A stretch of DNA of 64,000 nt from an uncultured Clostridia bacterium (GCA_944387385.1 CALXES010000007.1:1-64000); one strand, 5' to 3'; shown: positions 1 to 64,000, counted from the stretch's first letter. Program-made: numbers and translations. The notes: generated by a model from the sequence alone, not told the origin.

Positions 1-92
1 TAGTTTCCTTTTACTATTCTTTCTTCATTTTCCATATCTATTAATTGAAATTTTAAAGATGAACTTCCACAATTTAATACTAATATTTTCAT
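1..92 (-). CDS. ackA: Acetate kinase, N-terminal fragment
   Basis: The reading frame starts at an ATG at 92, eight bases after an AAGGAG ribosome binding site, and runs off the left edge. The 30 visible residues begin [19 protein letters not shown], the phosphate-binding first strand and turn of the ASKHA-fold acetate kinase family. Acetate kinase makes ATP and acetate from acetyl phosphate in fermentation. The frame is intact as far as it can be seen. Propionate or butyrate kinases have related starts, so the exact substrate is inferred. Confidence 0.88.
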
Positions 93-121
93 TACATTCA
101 CTCCTTTTTAGTTGATATTAA

Positions 122-150
122 ATTATATCATTATTTTTTAGAGTTGTAAA
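122..150 (-). promoter_or_regulatory. Sigma-A promoter for ackA
   Basis: On the minus strand there is a TTTACA -35 box at 145-150 and a TATAAT -10 box at 122-127, with a 17-base spacer ending in TGA, which gives an extended -10. It lies about 30 bases upstream of the ackA start codon. Confidence 0.7.
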
Positions 151-167
151 CGATTTTATATAAATAT

Positions 168-195
168 AAAAAAACTAGCTAAAATTAGCTAGTTT
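168..195 (-). terminator. Intrinsic terminator after the 5'-nucleotidase gene
   Basis: AAACTAGCTAA at 172-182 pairs with TTAGCTAGTTT at 185-195, and the minus strand continues into a run of T. It overlaps the stop codon of the gene ending at 189. Confidence 0.65.
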
Positions 196-755
196 ATAAG
201 TAAATTTTCAATTTCTTTCCAGTTATATACACGACGTACATTACTTTTTTCTAGTTCTTCATCTGAAATGTTTTTATTATGATATGAATCAAATAAAAGC
301 TTTAATTTTACCGGTCCTTGAAGATTTGGAAGCCTATCATCAATTTGAACGTCTGCAATAAATATATTTTTAGAATTTGTAAATATAATTTTTTCTGGAT
401 CTATAAATTCAAATTCTCTAATTAAATATTCAAACTTGTCTTTAAAAAGTTTTGCTGACTTCCTTTCTGCACCAAACATGACACAAGCTGAACATATATA
501 AATATCATAATACTTGTCAAGTTTTCTTAAAATTTCTTTTGCTCCTTCAAATAAAACAGCATCTTTATAACCATCTTTTGATATATAATAGTCATAAAAA
601 GCCTGTATCTTTTCTTGTGAACCAATCACATTATCAATAATATATTCAGTAAAGTCTTCTTCTTTATAATTTGTACCACAAAAATCATTTAATATCTTCA
701 AAAATCCAGGATGACAAATAACATAATCTAAATCTACTAATAATTTCTTTTTCAT
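189..755 (-). CDS. HAD-superfamily 5'(3')-deoxyribonucleotidase-like protein
   Basis: This 188-residue protein looks like the NT5C/YqbB-type pyrimidine 5'-nucleotidase family of HAD phosphatases. It has the N-terminal nucleophile strand LLVDLDYV and a C-terminal IDDR motif (IADVQIDDRLPNL) of the metal-binding loop, with an SA dipeptide in between (ICSACV) in the motif II region. It would dephosphorylate deoxynucleoside monophosphates in the cytosol. I chose the ATG at 755 because it follows GGGAG. A longer frame reaches 788 but lacks a ribosome binding site. It lies 17 bases after the next upstream gene, so it is probably co-transcribed with it. The second Asp of the usual DxDxT/V is present, but the third position is Tyr. 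Confidence 0.72.
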   Translation of the reverse strand: MKKKLLVDLDYVICHPGFLKILNDFCGTNYKEEDFTEYIIDNVIGSQEKIQAFYDYYISKDGYKDAVLFEGAKEILRKLDKYYDIYICSACVMFGAERKSAKLFKDKFEYLIREFEFIDPEKIIFTNSKNIFIADVQIDDRLPNLQGPVKLKLLFDSYHNKNISDEELEKSNVRRVYNWKEIENLLIN

Positions 756-772
756 AACAATTCTCCCTCTTT

Positions 773-1717
773 CTATATTATACCACAATCCAATTTTATA
801 TCTGGATTATATAATGTATAACTCTGTTTTAAAAGCTTTGAAATAATATCTTCTACCTCATCATATTTAAATTTTTCAAATTTCTTCATATAAAAAAGGT
901 AGCTTATATACCTATAAATTTCTATTTCTAGCTCAAATCTTGTAAGTAATCTTCTAGTCTGATTTGTAGTATTTTCTAAAACTATAGAAAACAAAGATAT
1001 TTTTTTACAATATTCTTCAGGTATCATATTATATATAAATTGTAGATTATTTTCTCGTTTATTGTCAACCATTTCTAAGATTGAACTGTTATTAATTTTT
1101 AACAATAGTTTTAAAAATTTAGAACGTCTTGAATATAAATATTTTTTACCAGTTACATATGATGATATTAAATCTGCACTTGCAAAGTCTAAATAGTAAC
1201 ACCATTTATCTAATATGCTTTTTCTAAATCCACCAATAGATGGAAGATTACCATCGGAAAAGTCTGTTAGCATCTTATATTCAAAAATTTTGTTTTTCTT
1301 TAATCCTTCTGAAAGTTTACTATAGTTTAAAAATATTTTTTCTTCATCAATACTTACATATATTTCTATTAAATATGCCAATACTTTAACTAAAATATCT
1401 TCTTCAAAATCTAAAATTTCCTTCCAAACTATAATTCTCTTTTTAAGCTTTGATGAGTATATAATACTCTCTTTTCCAAAATCTACAAATCCATAACCAA
1501 ATACTATACTATCGACTTCATTTCCAACATTATCATGAGATACAGAAGAATTCTCTATTGTAACGCTCAGAGTATCGTTTTCTAAATCTGATAAAAACTT
1601 TTCAATAACAGTATTAGAATAAATTCTATTATGCTTTTTCATCTGCTTTATTACTATATCTAATGGTTTCTTTAGTGAATCATTTACGTTACTTAATAAA
1701 TATACATTAATACTCAT
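773..1717 (-). CDS. Hypothetical protein, paired with the gene at 1731
   Basis: I do not recognise this 314-residue protein. It has no signal peptide or membrane segment and is rich in Lys, Ile, Leu and Asn. The middle (about residues 170-215) contains WCYYLDFASADLISSYVTG followed by a basic stretch, YSRRSKFLK. The ATG at 1717 follows AAGGAGAG at good spacing. It starts 13 bases after the stop of the gene at 1731, and the nucleotidase follows 17 bases after it, so the three genes probably form one transcript. An intracellular structural or regulatory role is possible, but nothing in the sequence proves it. Confidence 0.7.
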   Translation of the reverse strand: MSINVYLLSNVNDSLKKPLDIVIKQMKKHNRIYSNTVIEKFLSDLENDTLSVTIENSSVSHDNVGNEVDSIVFGYGFVDFGKESIIYSSKLKKRIIVWKEILDFEEDILVKVLAYLIEIYVSIDEEKIFLNYSKLSEGLKKNKIFEYKMLTDFSDGNLPSIGGFRKSILDKWCYYLDFASADLISSYVTGKKYLYSRRSKFLKLLLKINNSSILEMVDNKRENNLQFIYNMIPEEYCKKISLFSIVLENTTNQTRRLLTRFELEIEIYRYISYLFYMKKFEKFKYDEVEDIISKLLKQSYTLYNPDIKLDCGII

Positions 1718-1730
1718 CAGAAATCTCTCC

Positions 1731-2600
1731 TTATATAAAATTTATATTACTACAATAAGTAATTCCAATAACCACCTTTCCTAAGCACTTAGCATTTTTT
1801 AAATAAAATTTTCTAATTATTTCTTCTGTTGTATATTTTCCTTTATTTACTATAATAAGCATCCTATCACTTTGACAGTCTTCTATAAAAACACTCTTTT
1901 TAGACTTTTTGTGATTAATAAAAATACCTCTTGTATAAGCAAATTCTATGTTGTCTACTTTAGATACTTGTAATCTAGTCTCATATAATGAATCTAGTAT
2001 TATATCATAAGTACTATACCCATTAATTTTCTCTATTTTATTTACTACCGAATTAGAATTTGAATAGACAATTCTATCAATTTTTATACTTTTCAAAAAA
2101 CCTATTTTCTCTAGCATCTCTTTTTCAATATGCCTATTCATTTGAAATTTAAAAGAATCATCATATAGATCTGTTAAGCAATCCATATCTAGTATATCTT
2201 TTAAAATTAACTTTATACTTAGTTCAAATGTTGTTATTTTAGAAAAAATATTGTTTTCTTTATCTACAATATTCTCCATAGTAACTGGCTCAGAATGTTT
2301 ATTAATATTAATGTAATTTAAAGCAAGATTACTTGCAAATACTGATAACAAATAGTACATATCATTACTTAGATTATAATCTATATGTTTTTGCACTAAA
2401 TCATTTAAATAATCGTAAAAACAAGTATTACTAAAATCTTCTAAATTATAGTTTTTAAAACTACCTTCTTTATTCTTAGCAATTATAATTATCTGATTTT
2501 CTTCCCCTTCTTTTAAACTATTTAGTACCAGTATCTCACATTCAAAATCCTCCTTTTCTCCCTTTTTAAAAATTTTTAATTTAGATCTGCATATCATCAT
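1731..2600 (-). CDS. Hypothetical protein, first gene of an unknown pair
   Basis: This 289-residue protein is not recognised. I placed the start at the ATG at 2600, nine bases after GGAG. An in-frame ATG at 2630 lacks a ribosome binding site. There is no membrane segment. The C-terminal quarter (VFIEDCQSDRMLIIVNKG, then EEIIRKFYLKNAKC) looks like an alternating beta/alpha domain. The gene ends 13 bases before the next unknown gene and probably forms an operon with it. The terminator at 2724-2758 separates it from the upstream gene. Confidence 0.68.
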   Translation of the reverse strand: MMICRSKLKIFKKGEKEDFECEILVLNSLKEGEENQIIIIAKNKEGSFKNYNLEDFSNTCFYDYLNDLVQKHIDYNLSNDMYYLLSVFASNLALNYININKHSEPVTMENIVDKENNIFSKITTFELSIKLILKDILDMDCLTDLYDDSFKFQMNRHIEKEMLEKIGFLKSIKIDRIVYSNSNSVVNKIEKINGYSTYDIILDSLYETRLQVSKVDNIEFAYTRGIFINHKKSKKSVFIEDCQSDRMLIIVNKGKYTTEEIIRKFYLKNAKCLGKVVIGITYCSNINFI

Positions 2601-2723
2601 ACACAATCTCTCCTTTCTGCCATTAGGCATTTAATTAATATATAATTATATATATTGTAAAAAATTATCATGCCAAATAATTATAACATAAGTTTATGTA
2701 AATTTCAACTTATATTAAAGCTT

Positions 2724-2758
2724 AAAAATAGCTTATGACAATGTCATAAGCTATTTTT
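2724..2758 (-). terminator. Intrinsic terminator after the gene at 2782
   Basis: AAAAATAGCTTATGAC at 2724-2739 pairs perfectly with GTCATAAGCTATTTTT at 2743-2758 around a 3-base loop. The A/T flanks supply a T-run on either strand. It ends transcription of the membrane-anchored protein gene. Confidence 0.85.
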
Positions 2759-2781
2759 ATATAAAGACTATAATATTTATT

Positions 2782-3384
2782 TTAAGCAGCAGATGTAGAA
2801 TATAAATTACTTAACTCTGAAAGTCCAGGTAAAAGAGCATCTCTTAATGTCTCATCTAACACAACTTTCCATTCTTTATCTACTTTAGTTAAAACAATAT
2901 CTACACTTGTTGTAACATTTTCTATTTCTGTTGACTCAAATTGAGATTTAAAATACTCTTGTAATTGTGATTCCATGTTATCTGTATCAGTTGAAGTGTT
3001 AATTGAAGACATAGCAAGCTCTAACGCTTTTTGCATATAATTTTGCATTATAGTATTTAAGTCTTTATTAGTTATTTCTGCTTTTACTATAGCTTGATCT
3101 TTATCTTTTGTAACTTCAACAATATTTAAATTTAAATTACTAAAAAAAAGTTTTACCATTTCTAAATCTTCTGTATCGCTATCAATTCCTAAAGCCTCTG
3201 TATTATCTCCATTTACATATGTATTCGCTCCTTGAAAATCTCCATTTTTTAGACATTCAACAAGACCAGTTACAGAATCAGCTGGGTTTTTAGCAGTTAA
3301 TTTTATAACTCCAAATACTATTGCTACAACCACAACAACTAAAATTAAAATACATAAAACAATTTTTAAAGCCTTATTTTTCAT
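2782..3384 (-). CDS. Membrane-anchored extracytoplasmic protein
   Basis: This 200-residue protein has a basic N-terminus, one hydrophobic segment at about residues 7-29 (ALKIVLCILILVVVVVAIVF) and an acidic, Ser/Thr-rich outside domain. The arrangement resembles the DUF4878/DUF5105 lipoprotein-like folds related to cystatin/NTF2: a helix-rich part followed by two strands ending in VDKEWKVVLDETLRDALLPG. There is no lipobox Cys, so it is probably a signal anchor. GGGAGG lies before the ATG. It is monocistronic, with a terminator just downstream. A role in cell-envelope maintenance or ligand binding is a guess from the fold. Confidence 0.6.
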   Translation of the reverse strand: MKNKALKIVLCILILVVVVVAIVFGVIKLTAKNPADSVTGLVECLKNGDFQGANTYVNGDNTEALGIDSDTEDLEMVKLFFSNLNLNIVEVTKDKDQAIVKAEITNKDLNTIMQNYMQKALELAMSSINTSTDTDNMESQLQEYFKSQFESTEIENVTTSVDIVLTKVDKEWKVVLDETLRDALLPGLSELSNLYSTSAA

Positions 3385-3435
3385 AATATACCTCCCTTTT
3401 TAGACATTATATCCTAAAAATGGAGTTAATTCAAC

Positions 3436-4083
3436 CTATTGTTTTAATGCTTTTTCTCTTTCCTTATAGTCTGGCATAATATTTTTAATATAACTCCAAA
3501 AGCTCTTTTGATGATTCATATACTTTAAATGAGTAACTTCATGAAGACATACATACTCTATTAACCTAATATCATAATGAATTAATTTCTGATTAATTTT
3601 AATTACCTTTTTACTAGAACAATTTCCCCATATTGATTTAAATTTTCTAACTACTATATCATTTGGAAAAAGTCCGGTAAATAAAGCATATTTTTCTACT
3701 ACTGGTACAATGTACTCATATGAGAGTTCTTTTAACCTTTTTTCCATTTTTAATTTTACTTTTTTTAAGTTATTTTCATTTAATTCTGGTAAATAAACTA
3801 CACATCTATCTACTGTTAATATGATATCAACCTTTTTTGAATCTTTATACTCTATATTTACCTTCTTTCCTAAAATATAAATATATTTTTTTGTTATCAA
3901 ATCAAACTTTATCATATTTTTTTGCTTGTTAAGTTTATTATTTATCCACTTTTCCTTTTGACTTACAAGTTCATCTATTTTTGATTTACTAAGTCTAATA
4001 GGAGCTTTTACAAAAACTTTTGAATCTTTTACTCCTATATACACATTTTTTATTCTCTTTCTTACTAATTCATATTCTATCAT
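3436..4083 (-). CDS. YgjP-type zinc metallopeptidase (DUF45)
   Basis: At 215 residues this matches the YgjP/DUF45 family of SprT-like minigluzincins. The zinc motif HEVTH is at residues 181-185, followed by LKYMNH with a further His at 191, and the family signature WGNCSSKKVIKIN is at about 152-164. The substrate of the family is not firmly established. Its start codon overlaps the stop of the upstream gene (ATGA at 4080-4083), so the two are translationally coupled. That makes a joint role with the pyrophosphorylase-like protein worth considering. Catalytic residues look complete. Confidence 0.85.
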   Translation of the reverse strand: MIEYELVRKRIKNVYIGVKDSKVFVKAPIRLSKSKIDELVSQKEKWINNKLNKQKNMIKFDLITKKYIYILGKKVNIEYKDSKKVDIILTVDRCVVYLPELNENNLKKVKLKMEKRLKELSYEYIVPVVEKYALFTGLFPNDIVVRKFKSIWGNCSSKKVIKINQKLIHYDIRLIEYVCLHEVTHLKYMNHQKSFWSYIKNIMPDYKEREKALKQ

Positions 4084-5021
4084 AATTTAACATTCCATTT
4101 CTTTGGAAATACATACTCAATTTTATCTGATTTAGGTATGTACTTCTTTTTTATCTTTACTCTATTTGACTTTAAGTCCGGTCTTTTAGCCCTTAAATAT
4201 TTATCTGTTTCACAAAATAAATTTTGTATATCTATAAGTTGTAGTCTTCTTTTTCCTATATACTTAAAATCATATCCAAGTCTTCTAAATTCCTCTTCTT
4301 GTATTAGATACATATGTACAATTATGTCTTCGTAACTATATCCTTTATGATTTTTAAAACATTTATCTATTCCTCTTTTTGCTCCAGGTCCAGCTATAGT
4401 AAAACTGCTTTCATCAAAGTCTGTTACATCACTGTAATTAATATCTGTTGCAAGCTGATACGCCATAAAGTCTCCAATTAAAGGATAAGATTTTAATATC
4501 TTAAAGACTTCTTCCATTGAAGCTGCATTACTAATACTATTATATATCTTATCTTGAATAAACATTTTATCTAATAACGCTAAATGATTTTGATGTTTTA
4601 AATCATATCCAAACGCTTTATTGGCACATGATATATAAGCATCATTATATAGCTTTTCCCCCAAACTTTTTCTAATTAATAAAAGCTCGTCATATTTATT
4701 AAAGGAAAAATCACTTAACGTAATATCACCCAACTTTTTGGTTAAATATTCCCACGTATCTTCCTTATTAAAAATTTTAAATAATACTATTCTAAAGAGC
4801 ATATCCTCCTTTGAATAATTTTCTCCATTATATATAACGTTTTTTAGCATATACTGTGATACTCTATCTAAAACTCTATATGCATTGCAAAATTTATACT
4901 CCTTAAGTATATCATCACTAGTATAAGGAGGTCTTTGTCCCATCATTTTTCTATACCATATATTTTGTCTTTCAAAAGCAAAATACCAAAATATATCATA
5001 AACTTCTTCTCTTTTTTCCAT
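4080..5021 (-). CDS. Alpha-glutamyl/putrescinyl thymine pyrophosphorylase-like (5-hmdU DNA kinase helical domain) protein
   Basis: The first 90 residues read like the helical domain described for alpha-glutamyl/putrescinyl thymine pyrophosphorylases and the 5-hydroxymethyl-dU DNA kinases of hypermodified phages. The features are FWYFAFERQNIWYRK at about 11-25, RPPYTSDDILKEYKFCNAYR at 30-49 and DRVSQYMLKNVIY at 52-64. Further on, DEFDESSFTIAGPGAKRG-like residues (about 200-215) resemble a glycosylase-type helix-hairpin-helix region. The known family acts on modified thymine bases in DNA. Here it stands alone in a cellular gene pair with a YgjP protease, with no phage genes near. GGAG precedes the ATG at 5021. 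It may act in DNA base modification, repair or defence. That is inference. Confidence 0.65.
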   Translation of the reverse strand: MEKREEVYDIFWYFAFERQNIWYRKMMGQRPPYTSDDILKEYKFCNAYRVLDRVSQYMLKNVIYNGENYSKEDMLFRIVLFKIFNKEDTWEYLTKKLGDITLSDFSFNKYDELLLIRKSLGEKLYNDAYISCANKAFGYDLKHQNHLALLDKMFIQDKIYNSISNAASMEEVFKILKSYPLIGDFMAYQLATDINYSDVTDFDESSFTIAGPGAKRGIDKCFKNHKGYSYEDIIVHMYLIQEEEFRRLGYDFKYIGKRRLQLIDIQNLFCETDKYLRAKRPDLKSNRVKIKKKYIPKSDKIEYVFPKKWNVKL

Positions 5022-5031
5022 AACATTCTCC

Positions 5032-5502
5032 TTATTTTACTAAATCTTCAAATTCAATTCTAATTACTTTTGTCAAATCTTCAACATTTAGTTCTACTTG
5101 ATAGCCAACCTTCCCTGCACTAATAAATATTGTATCATAGCTTTTAGAAGTTATATCTATAACTGTTTTAAAAAATTTTTTCATACCAACTGGTGAACAC
5201 CCACCATGTATATATCCTGTAAGTGGTAATAATTCTTTTTGCTTAATCATTTCAACATTTTTTTCTTTAACAATTTTTGCGGCCTTTTTTAAATCTAGTT
5301 CTTTTGAAACAGGTATAACAAACACATAATATGCTCCACTATGAGCTCTTGTAACTAGAGTTTTAAATACCTGATCTGGGTTTTCACCAAGTTCACTAGC
5401 AACATCAACTCCAGATATAGCATCACTATCTCCATAATAATGTGATTTATATTCAATCTTCTTACTATCTAAAATTCTCATAACATTTGTTTTTTCTTGC
5501 AT
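5032..5502 (-). CDS. ybaK: YbaK/EbsC-family Cys-tRNA(Pro) deacylase
   Basis: This 156-residue protein has the YbaK hallmark GCSPVGMKK (about 111-119) and the Lys in FKTLVTR (about 46-52) that positions the aminoacyl-tRNA. YbaK hydrolyses Cys-tRNA(Pro) made in error by prolyl-tRNA synthetase. The ProS encoded at 45585 belongs to the type that lacks the internal editing domain, so this free-standing enzyme would edit in trans. An AGAGGTGTTAGT sequence precedes the ATG. It is followed after 10 bases by the pyrophosphorylase-like gene, and the three genes 5502-3436 probably share a transcript. Confidence 0.9.
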   Translation of the reverse strand: MQEKTNVMRILDSKKIEYKSHYYGDSDAISGVDVASELGENPDQVFKTLVTRAHSGAYYVFVIPVSKELDLKKAAKIVKEKNVEMIKQKELLPLTGYIHGGCSPVGMKKFFKTVIDITSKSYDTIFISAGKVGYQVELNVEDLTKVIRIEFEDLVK

Positions 5503-5555
5503 ACTAACACCTCTTTTTTCTTATTTTAGCACGACAATATTCATATCTCAAGAAG

Positions 5556-5588
5556 AAAATAGCACTTCATAAAAGAAGTGCTATTTTT
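5556..5588 (-). terminator. Intrinsic terminator after the gene at 5615
   Basis: AAAATAGCACTTC at 5556-5568 pairs with GAAGTGCTATTTT at 5575-5587 around a 6-base loop, with flanking T's on the minus strand. Confidence 0.85.
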
Positions 5589-5614
5589 AAATCTTATTTG
5601 TATAAAAATATACT

Positions 5615-6667
5615 TTAATTCTGTTCAAATGCTCTATCAGTTGTTTCCTCACTTACAGTACTATTTAATACTGTAAATACTTTTTTGCTTGTTGAAGCTG
5701 AATTGAATAATTCACCCGTATCTTTATATCTATTATATATAGCTATATTAGAATAATACTTAGACATATCTATTTTTGTTTCATCTTTGCTTAAATTTTC
5801 ATCATATACATAAATATATTTAGGATCAAAATAAAATACATTTACTTTTCCTTTGACATAATCTTCATATATATTCTTTATATTAGCATTATCGGTAAAT
5901 AAATCTTCAAAATCTATTTCTTCAAGTGTATCAAGTCTTATATTATAGCTTAAAGCTTTTTCATCTTTCCTATTTCCGTCAATATCTTCATATGTCTTTA
6001 TGACTACATATGATAAAGTGTTAAAATTAACACTTAGCTTTGTATGTATATCAATAAATAGAGTATTTTCATCTGATAAATAGTTTTTGTCATAAAGTTC
6101 TACACTTAAATTTTTTAATTTCTCATTTATTATTTCTTGTTTTTGTGTATCTTTAAGCCCAGAAATTTGCTTATATTCAACATAAGCCTTATCTCCTTTT
6201 ATTTTTTCATTATTATTATAAAAATTTCCACCTTTTACATGAACAATACTCTCAATATCTATACTATATGCATCATACATATCATTTAAACCAGAAATCG
6301 CTAAACTATCTGAGTTAGAATTACTATTTGTATTACTTGAATTATTAGTATTAGTTTCATTTTGAGCTGTATTTGTATTATTTTCTGTTGTAGCATTTTC
6401 TTCTTTTGACTTACTATCTTGCATAAATACCATTACTAAAACAATTATAGCAATTATAACAACTACAAATGCAATAGCAATGACTATATTATTAAATACA
6501 CTAGATTCTTCCTCTTCTTCTACTTTTTGTAGACTAACATTTTTTTCTTCTCTAGTTGCTTCTTGGTAAGCTCCACCTCTTCTTCTAGGTGCATTATTTG
6601 GATTTCTTAGTTCTTCTACTTTTTTATCAGATAGAAAATCAACATCATCATCTTGGTTATATATCAT
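5615..6667 (-). CDS. Single-pass membrane protein with DUF3298-like outside domain
   Basis: This 350-residue protein has a charged cytoplasmic N-terminus (about 1-60, with NAPRRRGGAY), one membrane segment (about 61-83) and an Asn/Thr/Ser-rich linker (about 90-125). The outside domain at about 150-340 contains VEYKQISGLKDTQKQEIINE, a Tyr-rich strand region and ending RAFEQN. That outside domain resembles the DUF3298/DUF4163 (RsiV, PdaC) fold, in which the first half of a strand pair precedes a helix and long beta-sheet. Such domains bind lysozyme or glycans in known members. A perfect terminator follows. GGGGG precedes the ATG at 6667. Confidence 0.6.
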   Translation of the reverse strand: MIYNQDDDVDFLSDKKVEELRNPNNAPRRRGGAYQEATREEKNVSLQKVEEEEESSVFNNIVIAIAFVVVIIAIIVLVMVFMQDSKSKEENATTENNTNTAQNETNTNNSSNTNSNSNSDSLAISGLNDMYDAYSIDIESIVHVKGGNFYNNNEKIKGDKAYVEYKQISGLKDTQKQEIINEKLKNLSVELYDKNYLSDENTLFIDIHTKLSVNFNTLSYVVIKTYEDIDGNRKDEKALSYNIRLDTLEEIDFEDLFTDNANIKNIYEDYVKGKVNVFYFDPKYIYVYDENLSKDETKIDMSKYYSNIAIYNRYKDTGELFNSASTSKKVFTVLNSTVSEETTDRAFEQN

Positions 6668-6679
6668 ATAATATACCCC

Positions 6680-7315
6680 CTATTCTATGAATATTTTACA
6701 ATTAATTTTAGCATCTAATAAACTTTTAAAATTCTTAGCGTCTTGTACTGTTCCAACAATTTTGCCATAGTGTGTTGGAACTACAATTGTGGGCATAATT
6801 GAGTTTGCAAGCTTTGCAGCTTCAGCATAATCCATAGTATAAGTTCCACCAATTGGCAAAAACGCAAGATCACATTTTACATTTAAAGCCTCAGGTGTAA
6901 TATCTGTATCTCCAGCTACATATATTCTCTCATATTCCAAATTAAAAATATATCCCACCCAGCCATTAGTTTTTGGATGAAAAGTCTTATTTATATTATA
7001 TGAACTTACTGTTTCAACACATAAATCGTTTATCTTATATTTTTTATTTGGATCAACTATAACAATTTTATTTTCTTTAAAACCAAGCTTTAAAACATTT
7101 ACATATATATCTTCTGTTATTAGTATAATTGTATCGTCATTTTTTAGCTTTAAAATGTCCTCTGGAGAAAAATGATCATAATGCGAATGTGTTATACAAA
7201 TATAATTTGCATCATTTCTAACTTCTTCTATTCCAAAAGGATCTACATATATTATTTTATTATCTGCTACTATTCTTATTGCACTATGACATAGCACACT
7301 AAAATCTTCTATCAT
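6680..7315 (-). CDS. Metallo-beta-lactamase-fold hydrolase (UlaG-like)
   Basis: The 211-residue protein carries the metal-binding HSHYDH motif at residues 43-48, the Asp in VAGDTDIT and a C-terminal THYG. This is the pattern of the UlaG/YtkL group of metallo-beta-lactamase hydrolases. The substrate is unknown, and members act on phosphodiesters or lactones. I start at the ATG at 7315 after AAGAGGTG. The frame continues upstream to 7468 into a low-complexity region with no ribosome binding site, and that would overlap the divergent gene. It is co-directional with and 12 bases from the membrane protein gene at 6667. Confidence 0.82.
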   Translation of the reverse strand: MIEDFSVLCHSAIRIVADNKIIYVDPFGIEEVRNDANYICITHSHYDHFSPEDILKLKNDDTIILITEDIYVNVLKLGFKENKIVIVDPNKKYKINDLCVETVSSYNINKTFHPKTNGWVGYIFNLEYERIYVAGDTDITPEALNVKCDLAFLPIGGTYTMDYAEAAKLANSIMPTIVVPTHYGKIVGTVQDAKNFKSLLDAKINCKIFIE

Positions 7316-7447
7316 ATCTTTACACCTCTTACAAAAATTATAGCACAAACCAAAAAGTATTTTCCATATTTTAAATAATTTTAATGTTACTTGTAACAAA
7401 ATTATTACCACTTTATGATATAATAATATAAATTTAAGGTGATAAAA

Positions 7448-8272
7448 ATGAATGACTATATAAAACAAATTATAACTGATATATCAAAAAGGCTAAATAT
7501 AAAAGTATCTAAAAAGGATTTGCAATATTATACAGATGGTGCCTCTGACTCAATTGTTTTTAGTATTTCTAATAAATATCTAATTAAAACTTTAGATAAA
7601 ATAACATTTAATACACAAATAGAATTTTTAAATTTTTATAAAGATATATATAACTTTCAAAGAATAATTTTTACAAATAAAGATCTTAAATATATTTGCT
7701 TTGAATTTATTGAAGGTACTCTTTTTAAAGATAAAACTAATCTAGATAATACTGATATTATTAACCAAATTTATAACATTGTAATAAAATACAAAAATTA
7801 TAATTATAATGCATTTGGATATCTATATGAAGATAATAAAACATGGTGTAAATTTTTAAAAGACGAAGTTTCAAACTCTTATAAATATATTTCAAGACTT
7901 AATATTTCTAATGACAAAGTATATAAAGCTATTGATAAACTAAATAATTTTAATATAGATAAAAAACTAATTCATGGAGATTTTGGTGCACATAACTTTT
8001 TAATAGATAATTCTAAAAAATTAAGAGTTATTGATCCCATGCCAGTTGTTGGAGATTACTTATACGATTTCTATTTTGCTATATTTTCAAATGTAGATCT
8101 ATTTAAAAATACGGATATAAAATATATATTAAGCTTTTTTGAAAATGAAGATATTGAAAGAAAAAAATTAATGCTTTTAATTGTTTTATACATTAGGATG
8201 GGAAGATGCTATAAATACAATATAGAAGATTTTGACACATATTATAATACTTATAATTTATATAAAATATAA
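7448..8272 (+). CDS. Aminoglycoside phosphotransferase/choline kinase-like protein
   Basis: One of three plus-strand protein genes. The 274-residue product has the kinase-like catalytic loop HGDFGAHN (about 176-183) and the metal-binding Asp in VIDPMP (about 194-199), as in the APH/ChoK family. An N-terminal lobe has IVFSISNKYLIKTL and a Lys. Substrates could be small alcohols, choline or macrolides, and nothing nearby decides. The ATG at 7448 follows AAGGTGA. The GTG at 7439 sits inside that ribosome binding site and is not the start. It ends in a terminator shared with the convergent gene at 8296. Confidence 0.75.
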   Translation: MNDYIKQIITDISKRLNIKVSKKDLQYYTDGASDSIVFSISNKYLIKTLDKITFNTQIEFLNFYKDIYNFQRIIFTNKDLKYICFEFIEGTLFKDKTNLDNTDIINQIYNIVIKYKNYNYNAFGYLYEDNKTWCKFLKDEVSNSYKYISRLNISNDKVYKAIDKLNNFNIDKKLIHGDFGAHNFLIDNSKKLRVIDPMPVVGDYLYDFYFAIFSNVDLFKNTDIKYILSFFENEDIERKKLMLLIVLYIRMGRCYKYNIEDFDTYYNTYNLYKI

Positions 8273-8297
8273 AAGGTACCAAAAACTGGTACCTTTT
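8271..8297. terminator. Bidirectional terminator between convergent genes
   Basis: AAAAGGTACCA at 8271-8281 pairs perfectly with TGGTACCTTTT at 8287-8297 around a 5-base loop. It overlaps the stop codons of both the plus-strand kinase-like gene and the minus-strand gene ending at 8296. Confidence 0.85.
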
Positions 8298-8655
8298 ACA
8301 TTTTCTTTGCAGAAACAATTTTAAAATATTGTGATTTCTTTTCATTTAAAATAGCTTCAAGCTCATTTATTCTCAAATCATAATACTCATCAAGCATATT
8401 AAGCTCTTCTTCATCAAGATTATTTATATAATTTATATCTTTTGATATACTCTCTTCTATTTGATTTAAATCTCCAAGTGTAATATTTTTTCTTAATTTT
8501 CTCTCAATTTTTTCTTCTTTAATTACCATAGCTCGTCTATTTACAACTTCTGGCTCATCTTCTTGTTTTCTCATAAGAAAATTTTTTAAGCTCTTTATTA
8601 TTTTAGTAATTAGGCTATCTTCGGATACTACTGCTAAGCTTCTGTTTCTACCCAT
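8296..8655 (-). CDS. Small charged coiled-coil protein
   Basis: I do not recognise this 119-residue protein. The N-terminal half is basic (SLKNFLMRKQ, then KEEKIERKLRKN). The second half, about residues 60-110, is predicted from heptad spacing to be a coiled coil (DLNQIEESISKDINYINNL, then LRINELEAILNEKK). It starts nine bases after the coiled-coil gene upstream, after AGGTGAT, and shares its transcript. It may be a partner of that protein. Confidence 0.6.
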   Translation of the reverse strand: MGRNRSLAVVSEDSLITKIIKSLKNFLMRKQEDEPEVVNRRAMVIKEEKIERKLRKNITLGDLNQIEESISKDINYINNLDEEELNMLDEYYDLRINELEAILNEKKSQYFKIVSAKKM

Positions 8656-8663
8656 AAAATCAC

Positions 8664-9464
8664 CTATAATAATATCCTTTCATTATTTAATTTTTGAACC
8701 ATTCCATTAAGTTCATTTGTTTTTAAATCTAAACTTGCTATCTGCATTCGTATGTCCTTAATTTTCTCGGCTTTTTTACGAACAGATTCTCTCTTATCTT
8801 TTAGTTCATCAAAAGGCATTCCATTCAAATCACATTTATATCTTGCTTCAGCTTCATTAATAATATTTACGGATAAATCATTTAAAGACTTATTTAAAGA
8901 AAAAAAACTTTTTATTCTATCTTGTGATAGTTTTTCTGTTAAAATATCAGAAGACTTTGAAGTCACATACTCTAATATATCATCTTCTATATCTTCTATC
9001 ATATTTTTACTATATCCAGATTTTAAAAGTAAATCTATTGTATTTGCTTTATAACTTTCAAAATATGTAAAAAGCATATTTTTTAAATTATTTTCACTCT
9101 CAGTCTTATTATATCTATACCCATCATCTTCATAGATAAAATCTATATTATGCTCAAGACTGTCTATCTTTGAAGAAATATTTTCTATTCCAACATCTAT
9201 TTTATTTTTAGTTAATTCTTCGAAATAATACTCACTAAAATAATCTATGTTACGTTCTAAATTATCTAGCTCTTTTTCCATCGCTTGATAAATTATACCA
9301 TTTTTCTTATCTTCAAAGATTCCATGTCTTTCAAGTATATCTCTACAATTATTTCTAATTTCGTTTACTCTTATCATATTTTTCTGTTTTTGTTCTTCTA
9401 TATGACTATTTAAAATTTCATATGACTTATCTGTTATCTTTGAATCAAGATTATATAAATTCAT
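8664..9464 (-). CDS. Alpha-helical coiled-coil protein of unknown function
   Basis: The 266-residue product is almost all helix with many charged residues and no membrane segment. It ends in a clear coiled coil (KAEKIKDIRMQIASLDLKT and onward). I start at the ATG at 9464 after AAGAGGTG rather than the upstream in-frame codon at 9485, which lacks a site. It forms a two-gene unit with the gene at 8296. The helix-rich, Lys/Glu/Asp-rich style resembles the proteins at 51886-56883 but I see no specific shared motif. Confidence 0.6.
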   Translation of the reverse strand: MNLYNLDSKITDKSYEILNSHIEEQKQKNMIRVNEIRNNCRDILERHGIFEDKKNGIIYQAMEKELDNLERNIDYFSEYYFEELTKNKIDVGIENISSKIDSLEHNIDFIYEDDGYRYNKTESENNLKNMLFTYFESYKANTIDLLLKSGYSKNMIEDIEDDILEYVTSKSSDILTEKLSQDRIKSFFSLNKSLNDLSVNIINEAEARYKCDLNGMPFDELKDKRESVRKKAEKIKDIRMQIASLDLKTNELNGMVQKLNNERILL

Positions 9465-9534
9465 ATAAACACCTCTTATACACAAGAGTGTATCACATTA
9501 TTAAGAATTATTCAATAGAACAATTGTGAAATAT

Positions 9535-10599
9535 TTATTTGAAATTTTTTTCATATAGTACATATTTATATTCTTTTGTTATTAGCTCTTTAAAATATAC
9601 ACTATTTGCATTTCCTTTTTTAATTAAAGCACCTATAGATGTTGATCTTTTTTTCTTAAGTTCCTCTTTTATTTCTTCTGCTAGTGCTCTTCCAAGTCCT
9701 AAATGATCTTTATCTACTCCCAAATACATTAGTATGTATTCTTTTTTCATCATCTTTTGAATCAATGCACTAATATACTTTTTCCTATTTATATAATTAC
9801 GATAATTTGGAATTGAAATAAAAAATCCAACCATTTGATTATTATAGTAAGCAATCTTTATCATCGAGTAATCTACTATTTTTTTCAAATCCTTATACAT
9901 CTGAAAAAAATCTTCTTCACTAATTGATTTATATGCTGGAAATTTACTATATAAATCTAATATCATCTTGCCAATTTGAATTAATTGCTCATAAAAAGTA
10001 TCTTCATTTGGTTCTATAAATTCATATCCCTTTTCTTTTAAACTTTTTAATCTATTAGTATAAATCCTATTTTCTTGATCTTTATTTACTCTAGAAAAAA
10101 TATTTGAACTATACTCTTGCAAAATATTAAATCCTGCTTTTTCAAACATTATAGGATAATAATCTTTATTATATGGTTCACCAAAATATGGCCTATTATA
10201 GTTGTCAACTTTAAATCTATATCCAATCCAAAAAGAACAATTTAATGGTCCTATAATTCCATTGTATCCGTTTCTTTTTACAAATCTTTCAATATAATCT
10301 AAAAAATAATTAGAAATATTATAATCCTTAACACACTCAAAAAAACCAATATACGCTTTTTCATCATTTTCATAAAATGTAACAATAGCTCTAGCTACGG
10401 CTTTTTTTCTTTTATTTAAAACTAAAAATTTATGTACTTTAAAATATTTACTTAATATATGTCTATTTTTCAATATTTGATTTTCTTCTTCTTCGTTTTG
10501 CATTATTTCTCTTTTTTTATATAGTCTTTTTGGAAGTGTTAAAAATTCTTTTATATACTCTATTTGATCTATAAATTCAATTATTTCATAATCTTGCAT
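9535..10599 (-). CDS. GNAT N-acetyltransferase, YghO-like
   Basis: The 354-residue protein has two parts. Residues about 90-150 (GFFECVKDYNISNYFLDYIE, then GIIGPLNCSFWIGYRF) match the acetyl-CoA-fold motif of the YghO type, where a GPLN segment sits where the substrate binds. Residues about 285-330 contain YLGVDKDHLGLGRALAEE, a classical GNAT acetyl-CoA binding turn. It would transfer an acyl group from CoA. It is the last gene of the lipid operon, 10 bases after the dikinase-like gene, so a role in acylating the operon's product is plausible. The acceptor is unknown. Confidence 0.7.
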   Translation of the reverse strand: MQDYEIIEFIDQIEYIKEFLTLPKRLYKKREIMQNEEEENQILKNRHILSKYFKVHKFLVLNKRKKAVARAIVTFYENDEKAYIGFFECVKDYNISNYFLDYIERFVKRNGYNGIIGPLNCSFWIGYRFKVDNYNRPYFGEPYNKDYYPIMFEKAGFNILQEYSSNIFSRVNKDQENRIYTNRLKSLKEKGYEFIEPNEDTFYEQLIQIGKMILDLYSKFPAYKSISEEDFFQMYKDLKKIVDYSMIKIAYYNNQMVGFFISIPNYRNYINRKKYISALIQKMMKKEYILMYLGVDKDHLGLGRALAEEIKEELKKKRSTSIGALIKKGNANSVYFKELITKEYKYVLYEKNFK

Positions 10600-10609
10600 T
10601 TTTTCTCCT

Positions 10610-12967
10610 CTATTCTAATACATTTATTACCCCAGAATTTGCATCAAGCTCAATTTTTTGACCATTTTTTAATATATTAGTTATATTTTTAACTCCTACA
10701 ATTGACGGCTTATTTAATTCTCTAGAAATAATAGCACTATGTGATAGCAATGAACCCTTTTCTGAAATTAACCCTCTAGCTTTAACAATTAAATAAACCC
10801 AGCCTGGATCTGTCATTTCTGTAACTATAATTTTATCCTTTGTATCTATATTCTTTACATTATTTTCATCAACAATTATAACTTCACCTATAACTCTACC
10901 ACTAGATGCAGGTGTTCCAATTATATGCTTAAAATCACTTAAAATAACTTCACTATTTATATTATTGTGATGTTTATTAATTACTCTATCTTTAAAAATA
11001 ATTCTAGAAAATGTCGGTAGATTTTTATACATGTCATACTCTAATTTTCTTTTCTCTACTATTTCCATCAAATTAAAACTACTATTATTTATTCCCTGTA
11101 TTACCTCGTCATAATACAAATAGTAAATATCTTTAATACTTTTTATCTTTCCTTCTTCTACAAAATTTTCACCAATATTTAAAGATATCGATCTCATTAT
11201 ACCATATAATTTACTTCTAGAAAGTCGTGAAATTTCTCTGTTTTTTATTCCATTTTTTGCTTTTTGTAAATACCTATTTGCCTTTTTAGATAATTTTATA
11301 TTAAGTTTTCTATCTTCATTTTTTATATACATATCTAAATTTTTATCTGATATATACTGTAATATTTTCTCAATAAGTAGTTTAGGATTAGTTCTAAAAG
11401 TATCACTTTCAAGCTTTAATTCCTCGACATTTCTATCACCATAATTTTCAATGTATTTTCTTAACATTAATTTTACTTCTGAATTACCAGAATATATATA
11501 TTCATAAGCTTCTCTATCATTTTTTAAACTAATAATTTCTTCTGTTAAGTTATTATCTCTTATATATTTACTAATTTTTATAAGTTCTTTTACAGGCTTC
11601 ATACTCTCAAGATTAGAAATATTAGATATTACAACATTTGATACATTTTTATAATTTTTTCCATATTCTTTTTTTATTTGTTTTTTTAATAATGCAGTAT
11701 ATAAAAAAGCATACATATCATTAACAAGAGTAATATACCATCTATTTATAATTTTTTCCTTTAAATCTAAGTATATTTTTATTAAGATTTTATTATCATT
11801 TTCAAAATTTATTTTTTTAAAGCTTTGAGTTTCAATCTCTTTAAAAAACTTATTTAATTCTTCCATTTCTTCATTATTAGTTTTTAATAATACTAAGAAA
11901 TTTTTAACTATCTTAAGTTTCACCCAAAAATTTACTTTTAAATCATTATCTACTGTAATACTTTTGTCCTCTACTCCAATCATTTCTTGCCAAACAGATA
12001 TCATAAAATGACTTAACGGAAGTACCTTTAATATATTATAAAAATTATTTATTTGATAATATAATCTTCCATTTGCTACTTCTACTGTATTTTTAAGTAC
12101 AAAATCATATTTTTCTATAGTTTTTTTATCATTGGTAAGTCTTTTAAAAACGCCTTTAAAGACACCATAGTATGCCTCTTTAACAAAACTTTGAGTAAAT
12201 GGAAGAGTAACTCCCGGATAGCTTTCAACAATATTACTATTATCTAATATAATTTTTTTCTTACAATCTAGTGTAGTTATTTTTCTTGCTTGTAAAATAT
12301 ATATTTTATCATCTTTAATACAAAATTCTATGTCTAGCTTTTCTCCCAATATTTTTTTGATTTCTTTAGAAATATTAATTAAATCTTCTACCTCTTTACC
12401 TGTAAGCTTTATAGAATCACCATATGACTCATAATAATATAAATTATCATTTAAGTTGTAGTAATATGATGTTGTTTCTACTCTTTCTTCAACAACATTA
12501 TCTCCAGTTCCTTTTCCAACTACAATAACAGTTTCATTTAATATTCCTTGTGGATTTGAAGTAAAAATAACTCCAGATTTTTCGGGAATAATCATCTCTT
12601 GTACGATTGCATACATATTTATTCTTTTTCTATATTTTGAATAAGCATGTATATTTTCTATATTGATTTCTTCTAAGCACTTTGAAACATATTTTAATAC
12701 ATCTTTTCTATCAATATTTAAAAAAGTATTAAATTGTCCTGCAAAAGATAGTTTATCACTATCTTCTAAAAGACTTGAAGATCTAATAGCAAATGTAACA
12801 TCAGAACTAAAAGTAGAGCATATATATTCTTCTATTTCATTTTCTACTTTATTGACACAAAAGAACTTTGGAATATTTATTCCATTTTCTTTAAGTAAAA
12901 ACATATTATATGCTTTTGTTCCAATTTTCTTTCCTTTAAAATTATTTTCGTTAATTATGTTCATCAT
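10610..12967 (-). CDS. PEP-synthase-like dikinase of rifampin-phosphotransferase architecture
   Basis: The 785-residue protein has an N-terminal ATP-grasp domain of the PPDK/PEP synthase type (about 1-235, with FAIRSSSLLEDS and SGVIFTSNP). A long middle domain (about 240-680) does not look like any family I recognise. A C-terminal phosphohistidine domain (about 695-785) has GSLLSHSAIISRELNKPS with the active His near residue 743. There is no PEP-binding TIM barrel. In rifampin phosphotransferase this order moves phosphate from ATP through the His to a substrate held by the middle domain, and that mechanism is likely here. The acceptor is unknown but in this operon could be a lipid alcohol. 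The start overlaps the UbiA stop (ATGATG). Confidence 0.75.
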   Translation of the reverse strand: MMNIINENNFKGKKIGTKAYNMFLLKENGINIPKFFCVNKVENEIEEYICSTFSSDVTFAIRSSSLLEDSDKLSFAGQFNTFLNIDRKDVLKYVSKCLEEINIENIHAYSKYRKRINMYAIVQEMIIPEKSGVIFTSNPQGILNETVIVVGKGTGDNVVEERVETTSYYYNLNDNLYYYESYGDSIKLTGKEVEDLINISKEIKKILGEKLDIEFCIKDDKIYILQARKITTLDCKKKIILDNSNIVESYPGVTLPFTQSFVKEAYYGVFKGVFKRLTNDKKTIEKYDFVLKNTVEVANGRLYYQINNFYNILKVLPLSHFMISVWQEMIGVEDKSITVDNDLKVNFWVKLKIVKNFLVLLKTNNEEMEELNKFFKEIETQSFKKINFENDNKILIKIYLDLKEKIINRWYITLVNDMYAFLYTALLKKQIKKEYGKNYKNVSNVVISNISNLESMKPVKELIKISKYIRDNNLTEEIISLKNDREAYEYIYSGNSEVKLMLRKYIENYGDRNVEELKLESDTFRTNPKLLIEKILQYISDKNLDMYIKNEDRKLNIKLSKKANRYLQKAKNGIKNREISRLSRSKLYGIMRSISLNIGENFVEEGKIKSIKDIYYLYYDEVIQGINNSSFNLMEIVEKRKLEYDMYKNLPTFSRIIFKDRVINKHHNNINSEVILSDFKHIIGTPASSGRVIGEVIIVDENNVKNIDTKDKIIVTEMTDPGWVYLIVKARGLISEKGSLLSHSAIISRELNKPSIVGVKNITNILKNGQKIELDANSGVINVLE

Positions 12968-13863
12968 AATTTACCTACCAATAAAAATATAATAATAGTT
13001 ATAATCATTGTAATCTCTGTAATATAAGTATACCTTTCCACTTTTTTTATATACTTAAACTTTTCAGGATTTTTAATAAATATAATAGAATCAGCTATAT
13101 ACCATATTAAATTTATTATTAACACTAAGATTGATATCTTATTTAAATTATAAATAAGTATAATATTTGTTATCAAATCAACAATTGTAATTAATATAAC
13201 AAATCTCACAACTTTTTTATGTCCAAATAGTTTTGAATAAGTAACATATTCAGTTTCATCTTTAGGTGCTCTAATTTTTCTTGATATTTCCCATATAAGT
13301 GCTGGAAAATATAATGTAAAAGCTGTCAATATAGATATATATGTAAATGGTTCTAAACTATATTTTATACAAGTAAAAGATATTATATAAATATTCATTA
13401 TCATTTGCACAGGATTATGAGTTATAAGTGCTAACATCAAGTTTGGCTGAATCTTATCCTTCTTAAAAAACCAAACAGACATAAGTCCACCATAAATGTA
13501 CAAAAATAAAAAAAATATAATATTATTCATAAACAAAAAATTTAAAATAGCTGTAATTACAATAAGAATCGCAGCAAATATTTTTAAATCTTTTTTAGTC
13601 ACTTTTCCTGCAGGCAATGGTCTTTGAGGAAAAAGTTTACAGTCTAGCTCGTAATCTTTAAAGTCGTCTGCTATTCTTAACATTAAAAGAAAACTAAATA
13701 TAGTAAACGCACCTACAAATTCTGATATACCTATATCAAATTCTGTAACTCCATAATTTAAAAGTATTATAAAATAAATCTCTGAAAAAATGATTACTCC
13801 AAGTATTAATCTAGGAATAATAGGATACATCTCTTTAAAATAGCAATGTAATCTTTTAATCAT
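12964..13863 (-). CDS. UbiA-family prenyltransferase-like membrane protein
   Basis: The 299-residue protein has about eight hydrophobic segments. The first Asp-rich motif reads RIADDFKDYELD at about 63-74, followed by RPLPAGKVTKKDL, as in UbiA enzymes. The second motif region has EISRKIRAPKDETEYVTYSK at about 191-210, with E, R, K in place of the usual second DxxxD. UbiA members attach isoprenoid chains to acceptors, including the glycerol lipid step of archaeal membranes. It overlaps the neighbouring genes by 8 and 4 bases, so it is tightly co-translated in the lipid operon. The substrate is not defined. Confidence 0.72.
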   Translation of the reverse strand: MIKRLHCYFKEMYPIIPRLILGVIIFSEIYFIILLNYGVTEFDIGISEFVGAFTIFSFLLMLRIADDFKDYELDCKLFPQRPLPAGKVTKKDLKIFAAILIVITAILNFLFMNNIIFFLFLYIYGGLMSVWFFKKDKIQPNLMLALITHNPVQMIMNIYIISFTCIKYSLEPFTYISILTAFTLYFPALIWEISRKIRAPKDETEYVTYSKLFGHKKVVRFVILITIVDLITNIILIYNLNKISILVLIINLIWYIADSIIFIKNPEKFKYIKKVERYTYITEITMIITIIIFLLVGKL

Positions 13864-14719
13864 ATATTTTCTCTCCTATTCTTGTACCAATTTCTACTTT
13901 AGTCTCAACATCTTCTTTAGAATTTTTTATTATTTCTTTATCTATTCTTATTTTATCTTTTTTAAACAGCTGAACTATTGTAGAGCCACCATAATCAAAA
14001 AAACCTTTTTCTTCCATTTTTTCAAACTCTTTTTTATAATTATTTATTATTTTTCCAACAAGCATTGCTCCAATTTCTATTTGAATTACCTTATCAAAAT
14101 TCTTTGTTTTCATAATAGATACTTCTCTAGAATTTCTAACAAATGAATTATACTTATAAGAAATAGGTCTAATAGTATGAAGTTTTCCTTTAATTTTTTT
14201 ACTATCAATTAAAATTCCATCATCTAGGTACATATATCTATGATAATCATCAACTGATAATCTATAAACTACACATATTCCACCATTATATTCATTAGCA
14301 AGCATGCTATCTTTAATTAAATCCTCAATGTTATAAGTACTATTCTTTATTTTAAGTAATAAGTTATTATCTATATTAAATACTTGAACTTTTGAATCAG
14401 CAATTGAAACTAATTCATTTGAGTAAGATTTATTTTCTATGTGTCTTTTCCTTGTAAAAAAATCTGAAAAGCTTTTATACTCTGATACATCTTTATACTT
14501 TTGCATATTAATTTTATATTTTTCTATAAATCTTGGTATTTTAGACTTAGATAACCTGCTTTTTTGATATAAAGCTTGTAACTTTGAAAACCATCTTGAA
14601 GAAAAAATAATTTTTAATAATATTCTTCCACAAATTGTATTATATAAAAATTCTAATTTTCTTTTTCCATACTCTATCTCTTCATAATATTCTTTTTTTT
14701 CTTTATCCCAAATTTTCAT
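13856..14719 (-). CDS. psd: Phosphatidylserine decarboxylase-like protein
   Basis: The 287-residue protein matches the Psd family. It has the self-cleavage motif as GGST at about 244-247 (Psd usually has LGST), DDYHRYMYLDDG at about 152-163 with the His that the family uses, and a final GTRIGEKI region. It would cleave itself to make a pyruvoyl group and decarboxylate a phosphatidylserine-type lipid to the ethanolamine form. The start overlaps the gene above. Psd can also act on archaetidylserine in archaea, so the lipid backbone is open. The preceding CDP-alcohol phosphatidyltransferase supplies the serine lipid. Confidence 0.85.
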   Translation of the reverse strand: MKIWDKEKKEYYEEIEYGKRKLEFLYNTICGRILLKIIFSSRWFSKLQALYQKSRLSKSKIPRFIEKYKINMQKYKDVSEYKSFSDFFTRKRHIENKSYSNELVSIADSKVQVFNIDNNLLLKIKNSTYNIEDLIKDSMLANEYNGGICVVYRLSVDDYHRYMYLDDGILIDSKKIKGKLHTIRPISYKYNSFVRNSREVSIMKTKNFDKVIQIEIGAMLVGKIINNYKKEFEKMEEKGFFDYGGSTIVQLFKKDKIRIDKEIIKNSKEDVETKVEIGTRIGEKIYD

Positions 14720-14722
14720 AAC

Positions 14723-15331
14723 TTATCCTACTATCTCAATTACTATTGTAACTATAATTGCTAAAATAAAAAATATAATATACCAAAGACCTTTAGGCTT
14801 TGAAATCTTAATATTTAGTATAAACAAAATGGCAAATAATAAGTAAATAAATGAATATAATAAAGATAATTTTAAGTTAAAAATTAATTCTATAGAATAA
14901 AGAATAGGTAATACTAAAGCTATATATGCCACAGGCATACCAATAAAATATTTAACAGGTTCTTTACTACTTGCCAAAATATTAAACCAGGCAAGTCTTA
15001 TTACACCAGATATAACATAAACGACCAAAACAATATAAAAATACCATGGTAAATCTTTTAGTAATATTGTTCCTAAAGCACAAGGTAATCCTAAAAACAA
15101 AAATACATCAGCTAAAGAATCTATCTGTTTTCCAAACTCTTTTTCTTTATCATCTCTTTTACAACTTCTTGCTATTTTCCCATCAAACAAATCGCATATT
15201 CCGGAAAAAATCAAGCATATCATTGCTTTACTAATACAACCTAAAAAACTAAATATTACTCCACATACAGCAAGAGTAATTCCCACATAAGTAAGTATTA
15301 CTGACTTATTATATTTTCCAATAAAAATCAT
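14723..15331 (-). CDS. pssA: CDP-alcohol phosphatidyltransferase (PssA-like)
   Basis: A 202-residue membrane protein with the family signature DGKIARSCKRDDKEKEFGKQ and then IDSLADV. Within this, D-x2-DG-x2-AR-x8-G-x3-D-x3-D is complete (about residues 47-75). It transfers an alcohol, most often serine here because psd follows, onto a CDP-activated lipid. Five to six hydrophobic segments are present. It is 12 bases below the CarS-like gene that would make the CDP lipid and 3 bases above psd. Confidence 0.88.
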   Translation of the reverse strand: MIFIGKYNKSVILTYVGITLAVCGVIFSFLGCISKAMICLIFSGICDLFDGKIARSCKRDDKEKEFGKQIDSLADVFLFLGLPCALGTILLKDLPWYFYIVLVVYVISGVIRLAWFNILASSKEPVKYFIGMPVAYIALVLPILYSIELIFNLKLSLLYSFIYLLFAILFILNIKISKPKGLWYIIFFILAIIVTIVIEIVG

Positions 15332-15343
15332 AGTCTTATCACC

Positions 15344-15925
15344 TCATATATTTTTTCTTATTCTTATAAGATATAAAAAAAGATTAACAACTATATGTGT
15401 AATTGCACCAAGAACAATAAATAGTAAAAATTGTTTTATTGACATTTTATACCAAATACTTAGTACTACTGTTACACCTATTATACTGTCAACTTGATCA
15501 AAGATAAAAAATAAAAATCCCTTTATTCCCCCTACTGTCTTTCCAGGTGATATTTTTAGTCTTCTTTTTATAAAACTATTTGGTAATTCAAAAATAACAT
15601 AAGCAAAACCCAAACAAAATCCAATTATAATATTATTAACAAAATTGTTTTCAACAGATGTATATACATAATTTCTACCATATAAAAAACTTATATTTTT
15701 ACAAAAAAAACCTACAACTACTTGAGAAATCACATTGAAAAATATCATAGAGAAAAAACCATTCCAAGTTTTATTTTCTCCAAATATATCTTGTCCATCT
15801 GCAAGTTTCTTTCCTCTATCAATTGGTACTCTATATAATCTATATAATTTTGTTTTTGTAAAAAACATATTCATAATACCAGCTAATATAACACTCATTA
15901 ATGTTACATACATATTTAATATCAT
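15344..15925 (-). CDS. CDP-archaeol synthase (CarS)-like protein
   Basis: A 193-residue protein with five or so hydrophobic segments. It matches the CarS/DUF46 group of CTP transfer enzymes: DRGKKLADGQDIFGENKTWN at about 36-55 (the conserved GENKTW), LPNSFIKRRLKISPGKTVGG at about 116-135, and DQVDSIIG at about 143-150. In archaea CarS activates an unsaturated archaetidic acid with CTP, while bacterial homologues activate related lipid phosphates. Its presence in place of the usual CdsA suggests an unusual lipid substrate. GAGGTAAAC precedes the ATG. Confidence 0.8.
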   Translation of the reverse strand: MILNMYVTLMSVILAGIMNMFFTKTKLYRLYRVPIDRGKKLADGQDIFGENKTWNGFFSMIFFNVISQVVVGFFCKNISFLYGRNYVYTSVENNFVNNIIIGFCLGFAYVIFELPNSFIKRRLKISPGKTVGGIKGFLFFIFDQVDSIIGVTVVLSIWYKMSIKQFLLFIVLGAITHIVVNLFLYLIRIRKNI

Positions 15926-15933
15926 AGTTTACC

Positions 15934-16296
15934 TCACATAATTATTAATTTTGGTATTAAAATTATTCCTTCAACAATAAAAAAACAAATTCCTATAATT
16001 AACACAGATGCAGCACTTACATCTTTTATAAACTTAGCATTTTCATCTCTTTTTACAATAAACTTATCTACTACTTTTTCAATTGCTGTATTAACATATT
16101 CTAAAGAAAATACTATAAAACATAAAATAAAAAAGACTGCAAATTCTATACCACTTGATTTTAAAAGTATATTAAAAGAGAGAAAAATAATAGCAATAAT
16201 TATATATATTCCCAAATTTTTTTCCTCTTTAAATCCTAGTATAATTCCATTTATTGCACAACTTATACTCTCAAAAATATTTTTATTTTTTTTCAT
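15934..16296 (-). CDS. dgkA: Diacylglycerol/undecaprenol kinase
   Basis: The 120-residue protein has three membrane segments and the family motif EYVNTAIEKVVD at about 69-80. DgkA-type enzymes phosphorylate diacylglycerol or undecaprenol with ATP, and in Gram-positives mostly undecaprenol. I take the ATG at 16296 because AAAGGA lies about 11 bases before it. The ATG at 16305 is too close to that site. It is the first gene of the lipid operon, preceded by the promoter at 16322-16350. In the pathway it could phosphorylate the lipid alcohol that CarS then activates. Confidence 0.88.
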   Translation of the reverse strand: MKKNKNIFESISCAINGIILGFKEEKNLGIYIIIAIIFLSFNILLKSSGIEFAVFFILCFIVFSLEYVNTAIEKVVDKFIVKRDENAKFIKDVSAASVLIIGICFFIVEGIILIPKLIIM

Positions 16297-16321
16297 AATA
16301 ATCATTGTCCTTTATACACTT

Positions 16322-16350
16322 ATTCTAACATAAAGGATATATTTTATCAA
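16322..16350 (-). promoter_or_regulatory. Promoter of the lipid operon
   Basis: TTGATA at 16345-16350 and TAGAAT at 16322-16327 are 17 bases apart, with TGT just before the -10 hexamer. It drives dgkA and the six genes behind it, and no terminator is visible until below 9535. Confidence 0.65.
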
Positions 16351-16351
16351 G

Positions 16352-16382
16352 AAAAATGAGCTTACCTAAAAGTAAGCTCATT
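16352..16382 (-). terminator. Intrinsic terminator after the Fd-Trx reductase-like gene
   Basis: AATGAGCTTAC at 16355-16365 pairs with GTAAGCTCATT at 16372-16382 around a 6-base loop, and the minus strand ends in TTTTTC. Confidence 0.85.
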
Positions 16383-16389
16383 ATATGTA

Positions 16390-16572
16390 CTATTTTTCTT
16401 TTGGAATATATAATTTACATCTGCAAATCCCTTCATTTATGAACTCATCACATGGGCATAATGTTGTATCATCAACATTTACTCTACATGGACAATGACC
16501 TTGTTTTTTATATATTCCATTTATTATTTTTTCAACATATTCTTTATCTGGATTTAATATGTATCCTTTCAT
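16390..16572 (-). CDS. Ferredoxin-thioredoxin reductase catalytic-domain-like protein
   Basis: A 60-residue protein carrying the three paired-Cys motifs of ferredoxin-thioredoxin reductase beta chain. CPC is at 27-29, CPC at 39-41 and CRC at 50-52. The classical chain has 16 residues between the first two motifs but here there are 9. It would bind a 4Fe-4S cluster and a redox disulfide and pass electrons from ferredoxin to thioredoxin. It lies 13 bases after the thioredoxin gene, in the same transcript. No partner alpha subunit or flavoprotein is seen. The shortened spacing makes its chemistry less certain. Confidence 0.8.
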   Translation of the reverse strand: MKGYILNPDKEYVEKIINGIYKKQGHCPCRVNVDDTTLCPCDEFINEGICRCKLYIPKEK

Positions 16573-16585
16573 AATATCCCTTCCT

Positions 16586-16900
16586 TTATATATAATCTTC
16601 TACTAATGATAATACTCCATCTTCATCTAAATATCCTTCTGTTTGATTTACTACTTTACCATCTTTAAATACAAGTAAAGTTGGTACAACTTGTATTTTA
16701 TATTTATTTGCAAGACTCATTGCTTGGTCAATATCTACCTTTACTATATCAAAATCAGCTCTTGAATTAGATATTTTTTCAAGTACTGGTGTAAGCATTT
16801 GACATGGTCCACACCAAGTTGCAAAAAAATCAACTAAAACAACTTTTGAACCACTTAATACTTCCTCTTCAAAATTTTGCTCATTTACACGTTTTATCAT
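16586..16900 (-). CDS. trxA: Thioredoxin
   Basis: The 104-residue protein is a canonical thioredoxin with the active site WCGPC at residues 29-33 (cysteines 30 and 33) and the cis-Pro region VVPTLL at about 73-78. It reduces protein disulfides in the cytosol. Its partner, the small ferredoxin-thioredoxin reductase-like gene, follows immediately. A strong AAGGAGGATAAT site precedes the ATG, and the promoter is at 16944-16972. Confidence 0.95.
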   Translation of the reverse strand: MIKRVNEQNFEEEVLSGSKVVLVDFFATWCGPCQMLTPVLEKISNSRADFDIVKVDIDQAMSLANKYKIQVVPTLLVFKDGKVVNQTEGYLDEDGVLSLVEDYI

Positions 16901-16943
16901 AACTATTATCCTCCTTAAAAATATTACCTGCTAGTATAATAAT

Positions 16944-16972
16944 ATTATATATCATTTTACCTAACTAGTAAA
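16944..16972 (-). promoter_or_regulatory. Promoter of trxA
   Basis: On the minus strand TTTACT at 16967-16972 and TATAAT at 16944-16949 have a 17-base spacer, and lie about 45 bases upstream of the trxA start. Confidence 0.65.
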
Positions 16973-16976
16973 TATT

Positions 16977-17477
16977 TTACATCATTGTTTTATGCATTAA
17001 ATAATTATATAAAGAAGCATGCCTTAATATATCGGTAAGTATTGACATTATAAGAGTATGCATTCTTGAAGTTGGCATCGCTCCCATAATTTTCCTATAT
17101 TTTTTTACTGCTGATACATCTTTTAAAAATGCACTCTCTAAATCATCATGATAGCTTGTTTCTTTTAATTCGACTATCTTTTCATCTGGATTATCCAAAA
17201 CTTCTCCTGATATATTACTATAAACAAATCTTAATATTTCATTATGTTTTTTATTATCATCACGAATATTAGATAATATATCCTTAGCATTCTCATCTGG
17301 TGCTTTTAAAATTAAATTTTCAAAAAACATCTCTGTTTGTTTTTCTTCATTTACACTCTCTTTAATCAACTCCAAAGCAGCATTAAGCGATATTAACTCA
17401 TCATCTACTACTGTATTTTCTCTTTTATATCTCGGATATCCATAATTATATCCCATTTTATTATAGTCATTATACAT
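16977..17477 (-). CDS. Ferritin-like domain protein
   Basis: This 166-residue protein begins with an Asn/Tyr-rich tail (MYNDYNKMGYNYGYPRYK), as seen in some spore-coat or rubrerythrin-like proteins, then four helices. Metal-ligand-like residues occur in ESVNEEKQTEMFFENL (about 40-55) and KKHNEILRFVYSNI (about 80-93), and a further helix contains LTDILRHASLYNYLMHK. I call it ferritin-like because of the Glu/His spacing. Iron binding is not proven. The ATG at 17477 follows AAAGGAG, but that site sits in the arm of a hairpin at 17484-17520. Confidence 0.6.
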   Translation of the reverse strand: MYNDYNKMGYNYGYPRYKRENTVVDDELISLNAALELIKESVNEEKQTEMFFENLILKAPDENAKDILSNIRDDNKKHNEILRFVYSNISGEVLDNPDEKIVELKETSYHDDLESAFLKDVSAVKKYRKIMGAMPTSRMHTLIMSILTDILRHASLYNYLMHKTMM

Positions 17478-17483
17478 AGTTAA

Positions 17484-17520
17484 AAACTCCTTTCACATAC
17501 ATTATATGTTAAAGGAGTTT
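17484..17520 (-). promoter_or_regulatory. Hairpin holding the ribosome binding site of the ferritin-like gene
   Basis: AAACTCCTTT at 17484-17493 pairs perfectly with AAAGGAGTTT at 17511-17520, and an inner ACATA/TATGT pair (17495-17499 with 17505-17509) extends the stem. The GGAG that serves the ATG at 17477 is inside the 3' arm, followed by TTTTT. It could be the terminator of the upstream gene or a translation-blocking leader hairpin. Confidence 0.6.
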
Positions 17521-17551
17521 ATTATGTGATAAAAAATTTCAATTTATATAA

Positions 17552-17995
17552 TTAATTAGCAGGCTGTGCACTAAAACTCGTACCAAATCCATATGTCTCA
17601 TATTTTATTTTGCTACCTTTTACAGTTAATTTATATTTTTGAGTTACTTTTTCATTTCCATCATCTCTTCTTAAGTTTAAAGTTAAAATTAAATTGTCAC
17701 TATCAAAACTTGAATATAAGACATAGCTAAATCCTGTTGATTCATCTCTTTCAATTTCTCTCAAAATATTTTTATCATCATAACTAAAATCATTTTTAGT
17801 TATAATATTTTTCAAGCAACTATCATCTAATCTAATTGTACCTAGCTTATTTTTTAAGAATTCTGTATATAAATTACTTAAAACTTCAACTTGCTTTTCA
17901 TCACTTTTTAATATTTCTCTTTTATTATAATAAATAAGAATAACACATCCAATTACAAAAACAATTAGTATAGCTAATATAACATATTTTTTCAT
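17552..17995 (-). CDS. Single-pass membrane or exported protein
   Basis: The 147-residue product has one N-terminal hydrophobic segment (KKYVILAILIVFVIGCVILIYY at about 2-24 from the ATG at 17995) and a mixed beta-rich outside domain. It has no lipobox and no recognised family. I start at the ATG at 17995 after AAAGGTGATG, instead of an in-frame codon upstream at 18067. It ends just before the hairpin at 17484 and may be co-transcribed with the next gene. Confidence 0.55.
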   Translation of the reverse strand: MKKYVILAILIVFVIGCVILIYYNKREILKSDEKQVEVLSNLYTEFLKNKLGTIRLDDSCLKNIITKNDFSYDDKNILREIERDESTGFSYVLYSSFDSDNLILTLNLRRDDGNEKVTQKYKLTVKGSKIKYETYGFGTSFSAQPAN

Positions 17996-18053
17996 ATCAT
18001 CACCTTTAAAATAAGTATATAGTAAAAAATAGCAAACTTCAATATTTTTATAA

Positions 18054-18081
18054 AAAAGAAAAGGCAATAGCCTTTTCTTTT
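18054..18081 (-). terminator. Intrinsic terminator after the gene at 18080
   Basis: AAAAGAAAAGGC at 18054-18065 pairs with GCCTTTTCTTTT at 18070-18081 around a 4-base loop. It overlaps the stop codon. Confidence 0.8.
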
Positions 18082-18664
18082 ATTTTTTGGGTTGGAAAAA
18101 TCTTCTCATAAAAAGCATTTTTTCTTTATTTCTTTTTTCTGCTTTCTTTTTAGAAGCTGTATAATCTAATAGATTTTGTAAATAATACTCAGATTGAAGT
18201 CTTAATACATCTTCAAGCACAATAAACTCTCTCTCTTCCTGTTCATTATTACTAGAGTATGCTACAGAAATAATTTCTTTAGATATATTTGCTGTTACCA
18301 CAGTTAAATTGTTAAATTCTTGTACTTGGTTATCATTAATTTCTTCTTTTGAGTATAGTCTTTGTAAAAATTCCAGTAACTTATTATGATCACAAGAAGC
18401 CATTTGACATGCTTCTTCTAGATCTTTTAAAGAGCTTTTTTCAAGACGGTCTTGGTTTAAAATAAATGGAGCACTTTTAATATAGTTTACACTATTAATA
18501 TCAGTTATTCTATAAACCCCATTGTCGTCACATTCTCCTTTTAAAACTGCATCTTCCTCAAAAAAACTCGCTGGTACAACTTCTCTAATTCTAAACAAAA
18601 AGTCTATATCTTGCTGTTCTATATAAGCAATAATTTTCCAATCCTCAACACGTATTTTTTTCAA
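18080..18664 (-). CDS. Hypothetical protein, start inferred at a TTG
   Basis: The 194-residue protein is not recognised. It is acidic in the first half (FFEEDAVLKGECDDNGVYRI) and has a basic C-terminal tail (SKKKAEKRNKEKMLFMRRFF), which suggests nucleic-acid or membrane contact. The best start is the TTG at 18664, eight bases after GGAGG. A TTG at 18679 lies inside that site. A terminator lies at its end. No operon partner is obvious. Confidence 0.5.
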   Translation of the reverse strand: MKKIRVEDWKIIAYIEQQDIDFLFRIREVVPASFFEEDAVLKGECDDNGVYRITDINSVNYIKSAPFILNQDRLEKSSLKDLEEACQMASCDHNKLLEFLQRLYSKEEINDNQVQEFNNLTVVTANISKEIISVAYSSNNEQEEREFIVLEDVLRLQSEYYLQNLLDYTASKKKAEKRNKEKMLFMRRFFQPKK

Positions 18665-18782
18665 AGTATTCACCTCCAAAAATAATTTAATTATAATTTA
18701 TTTTATTCAAATCCAAACCCAATAAAATTATACCACAGTTAACATAATTTAGCAACCTTATAGTTCTAATTTATAAAAAAAA

Positions 18783-18810
18783 GCGAGATGATTAAAAAAA
18801 TCAATCTCGC
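18783..18810 (-). terminator. Intrinsic terminator of the ABC transporter operon
   Basis: GCGAGAT at 18783-18789 pairs with ATCTCGC at 18804-18810, with more pairs inside and one bulge. The minus strand runs on into eight T's. It follows the end of the transporter gene at 18818. Confidence 0.8.
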
Positions 18811-18817
18811 AATAATT

Positions 18818-21193
18818 TTATAACTTAAATTGTGAATTATATAGTTCAGCATAAGCACCATTTTGAGCCATTAACTCATCATGATTTCCTTGCTCTATAA
18901 TATTTCCATCTTTCATAACTAATATTAAATCAGCATTTTTTATTGTAGAAAGTCTATGTGCTATTATAAATGATGTTCTTCCCTCTGTAAGTTTATCCAT
19001 AGCCTTTTGAACAAGTTCTTCTGTTCTTGTATCTACATTTGAAGTTGCTTCATCAAGAATTAAAAATGGTGCATCTTCTAACATACCTCTTGCAATTGTT
19101 AATAATTGTCTTTGTCCAGCAGAGACGCTATCATTTTCATTTAATATTGTGTTATATCCTTGTGGTAATGTCTTTATAAAGTGATGAATTCCAACTTCTT
19201 TACAAACTTCTTCTACTTCTTCATCAGAAATATTTTTTCTATTATATACAATATTTTCTTTTACTGTTCCTTCAAATAGCCAAGTATCCTGTAAAACCAT
19301 AGTAAATAAATCATGTATATTCTCTCTTGTTAAATTTTTTGTTGATACCCCATCTATCTTTATATCTCCAGAATTTATGTCATAAAACTTCATAAGTAAG
19401 TTTACCATTGTTGTTTTACCTGCTCCTGTTGGTCCAACTATAGCAACTTTTTGACCAGCTTTTGCTTTAGCAGTAAAGTTTTTTATTGTTGGCTTATCAT
19501 TATTTTCATATTGAAATACTACATTTTCAAACTCAATGTCCCCTTTGACTTTAGATTTATCAAGTCTTTTAGTAACTTGTTTTTGATCTGACATTTCTTT
19601 TTCGTCAATAAATTCAAATACTCTCTCACTTGCTGCTGCTGTGGATTGTAGTGATGTCATTGCCTGTGCTATTTGAGAAAGTGGATTTGTAAATAATCTT
19701 ACATATGTTATAAATGCTACTATTACACCAAATGAAATATTTCCATTTAATGTAAGAAGTGCACCTACAATACATACTGCTACATATCCAAAGTTACCGA
19801 TAAATGACATTATTGGTTGCATAAGTCCAGATAAGAATTGACTTTTTCTATTACTATCACACACTTTTTTATTTAAGCCATCAAATGTTTTTGTTGCATC
19901 TTTTACCCCATTATATGCTTTTACAACATTAAGTCCTGAATATATTTCTTCTATATGACCATTTAAGTTACCAAGTTCTACTTGTCTTGCTATAAAATAT
20001 TTTTGTGATTTTTTCAAAATGAAACTCATTCCAATAAATCCTATTAAACTAGAAAGTATAGCAGTTAAGGCTAGAATCCAGTTTGTGTAGAACATCATAA
20101 ATATAGATCCTAAGAATAATACCACATTAGTTACAAGAGAAGCAAGTGACTGGTTCATTGATTGAGCAATTGTATCTACATCATTTGTTACTCTTGATAA
20201 TATATCTCCTATTGCATGTTGGTCAAAATAACTTAAAGGTAGTTTATTAATTTTCTTAGATATTCTTGTTCTTAAGCTCTTAGCAAATTTATTTGCAATA
20301 TCTGTCATTGCTAAAGAACAAATGAAGCTTAAAATAGCACTTGAGCAATACATTAAGATTAATATAATTGCGATTTTCTTTACTCTATCTATATTCATAG
20401 TTGGTTTAACAATATCCTGTATGCTATTAGGCATTTGATCTATTTTAGAATATATATCTTGAGGCTGAGCATCATTATCTAAAGTACTAATTATTTTTAA
20501 AAATTCGTACTGATCATCTGCAGATATTGTTATCCCATCTATCTCTAGTTCATTAAATAAAATACTCTTTATACTTTCTGGTAAAACTAAATTACTATAA
20601 TCATCATTTTGACTATTTGCAATAGACTTTAAAAATTCTATTTTATCTTGTGAAGATATTTCCGTAGTATTTATTGTAGAACTAGGCAATATTATCTCTA
20701 ATATAGAATCTGGTAATTCTATTATATTATTATATATCTCTTGCTCATCTGTTATAGCTGAAAGATTTGCTACAACTTCTTGAAATTTCAATTTATCTTC
20801 TTGAGATATGCTATCACTTGTCATTATTTTAGATATTGATTCTTGACTAATATCAATATTAAGAATCTGTGGCATTATCTCTTGTAGTTTTTCTTCAGTT
20901 AAATTAGTTGTTGTAATTGTAACCAATTCTTGTAAATTATCTGTATTAACTGTTAACCCTGCAGAAATTTCATCTGTTAGCTCTGATAATTTATCTGGTG
21001 CGAGAATTGTTAATACTGCACTAAATATTGCAAGTACAAATGATAATATCATTAATACTTTAAATTTATTAAGCTCTTTTACAAGTCTTAAAACTGCACC
21101 TTTAAAATCTTTAGCTTTTTCTCCAGGGGCTGACATTCCTCTACCTCCACCCATTGGGCCACGTCTTTGAGGTCTATTTGTATTACTAGGCAT
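18818..21193 (-). CDS. ABC exporter half-transporter, catalytic NBD
   Basis: A 791-residue half-transporter that pairs with the gene at 21186. The nucleotide domain has Walker A GPTGAGKTT, signature VSAGQRQL, Walker B LILDEATS and the H-loop AHRLST, so its own catalytic Glu and His are complete. Between TM1 (about 43-68) and TM2 (about 275-300) lies an unusual insert of about 200 residues, acidic and repetitive (SQEDKLKFQEV, SQDKIEFLKS, ADDQYEFLKI). It would be outside the cell. Exporters of this type usually have only a short loop here. It overlaps its partner by 8 bases and lies under MarR control. Confidence 0.85.
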   Translation of the reverse strand: MPSNTNRPQRRGPMGGGRGMSAPGEKAKDFKGAVLRLVKELNKFKVLMILSFVLAIFSAVLTILAPDKLSELTDEISAGLTVNTDNLQELVTITTTNLTEEKLQEIMPQILNIDISQESISKIMTSDSISQEDKLKFQEVVANLSAITDEQEIYNNIIELPDSILEIILPSSTINTTEISSQDKIEFLKSIANSQNDDYSNLVLPESIKSILFNELEIDGITISADDQYEFLKIISTLDNDAQPQDIYSKIDQMPNSIQDIVKPTMNIDRVKKIAIILILMYCSSAILSFICSLAMTDIANKFAKSLRTRISKKINKLPLSYFDQHAIGDILSRVTNDVDTIAQSMNQSLASLVTNVVLFLGSIFMMFYTNWILALTAILSSLIGFIGMSFILKKSQKYFIARQVELGNLNGHIEEIYSGLNVVKAYNGVKDATKTFDGLNKKVCDSNRKSQFLSGLMQPIMSFIGNFGYVAVCIVGALLTLNGNISFGVIVAFITYVRLFTNPLSQIAQAMTSLQSTAAASERVFEFIDEKEMSDQKQVTKRLDKSKVKGDIEFENVVFQYENNDKPTIKNFTAKAKAGQKVAIVGPTGAGKTTMVNLLMKFYDINSGDIKIDGVSTKNLTRENIHDLFTMVLQDTWLFEGTVKENIVYNRKNISDEEVEEVCKEVGIHHFIKTLPQGYNTILNENDSVSAGQRQLLTIARGMLEDAPFLILDEATSNVDTRTEELVQKAMDKLTEGRTSFIIAHRLSTIKNADLILVMKDGNIIEQGNHDELMAQNGAYAELYNSQFKL

Positions 21194-22949
21194 TTTCTAA
21201 TTCCTCCTTTGATAATTGAGATAAAGCTATTTGTTGATATACATCACAGCTTTTTAGTAATTCTTTATGTGTTCCTATTCCTGCTACTTCTCCATCATTT
21301 AATACAATAATTTTATCTGCATTCATTATTGTACCAATTCTTTGTGCAACAATTAGTGTTGTAGCGTCTTTTGTATATTCCTTTAGTTCCTTTCTTAAAA
21401 TATAGTCTGTCTTATAATCTAGAGCTGAAAAACTATCGTCAAAAATATATATTTCAGGATCTCTTGCAATAGCTCTTGCTATTGATAGTCTTTGCTTTTG
21501 TCCTCCAGATACATTAGTTCCACCTTGAGCTATATGCTCATCATACTTATCATCCATCTTTTCTACGAACTCTTTAGCTTGTGCTACTCTTACGGCTTCT
21601 TTTACTTTATCTAAAGTAATCTCACCTTTTCCATTGTCTCCATATGCAACATTTGAAGTAACTGTTCCATTAAACATAACAGCCTTTTGAGGAACATATC
21701 CTATTTTATTAAATAAGAATTCTGAATCATATTCTTTTACATTTATTCCATCAACTAAAACTTCCCCTTCTGTTGCGTCATAAAATCTAGGTACTAAATT
21801 AATTAGAGTAGATTTTCCGCTACCTGTAGAACCAATAAATGCAACTACATCACCTTTATTTGCTTTAAATGAAATATTTTTTAGTAAATATTCATCCGCA
21901 TCTGGATACTTAAATGACACGTTTTTAAATTCTACTGTTCCTACTTCATTTGTCTTATTTTCTTTTAAAGTACCACTTTTTACTGTAATATCAGTATCTA
22001 AAACTTCGTTTATACGACCTGCACTAACTTGTGCTCTAGGTAACATCATAAATATCATAGCAAGCATCAAAAATGACATTATTACTTGCATTGAATAAGA
22101 ACTAAATACTATCATATCACTAAATATTGTAAGTTTATCTACCATAAGTGCTTCATTTATTAAGTATGCACCAATTATATATATAGATAAAGTTAAAACA
22201 TGCATAACCATATTCATAGTAGGCATCATAATTGAAAATGTTTTTTGGTTAAATATTTGTTGTTTTGTTAATCTATTATTAACCTCTTCAAATTTATTTT
22301 CCTGATAATCCTCAGCATTAAAAGCTCTTACTACACGTATACCAGTCAAATTTTCACGTGTTACACCATTTATTTTATCTATTAATTTTTGCACTATTTT
22401 AAATCTAGGCATTACTATTGAAATTAATACTGATATTACAGATAATAATACAACAACTGCAATACCTGTTGCCAAACTCCACTGCCATCCCTTATTTAGT
22501 ATTTTAAAGACTGCCCATACAGCTGTGACTGGAGCTTTTACCATCAGTTGCAATCCCATTGATACTAGCATCTCAATCTGTGTTATATCATTTGTTGTTC
22601 TAGTTATTAAACTACTAGTAGAAAACTGTTTTACTTCCTGTGTTGATAAATTTGCAACTTTTTCAAAAATTTTCTTTCTTGTTCTCATAGAAAAATTTGA
22701 TGAAACCCTTGAAGCAAAATATCCGGCAAAAACAGCAAATACTAAACTACCAAAGGCACATCCAAGCATATACGCACCATTTTCAATTATATCGCTCATT
22801 TGACTACCTTCAGTTTGAACAAGTCTAGTAATCTCAGACATATAATCCGGCATTTTTAGCTCTAACCAAACTTGACCTACAATTAAAGCTATACAAACTA
22901 AGGCTAATAAAACATCTTTTTTAGATAAATTTTTTAATAATTTTAGCAT
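21186..22949 (-). CDS. ABC exporter half-transporter, degenerate NBD
   Basis: A 587-residue half-transporter with six membrane segments and a nucleotide domain with Walker A GSTGSGKST, signature VSGGQKQRL and Walker B IFDDSFSALD. The catalytic Glu is replaced by Asp and the H-loop reads AQRIGT, with Gln in place of His. The partner at 18818 keeps both. This makes a heterodimer with one consensus and one degenerate site, as in BmrCD or TM287/288. It probably exports drugs or lipids. It lies 21 bases after marR. Confidence 0.9.
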   Translation of the reverse strand: MLKLLKNLSKKDVLLALVCIALIVGQVWLELKMPDYMSEITRLVQTEGSQMSDIIENGAYMLGCAFGSLVFAVFAGYFASRVSSNFSMRTRKKIFEKVANLSTQEVKQFSTSSLITRTTNDITQIEMLVSMGLQLMVKAPVTAVWAVFKILNKGWQWSLATGIAVVVLLSVISVLISIVMPRFKIVQKLIDKINGVTRENLTGIRVVRAFNAEDYQENKFEEVNNRLTKQQIFNQKTFSIMMPTMNMVMHVLTLSIYIIGAYLINEALMVDKLTIFSDMIVFSSYSMQVIMSFLMLAMIFMMLPRAQVSAGRINEVLDTDITVKSGTLKENKTNEVGTVEFKNVSFKYPDADEYLLKNISFKANKGDVVAFIGSTGSGKSTLINLVPRFYDATEGEVLVDGINVKEYDSEFLFNKIGYVPQKAVMFNGTVTSNVAYGDNGKGEITLDKVKEAVRVAQAKEFVEKMDDKYDEHIAQGGTNVSGGQKQRLSIARAIARDPEIYIFDDSFSALDYKTDYILRKELKEYTKDATTLIVAQRIGTIMNADKIIVLNDGEVAGIGTHKELLKSCDVYQQIALSQLSKEELENA

Positions 22950-22970
22950 ATCAATTTCCTTTCTTTAAAA

Positions 22971-23438
22971 TTAATTCTCTTCTAAAGTGACATTTTTATC
23001 TTTTAAATTTTTTTTCATTTTATCTATAACGCAAAAAAAAGTATCTAATTCATCTTCCGAAAGACCTTTTGATACTAAATCTTCAATTTCTTCAAATCTT
23101 TTTTTATTTCTTTTAAATATTTCTTCTGCTTTCTTACTAAGTATAATTTTCTTAGTCCTTGTATCATTTGAATCAGTAACTCTAGTAATTAAAGTATTTT
23201 TCTCCATTGTCTGTAAAACCCCCGATACAGTTGCTCTTCTTAAATTTAAAACATCTTCTAAATCTTTTTGATAAATATCTTCATTGTGATGCTCTATTAA
23301 ATATGAAAGAATAGTAAACTGTGTTCTAGTAGGTTTTATTTTCAATTTAAAATCTTTAACATCTAGTTTCTCTTGCATAAAAACCCTAAGAATCATTTTA
23401 TCTAGAGTCTTAATTTGATATAATATATTTCTTTCCAT
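22971..23438 (-). CDS. MarR-family regulator of the exporter
   Basis: The 155-residue protein is a MarR winged-helix regulator. The recognition region QKDLEDVLNLRRATVSGVLQ is at about 57-76 and is followed by the wing DSNDTRTKKIILSKKAEEIF. It very likely represses its own operon. A perfect inverted repeat at 23456-23479 sits over the start site of the promoter at 23480-23508. A GAGGTGAG site precedes the ATG. Ligands are not known. Confidence 0.88.
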   Translation of the reverse strand: MERNILYQIKTLDKMILRVFMQEKLDVKDFKLKIKPTRTQFTILSYLIEHHNEDIYQKDLEDVLNLRRATVSGVLQTMEKNTLITRVTDSNDTRTKKIILSKKAEEIFKRNKKRFEEIEDLVSKGLSEDELDTFFCVIDKMKKNLKDKNVTLEEN

Positions 23439-23455
23439 TTCTCACCTCACTTAAG

Positions 23456-23479
23456 ATATTGTATGCCACCATACAATAT
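23456..23479. promoter_or_regulatory. Predicted MarR operator
   Basis: ATATTGTATG at 23456-23465 and CATACAATAT at 23470-23479 form a perfect 10-bp inverted repeat with a 4-base spacer. It starts right after the -10 box of the marR promoter and covers the transcription start, a typical place for autoregulation. Confidence 0.75.
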
Positions 23480-23508
23480 ATTTTAATCTCCTATTAGCAA
23501 ATTGTCAA
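23480..23508 (-). promoter_or_regulatory. Promoter of the marR-ABC operon
   Basis: TTGACA at 23503-23508 and TAAAAT at 23480-23485 with a 17-base spacer, on the minus strand. Confidence 0.8.
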
Positions 23509-23577
23509 TAGCCTTACAATTCTTTTCACAAATCTTTCATATTCAACATTATTATATATTAATTTACATTGAATTTA

Positions 23578-23586
23578 TGTTATAAT
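23578..23586 (+). promoter_or_regulatory. Extended -10 promoter for the gene at 23605
   Basis: TGTTATAAT at 23578-23586 is a consensus -10 with the TGn extension. No good -35 box is visible. Transcription would start close to the GAGGTGAG ribosome binding site. Confidence 0.5.
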
Positions 23587-23604
23587 ATTTATGAGGTGAG
23601 AAAA

Positions 23605-24243
23605 ATGTATGAAACTAAAGATAGTCTATATGAGCAAATCGATATAACTCAAAAGAGAATAAATGAAGTATTTGATTATATAAATTCAAATCCAAATAGT
23701 GATCCTAATGCGTATGAAATGAACGAATTAATGTTTTCTGTAGCTGAAATTGGAAGTAAAGGAAGAAATTTTGAAAGTGAGCCATATTCATTTTTAAAAG
23801 ATGAAAAATATTCAAAGTTAAGAGGAGATTTTTATGCAATGATGAAATATCGTTTAGAACAACTAAATTCTCCAGAAACTGGTCTAATAAGCTCAAGAAA
23901 TGATCCTCTATATAAATACTTTGATGAAGCAACTATGCGCATGTCAACACTAAATAGCTTAGGAAATAAACAAGTATCAGATATATTTTCTAAAGCTTGT
24001 GGAATAAATTTATATATAAAACAGAGAATTAGAGATATACAAAAAACAGGAAATGAAGAAGTAATCTATGATAACAAACAAGAATTAATTGGTTTATTAG
24101 ATAGTATTGATAAACTAGATAATAAATCTTATTACATGAAAGATTTAAAACCTCTTTTAGATGAAATTCACTTAGCAATAGGAAAAACACCAAGAGAATT
24201 TAACGAAATTAAGCAACAAGAACAGCAAAAAAATATTGAATAA
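23605..24243 (+). CDS. Hypothetical helical protein
   Basis: The 212-residue product is helical, charged and has no membrane segment or known motif. The ATG at 23605 follows GAGGTGAG. In-frame codons upstream at 23569 overlap the promoter. It ends at a terminator shared with the convergent nagZ gene, whose loop contains an IS-end-like sequence. The Tyr/Asn/Asp-rich sequence resembles no partner nearby. Confidence 0.6.
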   Translation: MYETKDSLYEQIDITQKRINEVFDYINSNPNSDPNAYEMNELMFSVAEIGSKGRNFESEPYSFLKDEKYSKLRGDFYAMMKYRLEQLNSPETGLISSRNDPLYKYFDEATMRMSTLNSLGNKQVSDIFSKACGINLYIKQRIRDIQKTGNEEVIYDNKQELIGLLDSIDKLDNKSYYMKDLKPLLDEIHLAIGKTPREFNEIKQQEQQKNIE

Positions 24244-24305
24244 AAAAGAATGGATTTTTTGAAGTGTACTTTTTGGGGTTCACTTCATTTTATCCATTCT
24301 TTTTT
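24242..24305. terminator. Bidirectional terminator with an IS-end-like sequence in its loop
   Basis: AAAAAAGAATGGAT at 24242-24255 pairs perfectly with ATCCATTCTTTTTT at 24292-24305. The large loop contains a second, inner palindrome at 24260-24287. It serves the convergent genes ending at 24243 and 24304. Confidence 0.8.
24260..24287. mobile_element. Possible 28-bp IS150-group remnant (fused ends)
   Basis: The segment begins TGAAGTG and ends CACTTCA, so it has TG...CA termini with a 7-bp inverted repeat. Read on the minus strand, its first 20 bases (TGAAGTGAACCCCAAAAAGT) match the left end of the IS at 60293 except for one extra C. This looks like an excised or internally deleted relative. 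It could also be an old terminator-related sequence that the IS end resembles by chance. Confidence 0.4.
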
Positions 24306-25548
24306 ATATCTTATTTATTATATCAATATGTTCTTGTGTTCCAATATTGTCTTTATTTAATTCTACTTCATCAAATAGATTATTGTTATATTTAAGTTTT
24401 AATATTCTCTCTACAGATTCATTTATTCTTTCTTCTGTAATATCTCCATTTTCAACAAGCTTTTCAATAATATTTACTGCTTCAATTGGATCTTCAGGCA
24501 TCAATATCATATCTATTCCAGCATTAATTGAATACTTGCATATTTCATCTAAAGAATAATTATCTGCTAAAGCACTCATGTTAACAGCATCTGTTGTAAC
24601 AACACCACCAAATCCTAACTCTTCTCTTAATATGCCTGTAACAACCTCTCTTGATAAAGTTGAAGGTATATAGTCTCCTGTTATATTTGGAAGTGCTATA
24701 TGTGCAACCATTATAACTTGAGCCCCATCTTCTATTGCTGCTTTAAACGTTAAAAATTCATTTTCATATAGTTCCTCTTTTGTTTTATTTACAACTGGTA
24801 ATTCTACATGAGAGTCTGCATCTGTATCTCCATGACCCGGAAAATGCTTATATACAGGTATTATATTTTCTTCTTCCATTCCTTTGGCAAATGGTAATGC
24901 CATATCTATTACTGTCTGATAATCACTCCCAAAAGCTCTATCTCCTATAACAGTATTATTAGGATTAGAAAAAATATCCAAACTTGGTGCATAGTCCAAA
25001 TTTATTCCAAAAGCAGCGATTTCAGATGCAAGTACTTTTCCGACGCTTTTAGAAAGCTCTTTATTACCTGTTTTACCTAAAGAATACATAGATGGTATTT
25101 CTAGTACATTTGCATCAGATAGTTTCTTTATTCTTTGAACTCTACCACCTTCTTGGTCTATTCCTATTAACAAAGGTATATCAGCCATAGATTTCAATTT
25201 ACTAATATATTTAGTTGTTTCATCATATGTACTAATATTTTCACTAAATAGTATAAATCCCCCTGGTTTTACTATATTTAATATATTATTTAGCTCTTCT
25301 GTATATTCCAAAGTTCTATATGATATAACTATCATTTGTCCAATTTTTTCGCTAAGAGACATGCCTTTTATGTCTTCTTGAATTTTCTCATCAATTGTTT
25401 GTTCATGTTCCTTTACAAAATTATTGTTTTTGGAAACATTATTATCACTTACAATACTTTTTTTATAATCACTATATAGCTGAAAAAATAACAAAACTGT
25501 AATACAGACAATTAAAATAATAAGTATAATAAAAAACATTTTTTTCAT
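24304..25548 (-). CDS. nagZ: Beta-N-acetylglucosaminidase (GH3)
   Basis: The 414-residue protein has an N-terminal membrane anchor (about 5-25) and a GH3 TIM barrel. The NagZ signature KHFPGHGDTDADSHVELP is at about 240-257 and contains the catalytic His/Asp loop. The nucleophile Asp is in VTTDAVNM. It removes GlcNAc from muropeptides and other beta-GlcNAc substrates. The anchor places it on the outer face of the membrane. It lies 8 bases after the DnaB-like gene at 25557, in the same direction, and ends in a shared terminator. Confidence 0.92.
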   Translation of the reverse strand: MKKMFFIILIILIVCITVLLFFQLYSDYKKSIVSDNNVSKNNNFVKEHEQTIDEKIQEDIKGMSLSEKIGQMIVISYRTLEYTEELNNILNIVKPGGFILFSENISTYDETTKYISKLKSMADIPLLIGIDQEGGRVQRIKKLSDANVLEIPSMYSLGKTGNKELSKSVGKVLASEIAAFGINLDYAPSLDIFSNPNNTVIGDRAFGSDYQTVIDMALPFAKGMEEENIIPVYKHFPGHGDTDADSHVELPVVNKTKEELYENEFLTFKAAIEDGAQVIMVAHIALPNITGDYIPSTLSREVVTGILREELGFGGVVTTDAVNMSALADNYSLDEICKYSINAGIDMILMPEDPIEAVNIIEKLVENGDITEERINESVERILKLKYNNNLFDEVELNKDNIGTQEHIDIINKI

Positions 25549-25556
25549 ACAAACTC

Positions 25557-27332
25557 CTACTGTCCACTCTTTCCTGCTTTTAATCTTAAATATCCTAGCT
25601 CAAACCATTCATTATATGCAAGATTTAATCTAAAAACAACCTTAGGTTTAGGGCCAGCTCTATTTTTATCTACAACACAAGCATAATACCTAACATTTGG
25701 ATCTTTGAATCTTTCTAAATTATAATATTTAGTATCAACTTCTTCCTCAGAATATTCATAATCATCTAAATTTTCATTGTGAATTTGTTTAATAAGCATT
25801 AATGTATCAAGCACTTCTTTTACAGTCCTACTTACCGCTAAATCATTAATTGTTAAATTTACTGGTAAAGTCGCAGTTTCAGTAAGCTGTAATGATGAAC
25901 ATATAAATATACCAAGATTTTGTGCTAAATTAGATAAAATTGTAGCTGTCTTTTTTATCTCTTCTCCATTACCTATATTTGCAGTATCAGTTTTTAAAGT
26001 ATCATAAAACATATACTCAATTTTATATCTATAATAATAATTTGTAATAACTTTCTTAAGTTCATCATTTGTATGGTCTGTTATATTAATGAAATAAATA
26101 GAGTTATTTATCTCTTTATCAAGCCAATCTGTTGCAGCAGTTACTTTATTAAATTCACTTGATACTCTTGTAAGTCTATTTACAAATTCCTCATGACTTT
26201 CTCCTTCTTCTTGTAATACAAAGCCCTCTTCATCTACCTTTACATCATTTGGATTATCTGCTCTATATTTAAACTCAAGTAATTCATTTTCTGTTTTTCT
26301 AATTTTTTGTCCATGTAGATTTTGAATCTCAGCGTTATTTATAATTGTAGTTGCTAAACATAGTCTTACTTTTTCTTCTGACATTTCATTTGAAATTATT
26401 AGTACTTTCTTTTTATGAATAAATGCAATATACGCTGCAAGAACAGTTGTAAATCTTGATTTACCAGAGTTTGAAGGCATTGCAAAAGCCATTGTTTCGC
26501 CAAGTCTTACACCTTTAAAAACTTGAGATAATATTCTAAAAGGAATTTCAAGACCATTTGTTAATGAGTTGTTTCCCTTAACTATAAAGCTTGTAAGTCC
26601 TGTATTTAAAATTGAGCTTTTAAATTTTGCAGTAGCTGTAATCTGTTCTATTGCAGCTTCTACTTCATCTGATGTCATTTGATCATATAGCTCATATTTA
26701 GTTATTGCAGCAACTTTATCTTTTATCTCCTTAATTGGAATTCCATTATATGCCTTTCTTAAAATAAATATTTTTCTAAGCTCTGTATATGTTTTTTCAA
26801 AATCATAACTTCCTTTTGCAACAGTCTTTTTTAGTTCGTTTTTTAGTGCATATACATCGCCTGATTCTGTTGCAAAGTTAAAATTTTCTTTTGCAATAGC
26901 TGGAGCATATGCTTCACCTTCAGTAAAAAGTACTCCTTTATATATATTAATCATTCTAGGATCTGCAAAAAGGCACAAACTAGATACAAAATAATACATA
27001 CTAATAGCCGCCGGATTATTTAAAAGTAATCCTATATATATACACTCTAAATCAAGCCTTCTTAATTCTTCAGGATATTTATCTCCTGCTTCTTTATCTA
27101 TAAGATCTTCTATATCGTATCCCTTTTCTGAAGCCTGAGCTATATCTTTAGCTGAAGCATTTGGCGCTACATAGCTCTTTTCTTCTTTTTCACCCTTCAT
27201 TTTTCTTAGAGCCTCTTTAAGCTCTTCATCATTCATTAGTTCATCAAGTTTTCCTCTTGTATCGCCAGAAGAACGATGAACTCCTGAAGAGTCAAAACTA
27301 AAATTTCCATATTTTTTTTCAAAATCACTCAT
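25557..27332 (-). CDS. Divergent DnaB-like RecA-fold ATPase
   Basis: The 591-residue protein looks like a replicative-helicase-type protein. The N-terminal helical region (about 85-180, LECIYIGLLLNNPAAISMYY) resembles the DnaB N-domain, and the RecA-fold part has a Walker A MPSNSGKSR near residue 288 and later SSLQL, as in helicase motif H4. The usual GRPSMGKTA is altered, and many canonical residues differ. It may be an accessory or paralogous helicase rather than the main one, and no phage genes are near. I take the ATG at 27332 after AAGGAGAGG instead of the TTG at 27338. Confidence 0.55.
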   Translation of the reverse strand: MSDFEKKYGNFSFDSSGVHRSSGDTRGKLDELMNDEELKEALRKMKGEKEEKSYVAPNASAKDIAQASEKGYDIEDLIDKEAGDKYPEELRRLDLECIYIGLLLNNPAAISMYYFVSSLCLFADPRMINIYKGVLFTEGEAYAPAIAKENFNFATESGDVYALKNELKKTVAKGSYDFEKTYTELRKIFILRKAYNGIPIKEIKDKVAAITKYELYDQMTSDEVEAAIEQITATAKFKSSILNTGLTSFIVKGNNSLTNGLEIPFRILSQVFKGVRLGETMAFAMPSNSGKSRFTTVLAAYIAFIHKKKVLIISNEMSEEKVRLCLATTIINNAEIQNLHGQKIRKTENELLEFKYRADNPNDVKVDEEGFVLQEEGESHEEFVNRLTRVSSEFNKVTAATDWLDKEINNSIYFINITDHTNDELKKVITNYYYRYKIEYMFYDTLKTDTANIGNGEEIKKTATILSNLAQNLGIFICSSLQLTETATLPVNLTINDLAVSRTVKEVLDTLMLIKQIHNENLDDYEYSEEEVDTKYYNLERFKDPNVRYYACVVDKNRAGPKPKVVFRLNLAYNEWFELGYLRLKAGKSGQ

Positions 27333-27386
27333 AAACAACCTCTCCTTATTTAAAATTTTATTGCATTTTAATAAAAATGTAAAGAA

Positions 27387-27420
27387 AAAAGAGAGAATTT
27401 ACTATTTAATTCTCTCTTTT
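27387..27420 (-). terminator. Intrinsic terminator of the gene at 27433
   Basis: AAAAGAGAGAATT at 27387-27399 pairs with AATTCTCTCTTTT at 27408-27420 around an 8-base loop, and T's follow on the minus strand. Confidence 0.8.
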
Positions 27421-27432
27421 ATTATTTCCAAA

Positions 27433-27972
27433 TTATGCTATTATATTATCTGGAATCTTATAATCTCTTAGCATTCCCTTATATTCTTGATTTATATTTT
27501 TCAAGTTTTTAAAATCTTCTGGTTTTATAATAACTGGTAAATCTTTAGCAAGATTTGCTCTTTGAAGAACATCTTTTACGAATTCTGCACAATAAAAAGA
27601 ATTTTTTGTCTTTATTTTTATATGTAGTGCAACTGCAAAAAGACCAATTATATTAAATTTATATGCTCTTCTTTTTCTTTTAAAATCTTTTATTGCCTTT
27701 TTTATTATTTCATATTGTTCATCTTCAACCTCAATAGAGTAAACACATGTAGTTGTGTTTTTAAATCTATAAAAAGTTCCATGTCTTATACTCTCATGTA
27801 CAAAACCAGCAAAGAAAGGATTATTTGGCTTTAATCTTCCAAAACTGTACATATGTACAAGTTTTCTATCTAAAGCAATAGAAACATGAGAAAATTCTTT
27901 TTTAGTATAAAATTTTATTATTCTAGATAAAACTGATCCTGAATTTGTTAAAATTATATATATTTTCTTCAT
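27433..27972 (-). CDS. YiiX/YaeF-like permuted papain-fold hydrolase (C92 type)
   Basis: The 179-residue protein contains FSHVSIALD at about 27-35 with the family His, and FYCAEFVKDVL at about 124-134 with the candidate catalytic Cys. This His-before-Cys order is the permuted NlpC/P60-like arrangement of the YiiX/C92 amidohydrolase family, often active on lipids or peptidoglycan. No signal peptide is clear, although the first residues (KKIYIILTNSG) form the first strand. It is separated from the DnaB-like gene by a terminator and lies about 30 bases below malQ. Confidence 0.7.
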   Translation of the reverse strand: MKKIYIILTNSGSVLSRIIKFYTKKEFSHVSIALDRKLVHMYSFGRLKPNNPFFAGFVHESIRHGTFYRFKNTTTCVYSIEVEDEQYEIIKKAIKDFKRKRRAYKFNIIGLFAVALHIKIKTKNSFYCAEFVKDVLQRANLAKDLPVIIKPEDFKNLKNINQEYKGMLRDYKIPDNIIA

Positions 27973-28002
27973 TTAATTTTTTTCTCCTTTCTTTTAATAA
28001 TA

Positions 28003-29316
28003 TTATTTTAGCACATTTATATTACTTTTTAAAGCATTAAAATCTGTTAGCTTAAAAGCCCAATTATCTTCATACTCATGTCCAGGCAAATTAATTCTAG
28101 AGCTCTCATCAAGTCCTATTATATCTTGGACAGAGACTATCATTATTTTTGCCATACTCTTTAAACAGTATTTTATTATTGCAACATTAACCTTTTCATC
28201 ATAACAATCATTATTTTTTAAAAATCTAATTAAGTTTTTCTTTTTAATTTGAGACAAACTGTTATACCATCCAATTATTGTGTTATTATCATGATTTCCT
28301 GGATATATTACCATATTTTCAGTATCGTCATATTCATCACAAATTTTTTCTAAATTCAAACTATATTGCAATATTTTCATCCTAGTAAAATTATATTTAT
28401 CTCTTAAAAGCTCTGTCTCCTTTCTTATATCGCCTAAATCTTCTACAATAAATCTATTGCTATTTGTATATTTAAAAAGCTCATCAAAAAATTTTTCACC
28501 AGGACCTTCAACATAAAATCCTTCTTTTGCACTCTTTTTAATAGGAATCTTATAATATGAATCAAAAGCTCTAAAATGATCAATCCTTACAATATCATAT
28601 CTATGCAAAAACTCCAAATATCTTTCAATTAAATATTTAAAACTATCTTTTTCTATACTTTTAAAATTATATAATGGATGTCCCCATTTTTGTCCTTCAC
28701 TGTTAAAATAATCTGGTGATGCTCCTGATACGTATTCCATTTTACCATTATTTAATTCATAATACTTAGAATAATATGTCACTTCGCACGAATCAAAATC
28801 TGGATATATTGGCATGTCTCCAATTATTTTTACTCCATTTAAATTTGCGTAATTTTTTAGTTCATTCCATTGCTTATCTAATATATATTGAAGAAAAATA
28901 TAATATTTTTTATCTTCTTTATATTTATTTGTCATATACTGAGCATATTCATCTATCTTAGTATTTAAAGAGAATTTAATAAACTCATCATTTGGTTTAA
29001 ATTTACTAAACGCCTCTTTATAGTACTTATCTTTAAAATCATCATATATAGCCCTTGAGCTATTTTCTCTTTGCTCTAATTTATCTATAAGCTTCATATC
29101 CTTTAGCTTATCTAATGATATATAATTTCTATTTAAAGCATAATAACTAATTGGAGAATATGGATACCTACCAGATTCATTAATTGGTAGTATTTCCCAA
29201 TAATCTATACAATTTTCTTTTAATATATCTATAAATTCAAATGCCTCATATCCAAAATCTCCTATACCATATCTACTTGGCAATGAAAATATTGGAAGTA
29301 GTATACCCTTTTTCAT
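28003..29316 (-). CDS. malQ: 4-alpha-glucanotransferase
   Basis: The 437-residue protein is GH77 amylomaltase. The catalytic Asp is in IRIDHFRAF (about 240-248), the Glu in VEDLG (about 289-293) and the transition-state HD pair in GNHDNN. It moves alpha-1,4-glucan segments between glycogen or maltodextrin chains. It is somewhat shorter than the usual 500 residues. The ATG at 29316 follows AGGTGAT. A GTG at 29325 lies inside that site. Confidence 0.95.
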   Translation of the reverse strand: MKKGILLPIFSLPSRYGIGDFGYEAFEFIDILKENCIDYWEILPINESGRYPYSPISYYALNRNYISLDKLKDMKLIDKLEQRENSSRAIYDDFKDKYYKEAFSKFKPNDEFIKFSLNTKIDEYAQYMTNKYKEDKKYYIFLQYILDKQWNELKNYANLNGVKIIGDMPIYPDFDSCEVTYYSKYYELNNGKMEYVSGASPDYFNSEGQKWGHPLYNFKSIEKDSFKYLIERYLEFLHRYDIVRIDHFRAFDSYYKIPIKKSAKEGFYVEGPGEKFFDELFKYTNSNRFIVEDLGDIRKETELLRDKYNFTRMKILQYSLNLEKICDEYDDTENMVIYPGNHDNNTIIGWYNSLSQIKKKNLIRFLKNNDCYDEKVNVAIIKYCLKSMAKIMIVSVQDIIGLDESSRINLPGHEYEDNWAFKLTDFNALKSNINVLK

Positions 29317-29367
29317 TAATATCACCTATTAGAATTTTAACACAAATATACAGATTTTAAAATATGT

Positions 29368-29712
29368 CTATTCATATGATTTAACATATTCTTCAAATTT
29401 TTTTATATAGTCTTTTCCACTTCTTCTTTTTACTTCCACTTTATGGCATTCTAAATCATAGTCTCCATTTTCTTTTCTTACAAATCTATACAATATTCTA
29501 ATTTGAGAAGAATTTTCTGCTACAAATTTATATGTATAAAAGCTTTTACCTAATATATCGTATTTTATACTGTCATTATTAAAAATCTTTTCAAATGGTG
29601 TTCCTGTGCTTTCTATTATACCAATTTGCTTATCTAATTTGTTTAATGCTCTGTCTACTAATTCCTTTTCTTTATTATCTAATTTTTTTAAATCCATTAC
29701 ATATTTTATCAT
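29368..29712 (-). CDS. RelE/HigB-like protein, no antitoxin nearby
   Basis: The 114-residue protein ends with IRILYRFVRKENGDYDLE and KVEVKRRSGKDYIKKFEEYV, which recalls the core of RelE/ParE-type toxins (an R-I-L-Y-R-F strand, then a basic helix). No antitoxin-sized frame adjoins it, because the 6S RNA gene lies upstream. It could be a solitary toxin remnant or an unrelated small ribonuclease-like fold. AAAGGTGG precedes the ATG at 29712, about 40 bases below the 6S terminator. Confidence 0.45.
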   Translation of the reverse strand: MIKYVMDLKKLDNKEKELVDRALNKLDKQIGIIESTGTPFEKIFNNDSIKYDILGKSFYTYKFVAENSSQIRILYRFVRKENGDYDLECHKVEVKRRSGKDYIKKFEEYVKSYE

Positions 29713-29751
29713 ATTCCACCTTTAGTCTACATAATTTTATTTATTTACTAT

Positions 29752-29919
29752 AAAAAAGATAGAGATAAACGATATAATGATAAAACCCTTGTGTAAAGGT
29801 GGGTATCTTGTTACAACTATTAGGATCCTCAAAACATAGAGTCTTCGACACAAGTTGTATTATTCCTGATTCCCTATCATGTGATTGTAGATTTTCATAT
29901 AATTTGTTTTCTCTATCTT
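29752..29919 (-). ncRNA. ssrS: 6S RNA (ssrS)
   Basis: This minus-strand RNA of about 168 bases fits 6S RNA. The ends pair (GATAGAGA with TCTCTATC, near 29910 and 29760). The 3' arm has CCACCTTTACACAAGGGTT near 29787-29805, like the CACCUU...AAGGGUU element of the E. coli RNA. The middle forms one long interrupted hairpin (ACAACT with AGTTGT) with a large loop. It ends in a terminator T-run at 29752-29757. 6S RNA binds sigma-A RNA polymerase in stationary phase. The assignment is by structure and motif, not by a covariance model. Confidence 0.7.
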
Positions 29920-29925
29920 ATCTAT

Positions 29926-29954
29926 ATTGTATCATTAAAAGATTTTTTAGTAAA
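29926..29954 (-). promoter_or_regulatory. Promoter of the 6S RNA
   Basis: TTTACT at 29949-29954 and TACAAT at 29926-29931 are 17 bases apart, with TGA before the -10. Transcription would start near 29919, fitting the 5' end of the closing stem. Confidence 0.65.
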
Positions 29955-29993
29955 TAGATTTTAATTATTTTTACATGTAATTTTTTGGAAAAG

Positions 29994-30023
29994 AAAAAAG
30001 CACCTAAAATAAGATGCTTTTTT
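29994..30023 (-). terminator. Terminator of the first tRNA cluster
   Basis: AAAAAAGCA at 29994-30002 pairs with TGCTTTTTT at 30015-30023, just downstream of tRNA-Cys. Confidence 0.7.
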
Positions 30024-30024
30024 A

Positions 30025-30098
30025 TGGAGGCAACTGTCGGAGTCGAACCGACCATCAGGGTGTTGCAGACCCGTGCCTTACCGCTTGGCTAAGTTGCC
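30025..30098 (-). tRNA. trnC: tRNA-Cys (GCA)
   Basis: A 74-base cloverleaf with the CCA encoded at the 3' end and an anticodon loop CTGCAAC (anticodon GCA) between GGGT and ACCC. It is the last tRNA of the first cluster. Confidence 0.95.
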
Positions 30099-30152
30099 AT
30101 TAGTAAATTATATTCTTATATTTAATTAATATGCATAAAAATACATAAAAAA

Positions 30153-30228
30153 TGGAGCGGGAAACGGGGCTCAAACCCGCGACCTCTGCCTTGGCAAGGC
30201 AGCGCTCTATCAACTGAGCTATTCCCGC
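30153..30228 (-). tRNA. trnG: tRNA-Gly (GCC)
   Basis: A 76-base cloverleaf with encoded CCA. The anticodon loop is TTGCCAA (anticodon GCC), and the D-arm AGCTCAGTTGATAGAGC and T-arm GTTTGAGCC are typical. Confidence 0.95.
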
Positions 30229-30241
30229 ATAAGTTATATTT

Positions 30242-30317
30242 TGGTGGTCAGAGAGGGAATCGAACCCCCGACACGGGGATTTTCAGTCCCCTGCTCTACC
30301 GACTGAGCTATCTGACC
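30242..30317 (-). tRNA. trnF: tRNA-Phe (GAA), copy 1
   Basis: A 76-base cloverleaf with encoded CCA and anticodon loop CTGAAAA (GAA). An identical copy lies at 35772-35847. Confidence 0.97.
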
Positions 30318-30326
30318 AGAAAAATA

Positions 30327-30403
30327 TGGCGACCTGAATGGGGCTCGAACCCACGACCTCTAGCGTGACAGGCTAGCGTTCTAACCAACTGAACTACCAG
30401 GCC
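30327..30403 (-). tRNA. trnD: tRNA-Asp (GTC), copy 1
   Basis: A 77-base cloverleaf with encoded CCA and anticodon loop CTGTCAC (GTC). An identical copy lies at 35857-35933. Confidence 0.97.
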
Positions 30404-30413
30404 AAACAATAAG

Positions 30414-30489
30414 TGGTGGGCACTACAGGGCTCGAACCTGTGACCCCCTGCTTGTAAGGCAGATGCTCTCCCAACTGAGCTAAGCGCCC
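30414..30489 (-). tRNA. trnV: tRNA-Val (TAC), copy 1
   Basis: A 76-base cloverleaf with encoded CCA and anticodon loop CTTACAA (TAC). It is the first gene of the cluster, and a copy lies at 35944-36019. Confidence 0.97.
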
Positions 30490-30508
30490 ACTCATCTTGA
30501 CATGTTCT

Positions 30509-30537
30509 ATTATACCTAATGTAATATACTTTGTCAA
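30509..30537 (-). promoter_or_regulatory. Promoter of the first tRNA cluster
   Basis: Perfect TTGACA (30532-30537) and TATAAT (30509-30514) with a 17-base spacer, upstream of tRNA-Val. Transcript order is Val-Asp-Phe-Gly-Cys. Confidence 0.9.
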
Positions 30538-30591
30538 GAGTTTTTTACAAAAAATGCCTCAAAATACTTATGTTTTCAAGGCACTTTTTCT

Positions 30592-31614
30592 TTATAATTT
30601 TATGTATTTAATATTATCTAAATTAATTATGTTATCACTTTGAATTTCTTTTTCAGTTTCTAAGTCAAATGTAATATTTTCATCTTCTGTACTTATAACT
30701 AAATACCCTTCTTTAAATAAATTTATTTTTTGTATATTCTTTTCAAAACTTTCTAAATATTTATTTATATCTGAATTTTTTATCAATATAACACTTGTAT
30801 TATCTGAATTAGTATATATATATTTATTTGCACTATATGGAACAAAATAAGTATTATTTTTTATAAATTGAGTTGTACTTTCAGTATAAAAATTATATAT
30901 ATTCTTAAATATATTTTCATTATCTATAGAAGTTGTATAAACAATTCTATCTCTTTCATAATAATCATAATAACTTAGCTCTAAAACATTTTCAGCAATT
31001 ACTGTTTCATTAAACTCATTATCCACTTTTATAAGCTTATTATCCTTTACTATAAATATTTTATCATTTTTTATAACAAAATTTTTAGATGTAATATTAT
31101 TTAATATCTCATCTCTTTTTGAGTTTTCAAATTTAATAAGCTTATTATTAGATATATAGTATATTGAATCATTATATACATCAAACGATTCTATTGGTTC
31201 ACCTAACTCTATTGTATCAATTACATTTCCAACTTCCTTTAAGTCTATTATATTAATAATTCCACTTTCTTTTTCTAATAGATATACTTTAGCATCATTA
31301 TATACATAATCATATTGCTTTTGTGGATCTATTTGAGTTATATTTACAACTTTATCTTTAGAAATAACTCCAACTAAATAATTGTCAGATATTGCAAATG
31401 AATACATTCCATCTAAACTATTATCAATTTTATCATACTCATATTGCATTAAATCTTCTTCATATAAATTAGAAATATATTGGTCTTCTTCTACTTCTTT
31501 ACTATCACTTATGTGATTTAGCAAACATATAACTGATATAGCAACTATTATTAGCAATAAGATTACTATAAATATTGTTATAATACTTCTTCTTTTTTTT
31601 GTTGATTTGCTCAT
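30592..31614 (-). CDS. Membrane-anchored beta-propeller-like protein
   Basis: The 340-residue product has a basic start (MSKSTKKRRS), one membrane segment (about 12-34) and an outside domain of repeating strands. The recurring short Tyr/Asp/Asn-rich blocks (DNYLVGVIS, NDSIYYIS, NDKIFIVK, DRIVYTTS) read like DUF5050/YncE-type propeller blades. The protein at 42570 has the same layout. I start at the ATG at 31614, after AGAGG. Function unknown, possibly a sensor or adhesion scaffold. Confidence 0.6.
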   Translation of the reverse strand: MSKSTKKRRSIITIFIVILLLIIVAISVICLLNHISDSKEVEEDQYISNLYEEDLMQYEYDKIDNSLDGMYSFAISDNYLVGVISKDKVVNITQIDPQKQYDYVYNDAKVYLLEKESGIINIIDLKEVGNVIDTIELGEPIESFDVYNDSIYYISNNKLIKFENSKRDEILNNITSKNFVIKNDKIFIVKDNKLIKVDNEFNETVIAENVLELSYYDYYERDRIVYTTSIDNENIFKNIYNFYTESTTQFIKNNTYFVPYSANKYIYTNSDNTSVILIKNSDINKYLESFEKNIQKINLFKEGYLVISTEDENITFDLETEKEIQSDNIINLDNIKYIKL

Positions 31615-31701
31615 ATTTTTACCTCTATATAAAAATGATAGCATTAAGGTAAAAAATTTTCAATAATAATATAATCTATTCACAATAATTTCATTTATAA
31701 A

Positions 31702-31729
31702 AAAATAGATGGCTAAAGCCATCTATTTT
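31702..31729 (-). terminator. Terminator of the DUF4097/LiaF-like operon
   Basis: AAAATAGATGGC at 31702-31713 pairs with GCCATCTATTTT at 31718-31729 around TAAA. Confidence 0.85.
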
Positions 31730-32561
31730 AATATTCTATATCTATATCTCCTATTGAGCCCTCAATATTAATTATATTTTCATCTCCGTTGCCAAACTCT
31801 TGATTGCCTGAGTATTTTCTTTCATTTACTTCAATTTCTCCTATACCCTTTTCTACTATAATTTTATCTGTTGTATCATTAAAACTATTTAATCTAATAT
31901 TAATAGATCCCACATCTGCTTTAATAGTAGTATTTCCTTTAAGAGTTCCCCTTATATCACATTCACCAATTCCTGCTTCTAGCTCTAAATTATTTATATC
32001 AGAATTTTCTATATCAAGTTCTCCTACACCACTAGTAATTATAGCATTTTCTAGCACTTCTAAATATCCTATATCTATTTGCCCTGTACCAGAGTTTAAA
32101 TTTAATTTATTTGTTCTTAAACTCTGTATATTATTATCTCCAACATTTAAATCTAAATTAACAGTATTAAAAACTACATCATTTGGAATATATAATGTAA
32201 TTTTTGTATTATTACCTTTAAAATTTGATATTCCCTCTTTATTTTCTATTATATTTAAAGTATCTCCTTCTAATGTACAATTAAAACTTTCTGATACATT
32301 TTGTGCTACAACCTTAAATTCATTTCCTACTACTACGTCAATATCTCCAATATCTGAATCTAAATAAAGATTATTAATATCTTCTTTGTTAAATACATTT
32401 TCTACAATCTGAACATTTTCTTCTGTTTTTATAAAATCGAAAAAGTAATTTATACCACTAATTCCTATAATTACACTTGCTACTATAGAAATTATACCAA
32501 ATATAATTGCAATAGCCAAAGCAATTGCTACACCTTTTATAACTTTTTGAAGTGTACTCAT
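31728..32561 (-). CDS. DUF4097-family membrane-anchored beta-helix protein
   Basis: The 277-residue protein has one N-terminal membrane segment (about 8-40) and an outside right-handed beta-helix of the DUF4097 type. Repeating turns read NLYLDSDIGDIDVVVG, LNSGTGQIDIGYLEVL, VGELDIENSDINNLELEAG and so on. Such proteins act in envelope stress systems with LiaF-like partners. It overlaps the LiaF-like gene by four bases (ATGA), so the pair is co-translated. Confidence 0.75.
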   Translation of the reverse strand: MSTLQKVIKGVAIALAIAIIFGIISIVASVIIGISGINYFFDFIKTEENVQIVENVFNKEDINNLYLDSDIGDIDVVVGNEFKVVAQNVSESFNCTLEGDTLNIIENKEGISNFKGNNTKITLYIPNDVVFNTVNLDLNVGDNNIQSLRTNKLNLNSGTGQIDIGYLEVLENAIITSGVGELDIENSDINNLELEAGIGECDIRGTLKGNTTIKADVGSINIRLNSFNDTTDKIIVEKGIGEIEVNERKYSGNQEFGNGDENIINIEGSIGDIDIEY

Positions 32562-33235
32562 TTTATTTCAACACCTCCAAATAAAGCAAAACTATCTATA
32601 TATAAAGTCTTTCTATTTTCATCATTTTTATTTCTAGATTTATTATCTGTACCACCAAAAATTCCTGTAGACTTTACTTTTACATTTACATTGTCTGGAA
32701 CTATAATATCTACTCCTGCAAATATTGCACTAGCTGTAATCACACCATCTTTTGTTATATTACAATCAGATAAATCTAGTGTGACACTGCCAAATGTAGC
32801 ATCTAGCTTTGCATTTTTAAATTCGTCTCCACTTAGTTTTACTTTGTTATCTGAAAAAGTAGCACTATAAATTTCCATTCCGTCTTTATCTATTTCATTT
32901 ATTTTTTTAGATACTTTACCATTAAATACATCTTTAAATATAATACTTAAGCCTATAAATATAAGTACAAGTGGTAATATAATTTTTGCAATCAAAACAA
33001 ATGAAATTAAATCTCTAGCAAGTGCAAGTAATATAAGCCCAATTACTAAGAAAATATATCCAGTTGTATCTTTTGGCTTTTCAACAATACTAAATATACT
33101 TGGAATTATTATAAATAATGTCCACCATCCTCTAAAAAATAAATTTACATCTAATATTCCTGTAACATTTAATATCCAAACTATACCTATCGCTATAAAT
33201 AGCAATCCCCATAAAATATTTGAAGCTTTTTTCAT
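32558..33235 (-). CDS. LiaF-like envelope-stress membrane protein
   Basis: A 225-residue protein with four N-terminal membrane helices (about 5-105; NILWGLLFIAIGIVWILNVTG, then GLSIIFKD), as in the LiaI/LiaF transmembrane region. After that come a charged linker and a C-terminal LiaF-type beta domain (DATFGSVTLDLSDC, AIFAGVDIIVPDNVNVKVK, GIFGG). LiaF controls the LiaS kinase in Bacilli; no kinase adjoins here. A strong AAGGAG precedes the ATG. It may sense cell-wall damage with the gene at 31728. Confidence 0.8.
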   Translation of the reverse strand: MKKASNILWGLLFIAIGIVWILNVTGILDVNLFFRGWWTLFIIIPSIFSIVEKPKDTTGYIFLVIGLILLALARDLISFVLIAKIILPLVLIFIGLSIIFKDVFNGKVSKKINEIDKDGMEIYSATFSDNKVKLSGDEFKNAKLDATFGSVTLDLSDCNITKDGVITASAIFAGVDIIVPDNVNVKVKSTGIFGGTDNKSRNKNDENRKTLYIDSFALFGGVEIK

Positions 33236-33307
33236 AATTAAATCTCCTTTTCAAATTCATTAATATTTTACCATGATATAGCAAATAAAACAATATACAA
33301 CTTGTAC

Positions 33308-34246
33308 TTAGCTAAGGATTTCTCCAAGTGGTCTTCCTTCATTTATTCTTCTTATTGACTCTGCAAAAAGAGGTGCTATAGATAGTACTTTTATTTTATC
33401 TATTTGTTTTTCTTTAGGAAGAGGAACAGTATTTGTCATTACTAATTCTTTTATTGATGACTTTTTTATTTTAGCGACTGCATCAGCAGATAAAATTCCA
33501 TGTGTACATCCAGCATATATCTCTTTTACTCCATATTTTTCTAATACCCTAGTTGTCTCAATAATAGATCCAGCAGTGTCTATTTCATCATCAAATATAA
33601 TCGCACATTTTCCTTTTACATCACCAATTACAGTGGTTGCTATTGCTTTATCATCATTTCCATCTCTTCTTTTATCAATCATTGCCATTGGACAACCCAA
33701 ATATTTCGAATATTTATATGCCTTTTTAGAACTTCCAGCATCTGTCGCTACTACAACCATATTTTCTAAATTTTTTTCTTTGAAATAATTTTCTAATAAC
33801 TTTTCTGCAGATAACCTATCACAATTTATATTAAAATATGCTTGAATTGACGGATTATGCAAATCACATGTTATAACTCTAGTTGCTCCAGCAGCTTCAA
33901 GAAGTTGTGCCATTAGTTTTGCTGTAACAGGTATTCTTGGCTGATCTTTTTTATCTGAGCGAGAATACATATAATATGGTAAAACTACATTTATTTTACC
34001 TGCAGAAGCACGCTTTAAAGCATCTATTACTATTAATAACTCCATAACTCTTTCGTTTACTGGTGGCTTTGTTGTTTGAACTACATATACGTCTTGATCC
34101 CTTACTGTCTCTAAAATCTGTACAAAAGTATTGTCATTTTTAAACTTCATAACTTTCATTTTGCCTTTTAATAAATTTAGATACTCACATATCTCATCTG
34201 TAAATTCCTCTGCAGTTGTACAAGAAAAAATTTTAATATCTTTCAT
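33308..34246 (-). CDS. prs: Ribose-phosphate pyrophosphokinase
   Basis: The 312-residue product makes PRPP from ribose 5-phosphate and ATP. It has the PRPP-binding loop DDEIDTAGSI (about 215-224), the ribose-phosphate loop TDAGSSKKA and the catalytic strand CDLH. The YARQDRK loop is replaced by YSRSDKKDQPR, seen in a divergent Prs subgroup. The ATG at 34246 follows GGAAGGGG. Upstream is a leader with a promoter (34393-34421), a 22-codon reading frame (34300-34368) and a hairpin (34271-34320). Confidence 0.93.
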   Translation of the reverse strand: MKDIKIFSCTTAEEFTDEICEYLNLLKGKMKVMKFKNDNTFVQILETVRDQDVYVVQTTKPPVNERVMELLIVIDALKRASAGKINVVLPYYMYSRSDKKDQPRIPVTAKLMAQLLEAAGATRVITCDLHNPSIQAYFNINCDRLSAEKLLENYFKEKNLENMVVVATDAGSSKKAYKYSKYLGCPMAMIDKRRDGNDDKAIATTVIGDVKGKCAIIFDDEIDTAGSIIETTRVLEKYGVKEIYAGCTHGILSADAVAKIKKSSIKELVMTNTVPLPKEKQIDKIKVLSIAPLFAESIRRINEGRPLGEILS

Positions 34247-34270
34247 TTTAATACCCCTTCCATAAATATA

Positions 34271-34320
34271 TAAAAGACTATAAGGCATAATATTATAAAT
34301 TACACACTTATAGTCTTTAT
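34271..34320 (-). promoter_or_regulatory. Hairpin in the prs leader
   Basis: AAAGACTATAAG (34273-34284 on the plus strand) pairs with CTTATAGTCTTT (34307-34318), a perfect 12-bp stem. Its 5' arm on the transcript lies inside the last codons of the leader reading frame, so translation would open it. The stem ends about 25 bases before the prs start. Confidence 0.6.
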
Positions 34321-34368
34321 ATCTAAATTAATTTTCATTTTATTTGCTTTTAATAGTATAAATTTCAT
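34300..34368 (-). CDS. Candidate 22-residue leader peptide of prs
   Basis: MKFILLKANKMKINLDIKT then ISV, 22 residues. AAGGAG precedes the ATG at 34368 at good spacing, which is stronger than chance for this region. The frame ends at TAA at 34300-34302. Its last third overlaps the 5' arm of the hairpin at 34271-34320, an arrangement like translated leaders that govern attenuation or re-folding. It may also be just a small protein, or chance. Confidence 0.45.
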   Translation of the reverse strand: MKFILLKANKMKINLDIKTISV

Positions 34369-34392
34369 TTTCTTCTCCTTAAATACAAGATA

Positions 34393-34421
34393 ATAATACA
34401 ATATTTATTAAAATTTGTCAA
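34393..34421 (-). promoter_or_regulatory. Promoter of the prs leader transcript
   Basis: TTGACA at 34416-34421 and TATTAT at 34393-34398 with a 17-base spacer on the minus strand, just upstream of the leader reading frame. Confidence 0.75.
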
Positions 34422-34660
34422 TAAAAAAAGTAGTCATACATAAAAGTATGACTACTTACTAATTCCCTAATTATTGCTAAAAAAGAATTTTATTTATATC
34501 ACTTAAATTAATTAAATAAATTAAAATTTGTAAATTAATACAAAAAGACTATTTAAATACAACAAGATTTATTATAAAACTATCTTGATTGCTACATGTA
34601 TTTAACACAAAATATATAAAAAAGGGAATTAGACATAGTTAGGCTGTTAGTAAAAGAGTA
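34422..34660 (-). ncRNA. Candidate structured RNA of unknown class
   Basis: This non-coding stretch between the PHP gene and prs is organised. CTAATTCCC (34459-34467) pairs with GGGAATTAG (34624-34632) to close an element of about 170 bases. Inside it TTAAATACA/TGTATTTAA (34553-34561 with 34597-34605) and CAAGAT/ATCTTG (34563-34568 with 34582-34587) form a nested hairpin. One base after the closing stem comes a perfect terminator hairpin (34428-34457) with a run of seven T's. Nothing matches a known RNA family that I recognise, and it is not tmRNA or SRP RNA. The 5' end is uncertain; a weak TATAAT is at 34741-34746. Confidence 0.35.
34428..34457 (-). terminator. Strong terminator between the candidate RNA and prs
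   Basis: AAGTAGTCATAC at 34428-34439 pairs with GTATGACTACTT at 34446-34457. The minus strand continues into seven T's, so it ends a minus-strand transcript coming from above. Confidence 0.9.
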
Positions 34661-34756
34661 CTCATTTAACTCAATTCAAATATCAAGCACCTATAAATTT
34701 AATTCTACTTTCTACAAGTATTATATGTTATATTTTTCATATTATACTTTTTTATT

Positions 34757-34795
34757 AAAAAATTCAAATTAATTTTTAATTAATCTGAATTTTTT
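34757..34795 (-). terminator. Terminator of the PHP gene
   Basis: An 18-bp stem with one G-U pair runs between 34757-34774 and 34778-34795 around a 3-base loop, with T's following on the minus strand. Confidence 0.7.
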
Positions 34796-34800
34796 AACTT

Positions 34801-35679
34801 TTATAATTTTATCCATTCTTCTACTACTTCTTTAGGTATATTCAAGTTTCCTCTACCTATTCCTATTTCAATATCTGGCTTCTTTCTTCCGTGATAGTCG
34901 CTTCCACCGCTAATATATAAGTTATTATTCCTAGCATAATTTATCAATTCTTTCATTTGTTCCTCAGTAGCTGATGGATGAAAACATTCAATTCCATCTA
35001 GATCTTTTTCTTTTCTAAGCTCATCAATAAATTCAATTGTATTATCAAATCTATATTCAAAAGGATGTGCTAAAAAAGCTATTCCTCCTGCTTTATGTAT
35101 TATATCTACAACATCTTTATATTGTGGCTTAGGTGTATTATCTGAACCCGTATAATACTCACTATCTGGATTCATTAATCCCTTTCTAATAAATAGGTTC
35201 AGTGAAGTAGCAAACTCTCCTAAAATTTTATGGTTTTCTTTATGTCTTACAAGTTCTTTATAAATATAAATTGTAATATAATCTGTCAAAGGAATATCTT
35301 TTTCTATTTTACTCTCATCATAAATAAGTCCTTTTTTATCACATACATCTAATAATTTTCTTTTAGATTCTTCTTGCTGCTTTTTTAATACCTTTTCAGA
35401 GAAAAATTTTTGTGACCATTCCTCTATCAAACTAAGATCTTTTATCTTATATCCTAGAACTTCAATTTTTTTATTTTTAAATGTAGCATTCATTTCAACA
35501 CCTTTTATTATATTTCCTGTAAAAATATTATTTTTAAGGGCATCATCTTCATATTGCTTACATGTATTATGATCTGTTATTGAAATATAGTCCAACTTTT
35601 TTTCTTCACATAATTTTAACACTTCTTCTACCGTCTTATCTCCATCAGAATATTTTGTATGCATATGCATATCTATCAT
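34801..35679 (-). CDS. PHP-domain phosphoesterase
   Basis: The 292-residue protein begins MIDMHMHTKYSDG with the PHP metal-binding HxH, then ISITDHNT (about 34-41). Further ligands are in FLAHPFEY and GSDYHG near residue 268. This is the YciV/TrpH-type group of PHP phosphoesterases (5'-3' exonuclease/nucleotide phosphoesterases). The ATG at 35679 lies after GGGAGTGA. A GTG at 35688 lies inside that site. It has no operon partner except the terminator below. Confidence 0.85.
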   Translation of the reverse strand: MIDMHMHTKYSDGDKTVEEVLKLCEEKKLDYISITDHNTCKQYEDDALKNNIFTGNIIKGVEMNATFKNKKIEVLGYKIKDLSLIEEWSQKFFSEKVLKKQQEESKRKLLDVCDKKGLIYDESKIEKDIPLTDYITIYIYKELVRHKENHKILGEFATSLNLFIRKGLMNPDSEYYTGSDNTPKPQYKDVVDIIHKAGGIAFLAHPFEYRFDNTIEFIDELRKEKDLDGIECFHPSATEEQMKELINYARNNNLYISGGSDYHGRKKPDIEIGIGRGNLNIPKEVVEEWIKL

Positions 35680-35727
35680 AAATATCACTCCCTATATTAC
35701 TACTTGTAATTATATCATAAATATATA

Positions 35728-35757
35728 AAAAAACTAACTATTCCTAGTTAGTTTTTT
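35728..35757 (-). terminator. Terminator of the second tRNA cluster
   Basis: AAAAAACTAACTA at 35728-35740 pairs with TAGTTAGTTTTTT at 35745-35757 around TTCC. Confidence 0.85.
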
Positions 35758-35771
35758 GTATTGCTACACAT

Positions 35772-35847
35772 TGGTGGTCAGAGAGGGAATCGAACCCCCG
35801 ACACGGGGATTTTCAGTCCCCTGCTCTACCGACTGAGCTATCTGACC
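35772..35847 (-). tRNA. trnF: tRNA-Phe (GAA), copy 2
   Basis: Identical to the copy at 30242-30317, including the CCA and spacer to the next tRNA. Confidence 0.97.
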
Positions 35848-35856
35848 AGAAAAATA

Positions 35857-35933
35857 TGGCGACCTGAATGGGGCTCGAACCCACGACCTCTAGCGTGACA
35901 GGCTAGCGTTCTAACCAACTGAACTACCAGGCC
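35857..35933 (-). tRNA. trnD: tRNA-Asp (GTC), copy 2
   Basis: Identical to the copy at 30327-30403. The spacers between the tRNAs match too. Confidence 0.97.
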
Positions 35934-35943
35934 AAACAATAAG

Positions 35944-36019
35944 TGGTGGGCACTACAGGGCTCGAACCTGTGACCCCCTGCTTGTAAGGCAGATGCTCTC
36001 CCAACTGAGCTAAGCGCCC
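35944..36019 (-). tRNA. trnV: tRNA-Val (TAC), copy 2
   Basis: Identical to the copy at 30414-30489. It is the first gene of the second cluster, 8 bases below the palindrome at 36027. Confidence 0.97.
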
Positions 36020-36026
36020 ACTTACC

Positions 36027-36071
36027 TGTTGACAAATATTATTATAACTTAACGAATAATATTTGTCAACA
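36027..36071 (-). promoter_or_regulatory. Consensus promoter inside a perfect 17-bp inverted repeat
   Basis: TGTTGACAAATATTATT at 36027-36043 and AATAATATTTGTCAACA at 36055-36071 are perfect inverted repeats around 11 bases. On the minus strand TTGACA (36064-36069) and TATAAT (36041-36046) with a 17-base spacer make a consensus promoter for the second tRNA cluster. The upper arm (36055-36071) holds the -35 box. The lower arm (36027-36043) overlaps the end of the -10 box and the start site. Confidence 0.8.
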
Positions 36072-36086
36072 TTTTTTTATTAATTT

Positions 36087-37541
36087 CTAATACATTTTTT
36101 TAGCATTAACTATTATTTCATCTATTCTTAATCTATACGTACCATAATTAATTAATACTTCTTCAGCAAGATTTTCCGCCATCTTCTTAAATAGAAAATC
36201 CCCTTGTATTTTATCTGCATTATTAGTTATTGCTTTAACTAATTTTCTATCATCACTTACTTTACCAACAATTACTTTATATCCTAAATCATGACTTAAG
36301 TTTATAAGATCTGTAAATACATTCTCATTTATATTCTCTGTAGATAATATACTTGAACTAATCTTAACCTCATCTATTGGAAGCTCAGCAAAAAGCTCCA
36401 AAGATTCTTGTTTTATATCAAAATTATTTATTATTATAGACACTCCAACTTGCTTTAATCTTTCAAACATAACTTTATAGATTTCAAGCCTATTAATCTC
36501 TAAATCACCAGTCATTTCAACTTGTAAGCTATTTTCCGGCAAATCGTATGATGAAATAATATCACACATTGTATCAATAAATTCTTTTTTAAAAGCATTT
36601 TTATTTGAAATATTTACTGCTATTTGAACATTAGTATATCCCTTTTCTTTAAATTCAATTAGTTTTTCACACACAGCTTTTAAAACATATTCATCAAGTT
36701 TTATTGTAAGCCCCATCATTTCAGCTTGTGAAATAAAATATGCTGCATCCAAAGCACCTAAAACTGGATGATTCCATATTAAAAGTGCCTCAAAACCAAT
36801 CTTTGAAGTATCAGATACATTAATTCTTGGTTGTAAATCTATGCCAAATTCATTATCATCATATGCTTTTTTTAAATCTTTTTCCATCTTAACATTATTT
36901 TCAAGCTTTGCTTTAAGACTTTCATTATGAAAATAATAATCATTTCCACCATGCTCTTTTATATAATACATTGCATTATCTGCATAATTTACCAAATCTT
37001 TTCTAGTATAGTTTTCATTTTCTGTATTAAGCACAACACCCATACTATACTCAATTGATATTGTATTATTTTCAATAACAACAGGTTTATTCATATTAGC
37101 TTTTAAATCATCTAATATCATAACTACTTCTTCTTTAGAGCTTACTTGACTAATTATTATTGCAAATTCATCTCCACCAAGTCTATATGCAGAAGCATTT
37201 TTAGGTAATGATTCATCAAATTTTTGTGCCATTGCTTTTAGTAACTCATCACCAATATCATGTCCTAAAGTATCGTTTACTTGCTTAAATCCATCTAAAT
37301 CCATAAAGCATACAGCAACACTTTTATTTTGCTCTATTAATCTATCTAAATCTGAATAAAATAAATACCTATTACCTTTCCCTGTTAGTTCATCTGTATA
37401 TGCTTGCTTCTTTACTCTTTTATCTTTTTTTCCTATTATACATAATTTATATATAAGGATCGCAGCTATAGCTACTATAGCTGCCTTTAAAATTTCTATT
37501 AATATATCTTTATATTCCTCAATATAATTTAAAAAATCCAT
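36087..37541 (-). CDS. GGDEF diguanylate cyclase with a degenerate EAL domain
   Basis: The 484-residue product has one membrane segment (about 14-37), a GGDEF domain with an intact RLGGDEF motif near residue 124, and a C-terminal EAL-type domain. In the EAL part the substrate and metal residues are lost. The conserved LEITE loop reads VEMTGD, the DDFGTGYSS loop reads NNFDIKQES, and KLD is VKIS. So it is probably a c-di-GMP synthase with a non-catalytic EAL domain. The inhibitory I-site RxxD before GGDEF is also missing (PKNASAY). The ATG at 37541 follows AAAGGTG. Confidence 0.85.
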   Translation of the reverse strand: MDFLNYIEEYKDILIEILKAAIVAIAAILIYKLCIIGKKDKRVKKQAYTDELTGKGNRYLFYSDLDRLIEQNKSVAVCFMDLDGFKQVNDTLGHDIGDELLKAMAQKFDESLPKNASAYRLGGDEFAIIISQVSSKEEVVMILDDLKANMNKPVVIENNTISIEYSMGVVLNTENENYTRKDLVNYADNAMYYIKEHGGNDYYFHNESLKAKLENNVKMEKDLKKAYDDNEFGIDLQPRINVSDTSKIGFEALLIWNHPVLGALDAAYFISQAEMMGLTIKLDEYVLKAVCEKLIEFKEKGYTNVQIAVNISNKNAFKKEFIDTMCDIISSYDLPENSLQVEMTGDLEINRLEIYKVMFERLKQVGVSIIINNFDIKQESLELFAELPIDEVKISSSILSTENINENVFTDLINLSHDLGYKVIVGKVSDDRKLVKAITNNADKIQGDFLFKKMAENLAEEVLINYGTYRLRIDEIIVNAKKMY

Positions 37542-37560
37542 TTGAATCACACCTTTAAAC

Positions 37561-39981
37561 TTATCCTAAAACTATGTTAACAATTTTAGATTTTATAACT
37601 ATAATCTTCTTTATTTCTTTTCCATTCATGTAATTTTGTAAAGCTGGATTTTCTGTAGCAATTTTCTCTATTGTTTTTTCATCACTATTAGCAGGAACTG
37701 TTATTCTATATCTTACTGTTCCATTAATTTGAACAGGAATTTCAATTTCATCTGCAACTAGCTTAGATTCATCATATTCTGGCCATTTACTTTCAAAGAT
37801 ATAACCTTCAAATCCTAATCTTTGCCATAACTCTTCTGTAACATGTGGAGCTACTGGATTTAAAATTTGTAATAAAGGTTTAATGTACTTTTTGTTTACT
37901 TTATCTTGTTTATATAAAACATTTACATAGCTCATCATTGCTGCAATAGCTGTATTATATTTCATATCTTCATAATCTTCACTAACTTTTTTAATTACTA
38001 CATTTAATTCTCTATCTAATTCTTTTGAATGTATATCTTCATCTGTAGCTAAACTTTCCATTCTCATAACTCTATCCAAGAATTTTTTTGCGCCCTTTAC
38101 ACCATTTTCAGACCAAGGAGCAGACATACCATAATCTCCAATAAATAATATATATGTTCTTAAAGTATCTGCACCATATTCTTTTACAATATCGTCAGGG
38201 TTTACAACATTACCTTTAGATTTAGACATCTTACTTCCATCTGATGCAAGAATTAATCCTTGAGTTGTTCTTTTTGCATATGGCTCTGATGTAGGTACTA
38301 CTCCTATATCATATAAAAATCTATGCCAAAATCTAGAATAAATTAAATGACGAGTTACATGCTCCATTCCACCATTATAGCAATCTACTTGTTTCCAGTA
38401 ATCTAATGCCTCTTTAGAAGCTAAAGCATCATTATTCTTTGGATCCATATACCTTAAGAAATACCAAGATGATCCAGCCCATTGTGGCATAGTATCAGTC
38501 TCTCTTTTGGCGTCTTTACCACACTTTGGACATTTTGTATTTACCCAAGAGTCTACTTTAGCAAGTGGTGACTCTCCGTCTTCACCTGGTACAAAATCCT
38601 TAACATCAGGTAGTTCTAAAGGTAAATCTTCCTCTTTAAGTGGAACAAGACCACAATGCGGACATTTTACAATTGGCACTGGTTCTCCCCAATATCTTTG
38701 TCTTGCAAAAGCCCAGTCTTTCATATGATAATTTTTCTTTCTTCTACCAATGTTTTTCTCTTCTAAGAAGTTAATCATTTTTTCTTTTGCTTCTTTTACA
38801 GATAAACCATTTAAAATATCTGAATTTACTAATATACCATCTTCAATATCTAAATATGGTTCATTTTCTAGTGAAACTTCTTCACCTTTTTTATTTGCAA
38901 CAACTTGAATAATATCTATTCCAAATTTCTTAGCAAACTCATAGTCTCTTGTGTCATGTCCTGGAACTGCCATAATTGCTCCAGTACCGTATCCCATCAT
39001 TACATAGTCAGTAACCCATAAAGGTACAACCTTTCCTGTAACAGGATTTTCAATTTCAAGTCCATCTACTTTTACACCTGTTTTATTTTTAGCAAGCTCA
39101 ACTCTTTCAAATTCAGTCTTCTTAGCTGCACTTTTCTTATATTCTAATATTTCATCATAATTTAAAATTTCATTCTTATATTTTTCAAGAATTGGATGCT
39201 CTGGTGCAATAGCCATATATGTAACACCATATACAGTATCTGGTCTTGTTGTATATACTGTTAAAATATCTTCTTTTCCAAATAGTTTAAAATCTATTTC
39301 TGCTCCATATGATCTACCTATCCAGTTTTCCTGTTCAAGTCTTACTCTTGGTGGAAAATTAACTTCATCAAGTCCATCTAATAACTTATCTGCATAATCT
39401 GTAATCTTTAGCATCCAAACTTCTTTTTCCATTTGAACAATCTCACTATCACATCTATCGCAAACGCCACCTTGTGATTCTTCATTTGCAAGAATTACTC
39501 TACACTTTGGACAATAATTAACATATGTTTTATCCTTATAAGCAAGTCCATGTTCAAATAATTTTAAAAATATCCATTGTGTCCATTTATAATAATTAGG
39601 ATCAGTTGTATCTATCACTCTATCCCAGTCAAACGAAAATCCAACACTTTTTAATTGCTTTGTAAAAGTCTCGATATTTTTATCTGTTACTACTCTTGGA
39701 TGTATATTCTCTTTCATAGCATAATTTTCTGTTGGCAATCCAAATGCATCGAATCCTATAGGAAATAATACATTTTTTCCTTCCATTCTTTTTTTTCTAG
39801 ATAAAACTTCCATTCCCATAAAAGCCCTTACATGACCAACATGTAATCCTGCGCCTGATGGGTAAGGAAATTCAATTAATGCATAAAATTTTTCTTTATT
39901 TTTCTCTCCTGTTTCAGCATGAAAACAATTCTTTTCTTCCCAGATTTTTTGCCATTTTTTATCTATACTTTTATCATACAT
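37561..39981 (-). CDS. leuS: Leucyl-tRNA synthetase
   Basis: The 806-residue protein has the class I signature HVGH (about 47-50), the Zn-like Cys sets CPKCRVILAN and CDRC, the long CP1 editing domain with TRPDT, and KMSKS within SDGSKMSKSKGN near 570. It is full length for the family. It charges tRNA-Leu. It follows the dGTPase-like gene by 13 bases, and the GGDEF/EAL gene follows it by 19. No T-box is visible because it is internal to an operon. Confidence 0.97.
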   Translation of the reverse strand: MYDKSIDKKWQKIWEEKNCFHAETGEKNKEKFYALIEFPYPSGAGLHVGHVRAFMGMEVLSRKKRMEGKNVLFPIGFDAFGLPTENYAMKENIHPRVVTDKNIETFTKQLKSVGFSFDWDRVIDTTDPNYYKWTQWIFLKLFEHGLAYKDKTYVNYCPKCRVILANEESQGGVCDRCDSEIVQMEKEVWMLKITDYADKLLDGLDEVNFPPRVRLEQENWIGRSYGAEIDFKLFGKEDILTVYTTRPDTVYGVTYMAIAPEHPILEKYKNEILNYDEILEYKKSAAKKTEFERVELAKNKTGVKVDGLEIENPVTGKVVPLWVTDYVMMGYGTGAIMAVPGHDTRDYEFAKKFGIDIIQVVANKKGEEVSLENEPYLDIEDGILVNSDILNGLSVKEAKEKMINFLEEKNIGRRKKNYHMKDWAFARQRYWGEPVPIVKCPHCGLVPLKEEDLPLELPDVKDFVPGEDGESPLAKVDSWVNTKCPKCGKDAKRETDTMPQWAGSSWYFLRYMDPKNNDALASKEALDYWKQVDCYNGGMEHVTRHLIYSRFWHRFLYDIGVVPTSEPYAKRTTQGLILASDGSKMSKSKGNVVNPDDIVKEYGADTLRTYILFIGDYGMSAPWSENGVKGAKKFLDRVMRMESLATDEDIHSKELDRELNVVIKKVSEDYEDMKYNTAIAAMMSYVNVLYKQDKVNKKYIKPLLQILNPVAPHVTEELWQRLGFEGYIFESKWPEYDESKLVADEIEIPVQINGTVRYRITVPANSDEKTIEKIATENPALQNYMNGKEIKKIIVIKSKIVNIVLG

Positions 39982-39994
39982 GATTTATCTCTCC

Positions 39995-41125
39995 TTATTT
40001 ATATTTTTCATATTGTCTTTGTAAATAATTATCTGTCATACCAGAAATATAATCTATAATCTTTTGAGAATCGCTATTATTTTTTAAATATTCTTCACTC
40101 ATTTGGCTTAAATATTCTTTATATATATCATTTTGTTTATCTTCTAAATCTAATGCTCTACTATATACGCCATATAATGTTTCAATAGTTTTAGTATATC
40201 TTGCTCTATCTTCCTCTTTAATTGCTTGATAATATATATTTTCATAATTAAATTTCTTTAGAGTCTTTACAGCTTCATATACTTCTTTAGACATTGATAT
40301 ATAACCTTTATTATAACTATTCTTTATTATATCAACAATAATGTTATTCATTATTTGTGTATTTTCAGTTCCCAAATACCTTTTTACATTTTCTGGTAGC
40401 GTATCTTTATTAAATATACCGAGTCGATTTGCATCATCAATATCTTTTCCAATATACCCTATAATGTCTGATATTCTAACAACACATCCCTCTAAAGTCA
40501 TAGGTACCAGTCGTTTTATCTTCTCCTCATCATTTAAACACTCATTATATTCTTTATATAATGTTTCAAAGGTCTTGTTTCTATTTGGAGTATATTTTTC
40601 TTGAATAAATTCTCCATTGTGGCACATTATACCATCTAATACTTGTAATGTAAGATTTGTGCTTTCTCCTTTTTTTTCTGTTACAGTAAATACTCTTACA
40701 CTATTTAAATTATGTGCAAAACATTTTCCAGAATTATATGTTTTTGATATCTTATTTAAAATACTTTCACCAAAATGTCCATATGGTGTGTGACCAACAT
40801 CATGGCCCAAAGCAATAGCCTCACATAAATCTTCATTTAGTTCTAGTGCTCTTGCTATAGTTCTTGCTGCTTTTGAAACATATTGAACATGTGTCATTCT
40901 AGTAGATATATGATCATTAATTGGCTCTACAAAAACTTGAGTTTTTGACATATATCTTGTATAACAAGAAGAATGTATTATTTTATCTACATCTCTTGCA
41001 AATTCTAGTCTTATATCTTCATCTTGAGTATGTTCTCTTACTGCATCTTTTGATCTGCAAGCATACTTACTAAGATTTTTCTCAGATTTAAGCATTATCT
41101 TTTTTATCTTCTTATTATCTATCAC
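39995..41125 (-). CDS. dgt: dGTP triphosphohydrolase-like HD-domain protein
   Basis: The 376-residue product has the HD motif GHDVGHTPYGHFGE at about 105-118 with all metal ligands, the upstream RMTHVQYVSK His, and VVRISDIIGYIGKDIDD with the later Asp. This matches the dGTPase/SAMHD-like group. It hydrolyses dNTPs to nucleoside and triphosphate. I start at the GTG at 41125 because GGAGG lies seven bases before it. The longer frame to 41143 would start within the upstream gene. It lies between a lipid kinase gene and leuS. Confidence 0.85.
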   Translation of the reverse strand: MIDNKKIKKIMLKSEKNLSKYACRSKDAVREHTQDEDIRLEFARDVDKIIHSSCYTRYMSKTQVFVEPINDHISTRMTHVQYVSKAARTIARALELNEDLCEAIALGHDVGHTPYGHFGESILNKISKTYNSGKCFAHNLNSVRVFTVTEKKGESTNLTLQVLDGIMCHNGEFIQEKYTPNRNKTFETLYKEYNECLNDEEKIKRLVPMTLEGCVVRISDIIGYIGKDIDDANRLGIFNKDTLPENVKRYLGTENTQIMNNIIVDIIKNSYNKGYISMSKEVYEAVKTLKKFNYENIYYQAIKEEDRARYTKTIETLYGVYSRALDLEDKQNDIYKEYLSQMSEEYLKNNSDSQKIIDYISGMTDNYLQRQYEKYK

Positions 41126-41142
41126 AAACACACCTCCAAACA

Positions 41143-42024
41143 CTATAAAAACATATTAATTCCGCCTTCAATACAAGTTATTTCTATAGGAAATTCTGGT
41201 CCTTCATCGCCATCAACATCTGGTCTATCACAATTCCCTTTTATCTTTTCTATTACTATTTTTTTAGATTTTCTATAAATAATATTTTTATCTTCTAGAT
41301 TTCCTGTAAATGCTTTTGAAAGTAAAATTGCAACTTCATGCAAATTACAATTTTTAATTATTATTAGGTCTAAAAATCCATCTTGTATACTAGAGTCAGA
41401 AGTAAAATATGTCATACCTCCAACACTGCTTCCATTAAATACTAAAAACAAATTAATCTTTTCTGTAAACTCCTCTTCATCTGCCTTTATTCTTACACTA
41501 AAAGGTCTAAATTTAAAGAGCTCTTTTGCTCCAGTAATAAAATATGAAACTTTACCAAGCGTCTTTTTTAAATTCGGATCTGCTCTTTGAGAAGAATTTG
41601 TAAAAAGTCCAGCAGAACAAACATTTATAAAATACTTATCATTTGCTTTTCCAACATCTACACCACATACATTATTTTTTAATATTTTGTCTATTGAATC
41701 TAAATAACTATTTGGCATATTAATATGTTTTGCAAAATCATTTGATGTTCCTGCAGGGATTACTCCTAAAGGAGTTTTTATGTTATATTTCATCATTATT
41801 GTAACCACTCTATTTAATGTTCCGTCTCCACCAGCTACAACAATTCCATATAATTCTTCCTTATCTGAATCTTTTAAAAATTCTTCAAGATAATCATTTT
41901 CTCCTGCTCTATATATTATTACTTCTAAACCATTTTGCATAAACTTTTCAATTACTAAGTCTAAAAATTGTGAAAATTTACTTTGTCCAGCATTTGAATT
42001 ATATACTAATTTAACTTTCTTCAT
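41143..42024 (-). CDS. DagK/YegS-type lipid kinase
   Basis: The 293-residue protein has the kinase signature VAGGDGTLNRVV (about 63-74) and GVIPAGTSNDFAKH (about 87-100), characteristic of the diacylglycerol kinase catalytic (DagK/YegS/LCB5) family. It phosphorylates diacylglycerol or a related lipid and would feed phospholipid recycling. The ATG at 42024 follows AAAGGTGG. A GTG at 42033 lies inside that site. It heads a transcript with dgt and leuS. It is unrelated to the small DgkA at 15934. Confidence 0.88.
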   Translation of the reverse strand: MKKVKLVYNSNAGQSKFSQFLDLVIEKFMQNGLEVIIYRAGENDYLEEFLKDSDKEELYGIVVAGGDGTLNRVVTIMMKYNIKTPLGVIPAGTSNDFAKHINMPNSYLDSIDKILKNNVCGVDVGKANDKYFINVCSAGLFTNSSQRADPNLKKTLGKVSYFITGAKELFKFRPFSVRIKADEEEFTEKINLFLVFNGSSVGGMTYFTSDSSIQDGFLDLIIIKNCNLHEVAILLSKAFTGNLEDKNIIYRKSKKIVIEKIKGNCDRPDVDGDEGPEFPIEITCIEGGINMFL

Positions 42025-42107
42025 AAAATCCACCTTTCAAAAGGCATAGTACATTATGTATTATATTACAAAAATCCTTGAAATTCAAGGAAAAGACAAA
42101 AAATAAA

Positions 42108-42135
42108 AGAGATAACCACTAAATTGGTTATCTCT
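42108..42135 (-). terminator. Terminator of the dockerin-like gene
   Basis: AGAGATAACCA at 42108-42118 pairs with TGGTTATCTCT at 42125-42135, and the minus strand runs into a T-rich tract. Confidence 0.8.
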
Positions 42136-42147
42136 AAAATACACTCT

Positions 42148-42441
42148 TTATTTATAATAAATGTAGTCACAAATTAAAGCTGCATCATTTGTATTTATTT
42201 TTCCATCTTTATTTACATCATACTTTTCATAATCAGTATCATTTGGTTTAGATCCATCCAAATATAATTTACAAACATAATTCACATCTTCTTGAGTATA
42301 ATTATACTCCTCTAATGCTTCAACATTATCTTTTTGAATTGTATCGTCAATATTTGGCGCATACGTAACAGCAAAAGCTTGAGAACTCATAACTATTCCA
42401 GCCGCTAGTGCAAGCGCCCCAAATTTCAATTTGTTTTTCAT
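42148..42441 (-). CDS. Small secreted protein with a dockerin-type repeat
   Basis: The 97-residue product starts at the ATG at 42441, after GGGGGAGG. It has a clear signal peptide (KNKLKFGALALAAGIVMSSQAFA) with an AFA cut site. The mature part ends in a dockerin-type calcium-binding loop DVNKDGKINTNDAALICDYI (about 75-94), preceded by an EF-hand-like region (YNYTQEDVNYVCKLYLDG). Dockerins bind cohesins, but no cohesin gene is visible. It could bind calcium alone or anchor to a scaffold elsewhere. Confidence 0.7.
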   Translation of the reverse strand: MKNKLKFGALALAAGIVMSSQAFAVTYAPNIDDTIQKDNVEALEEYNYTQEDVNYVCKLYLDGSKPNDTDYEKYDVNKDGKINTNDAALICDYIYYK

Positions 42442-42569
42442 AAATACCTCCCCCTTACTGTTACTTTGATTATATATCAAAAAATAATTTTATTCAATAA
42501 AAGACAAATATTATAACTAAATAGTTTTAATTATTTCAGTTAGATTTCAATATAATTTTAATTGAGTTA

Positions 42570-43697
42570 CTAAATATTTTCAGATGCTATATCTGTATAT
42601 GTATCTATAACAAATTCTTTAACTCTTCTTCGTGTAACTAAAGACATAAACTTGGTATCATAATTATATAAATACACACCCATTTCTTTATCTATCTTAT
42701 AAAATACCGTATTATCAACATTTTGAAGAATTTCTATTGAAGCAGAAATAACTCTCTCACTAGATTTATCGTCTAAGTTATATCTCCATAATGAATCCTC
42801 ATCATCTGGATTTATATAATAAAGATAATTATCTCTAACAAACATATACTTTTCTCCATTTACTTCTTTTTTAGAACTATTTCCACTTATACTTTTTATA
42901 TCTGCAACTTTTGCAAGATTATCTCCAGATGTATTTACTCTATAAATATAGTTTGAATCAGATCTATTAACAAAATATATTACGCCATTATCTTCTATAG
43001 CAGATGCTACTTCTGTATCTCCTGATATCTTAGATTTGCCTTGTCCATCATATCCAAATCTATATATAGCTTTCTCATCTGTTGTATGTGTTATTCCAAA
43101 TACATTATCATCATTTACAAGTATTTGCTCCACATTTCCAATATCAAAAGTATTAGTCTCACCACTATCAACATTATATGATTTTAATATTCCATTATCT
43201 GTTGAAATATAAAATACCATATTATTATGTTTTACATAGTTTTTTATATCATCTTTTAATAATTCTTCAATCTCATAGTTATTCTTTTTAATCTTACATA
43301 AGGCGCCATCTCTTATTCCATACAAATATTCTTCTTCTACTGTAACTTTTTCTATATTACAAGAAGGTAAAATACTTGTTTCATTTTCTCCTAAAGAAGT
43401 AATAGAACTAATAGAATAAACAGGATCATAAGTATATCCTTCTGTTATGAAATATATATTATAAACTGCTTGAGCATTAACACCTTCACCAAGTGTATAT
43501 TTAAAATTATTGTACCTTCTATAAATTATTAGCTGAACAATAATATAAACTGCTAAAGCCATAAATATAGCCATTAGTATATATGTAATCTTACTTCTCT
43601 TTTTTAGAAGCTTAGAATTTTTTCTTTTTCTTTTAAGGTATTCTTTTCTTGAGATTTGCTCCCCCAAATCAAATTGCAATCTCTGCAAAGACTTCAT
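42570..43697 (-). CDS. Membrane-anchored beta-propeller-like protein (second copy type)
   Basis: This 375-residue protein has a basic N-terminal tail, one membrane segment (about 37-60) and an outside domain of repeated strand blocks (EEYLYGIRDG, NNMVFYIST, NGVIYFVNRSD, RDNYLYYINPDD, VDNTVFYKIDK), like DUF5050. The layout copies the protein at 30592. Its ATG sits against GGGGAG, so the real start may be the TTG at 43688. It follows the sortase operon by 119 bases and a terminator. Confidence 0.65.
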   Translation of the reverse strand: MKSLQRLQFDLGEQISRKEYLKRKRKNSKLLKKRSKITYILMAIFMALAVYIIVQLIIYRRYNNFKYTLGEGVNAQAVYNIYFITEGYTYDPVYSISSITSLGENETSILPSCNIEKVTVEEEYLYGIRDGALCKIKKNNYEIEELLKDDIKNYVKHNNMVFYISTDNGILKSYNVDSGETNTFDIGNVEQILVNDDNVFGITHTTDEKAIYRFGYDGQGKSKISGDTEVASAIEDNGVIYFVNRSDSNYIYRVNTSGDNLAKVADIKSISGNSSKKEVNGEKYMFVRDNYLYYINPDDEDSLWRYNLDDKSSERVISASIEILQNVDNTVFYKIDKEMGVYLYNYDTKFMSLVTRRRVKEFVIDTYTDIASENI

Positions 43698-43770
43698 CTC
43701 CCCTCTTTTGCAGGGTAAAAATTATATAACATTCTACATTTTTTGTAAATAATTTTTATCTTTTTTTGTA

Positions 43771-43806
43771 AAAAAAGTACATACTAACTCAAATATTAGT
43801 ATGCAC
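43771..43806 (-). terminator. Terminator of the sortase gene
   Basis: GTACATACTAA at 43777-43787 pairs with TTAGTATGCAC at 43796-43806 with one mismatch, and the minus strand ends in a run of T. Confidence 0.75.
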
Positions 43807-43815
43807 TTTAAATTA

Positions 43816-44667
43816 TTATCTAGGCATTTCTGTATTTGAAACTAATTTTGCATGTACAACTATTCTGTTTTTTGTATCTCTAGTACATGTTGAAAGTGTA
43901 ATAATAGTATCGTCAACTCCAACTGTCTGATTAAAATTAATTACACTTCTAGACATCATAGCGCTTAAATAAGTACTATATGACTCGTCGTTTGAAAATT
44001 GTGTTGTTAAATAATATGATTCAGGCTCATAAACGTATGTTGAAAATACTTTATATGTAAGAAGCCTATAATCTTTTCTATATATATTTATAGTAACGTC
44101 ATTTCCAAGTGAGCCGTTATATATATTTGCAAGATCTGCAAACATCAAGCCACTTGTTATATTATGACCATAAATAACTGTGTTCTTATCTGTAAAATCC
44201 GGACTATTTTTATAGTCTAAAAAAGGCCATCCAAATTCATTCCATGTCAAATCTATCGAATGTCTTAAATACTTATTATTATTTTCTGCTTGAACAAGAG
44301 AATAACTAATTGATGTTCCAGGGATTCTAATCCATCCTACAATATCGGAATTGTACGCTGTTAAAGCTTCAAAATCAATACCAAACTCAGCTCCAGGATC
44401 TTCATCTTCATTTATATCTGAAATTCCGGCTATATCATTTATCTCTGTCATAACCTTATTGCTTTCAATGTTATTTTGAATCCATTTCCATAACATGCTT
44501 CCTGAAATAACAAGACCAATTATACACACAATTAAAATAATTATAGATATTATTTTATCCATAAGCTTACTCTTTTTTGATTTTTGCTTTTTACCATTTT
44601 CGTTTTTATTTCCGTTTCTTGTTTCTACTACGTTTTCATCTATTTTCTCTAGGTTATTTTCACCCAT
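43816..44667 (-). CDS. srtB: Class B sortase
   Basis: The 283-residue protein has a charged, Lys/Asn-rich N-terminal tail, a membrane segment (about 38-60), and a sortase fold. The catalytic His is in YGHNI, the Cys in LSTCTR (about residue 261), and the Arg in KNRIVVHAKL. The TLSTC with a long loop before the Arg fits class B. Sortases attach LPxTG-like proteins to peptidoglycan. The LPETG protein at 61767 is a possible but unproven substrate, as class B enzymes usually prefer NPxTN-like motifs. Confidence 0.88.
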   Translation of the reverse strand: MGENNLEKIDENVVETRNGNKNENGKKQKSKKSKLMDKIISIIILIVCIIGLVISGSMLWKWIQNNIESNKVMTEINDIAGISDINEDEDPGAEFGIDFEALTAYNSDIVGWIRIPGTSISYSLVQAENNNKYLRHSIDLTWNEFGWPFLDYKNSPDFTDKNTVIYGHNITSGLMFADLANIYNGSLGNDVTINIYRKDYRLLTYKVFSTYVYEPESYYLTTQFSNDESYSTYLSAMMSRSVINFNQTVGVDDTIITLSTCTRDTKNRIVVHAKLVSNTEMPR

Positions 44668-44719
44668 AATATATCTCCTCTTTTCACAATTTTTATTATA
44701 TAATGAACAAAAAAAATTG

Positions 44720-45514
44720 TCAACAAATTATCCTATTAAGTATGAACTTTAAATCATTCTTATTTAAAATTATATCAGCTCCCTGTTTAATTAAGTAATT
44801 TGAAAAATATGAATTTTTTCTAAATATATTTGACGGCACAACAAAAATATCTTTATTTTCTTCTATAAATTTATCTACAATATTGACTATTTGTTTTTCA
44901 TATCTTGCCTCTATAATTATAATACTATCTATTATTTTCATCTTAAATCTATCTATATACTTATTATCTAGCAAAATAATATAATTATTACTATTAATTA
45001 CGTTAAATTTTAAATTATTAAAGTCAGTAACTTCCGTTTTTTCTAAATAATCAAATTCAGTTATTAAATTTGCTCTCTCTTCAATTATTATTTTAGCAAA
45101 ATATTTAATAAGATTTCTAGCAAATTTTGTATAATATTCATTAAAATATAAATATATATTCTTATTATTCATATTAACTTTCTTATTAGATATATAACAA
45201 AATACATTATTCTCTTTATCTATTAAATCTCTTGGAAACTCTTTATCTTCAATTGTAATTAAATATAAATTATTAAAAATCACATAACTATAAATACTTT
45301 CAACTTGCACTTTTATATTCTCATCTAAAAAACAGCTAATTATATCATTACTAATATTTATTTTTCTTAGACTTTCTAACATTAAATTACAATCATTATA
45401 CAACCAATATATATTATAACTAACTTTAGCCTTTAATCTATCTATTAAAGATAAATTAATATCATTATTTTTTGCAGCAAGTAACTGCAACCATAAGAAA
45501 AATTTTTTGTACAT
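44720..45514 (-). CDS. Degenerate DprA/Smf-like protein
   Basis: The 264-residue product resembles the Rossmann-like fold of DprA only weakly. It has IEDKEFPRDL at about 90-100, IIIIEARYEKQIVNIVDKFI around 215-235, then DIFVVPSNIF and LIKQGADIIL near the end. The DprA glycine-rich GSR and SG residues are missing, so single-strand DNA binding would be altered or lost. I start at the ATG at 45514, after AGGGGG. Reading frames further up overlap proS. It lies just downstream of the proS terminator. Confidence 0.5.
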   Translation of the reverse strand: MYKKFFLWLQLLAAKNNDINLSLIDRLKAKVSYNIYWLYNDCNLMLESLRKINISNDIISCFLDENIKVQVESIYSYVIFNNLYLITIEDKEFPRDLIDKENNVFCYISNKKVNMNNKNIYLYFNEYYTKFARNLIKYFAKIIIEERANLITEFDYLEKTEVTDFNNLKFNVINSNNYIILLDNKYIDRFKMKIIDSIIIIEARYEKQIVNIVDKFIEENKDIFVVPSNIFRKNSYFSNYLIKQGADIILNKNDLKFILNRIIC

Positions 45515-45539
45515 TTTTGTAAAACCCCCTAAAACGACT

Positions 45540-45569
45540 AAAAGAAGTATCAAAATGATACTTCTTTTT
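45540..45569 (-). terminator. Terminator of proS
   Basis: AAAAGAAGTATCA at 45540-45552 pairs with TGATACTTCTTTT at 45556-45568 around AAA. Confidence 0.85.
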
Positions 45570-45584
45570 ATTTTTATATAAAAA

Positions 45585-47021
45585 TTAATATTGCCTTGCA
45601 GTATATACCATATGTTTTGCTTTCTTTCCACATATTGTACACACATCTTGAAACTTATCTTCTTCAAATGGTATACATCTAATTGTTGTAGAATTTTCCT
45701 CTTTTATTTTATCTTCACATTCTACATTTCCACACCACATAATTTTAGCAAATCCTTCTCTTTCTGAAAATAATTTTTTATATTCTTCAAAATCATGTGC
45801 AACAAATGTACGTTTTTTAAAGTTCTCTTCAGCCATTTTATACATGTTATAATGAATTTCTTCCATAAGCTTTTCTACTTTTTCTTCTAATTTATCTAAA
45901 GAAACAGTCTCTTTTTCAAGTGTATCTCTTCTAAAAATAATACATTCATTCTTTTCTATATCTTTTGGTCCAATTTCTATTCTTACTGGAACTCCTCTAA
46001 GCTCCCAATAATTAAATTTAAATCCTGGTGTCACTGATGATCTATCATCTAGTTCTACGCTAAATTTAGAACCTAAAGATTTCTTTAGTTCTTCTGCTTT
46101 TTCAAGTACACCTTCTTTTTGTTGTGCAATAGGTACAATTACTACTTGAATTGGAGCTATTTTTGGTGGCATTTTTAGTCCTCTGTCATCTCCATGAACC
46201 ATTATTATTCCACCAATTACACGAGTTGTCATTCCCCATGATGTTTGATATGCATATTCTAATTTTCCCTCTTTATTTTGAAATTTTATATCAAAAGCTT
46301 TAGCAAAATGATTTCCAAAATAATGAGATGTACCGGATTGTAAAGCTTTACCATCATGCATCATAGCTTCAATTGTATAAGTTGCTTCTGCTCCAGCAAA
46401 CTTTTCTTTTTCAGATTTTTTTCCCATTATAACTGGTATTGCTAAATAATCTTTTAAAAAGTCTGCATATACTTTATGCATTGTTAAAGTCTCTTCCATA
46501 GCTTCTTCTGCTGTTGCATGAATTGTATGTCCTTCTTGCCACAAAAATTCTGCAGTTCTTAAAAATGGTCTTGTTGTTTTTTCCCATCTTACAACATTTG
46601 CCCATTGATTATATTTAAAAGGTAAATCTCTATATGAATTTAGCCATTTTGAATACATTGTACAAATTATAGTCTCAGAAGTTGGTCTTATACAAAGTCT
46701 TTCTTCAAGCTCTTTTTCTCCACCTTGAGTAACCCAAGCAACTTCTGGTGCAAATCCTTCAACATGCTCTTTTTCTTTATTTAGCATTGATTCTGGAATA
46801 AGTAGTGGAAAATAGCAATTTTTATGTCCTAATTCTTTAAATTTTTGATCTAATACCTTTTGAATATTTTCCCAAATTCCATATCCATATGGTCTCATTA
46901 CCATAAATCCCTTTACTGGAGCATAATCTACAAGCTCTGCTTTTAATATTATATCTGTATACCACTTAGCAAAATCATCTTCCATTTTTGTTAAATCTTT
47001 TACAAATTCTTTATTTTCCAT
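45585..47021 (-). CDS. proS: Prolyl-tRNA synthetase, type 3 (no editing insertion)
   Basis: The 478-residue enzyme has class II motifs: motif 2 RWEKTTRPFLRTAEFLWQEGHT (about 145-166, written here in pieces TRPFLRTAEF and WQEGHT) and GTSHYFG near 228. The anticodon-binding domain and the Zn-like C-terminal Cys set (WCGNVECED, CTICGKK) are present. There is no INS editing domain, so mischarged Cys-tRNA(Pro) must be cleared by the free YbaK at 5032. It lies 20 bases after rbgA. Confidence 0.96.
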   Translation of the reverse strand: MENKEFVKDLTKMEDDFAKWYTDIILKAELVDYAPVKGFMVMRPYGYGIWENIQKVLDQKFKELGHKNCYFPLLIPESMLNKEKEHVEGFAPEVAWVTQGGEKELEERLCIRPTSETIICTMYSKWLNSYRDLPFKYNQWANVVRWEKTTRPFLRTAEFLWQEGHTIHATAEEAMEETLTMHKVYADFLKDYLAIPVIMGKKSEKEKFAGAEATYTIEAMMHDGKALQSGTSHYFGNHFAKAFDIKFQNKEGKLEYAYQTSWGMTTRVIGGIIMVHGDDRGLKMPPKIAPIQVVIVPIAQQKEGVLEKAEELKKSLGSKFSVELDDRSSVTPGFKFNYWELRGVPVRIEIGPKDIEKNECIIFRRDTLEKETVSLDKLEEKVEKLMEEIHYNMYKMAEENFKKRTFVAHDFEEYKKLFSEREGFAKIMWCGNVECEDKIKEENSTTIRCIPFEEDKFQDVCTICGKKAKHMVYTARQY

Positions 47022-47041
47022 TTATCATCAAATCCTTCCAC

Positions 47042-47905
47042 TTAAATACATTCTAGACTTATCTTTCCGATTTTACCTGCTTTTAACTCATCTAAAAATA
47101 TTTTTGATGCTTTCATTGTATCAACATTTCCTCCAGATACTAAACATCCTCTTTTTCTTCCAATCATTTCAAGTATATCATAAGAATCTAAGGTGTCAAT
47201 ATCTTCTTGATTTAACTTATATTTTTCTAAAAACATCTTTTTATATTTGTCATTTTCAAGTAGCATCTCAATACCTATGCAAGCAACACCTTCAATGTCT
47301 AGTACATCTTGTTTTATATTTCCTGTTAAAGCAAGTTTTTCTCCTGCATTATTTTCATCTAATCTCGGCCACAAAAGGCCGGGTGTATCTAATAGATCAA
47401 TATTTGATGCAACTCTTATCCATTGTTTTCTTACAGTAACACCTGGTCTGTTTGATACTTCTGCTGCATTCCTTTTTGCTATTTTATTAATAATAGTTGA
47501 CTTACCTACATTTGGTATACCAGCTATTAAAACTCTATATATTGGATTATATTCTAAATTTATACTATCCTTTTTATCTTTATATACAATTTCTCCTTTT
47601 TTAGATATTTCATCTATTATTTTTTTTATATCGTTAGGAATAGATGAATCTACAGCAAGTGCAGTTATACCATTTTCTTCAAAGTGTTTAATCCATTTTT
47701 TTGTCTCTTCAGAATCTGCAAGATCTGCTTTATTTAAAACTATTATTCTTTGTTTTTCTTTAGCAATATCATCAACTATTGGGTTTCTGCTTGACATAGG
47801 TATTCTTGCATCTAATACTTCAACTACTATATCAATTAGCTTTATAACTGATTTAATATCATTTTGAGCTTTAACCATATGTCCTGGATAATAATTTATG
47901 TTCAT
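47042..47905 (-). CDS. rbgA: Ribosome biogenesis GTPase RbgA (YlqF)
   Basis: The 287-residue protein is a circularly permuted GTPase, with G4 NKAD at about 58-61, G1 GIPNVGKST at about 129-137 and G3 DTPG at about 175-178. The start MNINYYPGHMVKA is typical. RbgA helps assemble the 50S subunit late in maturation. It follows the L19 gene and precedes proS, with AAAGGTGG before the ATG. Confidence 0.95.
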   Translation of the reverse strand: MNINYYPGHMVKAQNDIKSVIKLIDIVVEVLDARIPMSSRNPIVDDIAKEKQRIIVLNKADLADSEETKKWIKHFEENGITALAVDSSIPNDIKKIIDEISKKGEIVYKDKKDSINLEYNPIYRVLIAGIPNVGKSTIINKIAKRNAAEVSNRPGVTVRKQWIRVASNIDLLDTPGLLWPRLDENNAGEKLALTGNIKQDVLDIEGVACIGIEMLLENDKYKKMFLEKYKLNQEDIDTLDSYDILEMIGRKRGCLVSGGNVDTMKASKIFLDELKAGKIGKISLECI

Positions 47906-47940
47906 CTTTTTCCCACCTTTCTTTTGTAATATATATTTAA

Positions 47941-47970
47941 ACTCCCAGAGAAAGTTAGTTACACTGGGAG
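47941..47970 (-). terminator. Hairpin after rplS
   Basis: ACTCCCAG at 47941-47948 pairs with CTGGGAG at 47964-47970. The T tract that follows on the minus strand is short, so it may attenuate rather than fully end transcription before rbgA. Confidence 0.6.
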
Positions 47971-47992
47971 CTTACTATATATACTACTAATA

Positions 47993-48340
47993 TTATTGTT
48001 CAATTTTTTCTTTAGTCTTAGCAGCTTTACCTACTCTATCTCTTAAGTAGTATAATTTAGCACGTCTAACTTTACCAACTCTTTTAACTTCAATTTTTGC
48101 AATTCTTGGAGAATGAGTTGGGAATGTTTTTTCTACACCAACACCATAAGATATTTTTCTTACTGTGAAAGTTTCGTTTAAACCACTATTTTGACGTTTT
48201 ATAACTGTACCTGTAAATACTTGGATTCTTTCTTTGTTTCCTTCTTTAATTCTTATGTGTACATCAACTGTATCACCTACTTTAAAAGGTACTATATCTT
48301 CTTTTTTGTATTCAGCTTCTATTGCGTTTATTATATCCAT
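47993..48340 (-). CDS. rplS: 50S ribosomal protein L19
   Basis: The 115-residue protein is L19 by its internal motifs [15 protein letters not shown] and the C-terminal [16 protein letters not shown]. It sits at the 30S-50S interface. It is the last gene of the ylxM-ffh operon, 2 bases from trmD. Confidence 0.97.
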
Positions 48341-48342
48341 TA

Positions 48343-49071
48343 CTAATTTCCCTCCTTTTTGGATTTATTTTTTTCTTCATTATATTTATCTATAAGATCA
48401 GGTCTAAATTTCTTAGTAATCCTAATAGATTCCTTTTTTCTATATTCTGCTATATTTTTATGGTGACCAGAGATTAAAATATCTGGTACTTTTCTTCCGC
48501 GAAAGTCATAAGGCTTTGTATACTGTGGATATTCAAGTAAATTATCTGTATGAGACTCCTCCATAAGTGAGTCTTCATTTATTACACCAGGAAGTAAGCG
48601 TATTATACTATCCATTAGCACTTGACATGCTAGCTCACCACCAGTTAATACATAGTCTCCAATTGATATTTCTTTCACATTATATTCTTCTATTATTCTT
48701 TCATCAATTCCTTCATAATGACCACAAATAACTATATAGTTTGAATTAGATGATGAAAGTTCTTTAGAAATATTATAGTTTAATACTTTGCCTCTTGGTG
48801 ACATATATATAATTTCTATTTTCTTATTTTCAGAAGATAGCTTTTCTATAGAATAATCTATAGCAGCACTTAGTGGTTGTGCAGATATTATCATACCACT
48901 TCCACCACCGTATGGCGGAAAATCTACTCTATTATGTTTGTCTTTTGTAAAATCTCTAATATCTATAACTTCAATAGACGCTATATTTTTATCTATTGCA
49001 CGTTTTATTATACTTGTACTTACAAAAGCATCAAACATTTCTTTAAAAAGTGTTAACACAATAAATTTCAT
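48343..49071 (-). CDS. trmD: tRNA (guanine-N1-)-methyltransferase
   Basis: The 242-residue protein has the SPOUT-fold SAM knot region [10 protein letters not shown] (about 113-122) and [14 protein letters not shown]. It methylates G37 of several tRNAs. It is 1 base from rimM and part of the conserved operon. Confidence 0.96.
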
Positions 49072-49072
49072 A

Positions 49073-49576
49073 TTATATTAATCCTTCCATTAATTCAACA
49101 TAGATTTTTCTTGCTTTTATATCCACTTTCTTTATAACTTGTTTTATAGCAGGTAAATATACTTTTTTATTATCGGTTGTAGTTACTTCATATACATCAT
49201 TTGCACCAGTATTAAAGACATAGTCTAAAGTTCCAATTAAATTATTATCTTTTATATCAATAACATCAAGACCAATTAAATCCTTAACATAGTAACTATC
49301 TTCTTCTAATGTATCTAAATCTTTCTCAGAAATATATATATATTTGTTTCTAAGAGCCTCTGCCTTTTCAACTGTATCTATAGTTGAAATTTTTGCAAGA
49401 ATCATGCCCTTTTGAATTCTACAAGTAACATTGTATGCTTTACTCATTTGCTCATCTAAATATATTGTTTTTAATCTCTTTGCAAGACTCTCTACATCAT
49501 CTGTATATGGATAAACTTTAACCTCACCTTTTATCCCATGTACATTTACTATCTGTCCAATTAAAACACTTTGCAT
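49073..49576 (-). CDS. rimM: Ribosome maturation factor RimM
   Basis: The 167-residue protein has the RimM N-terminal beta-barrel (VNVHGIKGEVKVYPYTDD at about 11-28) and a PRC-barrel C-terminal half (VKDLIGLDVID and PAIKQVIKKVDIK). It helps 16S rRNA processing in the 30S head. Its start overlaps the KhpA stop (TAATG). Confidence 0.95.
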   Translation of the reverse strand: MQSVLIGQIVNVHGIKGEVKVYPYTDDVESLAKRLKTIYLDEQMSKAYNVTCRIQKGMILAKISTIDTVEKAEALRNKYIYISEKDLDTLEEDSYYVKDLIGLDVIDIKDNNLIGTLDYVFNTGANDVYEVTTTDNKKVYLPAIKQVIKKVDIKARKIYVELMEGLI

Positions 49577-49824
49577 TAAGCGTTCTCCTTTATTTCTTCA
49601 ACATCGACAGAAACTTTTTTTGATTCTTTTCCAGCATATGCATATATAATCTCTCTGATAGAACGAATTATTCTTCCTTCTTTACCGATTATTCTACCCA
49701 TATCTGACTTTGCTACTTTTAGCTTTAAAGTTATTTTTCCTTCGTTTTGAACTTCAGAAATTTCAACTTTTTCTGGATAAGCAACAAGATTTTTTACTAT
49801 GTATTCTAATAAATTTTTATACAC
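49576..49824 (-). CDS. khpA: KhpA-type KH RNA-binding protein
   Basis: The 82-residue protein has the KH GxxG loop in MGRIIGKEGRIIRSIREII (about 47-65). KhpA pairs with KhpB in RNA chaperone and cell-size roles in other Firmicutes. The start is GTG at 49824, nine bases after AGGAGG, so the GTG start is well supported. Confidence 0.93.
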   Translation of the reverse strand: MYKNLLEYIVKNLVAYPEKVEISEVQNEGKITLKLKVAKSDMGRIIGKEGRIIRSIREIIYAYAGKESKKVSVDVEEIKENA

Positions 49825-49837
49825 CTTTCTTGTCCTC

Positions 49838-50080
49838 CTATATTTCTAATCCTGCTTTTTTAATAAGAGCCATAGCAGTATCTGTAGGTTTTGCTCCTTT
49901 TTTAATCCATTCTGCTACTTTTTCTGTATCTACTTTTAATTCAACTGGCTCAGTCATGGGATTGTAAGTTCCTACCTTCTCAATGAATCTTCCATCAGCT
50001 GGATATCTAGAATCAGCAACAACTATAGTATAATATGGAGCTTTTTTTGCACCATCTCTTCTTAGTCTAATTTTTACCAT
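49838..50080 (-). CDS. rpsP: 30S ribosomal protein S16
   Basis: The 80-residue protein starts [20 protein letters not shown], the S16 signature. AAGGAGGTG lies before the ATG. It is part of the SRP/ribosome operon. Confidence 0.98.
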
Positions 50081-50121
50081 TAAGTTTCACCTCCTTACAG
50101 TGAAATAAATATTATTTTTAT

Positions 50122-51456
50122 CTATTTAAATAAATTGTTCATTCCTGGCATTTTAGGATATTTACCATTTCCATTCATCATAGATTTCATCATTTTTTGC
50201 ATTTGTGTAAATTGTTCTATAAATCTATTAATATCTTGAACTTTATTTCCACTACCTTTTGCAATTCTTTGACGTCTTGATGCATTTAAAATTTTTGGAT
50301 TTTTTCTTTCTTCTTTTGTCATAGATGTTATTATTGCATCTATACGAAGCAATTGTTTTTCATCTATTTCAATATCCTTAATTTCCTTTGGAATTCCAGG
50401 AATCATAGCAAGCAATTGTTTAAATGAACCCATCTTTCTGATTTTCTTCATTTGATTTAAGTAATCATCTAATGTAAATTCATTTTTCTTAATTTTCTTT
50501 TCAAGTTCTAAAGCTTCCTCTTCCTCGTATGCTTCTTCAGCTTTATCTATAATAGATAAAACATCTCCCATTCCAAGAATTCTAGAAGCAAGCCTATCTG
50601 GATAGAACGGCTCTAAATCACTTAGCTTTTCACCAACAGATGCAAATTTTATTGGCTTTTTAGTAATACTTTTTACTGAAAGTGCAGCACCACCTCTTGA
50701 ATCAGAATCCAATTTTGACATTGTAATAGAATCAATTCCTAATTTATCATTAAAGTCTTTTGCTACATTTACAGCTTCTTGACCTACCATTGAGTCAATA
50801 ACTAGCATTATTTCATGTGGTTTTATAGCTTTTTTTAATTCTACCAGCTCATTCATTAAAGCTTCATCTATTTGTAGACGACCTGCTGTATCAATAATTA
50901 CTACATTACATAGCTTAGAAGTTGCTGCTTTTATACCATTTTTTGCTATAGCTACAACATCTTTATTATCTTCTTCACTATAAACATCAACACCTAGACT
51001 TTTACCTAAAGTCTGTAATTGTTTTATAGCAGCTGGTCTATATACATCACAAGCAACCATAAATGGTTTTTTGCCTTGTTTTCTTAAATAATTACTTAAT
51101 TTTCCACAAAGTGTTGTTTTACCACTACCTTGAAGTCCAACTAACATTATTATTGTAGGTGGATTAGAAGAAAAATTAAGCCCTGAATTTGTATCTCCTA
51201 AAAGCTCAGTTAACTCATCCCTAACAATCTTTACAACTTGTTGTCCTGGTGTTAAAGATTTCATTACATCTTCTCCTAATGCTTTCTCTTCAATAGAAGA
51301 AATAAAATCTTTAACAACTTTATAGTTAACATCTGCCTCAAGAAGTGCAAGTTTAACTTCTCTTAGCATTTCTTTTAGTTCTTTTTCAGAAATTCTTGTT
51401 TGTCCTTTTAGTTTTTTCATTACATTTTGTAATTTATCTGAAAGACTATCAAACAT
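50122..51456 (-). CDS. ffh: Signal recognition particle protein Ffh
   Basis: The 444-residue protein is SRP54: N-domain, a GTPase with GLQGSGKTTLCGK (about 105-117), DTAGR and TMSKLDSDSRGGAALS, and a C-terminal M domain (FTQMQKMMKSMM). It binds signal peptides and SRP RNA. Its start overlaps the ylxM stop (TAATG). Confidence 0.97.
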   Translation of the reverse strand: MFDSLSDKLQNVMKKLKGQTRISEKELKEMLREVKLALLEADVNYKVVKDFISSIEEKALGEDVMKSLTPGQQVVKIVRDELTELLGDTNSGLNFSSNPPTIIMLVGLQGSGKTTLCGKLSNYLRKQGKKPFMVACDVYRPAAIKQLQTLGKSLGVDVYSEEDNKDVVAIAKNGIKAATSKLCNVVIIDTAGRLQIDEALMNELVELKKAIKPHEIMLVIDSMVGQEAVNVAKDFNDKLGIDSITMSKLDSDSRGGAALSVKSITKKPIKFASVGEKLSDLEPFYPDRLASRILGMGDVLSIIDKAEEAYEEEEALELEKKIKKNEFTLDDYLNQMKKIRKMGSFKQLLAMIPGIPKEIKDIEIDEKQLLRIDAIITSMTKEERKNPKILNASRRQRIAKGSGNKVQDINRFIEQFTQMQKMMKSMMNGNGKYPKMPGMNNLFK

Positions 51457-51776
51457 TATATATCATCCTCACTTTTTAGTAGTTTCTTAAGTTGTTGTCT
51501 TTTTTTATTCAAATCTTCACTATCACACAAATTATATGCCTTATCCATTCTTTCAGTCAAAGCTAAAGTATGTGTAACTTTTTCAAAATTCAAAAGTGTA
51601 TTTTCACTCGATTTTATGCTATCTCTTACTGCTTGGTAAGAAATTTCTTTATTTTCAGCAATTTCTCTTAAAGATAAATTATATAAATAATACTCTTCAA
51701 AAATCTCTTGCTGCTTTTTGGTAAGTAGTTTTCCATATATATCATATAACATAGAAAACTCAACATTTTTATCCAT
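51456..51776 (-). CDS. ylxM: YlxM, SRP-associated helix-turn-helix protein
   Basis: The 106-residue protein has the YlxM helix-turn-helix (SLREIAENKEISYQAVRDSI at about 43-62), known to stimulate Ffh GTPase. I start at the ATG at 51776 after GGGTGAT. A longer frame would include the leader hairpin at 51795. It is the first gene of the ffh operon. Confidence 0.9.
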   Translation of the reverse strand: MDKNVEFSMLYDIYGKLLTKKQQEIFEEYYLYNLSLREIAENKEISYQAVRDSIKSSENTLLNFEKVTHTLALTERMDKAYNLCDSEDLNKKRQQLKKLLKSEDDI

Positions 51777-51794
51777 GATAATCACCCATAAAAA

Positions 51795-51821
51795 ATGTGT
51801 AAAGCTCAAAAACTTTACACA
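51795..51821 (-). promoter_or_regulatory. Leader hairpin at the ffh operon start
   Basis: GTGTAAAG (51797-51804 as read on the plus strand) and CTTTACAC (51813-51820) pair, and T's follow on the minus strand. The stem starts at or next to the predicted transcription start and looks like an intrinsic terminator inside the leader, only about 20 bases before the ylxM start. It may be an attenuator, a 5' stability hairpin, or a terminator of the upstream operon. Confidence 0.6.
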
Positions 51822-51822
51822 C

Positions 51823-51851
51823 ATTATACACTCTGTTTTATTATTTGTCAA
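51823..51851 (-). promoter_or_regulatory. Promoter of the ylxM-ffh operon
   Basis: Perfect TTGACA (51846-51851) and TATAAT (51823-51828) with a 17-base spacer on the minus strand. Confidence 0.9.
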
Positions 51852-51885
51852 CAAATTTAGTAAAAAATATTGAAAAATTAGTATT

Positions 51886-52122
51886 TTAACTATTTTTACC
51901 TCTTAAATATTCAATAGCATTTTTTAATCTCTCTTTATATCCCTCTAGAGTTCTCTTTTTTTCTTCAATTTCTATATCCATTCCAAGTATTTCTAGCTCA
52001 TACATAAAATTTAACTGAATAACATCTTCTAAAGCCATATCTTTTTGTGATATTTTACCTTCTTCAAACTTAGACCTTAACTCTTCTATTCTTTTAACTT
52101 CTCTAAGATATGTCTTTTCCAT
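51886..52122 (-). CDS. Small coiled-coil protein, module copy B
   Basis: The 78-residue product is charged and helical (KRIEELRSKFEEGKISQKDM, then a second helix). I start at the ATG at 52122, after AAGGAGG. Its frame overlaps the end of the gene at 52103 by 20 bases. The arrangement IKEIKTKFEKTEIT against IEELRSKFEEGKIS, and the following helices, show it is a paralogue of the protein at 54930. It is the last gene of the operon. Function unknown. Confidence 0.65.
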   Translation of the reverse strand: MEKTYLREVKRIEELRSKFEEGKISQKDMALEDVIQLNFMYELEILGMDIEIEEKKRTLEGYKERLKNAIEYLRGKNS

Positions 52123-54814
52123 TTTTTTCTTCCTCCTTATTCTTTTGGTTTTTTTCCTTTTCAAATTCTATGTATTCAAGCTGTTTTACTGTTCCATCTT
52201 TTTCTAGATTACTAATTTTTTCTTTTAAGTTAGAAACTTCTATAGATTTTGATTTTTTCTCTTTACTTAATTTTTCTAAATCAATTGCAATATCTGGATT
52301 TTTTTGTGCTAGATCTAATAATTTATGTGATGATTTTAGCATTTTTGCTCCTTCTTCATCCAATTTTTCCATCATTTTGCCTATTTCTAAATCTATACTA
52401 TATTCTCTTTCATCTAAATACCTATTAGCAGCTTCTTCTGTAATAACTCCTTTAGCAACAAGTTCATTTACAACTTCACATGCTACTTTCATTTTAGACA
52501 ATCTTTCATCATCTATTTCTTTTGTTCTCTCCTTCATAAAATTATTATATGTTTCATTTAAGACTTGCTTAGTTAAATCTAAACTTGGCTCTATCTTTTC
52601 TGATTGTTCCTTTTTATATGGATTATCTAACTCGTATGATTCCTCTTTATATTGGTCTTTTTCTTCTTGATTTACATCTTCTATTTTTTTGTCTTTATCT
52701 AATCCATTTGTATCTTCTTTAGGTTCTTGATGTATCTCTTCTATAACTTCTTGTTCTTTATCATCTTTTACAGGATCATCATATATTGCTTCATTTGTAT
52801 AATGATTACTATCATCTACAACATAAGTATTTTCATCATCTTCTTTAATTTTATTTTCTTTTTCGTTTACATTATTCTTTTCTTTATTTTCTGCTTCTTT
52901 TACAGACTTTATTTTTTTTTCCTCTTCAGCTTTAGGATATACTTTTTCTTCCTCATCTAGTTTTTTATCTTGTGTATTTTCCTTTTTGCTTTCATTTTCC
53001 ATATACTTTTCATCATTATTCTTAGGTTTACTCTTGTTATCTTTTGATTTTATTTCTTCTTTATCTTCTTCTACTTTATTATCTTTTTTTGTCTTTATAT
53101 CATCTACTTCTTTGTACTCTTTTTCTTCTCTTTCAGATGGTTTTTTCTCATATTCTTCATCTATATCTTTTTCATTAGCTAAATCTTCTTCTACCGCTTG
53201 TTTTAGATCTTCATATGTTTTTTTAGATCCATTTTTTATATTAGCTATAATTCCGCCAACTTTACTTACAATCCTATTTCTTTTATTTTTCCTATTCTCA
53301 TCTGATTTTTTTAGTTCATCTGCTGTATATAGCTTTACTGTTCCTTTTGTCTTTTGAACATTATCTCTTATGTCTTTGATAAAATCTAGTCTTGCTTGCA
53401 TTTCTTCAAATTCTTTATCTCGAATTTCTATATCAGCTTTTGTATTGTTAATTAATTCCTCAAATTTTAGTTTTGCATCTAACTGACTATCTAAATTTTT
53501 AACTTCATTTTGACTTAAATTTCTTAATTTATCTATAGCAGAAAAATCTAAATTTTCCATTATTTCAGGATTCCACATATTTTCTGATTTGAAAGAATTA
53601 TCTGCATATTCTTTTAATTCAGCTATAGAGCTTAAATTTGTTTTTTTAAGTAACTGTTGATATTCATCTGAAATTAATCCTTCATTTATTTTTTCCTTGT
53701 TTTTCTCTGCAAATTCTAAGAAATCCTTAGATATTTCGTAGTTATCATCTCTTATTCTTCCTTTAACCTCTAATATTTTATCTAGTTCACTAATAAATCT
53801 ATCGTCACCCAAACGTTTTCTTAAATCCAAGATTTCTTTTTTCGAATGATTATTTACTAGTTTTTGATACATAATTTCTGCAAAAGAATCATCTATATCT
53901 TCAATAACTTCGTTTAATGTTTCTTCATTTGTATATCTTCCATCTTTAAGTTTTCTTTCTTTATTTTTTTCTCTTAGCTCTATTAATTTATCAAATTCTA
54001 TTAACGTACCATCTGAATTATATTTATTTTTTAATGAATTTTCTTTTTCAATTATTTCAGGATGCATTAATATAAGAAGATCTGGTTTAGAGTAATTAAG
54101 CTCTAAATTTTCAGCACTTTGTTTTAATATTTCATTTTCTTCATAATAAGATTTCTCATTTAATTTTGTTACCTTATCATAAAAATCGTTAATTATTTCT
54201 GATTTAACTGTTGGGTCAATTTTTATACTCTTTGTCTCCATTCCAATCATAGCCTTAAATAAGTTTAGATCTGTCTTTCTTCTTGCTAAATCTATACTGT
54301 ATTCTGATGGAATGTCTAAAGAATCAACATCAAATTTTGATAAATCTTCTTCATTTATATCAAGATTTCTAAAAGAATAATTCATCGACTCTATAATACT
54401 TGGAGTTGTCTTCTTAGATGATATTTCAAATCCTCTACTATTTTTCTCTTCATCTTTAATATTTTGTTGTCTCATAGCTTCAACTTCAAGCTCAACGCCT
54501 ATATCTTCAGCAATCTCAATTAGATTTCTCATTTTTGCTACCATATTTGAAGAATTTCTATTCCCAGATAATATTTCTTCATTTAATGGAATATCGATAA
54601 CAGGATTGCTATCTGAGGTAACGATTAATCTTCCCGCATCTATGTCTGTTTCTATATTAACCTTTCCTATTGAAGTCTTATTTATGTACATGTTTGCAAA
54701 TATCTTAGCAAATTCTTGAACTTTTATTGAATATTCATCATTACTCACTTGATTTTTTACAATTTCATTATAATTTTGTCTAAATAATGTTTTAGGTTCT
54801 CTTGGCTGTGGCAT
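52103..54814 (-). CDS. Large charged helical protein, module copy B
   Basis: The 903-residue product starts at the ATG at 54814, after GGGAGG. Residues about 1-480 are a helical body, and about 530-770 form a highly charged Lys/Glu/Asp-rich linker. The rest is a helical tail. Part of the body (YNSDGTLIEFDKLIELREKN, then KRLGDDRFISELDKILEV) matches the zincin protein at 55147 (YDKDGTRFSFEEVVERKN, then QRMGDEVFFKELNFVIKG) in order and spacing. This copy has no HExxH. It shares a module with the small gene at 51886. Confidence 0.65.
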   Translation of the reverse strand: MPQPREPKTLFRQNYNEIVKNQVSNDEYSIKVQEFAKIFANMYINKTSIGKVNIETDIDAGRLIVTSDSNPVIDIPLNEEILSGNRNSSNMVAKMRNLIEIAEDIGVELEVEAMRQQNIKDEEKNSRGFEISSKKTTPSIIESMNYSFRNLDINEEDLSKFDVDSLDIPSEYSIDLARRKTDLNLFKAMIGMETKSIKIDPTVKSEIINDFYDKVTKLNEKSYYEENEILKQSAENLELNYSKPDLLILMHPEIIEKENSLKNKYNSDGTLIEFDKLIELREKNKERKLKDGRYTNEETLNEVIEDIDDSFAEIMYQKLVNNHSKKEILDLRKRLGDDRFISELDKILEVKGRIRDDNYEISKDFLEFAEKNKEKINEGLISDEYQQLLKKTNLSSIAELKEYADNSFKSENMWNPEIMENLDFSAIDKLRNLSQNEVKNLDSQLDAKLKFEELINNTKADIEIRDKEFEEMQARLDFIKDIRDNVQKTKGTVKLYTADELKKSDENRKNKRNRIVSKVGGIIANIKNGSKKTYEDLKQAVEEDLANEKDIDEEYEKKPSEREEKEYKEVDDIKTKKDNKVEEDKEEIKSKDNKSKPKNNDEKYMENESKKENTQDKKLDEEEKVYPKAEEEKKIKSVKEAENKEKNNVNEKENKIKEDDENTYVVDDSNHYTNEAIYDDPVKDDKEQEVIEEIHQEPKEDTNGLDKDKKIEDVNQEEKDQYKEESYELDNPYKKEQSEKIEPSLDLTKQVLNETYNNFMKERTKEIDDERLSKMKVACEVVNELVAKGVITEEAANRYLDEREYSIDLEIGKMMEKLDEEGAKMLKSSHKLLDLAQKNPDIAIDLEKLSKEKKSKSIEVSNLKEKISNLEKDGTVKQLEYIEFEKEKNQKNKEEEKNGKDIS

Positions 54815-54860
54815 AATTTCCTCCCTTTGTTTTTTCACATCTCTTCCTCTTATATTATTT

Positions 54861-54889
54861 ATCATAGCATGAAAAAAAAAATTTTACAA
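54861..54889 (-). promoter_or_regulatory. Promoter of module copy B
   Basis: TTGTAA at 54884-54889 and TATGAT at 54861-54866 with a 17-base spacer and a TGC before the -10, on the minus strand. It lies after the terminator of copy A. Confidence 0.55.
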
Positions 54890-54890
54890 T

Positions 54891-54922
54891 AAAAAAAGAG
54901 TGTAAAATTAGCTTCTACACTC
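54891..54922 (-). terminator. Terminator between module copies
   Basis: GAGTGTA at 54898-54904 pairs with TACACTC at 54916-54922, and a run of seven T's follows on the minus strand. Copy B therefore needs its own promoter. Confidence 0.75.
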
Positions 54923-54929
54923 ATTAAAC

Positions 54930-55169
54930 TTAATTTTTATTTAATGCGTCAATTGCATATTGCATTCTTTTTTTATATGAGTCTATTTTTTCGTACAAAT
55001 CCTTAATTTCTGCATTCAGATTTTTTATTTGATAATCATACATTTTCGATATTATATATGCATCCTCATCAGAAATTTCTTCAAGAGTTATTTCTGTTTT
55101 TTCAAACTTAGTTTTAATTTCTTTTATTCTAGCATATTCTTTTTCATCAAATTTGTTTTCCAATTTCAT
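54930..55169 (-). CDS. Small coiled-coil protein, module copy A
   Basis: The 79-residue protein (KEYARIKEIKTKFEKTEITL, then EISDEDAYIISKMYDYQIKN) is a paralogue of the one at 51886. It starts at the ATG at 55169 with a site only about 3 bases away, so the true start may be the TTG two codons later. It overlaps the end of the zincin gene by 23 bases and ends just before the module terminator. Confidence 0.6.
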   Translation of the reverse strand: MKLENKFDEKEYARIKEIKTKFEKTEITLEEISDEDAYIISKMYDYQIKNLNAEIKDLYEKIDSYKKRMQYAIDALNKN

Positions 55170-56883
55170 TTTCCTCCATTTGTTTCTCATCACGATTTAA
55201 GAATACCTTATTTTCTGCAATAGACAAAATTTCTTCAGACTCTTTTTTTATATTATCAAATCTACGACTCAACTCATCTCTTGTAAGTTCTAAGCTTTGT
55301 ACTTCTGCTCTTTTATTTTCTAATACTTCTTTATTAAAACTATCTGTAGCACCTTGTAGTTGCTTTTTATTATTATTTTCTATTCTTTTTCTTATATTAT
55401 ATGCAAGCCTATACAAAGGATTTTTCATTTTTCTTCTATGCTCTTTTAAAGCATTCATTCTTTTTGTTTTTTCTTCTTTCTCTTTTTTCTTAATTTGTTC
55501 AAATCTTCTTTGAGCAAATCTATCTTTCATTAAATTTTTATAATTTTCTTTATCTTTTCTAATCCTATTATTACTTGCTTCATACTGCTCTTTTGTAACA
55601 TATTTTGGATACATATTATATGTTTTTTCAACTTCACCTTTTATTTTATTTAAGTAATTTAGTTCATGAACATTAAAATCTATTTTTTGTTTTCCTGTTT
55701 TTTCATCTATTTGAACTGAAAAATTAGTTTTTTCATAAATATGACTTAAGGAATCTAAAGCATCACCTTTTAATTTTTCACTTATTCTATCTTTATTTTC
55801 TTCAAAAAATTTAGAATACTGCTCATATTTTTTAAATTGCTCATTTATATCACTCTTTTTGCCTTTTATAACAAAATTTAGCTCTTTAAAAAATACTTCA
55901 TCACCCATTCTTTGCCTTTGTTCAACAATTTGCTCATCAGATGACCTTATTAAACAATTATATAATATCTGTGAAAAGCCCGCACTTGCTTGCTTATACA
56001 AATTATTTTTTGTTTCTTCCGTAATTTTAGAATTACTAAGTAAAGCTTCAAGTTCTCTATTTTTTCTTTCAACTACTTCTTCAAAAGAAAATCTTGTTCC
56101 ATCTTTATCATACTCTAAATTTAAAATTTTGTATTTTTTATTTTCAAGAATTTGTGGTTTGGCCGAGACATACTCATCAACATATGCTGTGGTTACATCA
56201 TGCCTATTATATTTAGCTCTACTTGAATCATACTTTAGCTTATTAAATTCTACATTATCTTCATCTATTGATTTTATTACTTTATTTACAAGAAATTCTC
56301 TCTTTTTTACAGATAAATTTGGAAAAATTCTAAATAATTGAGTAGCGGTCTTTATAGCTCCTGTCCTTCTTGCATCTCCTTCTATATACGTATCTTCATA
56401 ATTTCCTTCATCTACACTATAAAACTTATCTAAATCTGTTTTTTTAGCTAAATCTTCTTGTGCTATATTCATACAATCAGATATTGTCATACCCTTTGTA
56501 TTAATTCTAAAGTTCTCTATGCCCTTCTTTTGAAAATAATGCTGAATCTCATGATTTAAAGTATCCTGTAAAGATACTGCAGCAACAAATCTTCTATTAG
56601 AATTATTTGAAGCAAACTTATCAATTAACAAATCTACGTTAATTCTTAATATTGATACGCCACCATTTTCTGCAGTCTGCATGCTACCTGCATTTTCAGG
56701 ATCTTTCTCTTCCATTAATATTATTCTTTCATTTTCATACTTAGTATTTTTTAATGTTGCTTCAACATACTTACTGCAATATTCTAATATTTTCTTTTTA
56801 GATGGTTTAAAAAGTGATTTTTTATCCACAGATTTTCCAAAAAAATCTCTTACTATCTTCTCTTCATTTGTTAATCTTACCAT
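55147..56883 (-). CDS. Zincin-like protein with HExxH, module copy A
   Basis: The 578-residue protein has HEIQHYFQ at residues 111-118, with a possible third metal ligand in EGDARRTG (Glu near 168). This is the spacing of a gluzincin-type metallopeptidase. Residues about 290-410 match the copy B protein at 52103. The C-terminal third is a basic coiled coil (ENKRAEVQSLELTRDELSRR). The ATG at 56883 has a weak AGGG site. It lies 10 bases after cca. It may cleave or regulate a partner from the same module, but no substrate is known. Confidence 0.7.
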   Translation of the reverse strand: MVRLTNEEKIVRDFFGKSVDKKSLFKPSKKKILEYCSKYVEATLKNTKYENERIILMEEKDPENAGSMQTAENGGVSILRINVDLLIDKFASNNSNRRFVAAVSLQDTLNHEIQHYFQKKGIENFRINTKGMTISDCMNIAQEDLAKKTDLDKFYSVDEGNYEDTYIEGDARRTGAIKTATQLFRIFPNLSVKKREFLVNKVIKSIDEDNVEFNKLKYDSSRAKYNRHDVTTAYVDEYVSAKPQILENKKYKILNLEYDKDGTRFSFEEVVERKNRELEALLSNSKITEETKNNLYKQASAGFSQILYNCLIRSSDEQIVEQRQRMGDEVFFKELNFVIKGKKSDINEQFKKYEQYSKFFEENKDRISEKLKGDALDSLSHIYEKTNFSVQIDEKTGKQKIDFNVHELNYLNKIKGEVEKTYNMYPKYVTKEQYEASNNRIRKDKENYKNLMKDRFAQRRFEQIKKKEKEEKTKRMNALKEHRRKMKNPLYRLAYNIRKRIENNNKKQLQGATDSFNKEVLENKRAEVQSLELTRDELSRRFDNIKKESEEILSIAENKVFLNRDEKQMEENEIGKQI

Positions 56884-56893
56884 AATAACTACC

Positions 56894-58270
56894 CTACTCT
56901 TCTTCTACAATTGCCTTTAGAAGTTCAATTGGATCTTCTTCTTTGATTATTTTATATGAATTCTCATTCTCAATTTCTTCTTGAGTAACATTCTCTAGTC
57001 CTAAATCAAATGTATTGTTATCTTCTTTCATATAGCTCTCCTCTTTCTTTTTTATTAATTCTGCTTGTTTTTCATATAGTAAATTTAAAAATCTATCTTT
57101 TCCAAGTATTTTTGGATCAAAACCATTAGAGATAAGTGTTTTTCCATTTATATTTTTTAAGACTTCCATTGCTATTTTAGAGAAATCTATTCTTTTTCTA
57201 TTTAGCATGTCATCTGCTTTAGATATAATATATAAATTTTTTATTCCTATACTTGTCCTATTCATTTTATTAAAGAAAACTGCTTGTTTATATGGTCTCA
57301 TAGTAGTACAAATTCCAGCTTTCATATGATATTTTACAACTTCTTTTGCACACTTTCTCCATTTAGATGGTATATTTAGTCTGTCACACACTCTATCTAC
57401 TAACTCAATTCCTACTTTATCATGTCCAATATGCTGTGGCAAAATTTCTTTTGGAGTCATTGATTTTCCTAAATCATGAAGAAGTGCCGCAAATCTTACA
57501 CATTCATCTTTAGTTTCTTTTGCCACTCTATCAAGTACAATCATTGTATGATTAAATACATCACCTTCTGGATGGTACTCGCTAGGTTGTATAACGCCAA
57601 TTAAATCATTAATTTCTTTAAAATGTACATCTAAAATATTAGCTCTTTTTAATACATTAAAAAATATAGATGGTCTTTTTGTATTTAAAGCTTTCCTAAG
57701 CTCAAGAAAAACTCTATCACAAGTTAAATAACTAAGCTCTGGTTTTATTTTTTCCATTAATTCATACGTTTTTTTATCTACTTCAAATTCAAGCTCAGAT
57801 GCAAATCTTGCTACTCTATATGCTCTTAATGGATCCTCACTAAAGCTTTTACTTACATGCCTTAGACGTTTAGTTTTTATATCATCTATTCCACTATATG
57901 GGTCTATAATTTCTCCACTCATTACATCTTTTGCTATAGCATTTATTGTTAAGTCTCTTCTTTTTAAATCATCCTCTATAGATATTTCTTTTGATGTCAC
58001 TACTTTAAATCCTTTATATCCATTTGACTTTTTTATATCTTTTCTTGCTAATGCAACTTGATACTTATCTATTAAAAATACAGGAAAATCTTTACCTATA
58101 ATTTTAGCGTTAGGAAATAGATTAATAAATTTTTCTTTACTAATACCCGTAACACAATAATCTTTATCATGGAATGGCCTGCTCATGATTTCATCACGAA
58201 CAGCACCACCAACTAAATATAATTTTCCACCATTATTTTGTATTAATAAAGCAATATCTTTCTCATTCAT
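56894..58270 (-). CDS. cca: CCA tRNA nucleotidyltransferase with HD domain
   Basis: The 458-residue protein has LVGGAVRDEIM at about 18-28, the class II active-site DKDYCV, RRDLTINAIA, and a later HD domain (LLHDLGKSMTP). It adds CCA to tRNA 3' ends and repairs them. An acidic tail (about 410-458) is extra compared with minimal enzymes. I start at the ATG at 58270, after TGGAGT. It lies 7 bases after murD. Confidence 0.94.
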   Translation of the reverse strand: MNEKDIALLIQNNGGKLYLVGGAVRDEIMSRPFHDKDYCVTGISKEKFINLFPNAKIIGKDFPVFLIDKYQVALARKDIKKSNGYKGFKVVTSKEISIEDDLKRRDLTINAIAKDVMSGEIIDPYSGIDDIKTKRLRHVSKSFSEDPLRAYRVARFASELEFEVDKKTYELMEKIKPELSYLTCDRVFLELRKALNTKRPSIFFNVLKRANILDVHFKEINDLIGVIQPSEYHPEGDVFNHTMIVLDRVAKETKDECVRFAALLHDLGKSMTPKEILPQHIGHDKVGIELVDRVCDRLNIPSKWRKCAKEVVKYHMKAGICTTMRPYKQAVFFNKMNRTSIGIKNLYIISKADDMLNRKRIDFSKIAMEVLKNINGKTLISNGFDPKILGKDRFLNLLYEKQAELIKKKEESYMKEDNNTFDLGLENVTQEEIENENSYKIIKEEDPIELLKAIVEEE

Positions 58271-58277
58271 AAAAATT

Positions 58278-59669
58278 TTACTCCATATTAATTTCATTTA
58301 CAAGCTTTTTAAAATACTCTCCTCTGACCATAAAATTCTCATATAAATCAAAAGAAGCACTCGCTGGAGACATAGCTACAATATCTCCACTCTTAGCACT
58401 ATTATTTGCATAATCCACAGCATCTTTTAAATTATTAAACTCTATTATAGGCATAACATCTACTCCTCTTCTTTTTGCTTCTTGAATTGCTGAATCCTTA
58501 ATTTTAGGAGATGTTGTTCCTACAAGAATTAAGAGTTTAACCTTATCCATTAAATATGGTCCCATAACATCATATGGTATATGTTTATCGTATCCTCCTG
58601 CAATTAATATTATTTTCTGATTAAAAGACTTAAGTCCAGCTATTGTTCTTGAAGGACTACTTGCAATTGAATCATTATACCATTTTACCCCATTAATTTC
58701 TCTTACAAGTTCCATTCTATGTTCTACTCCTCCAAACGACATGGCAACTTTTTTTATAGCATCAATTCCACAAATATCTATTACAAGCGAAGATGCAGTA
58801 CAAATATTTGCAATATTATGCATCCCCACAAGCTTAACATCTTTTGCCTCCATGATAACTTCATTCTCTTCTCCAACTGATGATATAATTTTTCCATCTT
58901 TATAATATACACCACGGTCTATACTTCCATTTATACTGAACTTTCTAATTTTTCCTTTAGCTATATTTTCAAATCTTGGTGTAAGCTTATCATCTTCATT
59001 TAATACTAAAATATCATCTGCTTTCTGATTTTTAAATATATTAGTTTTTGCTTCAATATACTCTTCATAATCTTTATGATAATCTAAATGATTAGGAGCA
59101 AGATTAGTAATAGCAGCTCTGTTTATTCTTTCTTTCATAGTCATAAGTTGAAAACTACTTAATTCTAAAACAACGTAATCTTTATCTGTTATATCTTCAA
59201 CTTTATCTAAAAGTGGTGTTCCAATATTTCCACCAACATATACTTTTTTTCCTGCCTCCTTTAAAAATAACGATGCAAGAGTTGTTGTTGTTGTTTTACC
59301 ATCTGATCCAGTAACAGCAATAACTGTTGCATTTGTTAAATGAATAAATGTCTCCATTTCAGATGTAAGTATAACTCCATTTTCAACAGCTTCAACAATT
59401 TGTGGTGTTGATGGTTTTACACCTGGAGATCTAAATATATAATCTGAATCTTTAAGTCCTTCTAAATAATTTTCTCCTGTTACAAAGTCAATATTTTCTA
59501 ATTTTCTTAGTTCTTCTGGAACATTTTCTTTTTTATCTCTTCCAATAACATAGGCTCCAAGCTTATTTAAATATTTAATAGCAGGAATATTACTTACTCC
59601 CATTCCAATTACTGATACTTTTTTATTTTTTATATTTTTCTTAAATTCTTCTAGTCTAATATTTCCCAT
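58278..59669 (-). CDS. murD: UDP-N-acetylmuramoylalanine--D-glutamate ligase
   Basis: The 463-residue Mur ligase has an N-terminal Rossmann domain (KKVSVIGMGVSNIPA), the ATP loop VTGSDGKTTTTT (about 117-128) and a C-terminal domain with GGVEHRMELV and SPASASFDLY. It adds D-Glu to UDP-MurNAc-L-Ala in the cytosol. Confidence 0.96.
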   Translation of the reverse strand: MGNIRLEEFKKNIKNKKVSVIGMGVSNIPAIKYLNKLGAYVIGRDKKENVPEELRKLENIDFVTGENYLEGLKDSDYIFRSPGVKPSTPQIVEAVENGVILTSEMETFIHLTNATVIAVTGSDGKTTTTTLASLFLKEAGKKVYVGGNIGTPLLDKVEDITDKDYVVLELSSFQLMTMKERINRAAITNLAPNHLDYHKDYEEYIEAKTNIFKNQKADDILVLNEDDKLTPRFENIAKGKIRKFSINGSIDRGVYYKDGKIISSVGEENEVIMEAKDVKLVGMHNIANICTASSLVIDICGIDAIKKVAMSFGGVEHRMELVREINGVKWYNDSIASSPSRTIAGLKSFNQKIILIAGGYDKHIPYDVMGPYLMDKVKLLILVGTTSPKIKDSAIQEAKRRGVDVMPIIEFNNLKDAVDYANNSAKSGDIVAMSPASASFDLYENFMVRGEYFKKLVNEINME

Positions 59670-59755
59670 GATTTTAGCTCCTTTTTTATATTATTATATT
59701 ACTTATATTTATCTTTTGCAACTTAAATTTAAGTATAACAATACATAATTTTAAG

Positions 59756-59784
59756 TTTACATAAAGCTAAAAATGTGATATAAT
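59756..59784 (+). promoter_or_regulatory. Promoter of the plus-strand gene at 59847
   Basis: TTTACA at 59756-59761 and TATAAT at 59779-59784 are 17 bases apart, with TGA before the -10. Confidence 0.7.
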
Positions 59785-59846
59785 TATATATAGGTACTGA
59801 ATATAAAAGGTAATATTAATATATGTACCTAGAAAGAGGAGATTAT

Positions 59847-60284
59847 ATGGAAAAAAGATTTAAAATTTGTGAGGTAACTCATAAAGAAGAACTTGACTGC
59901 TATATAGCAGTTAGAAAAAATTTATTTGGTAAAGAGATAGCTGAAATAGTAAACCTTGACATTGATTCAAAAGGAGGATTAAGAATAATTCATAGTGGGA
60001 AAAAATTTGATTTAAATCAAGTAGGTTTACAAGTAAATGAAATACCTGAACTTGAAAATGTCGGTGAATTTATTCCAGTAGAAGTATATAATAACAGTTT
60101 ATTTGAATCTGATATCCTTACTGTAAGTTCTCAAATTTCAAAAATATTTGAAAACAAATACTTAAAATTGAAAAATAAATTTGTATTAGTTGACGGTATT
60201 GTTTACGAAGTAAAATTTAAAGATATTTATACACATCCTTTATATGACCAGTATATCTATCATAATTACCAAATAATAAAATAG
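59847..60284 (+). CDS. Hypothetical 145-residue protein
   Basis: The product has no recognised domain. It is a compact, possibly mixed alpha/beta protein (KICEVTHKEELDCYIAVRK, then KEIAEIVNLDIDSKGGLRII). I start at the ATG at 59847 after AGAGGAG. The gene ends inside the left arm of the terminator that was split by the IS at 60293. It is convergent with the surface protein gene. Confidence 0.65.
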   Translation: MEKRFKICEVTHKEELDCYIAVRKNLFGKEIAEIVNLDIDSKGGLRIIHSGKKFDLNQVGLQVNEIPELENVGEFIPVEVYNNSLFESDILTVSSQISKIFENKYLKLKNKFVLVDGIVYEVKFKDIYTHPLYDQYIYHNYQIIK

Positions 60285-60324
60285 CGCTAAATTGAAGTGA
60301 ACCCAAAAAGTTGGACACTTTATA

Positions 60325-61199
60325 TTAAGCAATGTTAAGAGAGTGAGTTCTGTAATTTACAGGACTCATTCCTTTTAGTTTGCTTTTTATCCTTTTATTA
60401 TTATAATATTCTATATATTTAACTATATCTTTTTCAAGTTCATTTATATTTTTGTATTCTTTCTCTTTTATATAATATAATTCAGATTTTAGTATTCCAA
60501 AGAAATTTTCAGCACATGCATTATCTAAGCATTTTCCTTTTCTAGACATACTTTGTCTTATTCACTTTTTTTCTAATAAATATTGGTATTATTTCATTTG
60601 ATATTGCCATCCTTGATCTGAATGAAGTATTAATAAATTAGTATTGTCTGGTATTTTTCTAAATGCTTTATCTAACATATCTTTTACTTGTGAAAAAACA
60701 GGGTGTTTTGATATATTATAACTAATTATTTCTCCATTGAATAAATCTATTATTGGCGATAAATATAACTTTTCGTTATTTACTTTAAATTCTGTTATAT
60801 CTGTAACCCATTTTTGATTAGGTTTATCTGCTTTAAAATTTCTTTTTAAAAGATTATCTGCAACTCTACCTATAGTTCCTTTATATGAATTATATCTTCT
60901 TTTAGCTCTTACAATACTTTTTAATCCTAATATCTTCATTAATCTTTGAATTGTTTTATGATTAATCCTAACATTATATTCATTTACTAAAGTTAAAGTT
61001 ATTCTCCTATAGCCATATCTACCTTTATTTTCATTAAATATCTTAACAATTAATTCTTTTATGTGTTTATATTTATCTTGTCTTTTTAAGCTATTTAAAA
61101 CGTAATAATATGTACTTTTTTGAGACTTTAGCCAATTTTAACAATGCTGTAAATTTAAATTCTTGCCTTAATTCGTTTACAGCAATTACTTTTTCTTTT
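60325..61199 (-). pseudogene. IS150-type transposase orfB, broken
   Basis: The readable pieces include WVTDITEF (first Asp), LILHSDQGWQY (second Asp) and ENFFGILKSE (Glu), the DDE triad of IS3 transposases. An in-frame TAA lies at 60589-60591 (likely CAA before) and a TGA at 60562-60564 (likely GGA before). An extra A in the run at 61116-61121 shifts the frame near the N-terminal part. The orfA-orfB slippery A-run near 61188-61196 remains. The gene cannot make full transposase. Confidence 0.85.
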
Positions 61200-61692
61200 T
61201 TTGTGGGTTGTCTCTTTCCTGAATTAAGGCATGTAATTTTTTTAAATACGCATTCTCCATTCTTAAATATTGCACTTCTTCAATTAAATCTTTTTCTGTA
61301 GCTTTACTTATTTTTTTCTTATTCGGTTTAGAACTCATTTTACTTTTCCTTCCACGTTTCTCGCTAAAGAGAGATTGTGGTCCTTCCTCATAATATATTT
61401 GTTCCCATTTAGCAATAATATTTGCATTTCCTAAATTATATTTAGAAGCTGTTTCAGTTAATGATAAATGGTTGTTATGCATATATTCTACTACAGATAT
61501 TTTAAAATTTCCATCATAACTAACATTATTTCTTTCTAAACCTTTAATTCCATGTTCTTTATACCTTTTTATCCATCCTCTGAGTGGTGTACTTGCAATA
61601 TTATATTTTTTTGCTAAGGATTTACATCCAAGCTCTCCTTTTAAATATTCCTTTACTAATTTTAACTTAAATTCTTTTGTATATTTAGACAT
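61186..61692 (-). CDS. IS150-type orfA (helix-turn-helix)
   Basis: The 168-residue protein starts MSKYTKEFKLKLVKEYLKGE, with CKSLAKKYNIASTPLRGWIK (first helix-turn-helix) and SLTETASKYNLGNANIIAKW (second). These are the DNA-binding parts of IS3-family OrfA. The ATG at 61692 follows GGAGGTG. It ends in PQKKKK, where a -1 shift would enter orfB. Confidence 0.88.
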   Translation of the reverse strand: MSKYTKEFKLKLVKEYLKGELGCKSLAKKYNIASTPLRGWIKRYKEHGIKGLERNNVSYDGNFKISVVEYMHNNHLSLTETASKYNLGNANIIAKWEQIYYEEGPQSLFSEKRGRKSKMSSKPNKKKISKATEKDLIEEVQYLRMENAYLKKLHALIQERDNPQKKKK

Positions 61693-61766
61693 AAAATATG
61701 CACCTCCAAATATTGTCTGACTTTCGTCCAACATTTGGGGTGCACTTCAACTAATAGCGCTATTTT

Positions 61767-64000
61767 CTATTCTTCTTTTAAAGATTTTATTGTAAATGAT
61801 GCTAGCATTATAATGATACCGATAAAAATTATTACAGATGTATAGTTTATATCTCCTGTCTCTGGTAGTACTAGCTTTAGCTCATTTTCTGCTGTAAGCT
61901 TTACATCTCTATTATCTTTTGTTATATCTACCTCTAGACTATTTTCTAGTAGCTCATATCCTTCTGGTGCTTTTATCTCTGTTACTCTATATCTTCCTAC
62001 TTCTAGTCCTTCAAATTTTACTTTTCCATTCTCTCCTGTTGTTAGCTCTTTTGCTTCAAATGAGTTATCTATATTTCCTTCTTCATTTAATTTTTCTATT
62101 TTAAATGTTGCTCCTTCTATTACTTTATTACTATCTTCTTTATCTACCTTTGTTACCTCTACACTTCCTATTACTTTGCTATATACATATGTTACTACTA
62201 TCTGCTCTTTTGTCATCTCTCCTGTCTCATTTCCTATTACCTCTTTTAGCTCATACTCTTCAAATTCTTTTGCTTTTGTTTCGTATATATCTCCCACATT
62301 TCCTGTTATTGTTTCTTCATTTGCTAAATTATTTCCTTCTTCATCTACATGTTTTACTAACACACTTGTTTTTCTACTTATTAATCCGGCATTTATATTT
62401 GATATTGTAAGTTCTGGTAAATCTGTTCCATTTAATTTTGTTATTACATCTGTTTCGTTAGTTTCACCATCAAATTTGCTATTTATTTCACTATTAGATC
62501 CCACTTCTTTTTGCGTTAACACATATTCTCCATCATCTAATAAAATCTTAACATAATAATTTCCAATAGTTAAATTTTCGAATTTATAATATCCATTACT
62601 ATCTGTTTTTACATTAGAAATAATTTCACCATCCACATTTTTTACTTGTTGACCATTTTCATCAGTTAAGCTCATCTCTATATTACTTAGTGGCATCTCA
62701 TTTTCATCTTTTAATCCATTCTCATTACTATCTTTCCATACAATACCTTCTATTGCTCTTTTTATTACCTGCACGTTTACAACACTTGTTATCATCTCTG
62801 ATGTATTTTTATCTATTCTTGCTGTAGCATTATTTGCATACTTACTTAGCCCTTCATTATCACTTACTTGTAAATAAATGTCTATATTCAAACTTCCTTG
62901 TGGTACTATTTCTCCTTTTATTGCTATTGCTGTTGCATTTTGTTTAAGATTTTCACTCATGATTTCATTCCAATTTTCTCCTAAATTATCATCATTTACT
63001 GTTGAATTTTCTCTTACATCTTCGTTATTTGTATATAATATTTTTAAATTATCATTTGAAATTTTTTCGTCGTTAGCATCATTTTGAGTTACTACTACTC
63101 TATCTACTATATAATTTCCTGTATATTCGGTTCCTCTTCCATCACCATTATATGGAAGAATATCTAATAGCTGAAAATCTGGAATAGATAAATCAGTATT
63201 ATTTTTATATGAAATTGTATAATGTATTTGATTATTTTTTTCTATTACTGACATATCAGTAGTTTTATATAATCTATGTGATGATAAATTTATTATTTGT
63301 ATTGTACTTGTTGATGTTCTTAGTTTAACTACTGAATTTCCCACCTTATCATTATCTGAAGATATTACTGCAGTGTTTACATATTGTGTGCTATTTGGCG
63401 TATTTTCTGCAATGTTTGCTTCAAAATATAATGGTTCAATTAATTTGTCTGAACTACAATTATATATATACCAAGTCAATACTCTACCATTTTCAGAAAT
63501 TTCGGGTTCACCATAATTACTACTATTAGGAATATATGTAAGCCCCTCAGGTAAAGTATCAGTTATTTTAACTGTAACACCTGTAACTTCTGCTTTATTT
63601 TCTTCTTCTTGATATAAAGTTGGTTCTATTTTATATCTGACAACATTTTCATTTTTCCCCAAATCATAATTTACTTTCTCATTATCATTAATATCTACAG
63701 GTGTTTGTTGAATCTTTTGATTTGCCCCAAGTATTAACAATGAATTTCCTGTTGTATAACCTCCAGAATGTGTTCCAGCTATAATTTCACCATTCTCATC
63801 ATATTCTGCTTTAATATAATTTTGATCACTTACCTTATATGCTGGTTCGGGATAATTATCATAACCTTTTAATTTTGTTTGTGTATATATATTTCTATCA
63901 AAATCAACAGTCCAATATTTACTAGTTTGAACAAAACCATATGTCTGCCCAATTTTTGCATTATCTTTTATTTTTAAATATGTATATATACTCCTCTGAT
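61767..64000 (-). CDS. LPETG surface adhesin, C-terminal part
   Basis: The frame is open to the right edge, so only the last 744 or so residues are seen. After a segment with IYTKLKGYDNYPEPAYK come DUF11-type repeats, then an SdrD-B-like domain (EGIVWKDSNENGLKDENEMP), a MucBP-like domain (VLVKHVDEEGNNL), and a SpaA/Cna-B-type domain (GSVEVTKVDKEDSNKVIEGA). It ends in LPETGD, a hydrophobic segment and a basic tail (KSLKEE). It would be anchored to the wall by a sortase. The sortase B at 43816 is not its obvious partner. Confidence 0.88.
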   Translation of the reverse strand, partial: QRSIYTYLKIKDNAKIGQTYGFVQTSKYWTVDFDRNIYTQTKLKGYDNYPEPAYKVSDQNYIKAEYDENGEIIAGTHSGGYTTGNSLLILGANQKIQQTPVDINDNEKVNYDLGKNENVVRYKIEPTLYQEEENKAEVTGVTVKITDTLPEGLTYIPNSSNYGEPEISENGRVLTWYIYNCSSDKLIEPLYFEANIAENTPNSTQYVNTAVISSDNDKVGNSVVKLRTSTSTIQIINLSSHRLYKTTDMSVIEKNNQIHYTISYKNNTDLSIPDFQLLDILPYNGDGRGTEYTGNYIVDRVVVTQNDANDEKISNDNLKILYTNNEDVRENSTVNDDNLGENWNEIMSENLKQNATAIAIKGEIVPQGSLNIDIYLQVSDNEGLSKYANNATARIDKNTSEMITSVVNVQVIKRAIEGIVWKDSNENGLKDENEMPLSNIEMSLTDENGQQVKNVDGEIISNVKTDSNGYYKFENLTIGNYYVKILLDDGEYVLTQKEVGSNSEINSKFDGETNETDVITKLNGTDLPELTISNINAGLISRKTSVLVKHVDEEGNNLANEETITGNVGDIYETKAKEFEEYELKEVIGNETGEMTKEQIVVTYVYSKVIGSVEVTKVDKEDSNKVIEGATFKIEKLNEEGNIDNSFEAKELTTGENGKVKFEGLEVGRYRVTEIKAPEGYELLENSLEVDITKDNRDVKLTAENELKLVLPETGDINYTSVIIFIGIIIMLASFTIKSLKEE

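Follow-up and report, generated by a model that had tools for sequence, protein, structure and literature searches.

An uncultured clostridial bacterium carries a seven-gene operon that we read as a portable lipid-alcohol core, containing a UbiA-superfamily protein and a rifampin-phosphotransferase-like protein (PPS1), with swappable head-group modules that work like the archaeal head-group route. We judge the chances about even that this operon is a self-contained second phospholipid pathway, composed of core and head-group modules, that operates beside the normal CdsA route. The gene set is real and widespread, and no published description of it was found in the literature searched. Co-occurrence in other genomes had been raised as a check by an earlier, sequence-only reading of the locus; the arrangement is non-random, as dozens of clostridial genomes show it again.

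Organisation of the operon

The window is the whole 64,000-nucleotide stretch that was analysed (CALXES010000007.1:1-64000 in GCA_944387385.1), and its source genome is a clostridial assembly of 1.52 Mb (G000); genome-level statements on this assembly derive from searches for individual families. All seven ORFs of the operon proposed previously are present on the minus strand between 9535 and 16305, and the family of each protein is backed by Pfam. No intergenic gap exceeds 12 bp, and the gene overlaps reported earlier are found in two pairs, UbiA/PPS1 (4 bp) and PSD/UbiA (8 bp). Upstream are separate genes encoding a thioredoxin and a 60-aa protein resembling the catalytic chain of ferredoxin:thioredoxin reductase (16390-16900), with a clear stem-loop terminator at their end (16382-16355, minus strand). 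A promoter-like site, TTGATA-N17-TAGAAT with an extended -10 (TG), follows this terminator immediately (16350-16322, minus strand) and is a consensus match only. Such matches as a class, internal ones included, are at chance level (80 observed versus 73 expected); since the internal matches are no commoner than chance, a single promoter for the whole operon is plausible.

The proposed head-group genes

The first gene (15934-16305, minus strand) encodes a DgkA-family lipid kinase of the diacylglycerol/undecaprenol kinase type (PF01219 DAGK_prokar, 83.5 bits, 1e-23), in which E28, E69, N72, E76, K94 and D95 are invariant among 37 aligned sequences. It is followed by a CarS-like CTP:lipid-phosphate cytidylyltransferase (15344-15925, minus strand), which is a member of the CarS family according to PF01864 (62 bits against a cut-off of 22, 9e-17) and its catalytic residues (D36, D43, K52, D143 and D146, conserved in 61 sequences), with a putative substrate; its score against the NCBIfam equivalog is below cut-off (74 versus 148 bits). 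The third gene (14723-15331, minus strand) encodes a CDP-alcohol phosphatidyltransferase of the (archaetidyl/phosphatidyl)serine synthase type (PSS; PF01066 CDP-OH_P_transf, 2e-14) with a D-x2-DG-x2-AR ... G-x3-D-x3-D motif that is invariant in 37 sequences. This protein scores 80.8 bits with the archaetidylserine synthase model NF038087 and 70.5 bits with the bacterial PssA model TIGR00473, both values being below cut-off. The fourth (13856-14719, minus strand) is a Psd-type decarboxylase (PSD; PF02666 PS_Dcarbxylase, 146 bits, 1e-42) with a GGST pyruvoyl cleavage site, whose S246 (within GGST) and H160 are invariant in 38 sequences, and which also falls below the NCBIfam equivalog cut-offs.

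This is the sole PSD in the source genome. Within the family, PSD is found in 6 of 36 genomes, all of which bear the operon, making it the family's only PE-type route. The proposal that CarS replaces the usual CdsA proved wrong at the genome level, as CdsA is encoded elsewhere in the source genome (G000:C14, E 8.5e-54), and CarS as a CdsA replacement was rejected. Each of the family's six operon genomes has both enzymes, which makes a second CDP-lipid pool likely.

The UbiA-like protein, PPS1 and the tandem GNAT

The UbiA-superfamily transferase (12964-13863, minus strand; UbiA Pfam 2e-10, NF010118 429 bits) is of a type that we term RKI. Asp motif 1 is intact, with D66, D70 and D74 invariant in 81 sequences, whereas motif 3, the second Asp motif, is changed to E-x2-RKI-x-AP-x2-E. 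The latter corresponds to the D183/D187/D190 region of MjDGGGPS (PMC9385802); its substitute here, R195-K196-I197 ... E203, shows little or no variation across the 81 clostridial sequences. The RK and E of the altered motif are also retained in the UbiA proteins of variant C (see below). With motif 3 lost, prenyl-diphosphate chemistry by this protein is not assured, and its loss presumably resembles the situation in UbiA relatives that use non-prenyl donors. The closest relative is nevertheless the archaeal DGGGP synthase, both in sequence (E 1.5e-4) and among solved folds (Z 18.5; Foldseek 1e-5 versus 1e-2 for the next family). A membrane phosphoribosyltransferase is also among the closer folds (Z 16.1), but there is no NCBIfam match to the mycobacterial phosphoribosyl transferase.

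PPS1 (10610-12967, minus strand) contains ATP-binding, middle and mobile phospho-His domains (PPDK_N 2e-33, PEP-utilizers 6e-21). Pfam detected only PPDK_N and the phospho-His domain and no C-terminal pyruvate/PEP barrel, so that the library name "phosphoenolpyruvate synthase" is misleading for this Rph-like protein. Its closest solved relative is the rifampin phosphotransferase (Rph) of Listeria (PDB 5hv2 and 5fbs, E about 1e-50), with which it shares domain plan and catalytic His; His743 and the ATP-site residues are conserved. Unlike Rph, PPS1 scores far below the equivalog cut-off (194 versus 999 bits) and has a lipid rather than an antibiotic-resistance context. The last gene (9535-10599, minus strand; Acetyltransf_1 3e-4) encodes a tandem GNAT acyltransferase, the predicted model of which (pLDDT 94) has other tandem GNATs as its top fold matches (Z 18-20); these matches provide no clue to the substrate.

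Distribution and exchange of modules

Searching approximately 85,000 species genomes with six UbiA orthologues returned 351 relatives, and the best 80 of these 351 loci, to which the following counts refer, were read. These clostridial loci have UbiA followed by PPS1 as their constant element, nearly always accompanied by the GNAT on contigs of sufficient length, although the GNAT is absent from [Eubacterium] yurii (L077) and a few other loci. An AMP-forming acyl ligase is added at many loci; none lies beside the source operon. These ligases group with acyl-CoA ligases, the variant-C ligase forming a different subgroup, and the comparisons name no substrate.

CarS is found at 61 loci, 47 of which have DgkA as the only kinase and 13 only a second rifampin-phosphotransferase-like protein, PPS2. 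The remaining locus (L068) apparently combines DgkA with a second PPS, but phylogeny identifies the extra gene as a relocated PPS1; after this reassignment no CarS locus has both kinases or neither. PPS2 proteins form a distinct monophyletic clade (support 1.0) that keeps the catalytic His and ATP-site residues, and the two PPS2 loci without CarS are both cut at contig ends. This exchange beside CarS suggests a common role for PPS2 and DgkA, the phosphorylation of a lipid alcohol for CarS. The exchange has no exceptions but is clustered on the UbiA tree, with six changes and PPS2 on two deep branches, and therefore represents few independent events. PSS and PSD occur together and only beside CarS, two loci cut at contig ends being the exceptions, and 23 CarS loci lack both. 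Fifteen genomes with the core only have no CarS anywhere in the genome, which indicates further uses of the core product outside the CarS head-group route.

In the source genus the distribution is sporadic: the PSD-type operon occurs in 6 of 28 genomes, with DgkA in G000, G005, G007 and G010 and PPS2 in G004 and G021, and variant C is found in 2 of 28. A class-wide draw gave matches in 10 of 391 genomes; in a phylum-wide draw of 398 the only match was the source genome itself.

A second proposed head-group module (variant C)

At five clostridial loci outside the window (L015, L016, L136, L137 and L138) the UbiA-PPS core is joined to a DUF3419 protein (PF11899, E 1e-64) with predicted BtaA-type activity. 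BtaA, which we take to be the characterised member of DUF3419, functions in the synthesis of the betaine lipid DGTS; in variant C, by contrast, the DUF3419 gene is linked to the UbiA-PPS core and not to BtaB. These loci also encode a kinase-like membrane protein, lacking any Pfam match, with conserved RK-x2-H, AD-x2-AAL-x-G-x2-YG and KS-x-EG motifs that presumably resemble those of dolichol/phytol kinases. Profile searches of both proteins against solved structures yielded nothing informative. Searches with the UbiA proteins found none in phages and one plasmid, from the alphaproteobacterium Roseinatronobacter (L124, NZ_CP121116.1), which carries a complete variant C consisting of UbiA, PPS, DUF3419, kinase-like, GNAT and AMP ligase genes. 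A gene pair, one member of which is Tim44-like, is located downstream of both operon types in L014, L015 and L016.

BtaA moves an aminocarboxypropyl group from SAM to diacylglycerol (PMC3972451). As the substrates of DgkA are lipid alcohols, the two head-group modules would fit one type of substrate, apparently a core product whose hydroxyl is free; such a shared product is the main argument for the pathway proposed below.

Archaeal and ordinary lipid genes in operon genomes

Full-length GGGP synthase (PF01884) was not found in 30 genomes, which gave only partial matches of 46-57 residues, mostly within larger frames. The source genome has one PF00348 prenyl-diphosphate synthase, and 25 of 30 other operon genomes have exactly one, the product length not being readable from these matches; two operon genomes (G021 and G452), whose assemblies may be incomplete, have none. 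A PF00348 match is likewise missing from 16 of 36 same-family genomes, which presumably need undecaprenyl diphosphate. Neither G1P dehydrogenase nor geranylgeranyl reductase was seen beside the operon. A search of 20 same-genus genomes found PlsC-type acyltransferases in every one. PlsY (PF02660) was not found in five of eight same-genus genomes (G000, which is the source, G001, G005, G007 and G014), where its absence does not follow the presence of the operon; PlsC-type enzymes and CdsA are present in all five.

Proposed pathway and alternatives

The second-pathway reading builds on computed observations, namely the families and their catalytic motifs, which are intact, the exchange of modules, the presence of CdsA alongside and the sole PSD. 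All substrates are inferred, most of all what the UbiA protein takes as donor and acceptor. The core, comprising UbiA, PPS1 and the tandem GNAT together with the acyl ligase in many relatives, would produce a lipid alcohol with two chains. One chain would be attached by the UbiA protein in an ether step like that of DGGGP synthase, PPS1 would transfer the beta-phosphate of ATP to a hydroxyl on an intermediate, and an acyl group would come from the GNAT. DgkA, or PPS2 in other genomes, would then phosphorylate the free hydroxyl, CarS would make the CDP-lipid, the CDP-alcohol transferase would swap in serine, and Psd would decarboxylate this, leaving ethanolamine as the head group. That same hydroxyl of the core product may in variant C instead be capped by BtaA-type aminocarboxypropyl transfer from SAM.

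The steps from UbiA to the ethanolamine head group involve the same families as the archaeal ether phospholipid pathway (DGGGP synthase, CarS, archaetidylserine synthase and archaetidylserine decarboxylase). The non-standard lipid pathway suggested previously is supported, as a dedicated one with archaeal-style head-group steps, by the affinity of the UbiA protein to DGGGP synthase and the slightly higher score of the transferase with the archaetidylserine synthase model. These features, and the presence of CarS, could also indicate an archaeal-type isoprenoid diether, archaetidyl-ethanolamine, made by horizontally acquired archaeal genes. We strongly disfavour this explanation and consider it very improbable: no full-length GGGP synthase was found in the 30 genomes, most operon genomes have one prenyl-diphosphate synthase or none, and the motif 3 Asp residues of UbiA are replaced. 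The clostridial set also differs by its additional PPS1, GNAT and lipid kinase and by coexisting with a bacterial CdsA, and a kinase ahead of CarS would be unnecessary in the archaeal route, since DGGGP is already a phosphate.

The operon could also be an ordinary PE operon, in which DgkA recycles diacylglycerol, CarS serves as a second CdsA acting on phosphatidic acid, and PSS and PSD make PE, with UbiA, PPS1 and the GNAT decorating the lipid or acting separately. Serine transfer followed by decarboxylation is common to the operon and the bacterial pathway (CdsA, PssA, Psd), and this explanation stays alive because the operon is the only PE-type source in the family; the ubiquity of PlsC-type enzymes in the genus is consistent with it, and the CarS loci without PSS and PSD show that the parts are loosely coupled. 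We nevertheless regard it as unlikely. CdsA is already available, yet intact CarS loci keep CarS, paired with DgkA or PPS2, together with UbiA-PPS1; in archaeal work CarS and CdsA discriminate archaeal from bacterial lipids (PMC9385802); and it is UbiA-PPS1 that is constant and PSS-PSD that is optional. In Gram-positive bacteria DgkA is often an undecaprenol kinase, and a polyprenol pathway might be envisaged in which the UbiA protein acts on polyprenyl phosphate like the mycobacterial phosphoribosyl transferase, producing a lipid-linked carrier and not a membrane lipid. The membrane phosphoribosyltransferase among the closer folds, the assumed parallel to UbiA relatives with non-prenyl donors and the motifs of the variant-C kinase-like protein are compatible with this scheme, which we consider improbable in view of the missing NCBIfam match and the greater proximity of DGGGP synthase in fold and sequence; moreover, a carrier would have little use for head groups of the CarS-PSS-PSD or BtaA type.

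Implications

Returning to the core-and-module reading, we tentatively suggest a lipid class, spread across Bacillota and Alphaproteobacteria, with a portable core, interchangeable phospho-ethanolamine and homoserine-type head groups and a backbone that is neither ordinary diacylglycerol nor archaeol, for example one with a single UbiA-added ether chain and one acyl chain. If this is true, it would account for the many proteins that currently carry the names "phosphoenolpyruvate synthase" or "prenyltransferase", and a lipid not yet described would be produced in many gut and rumen clostridia, in archaeal style but without archaeal building blocks. This would bear on the "lipid divide" and would offer testable hosts for mixed membranes, including the cultured Pseudobacteroides cellulosolvens.
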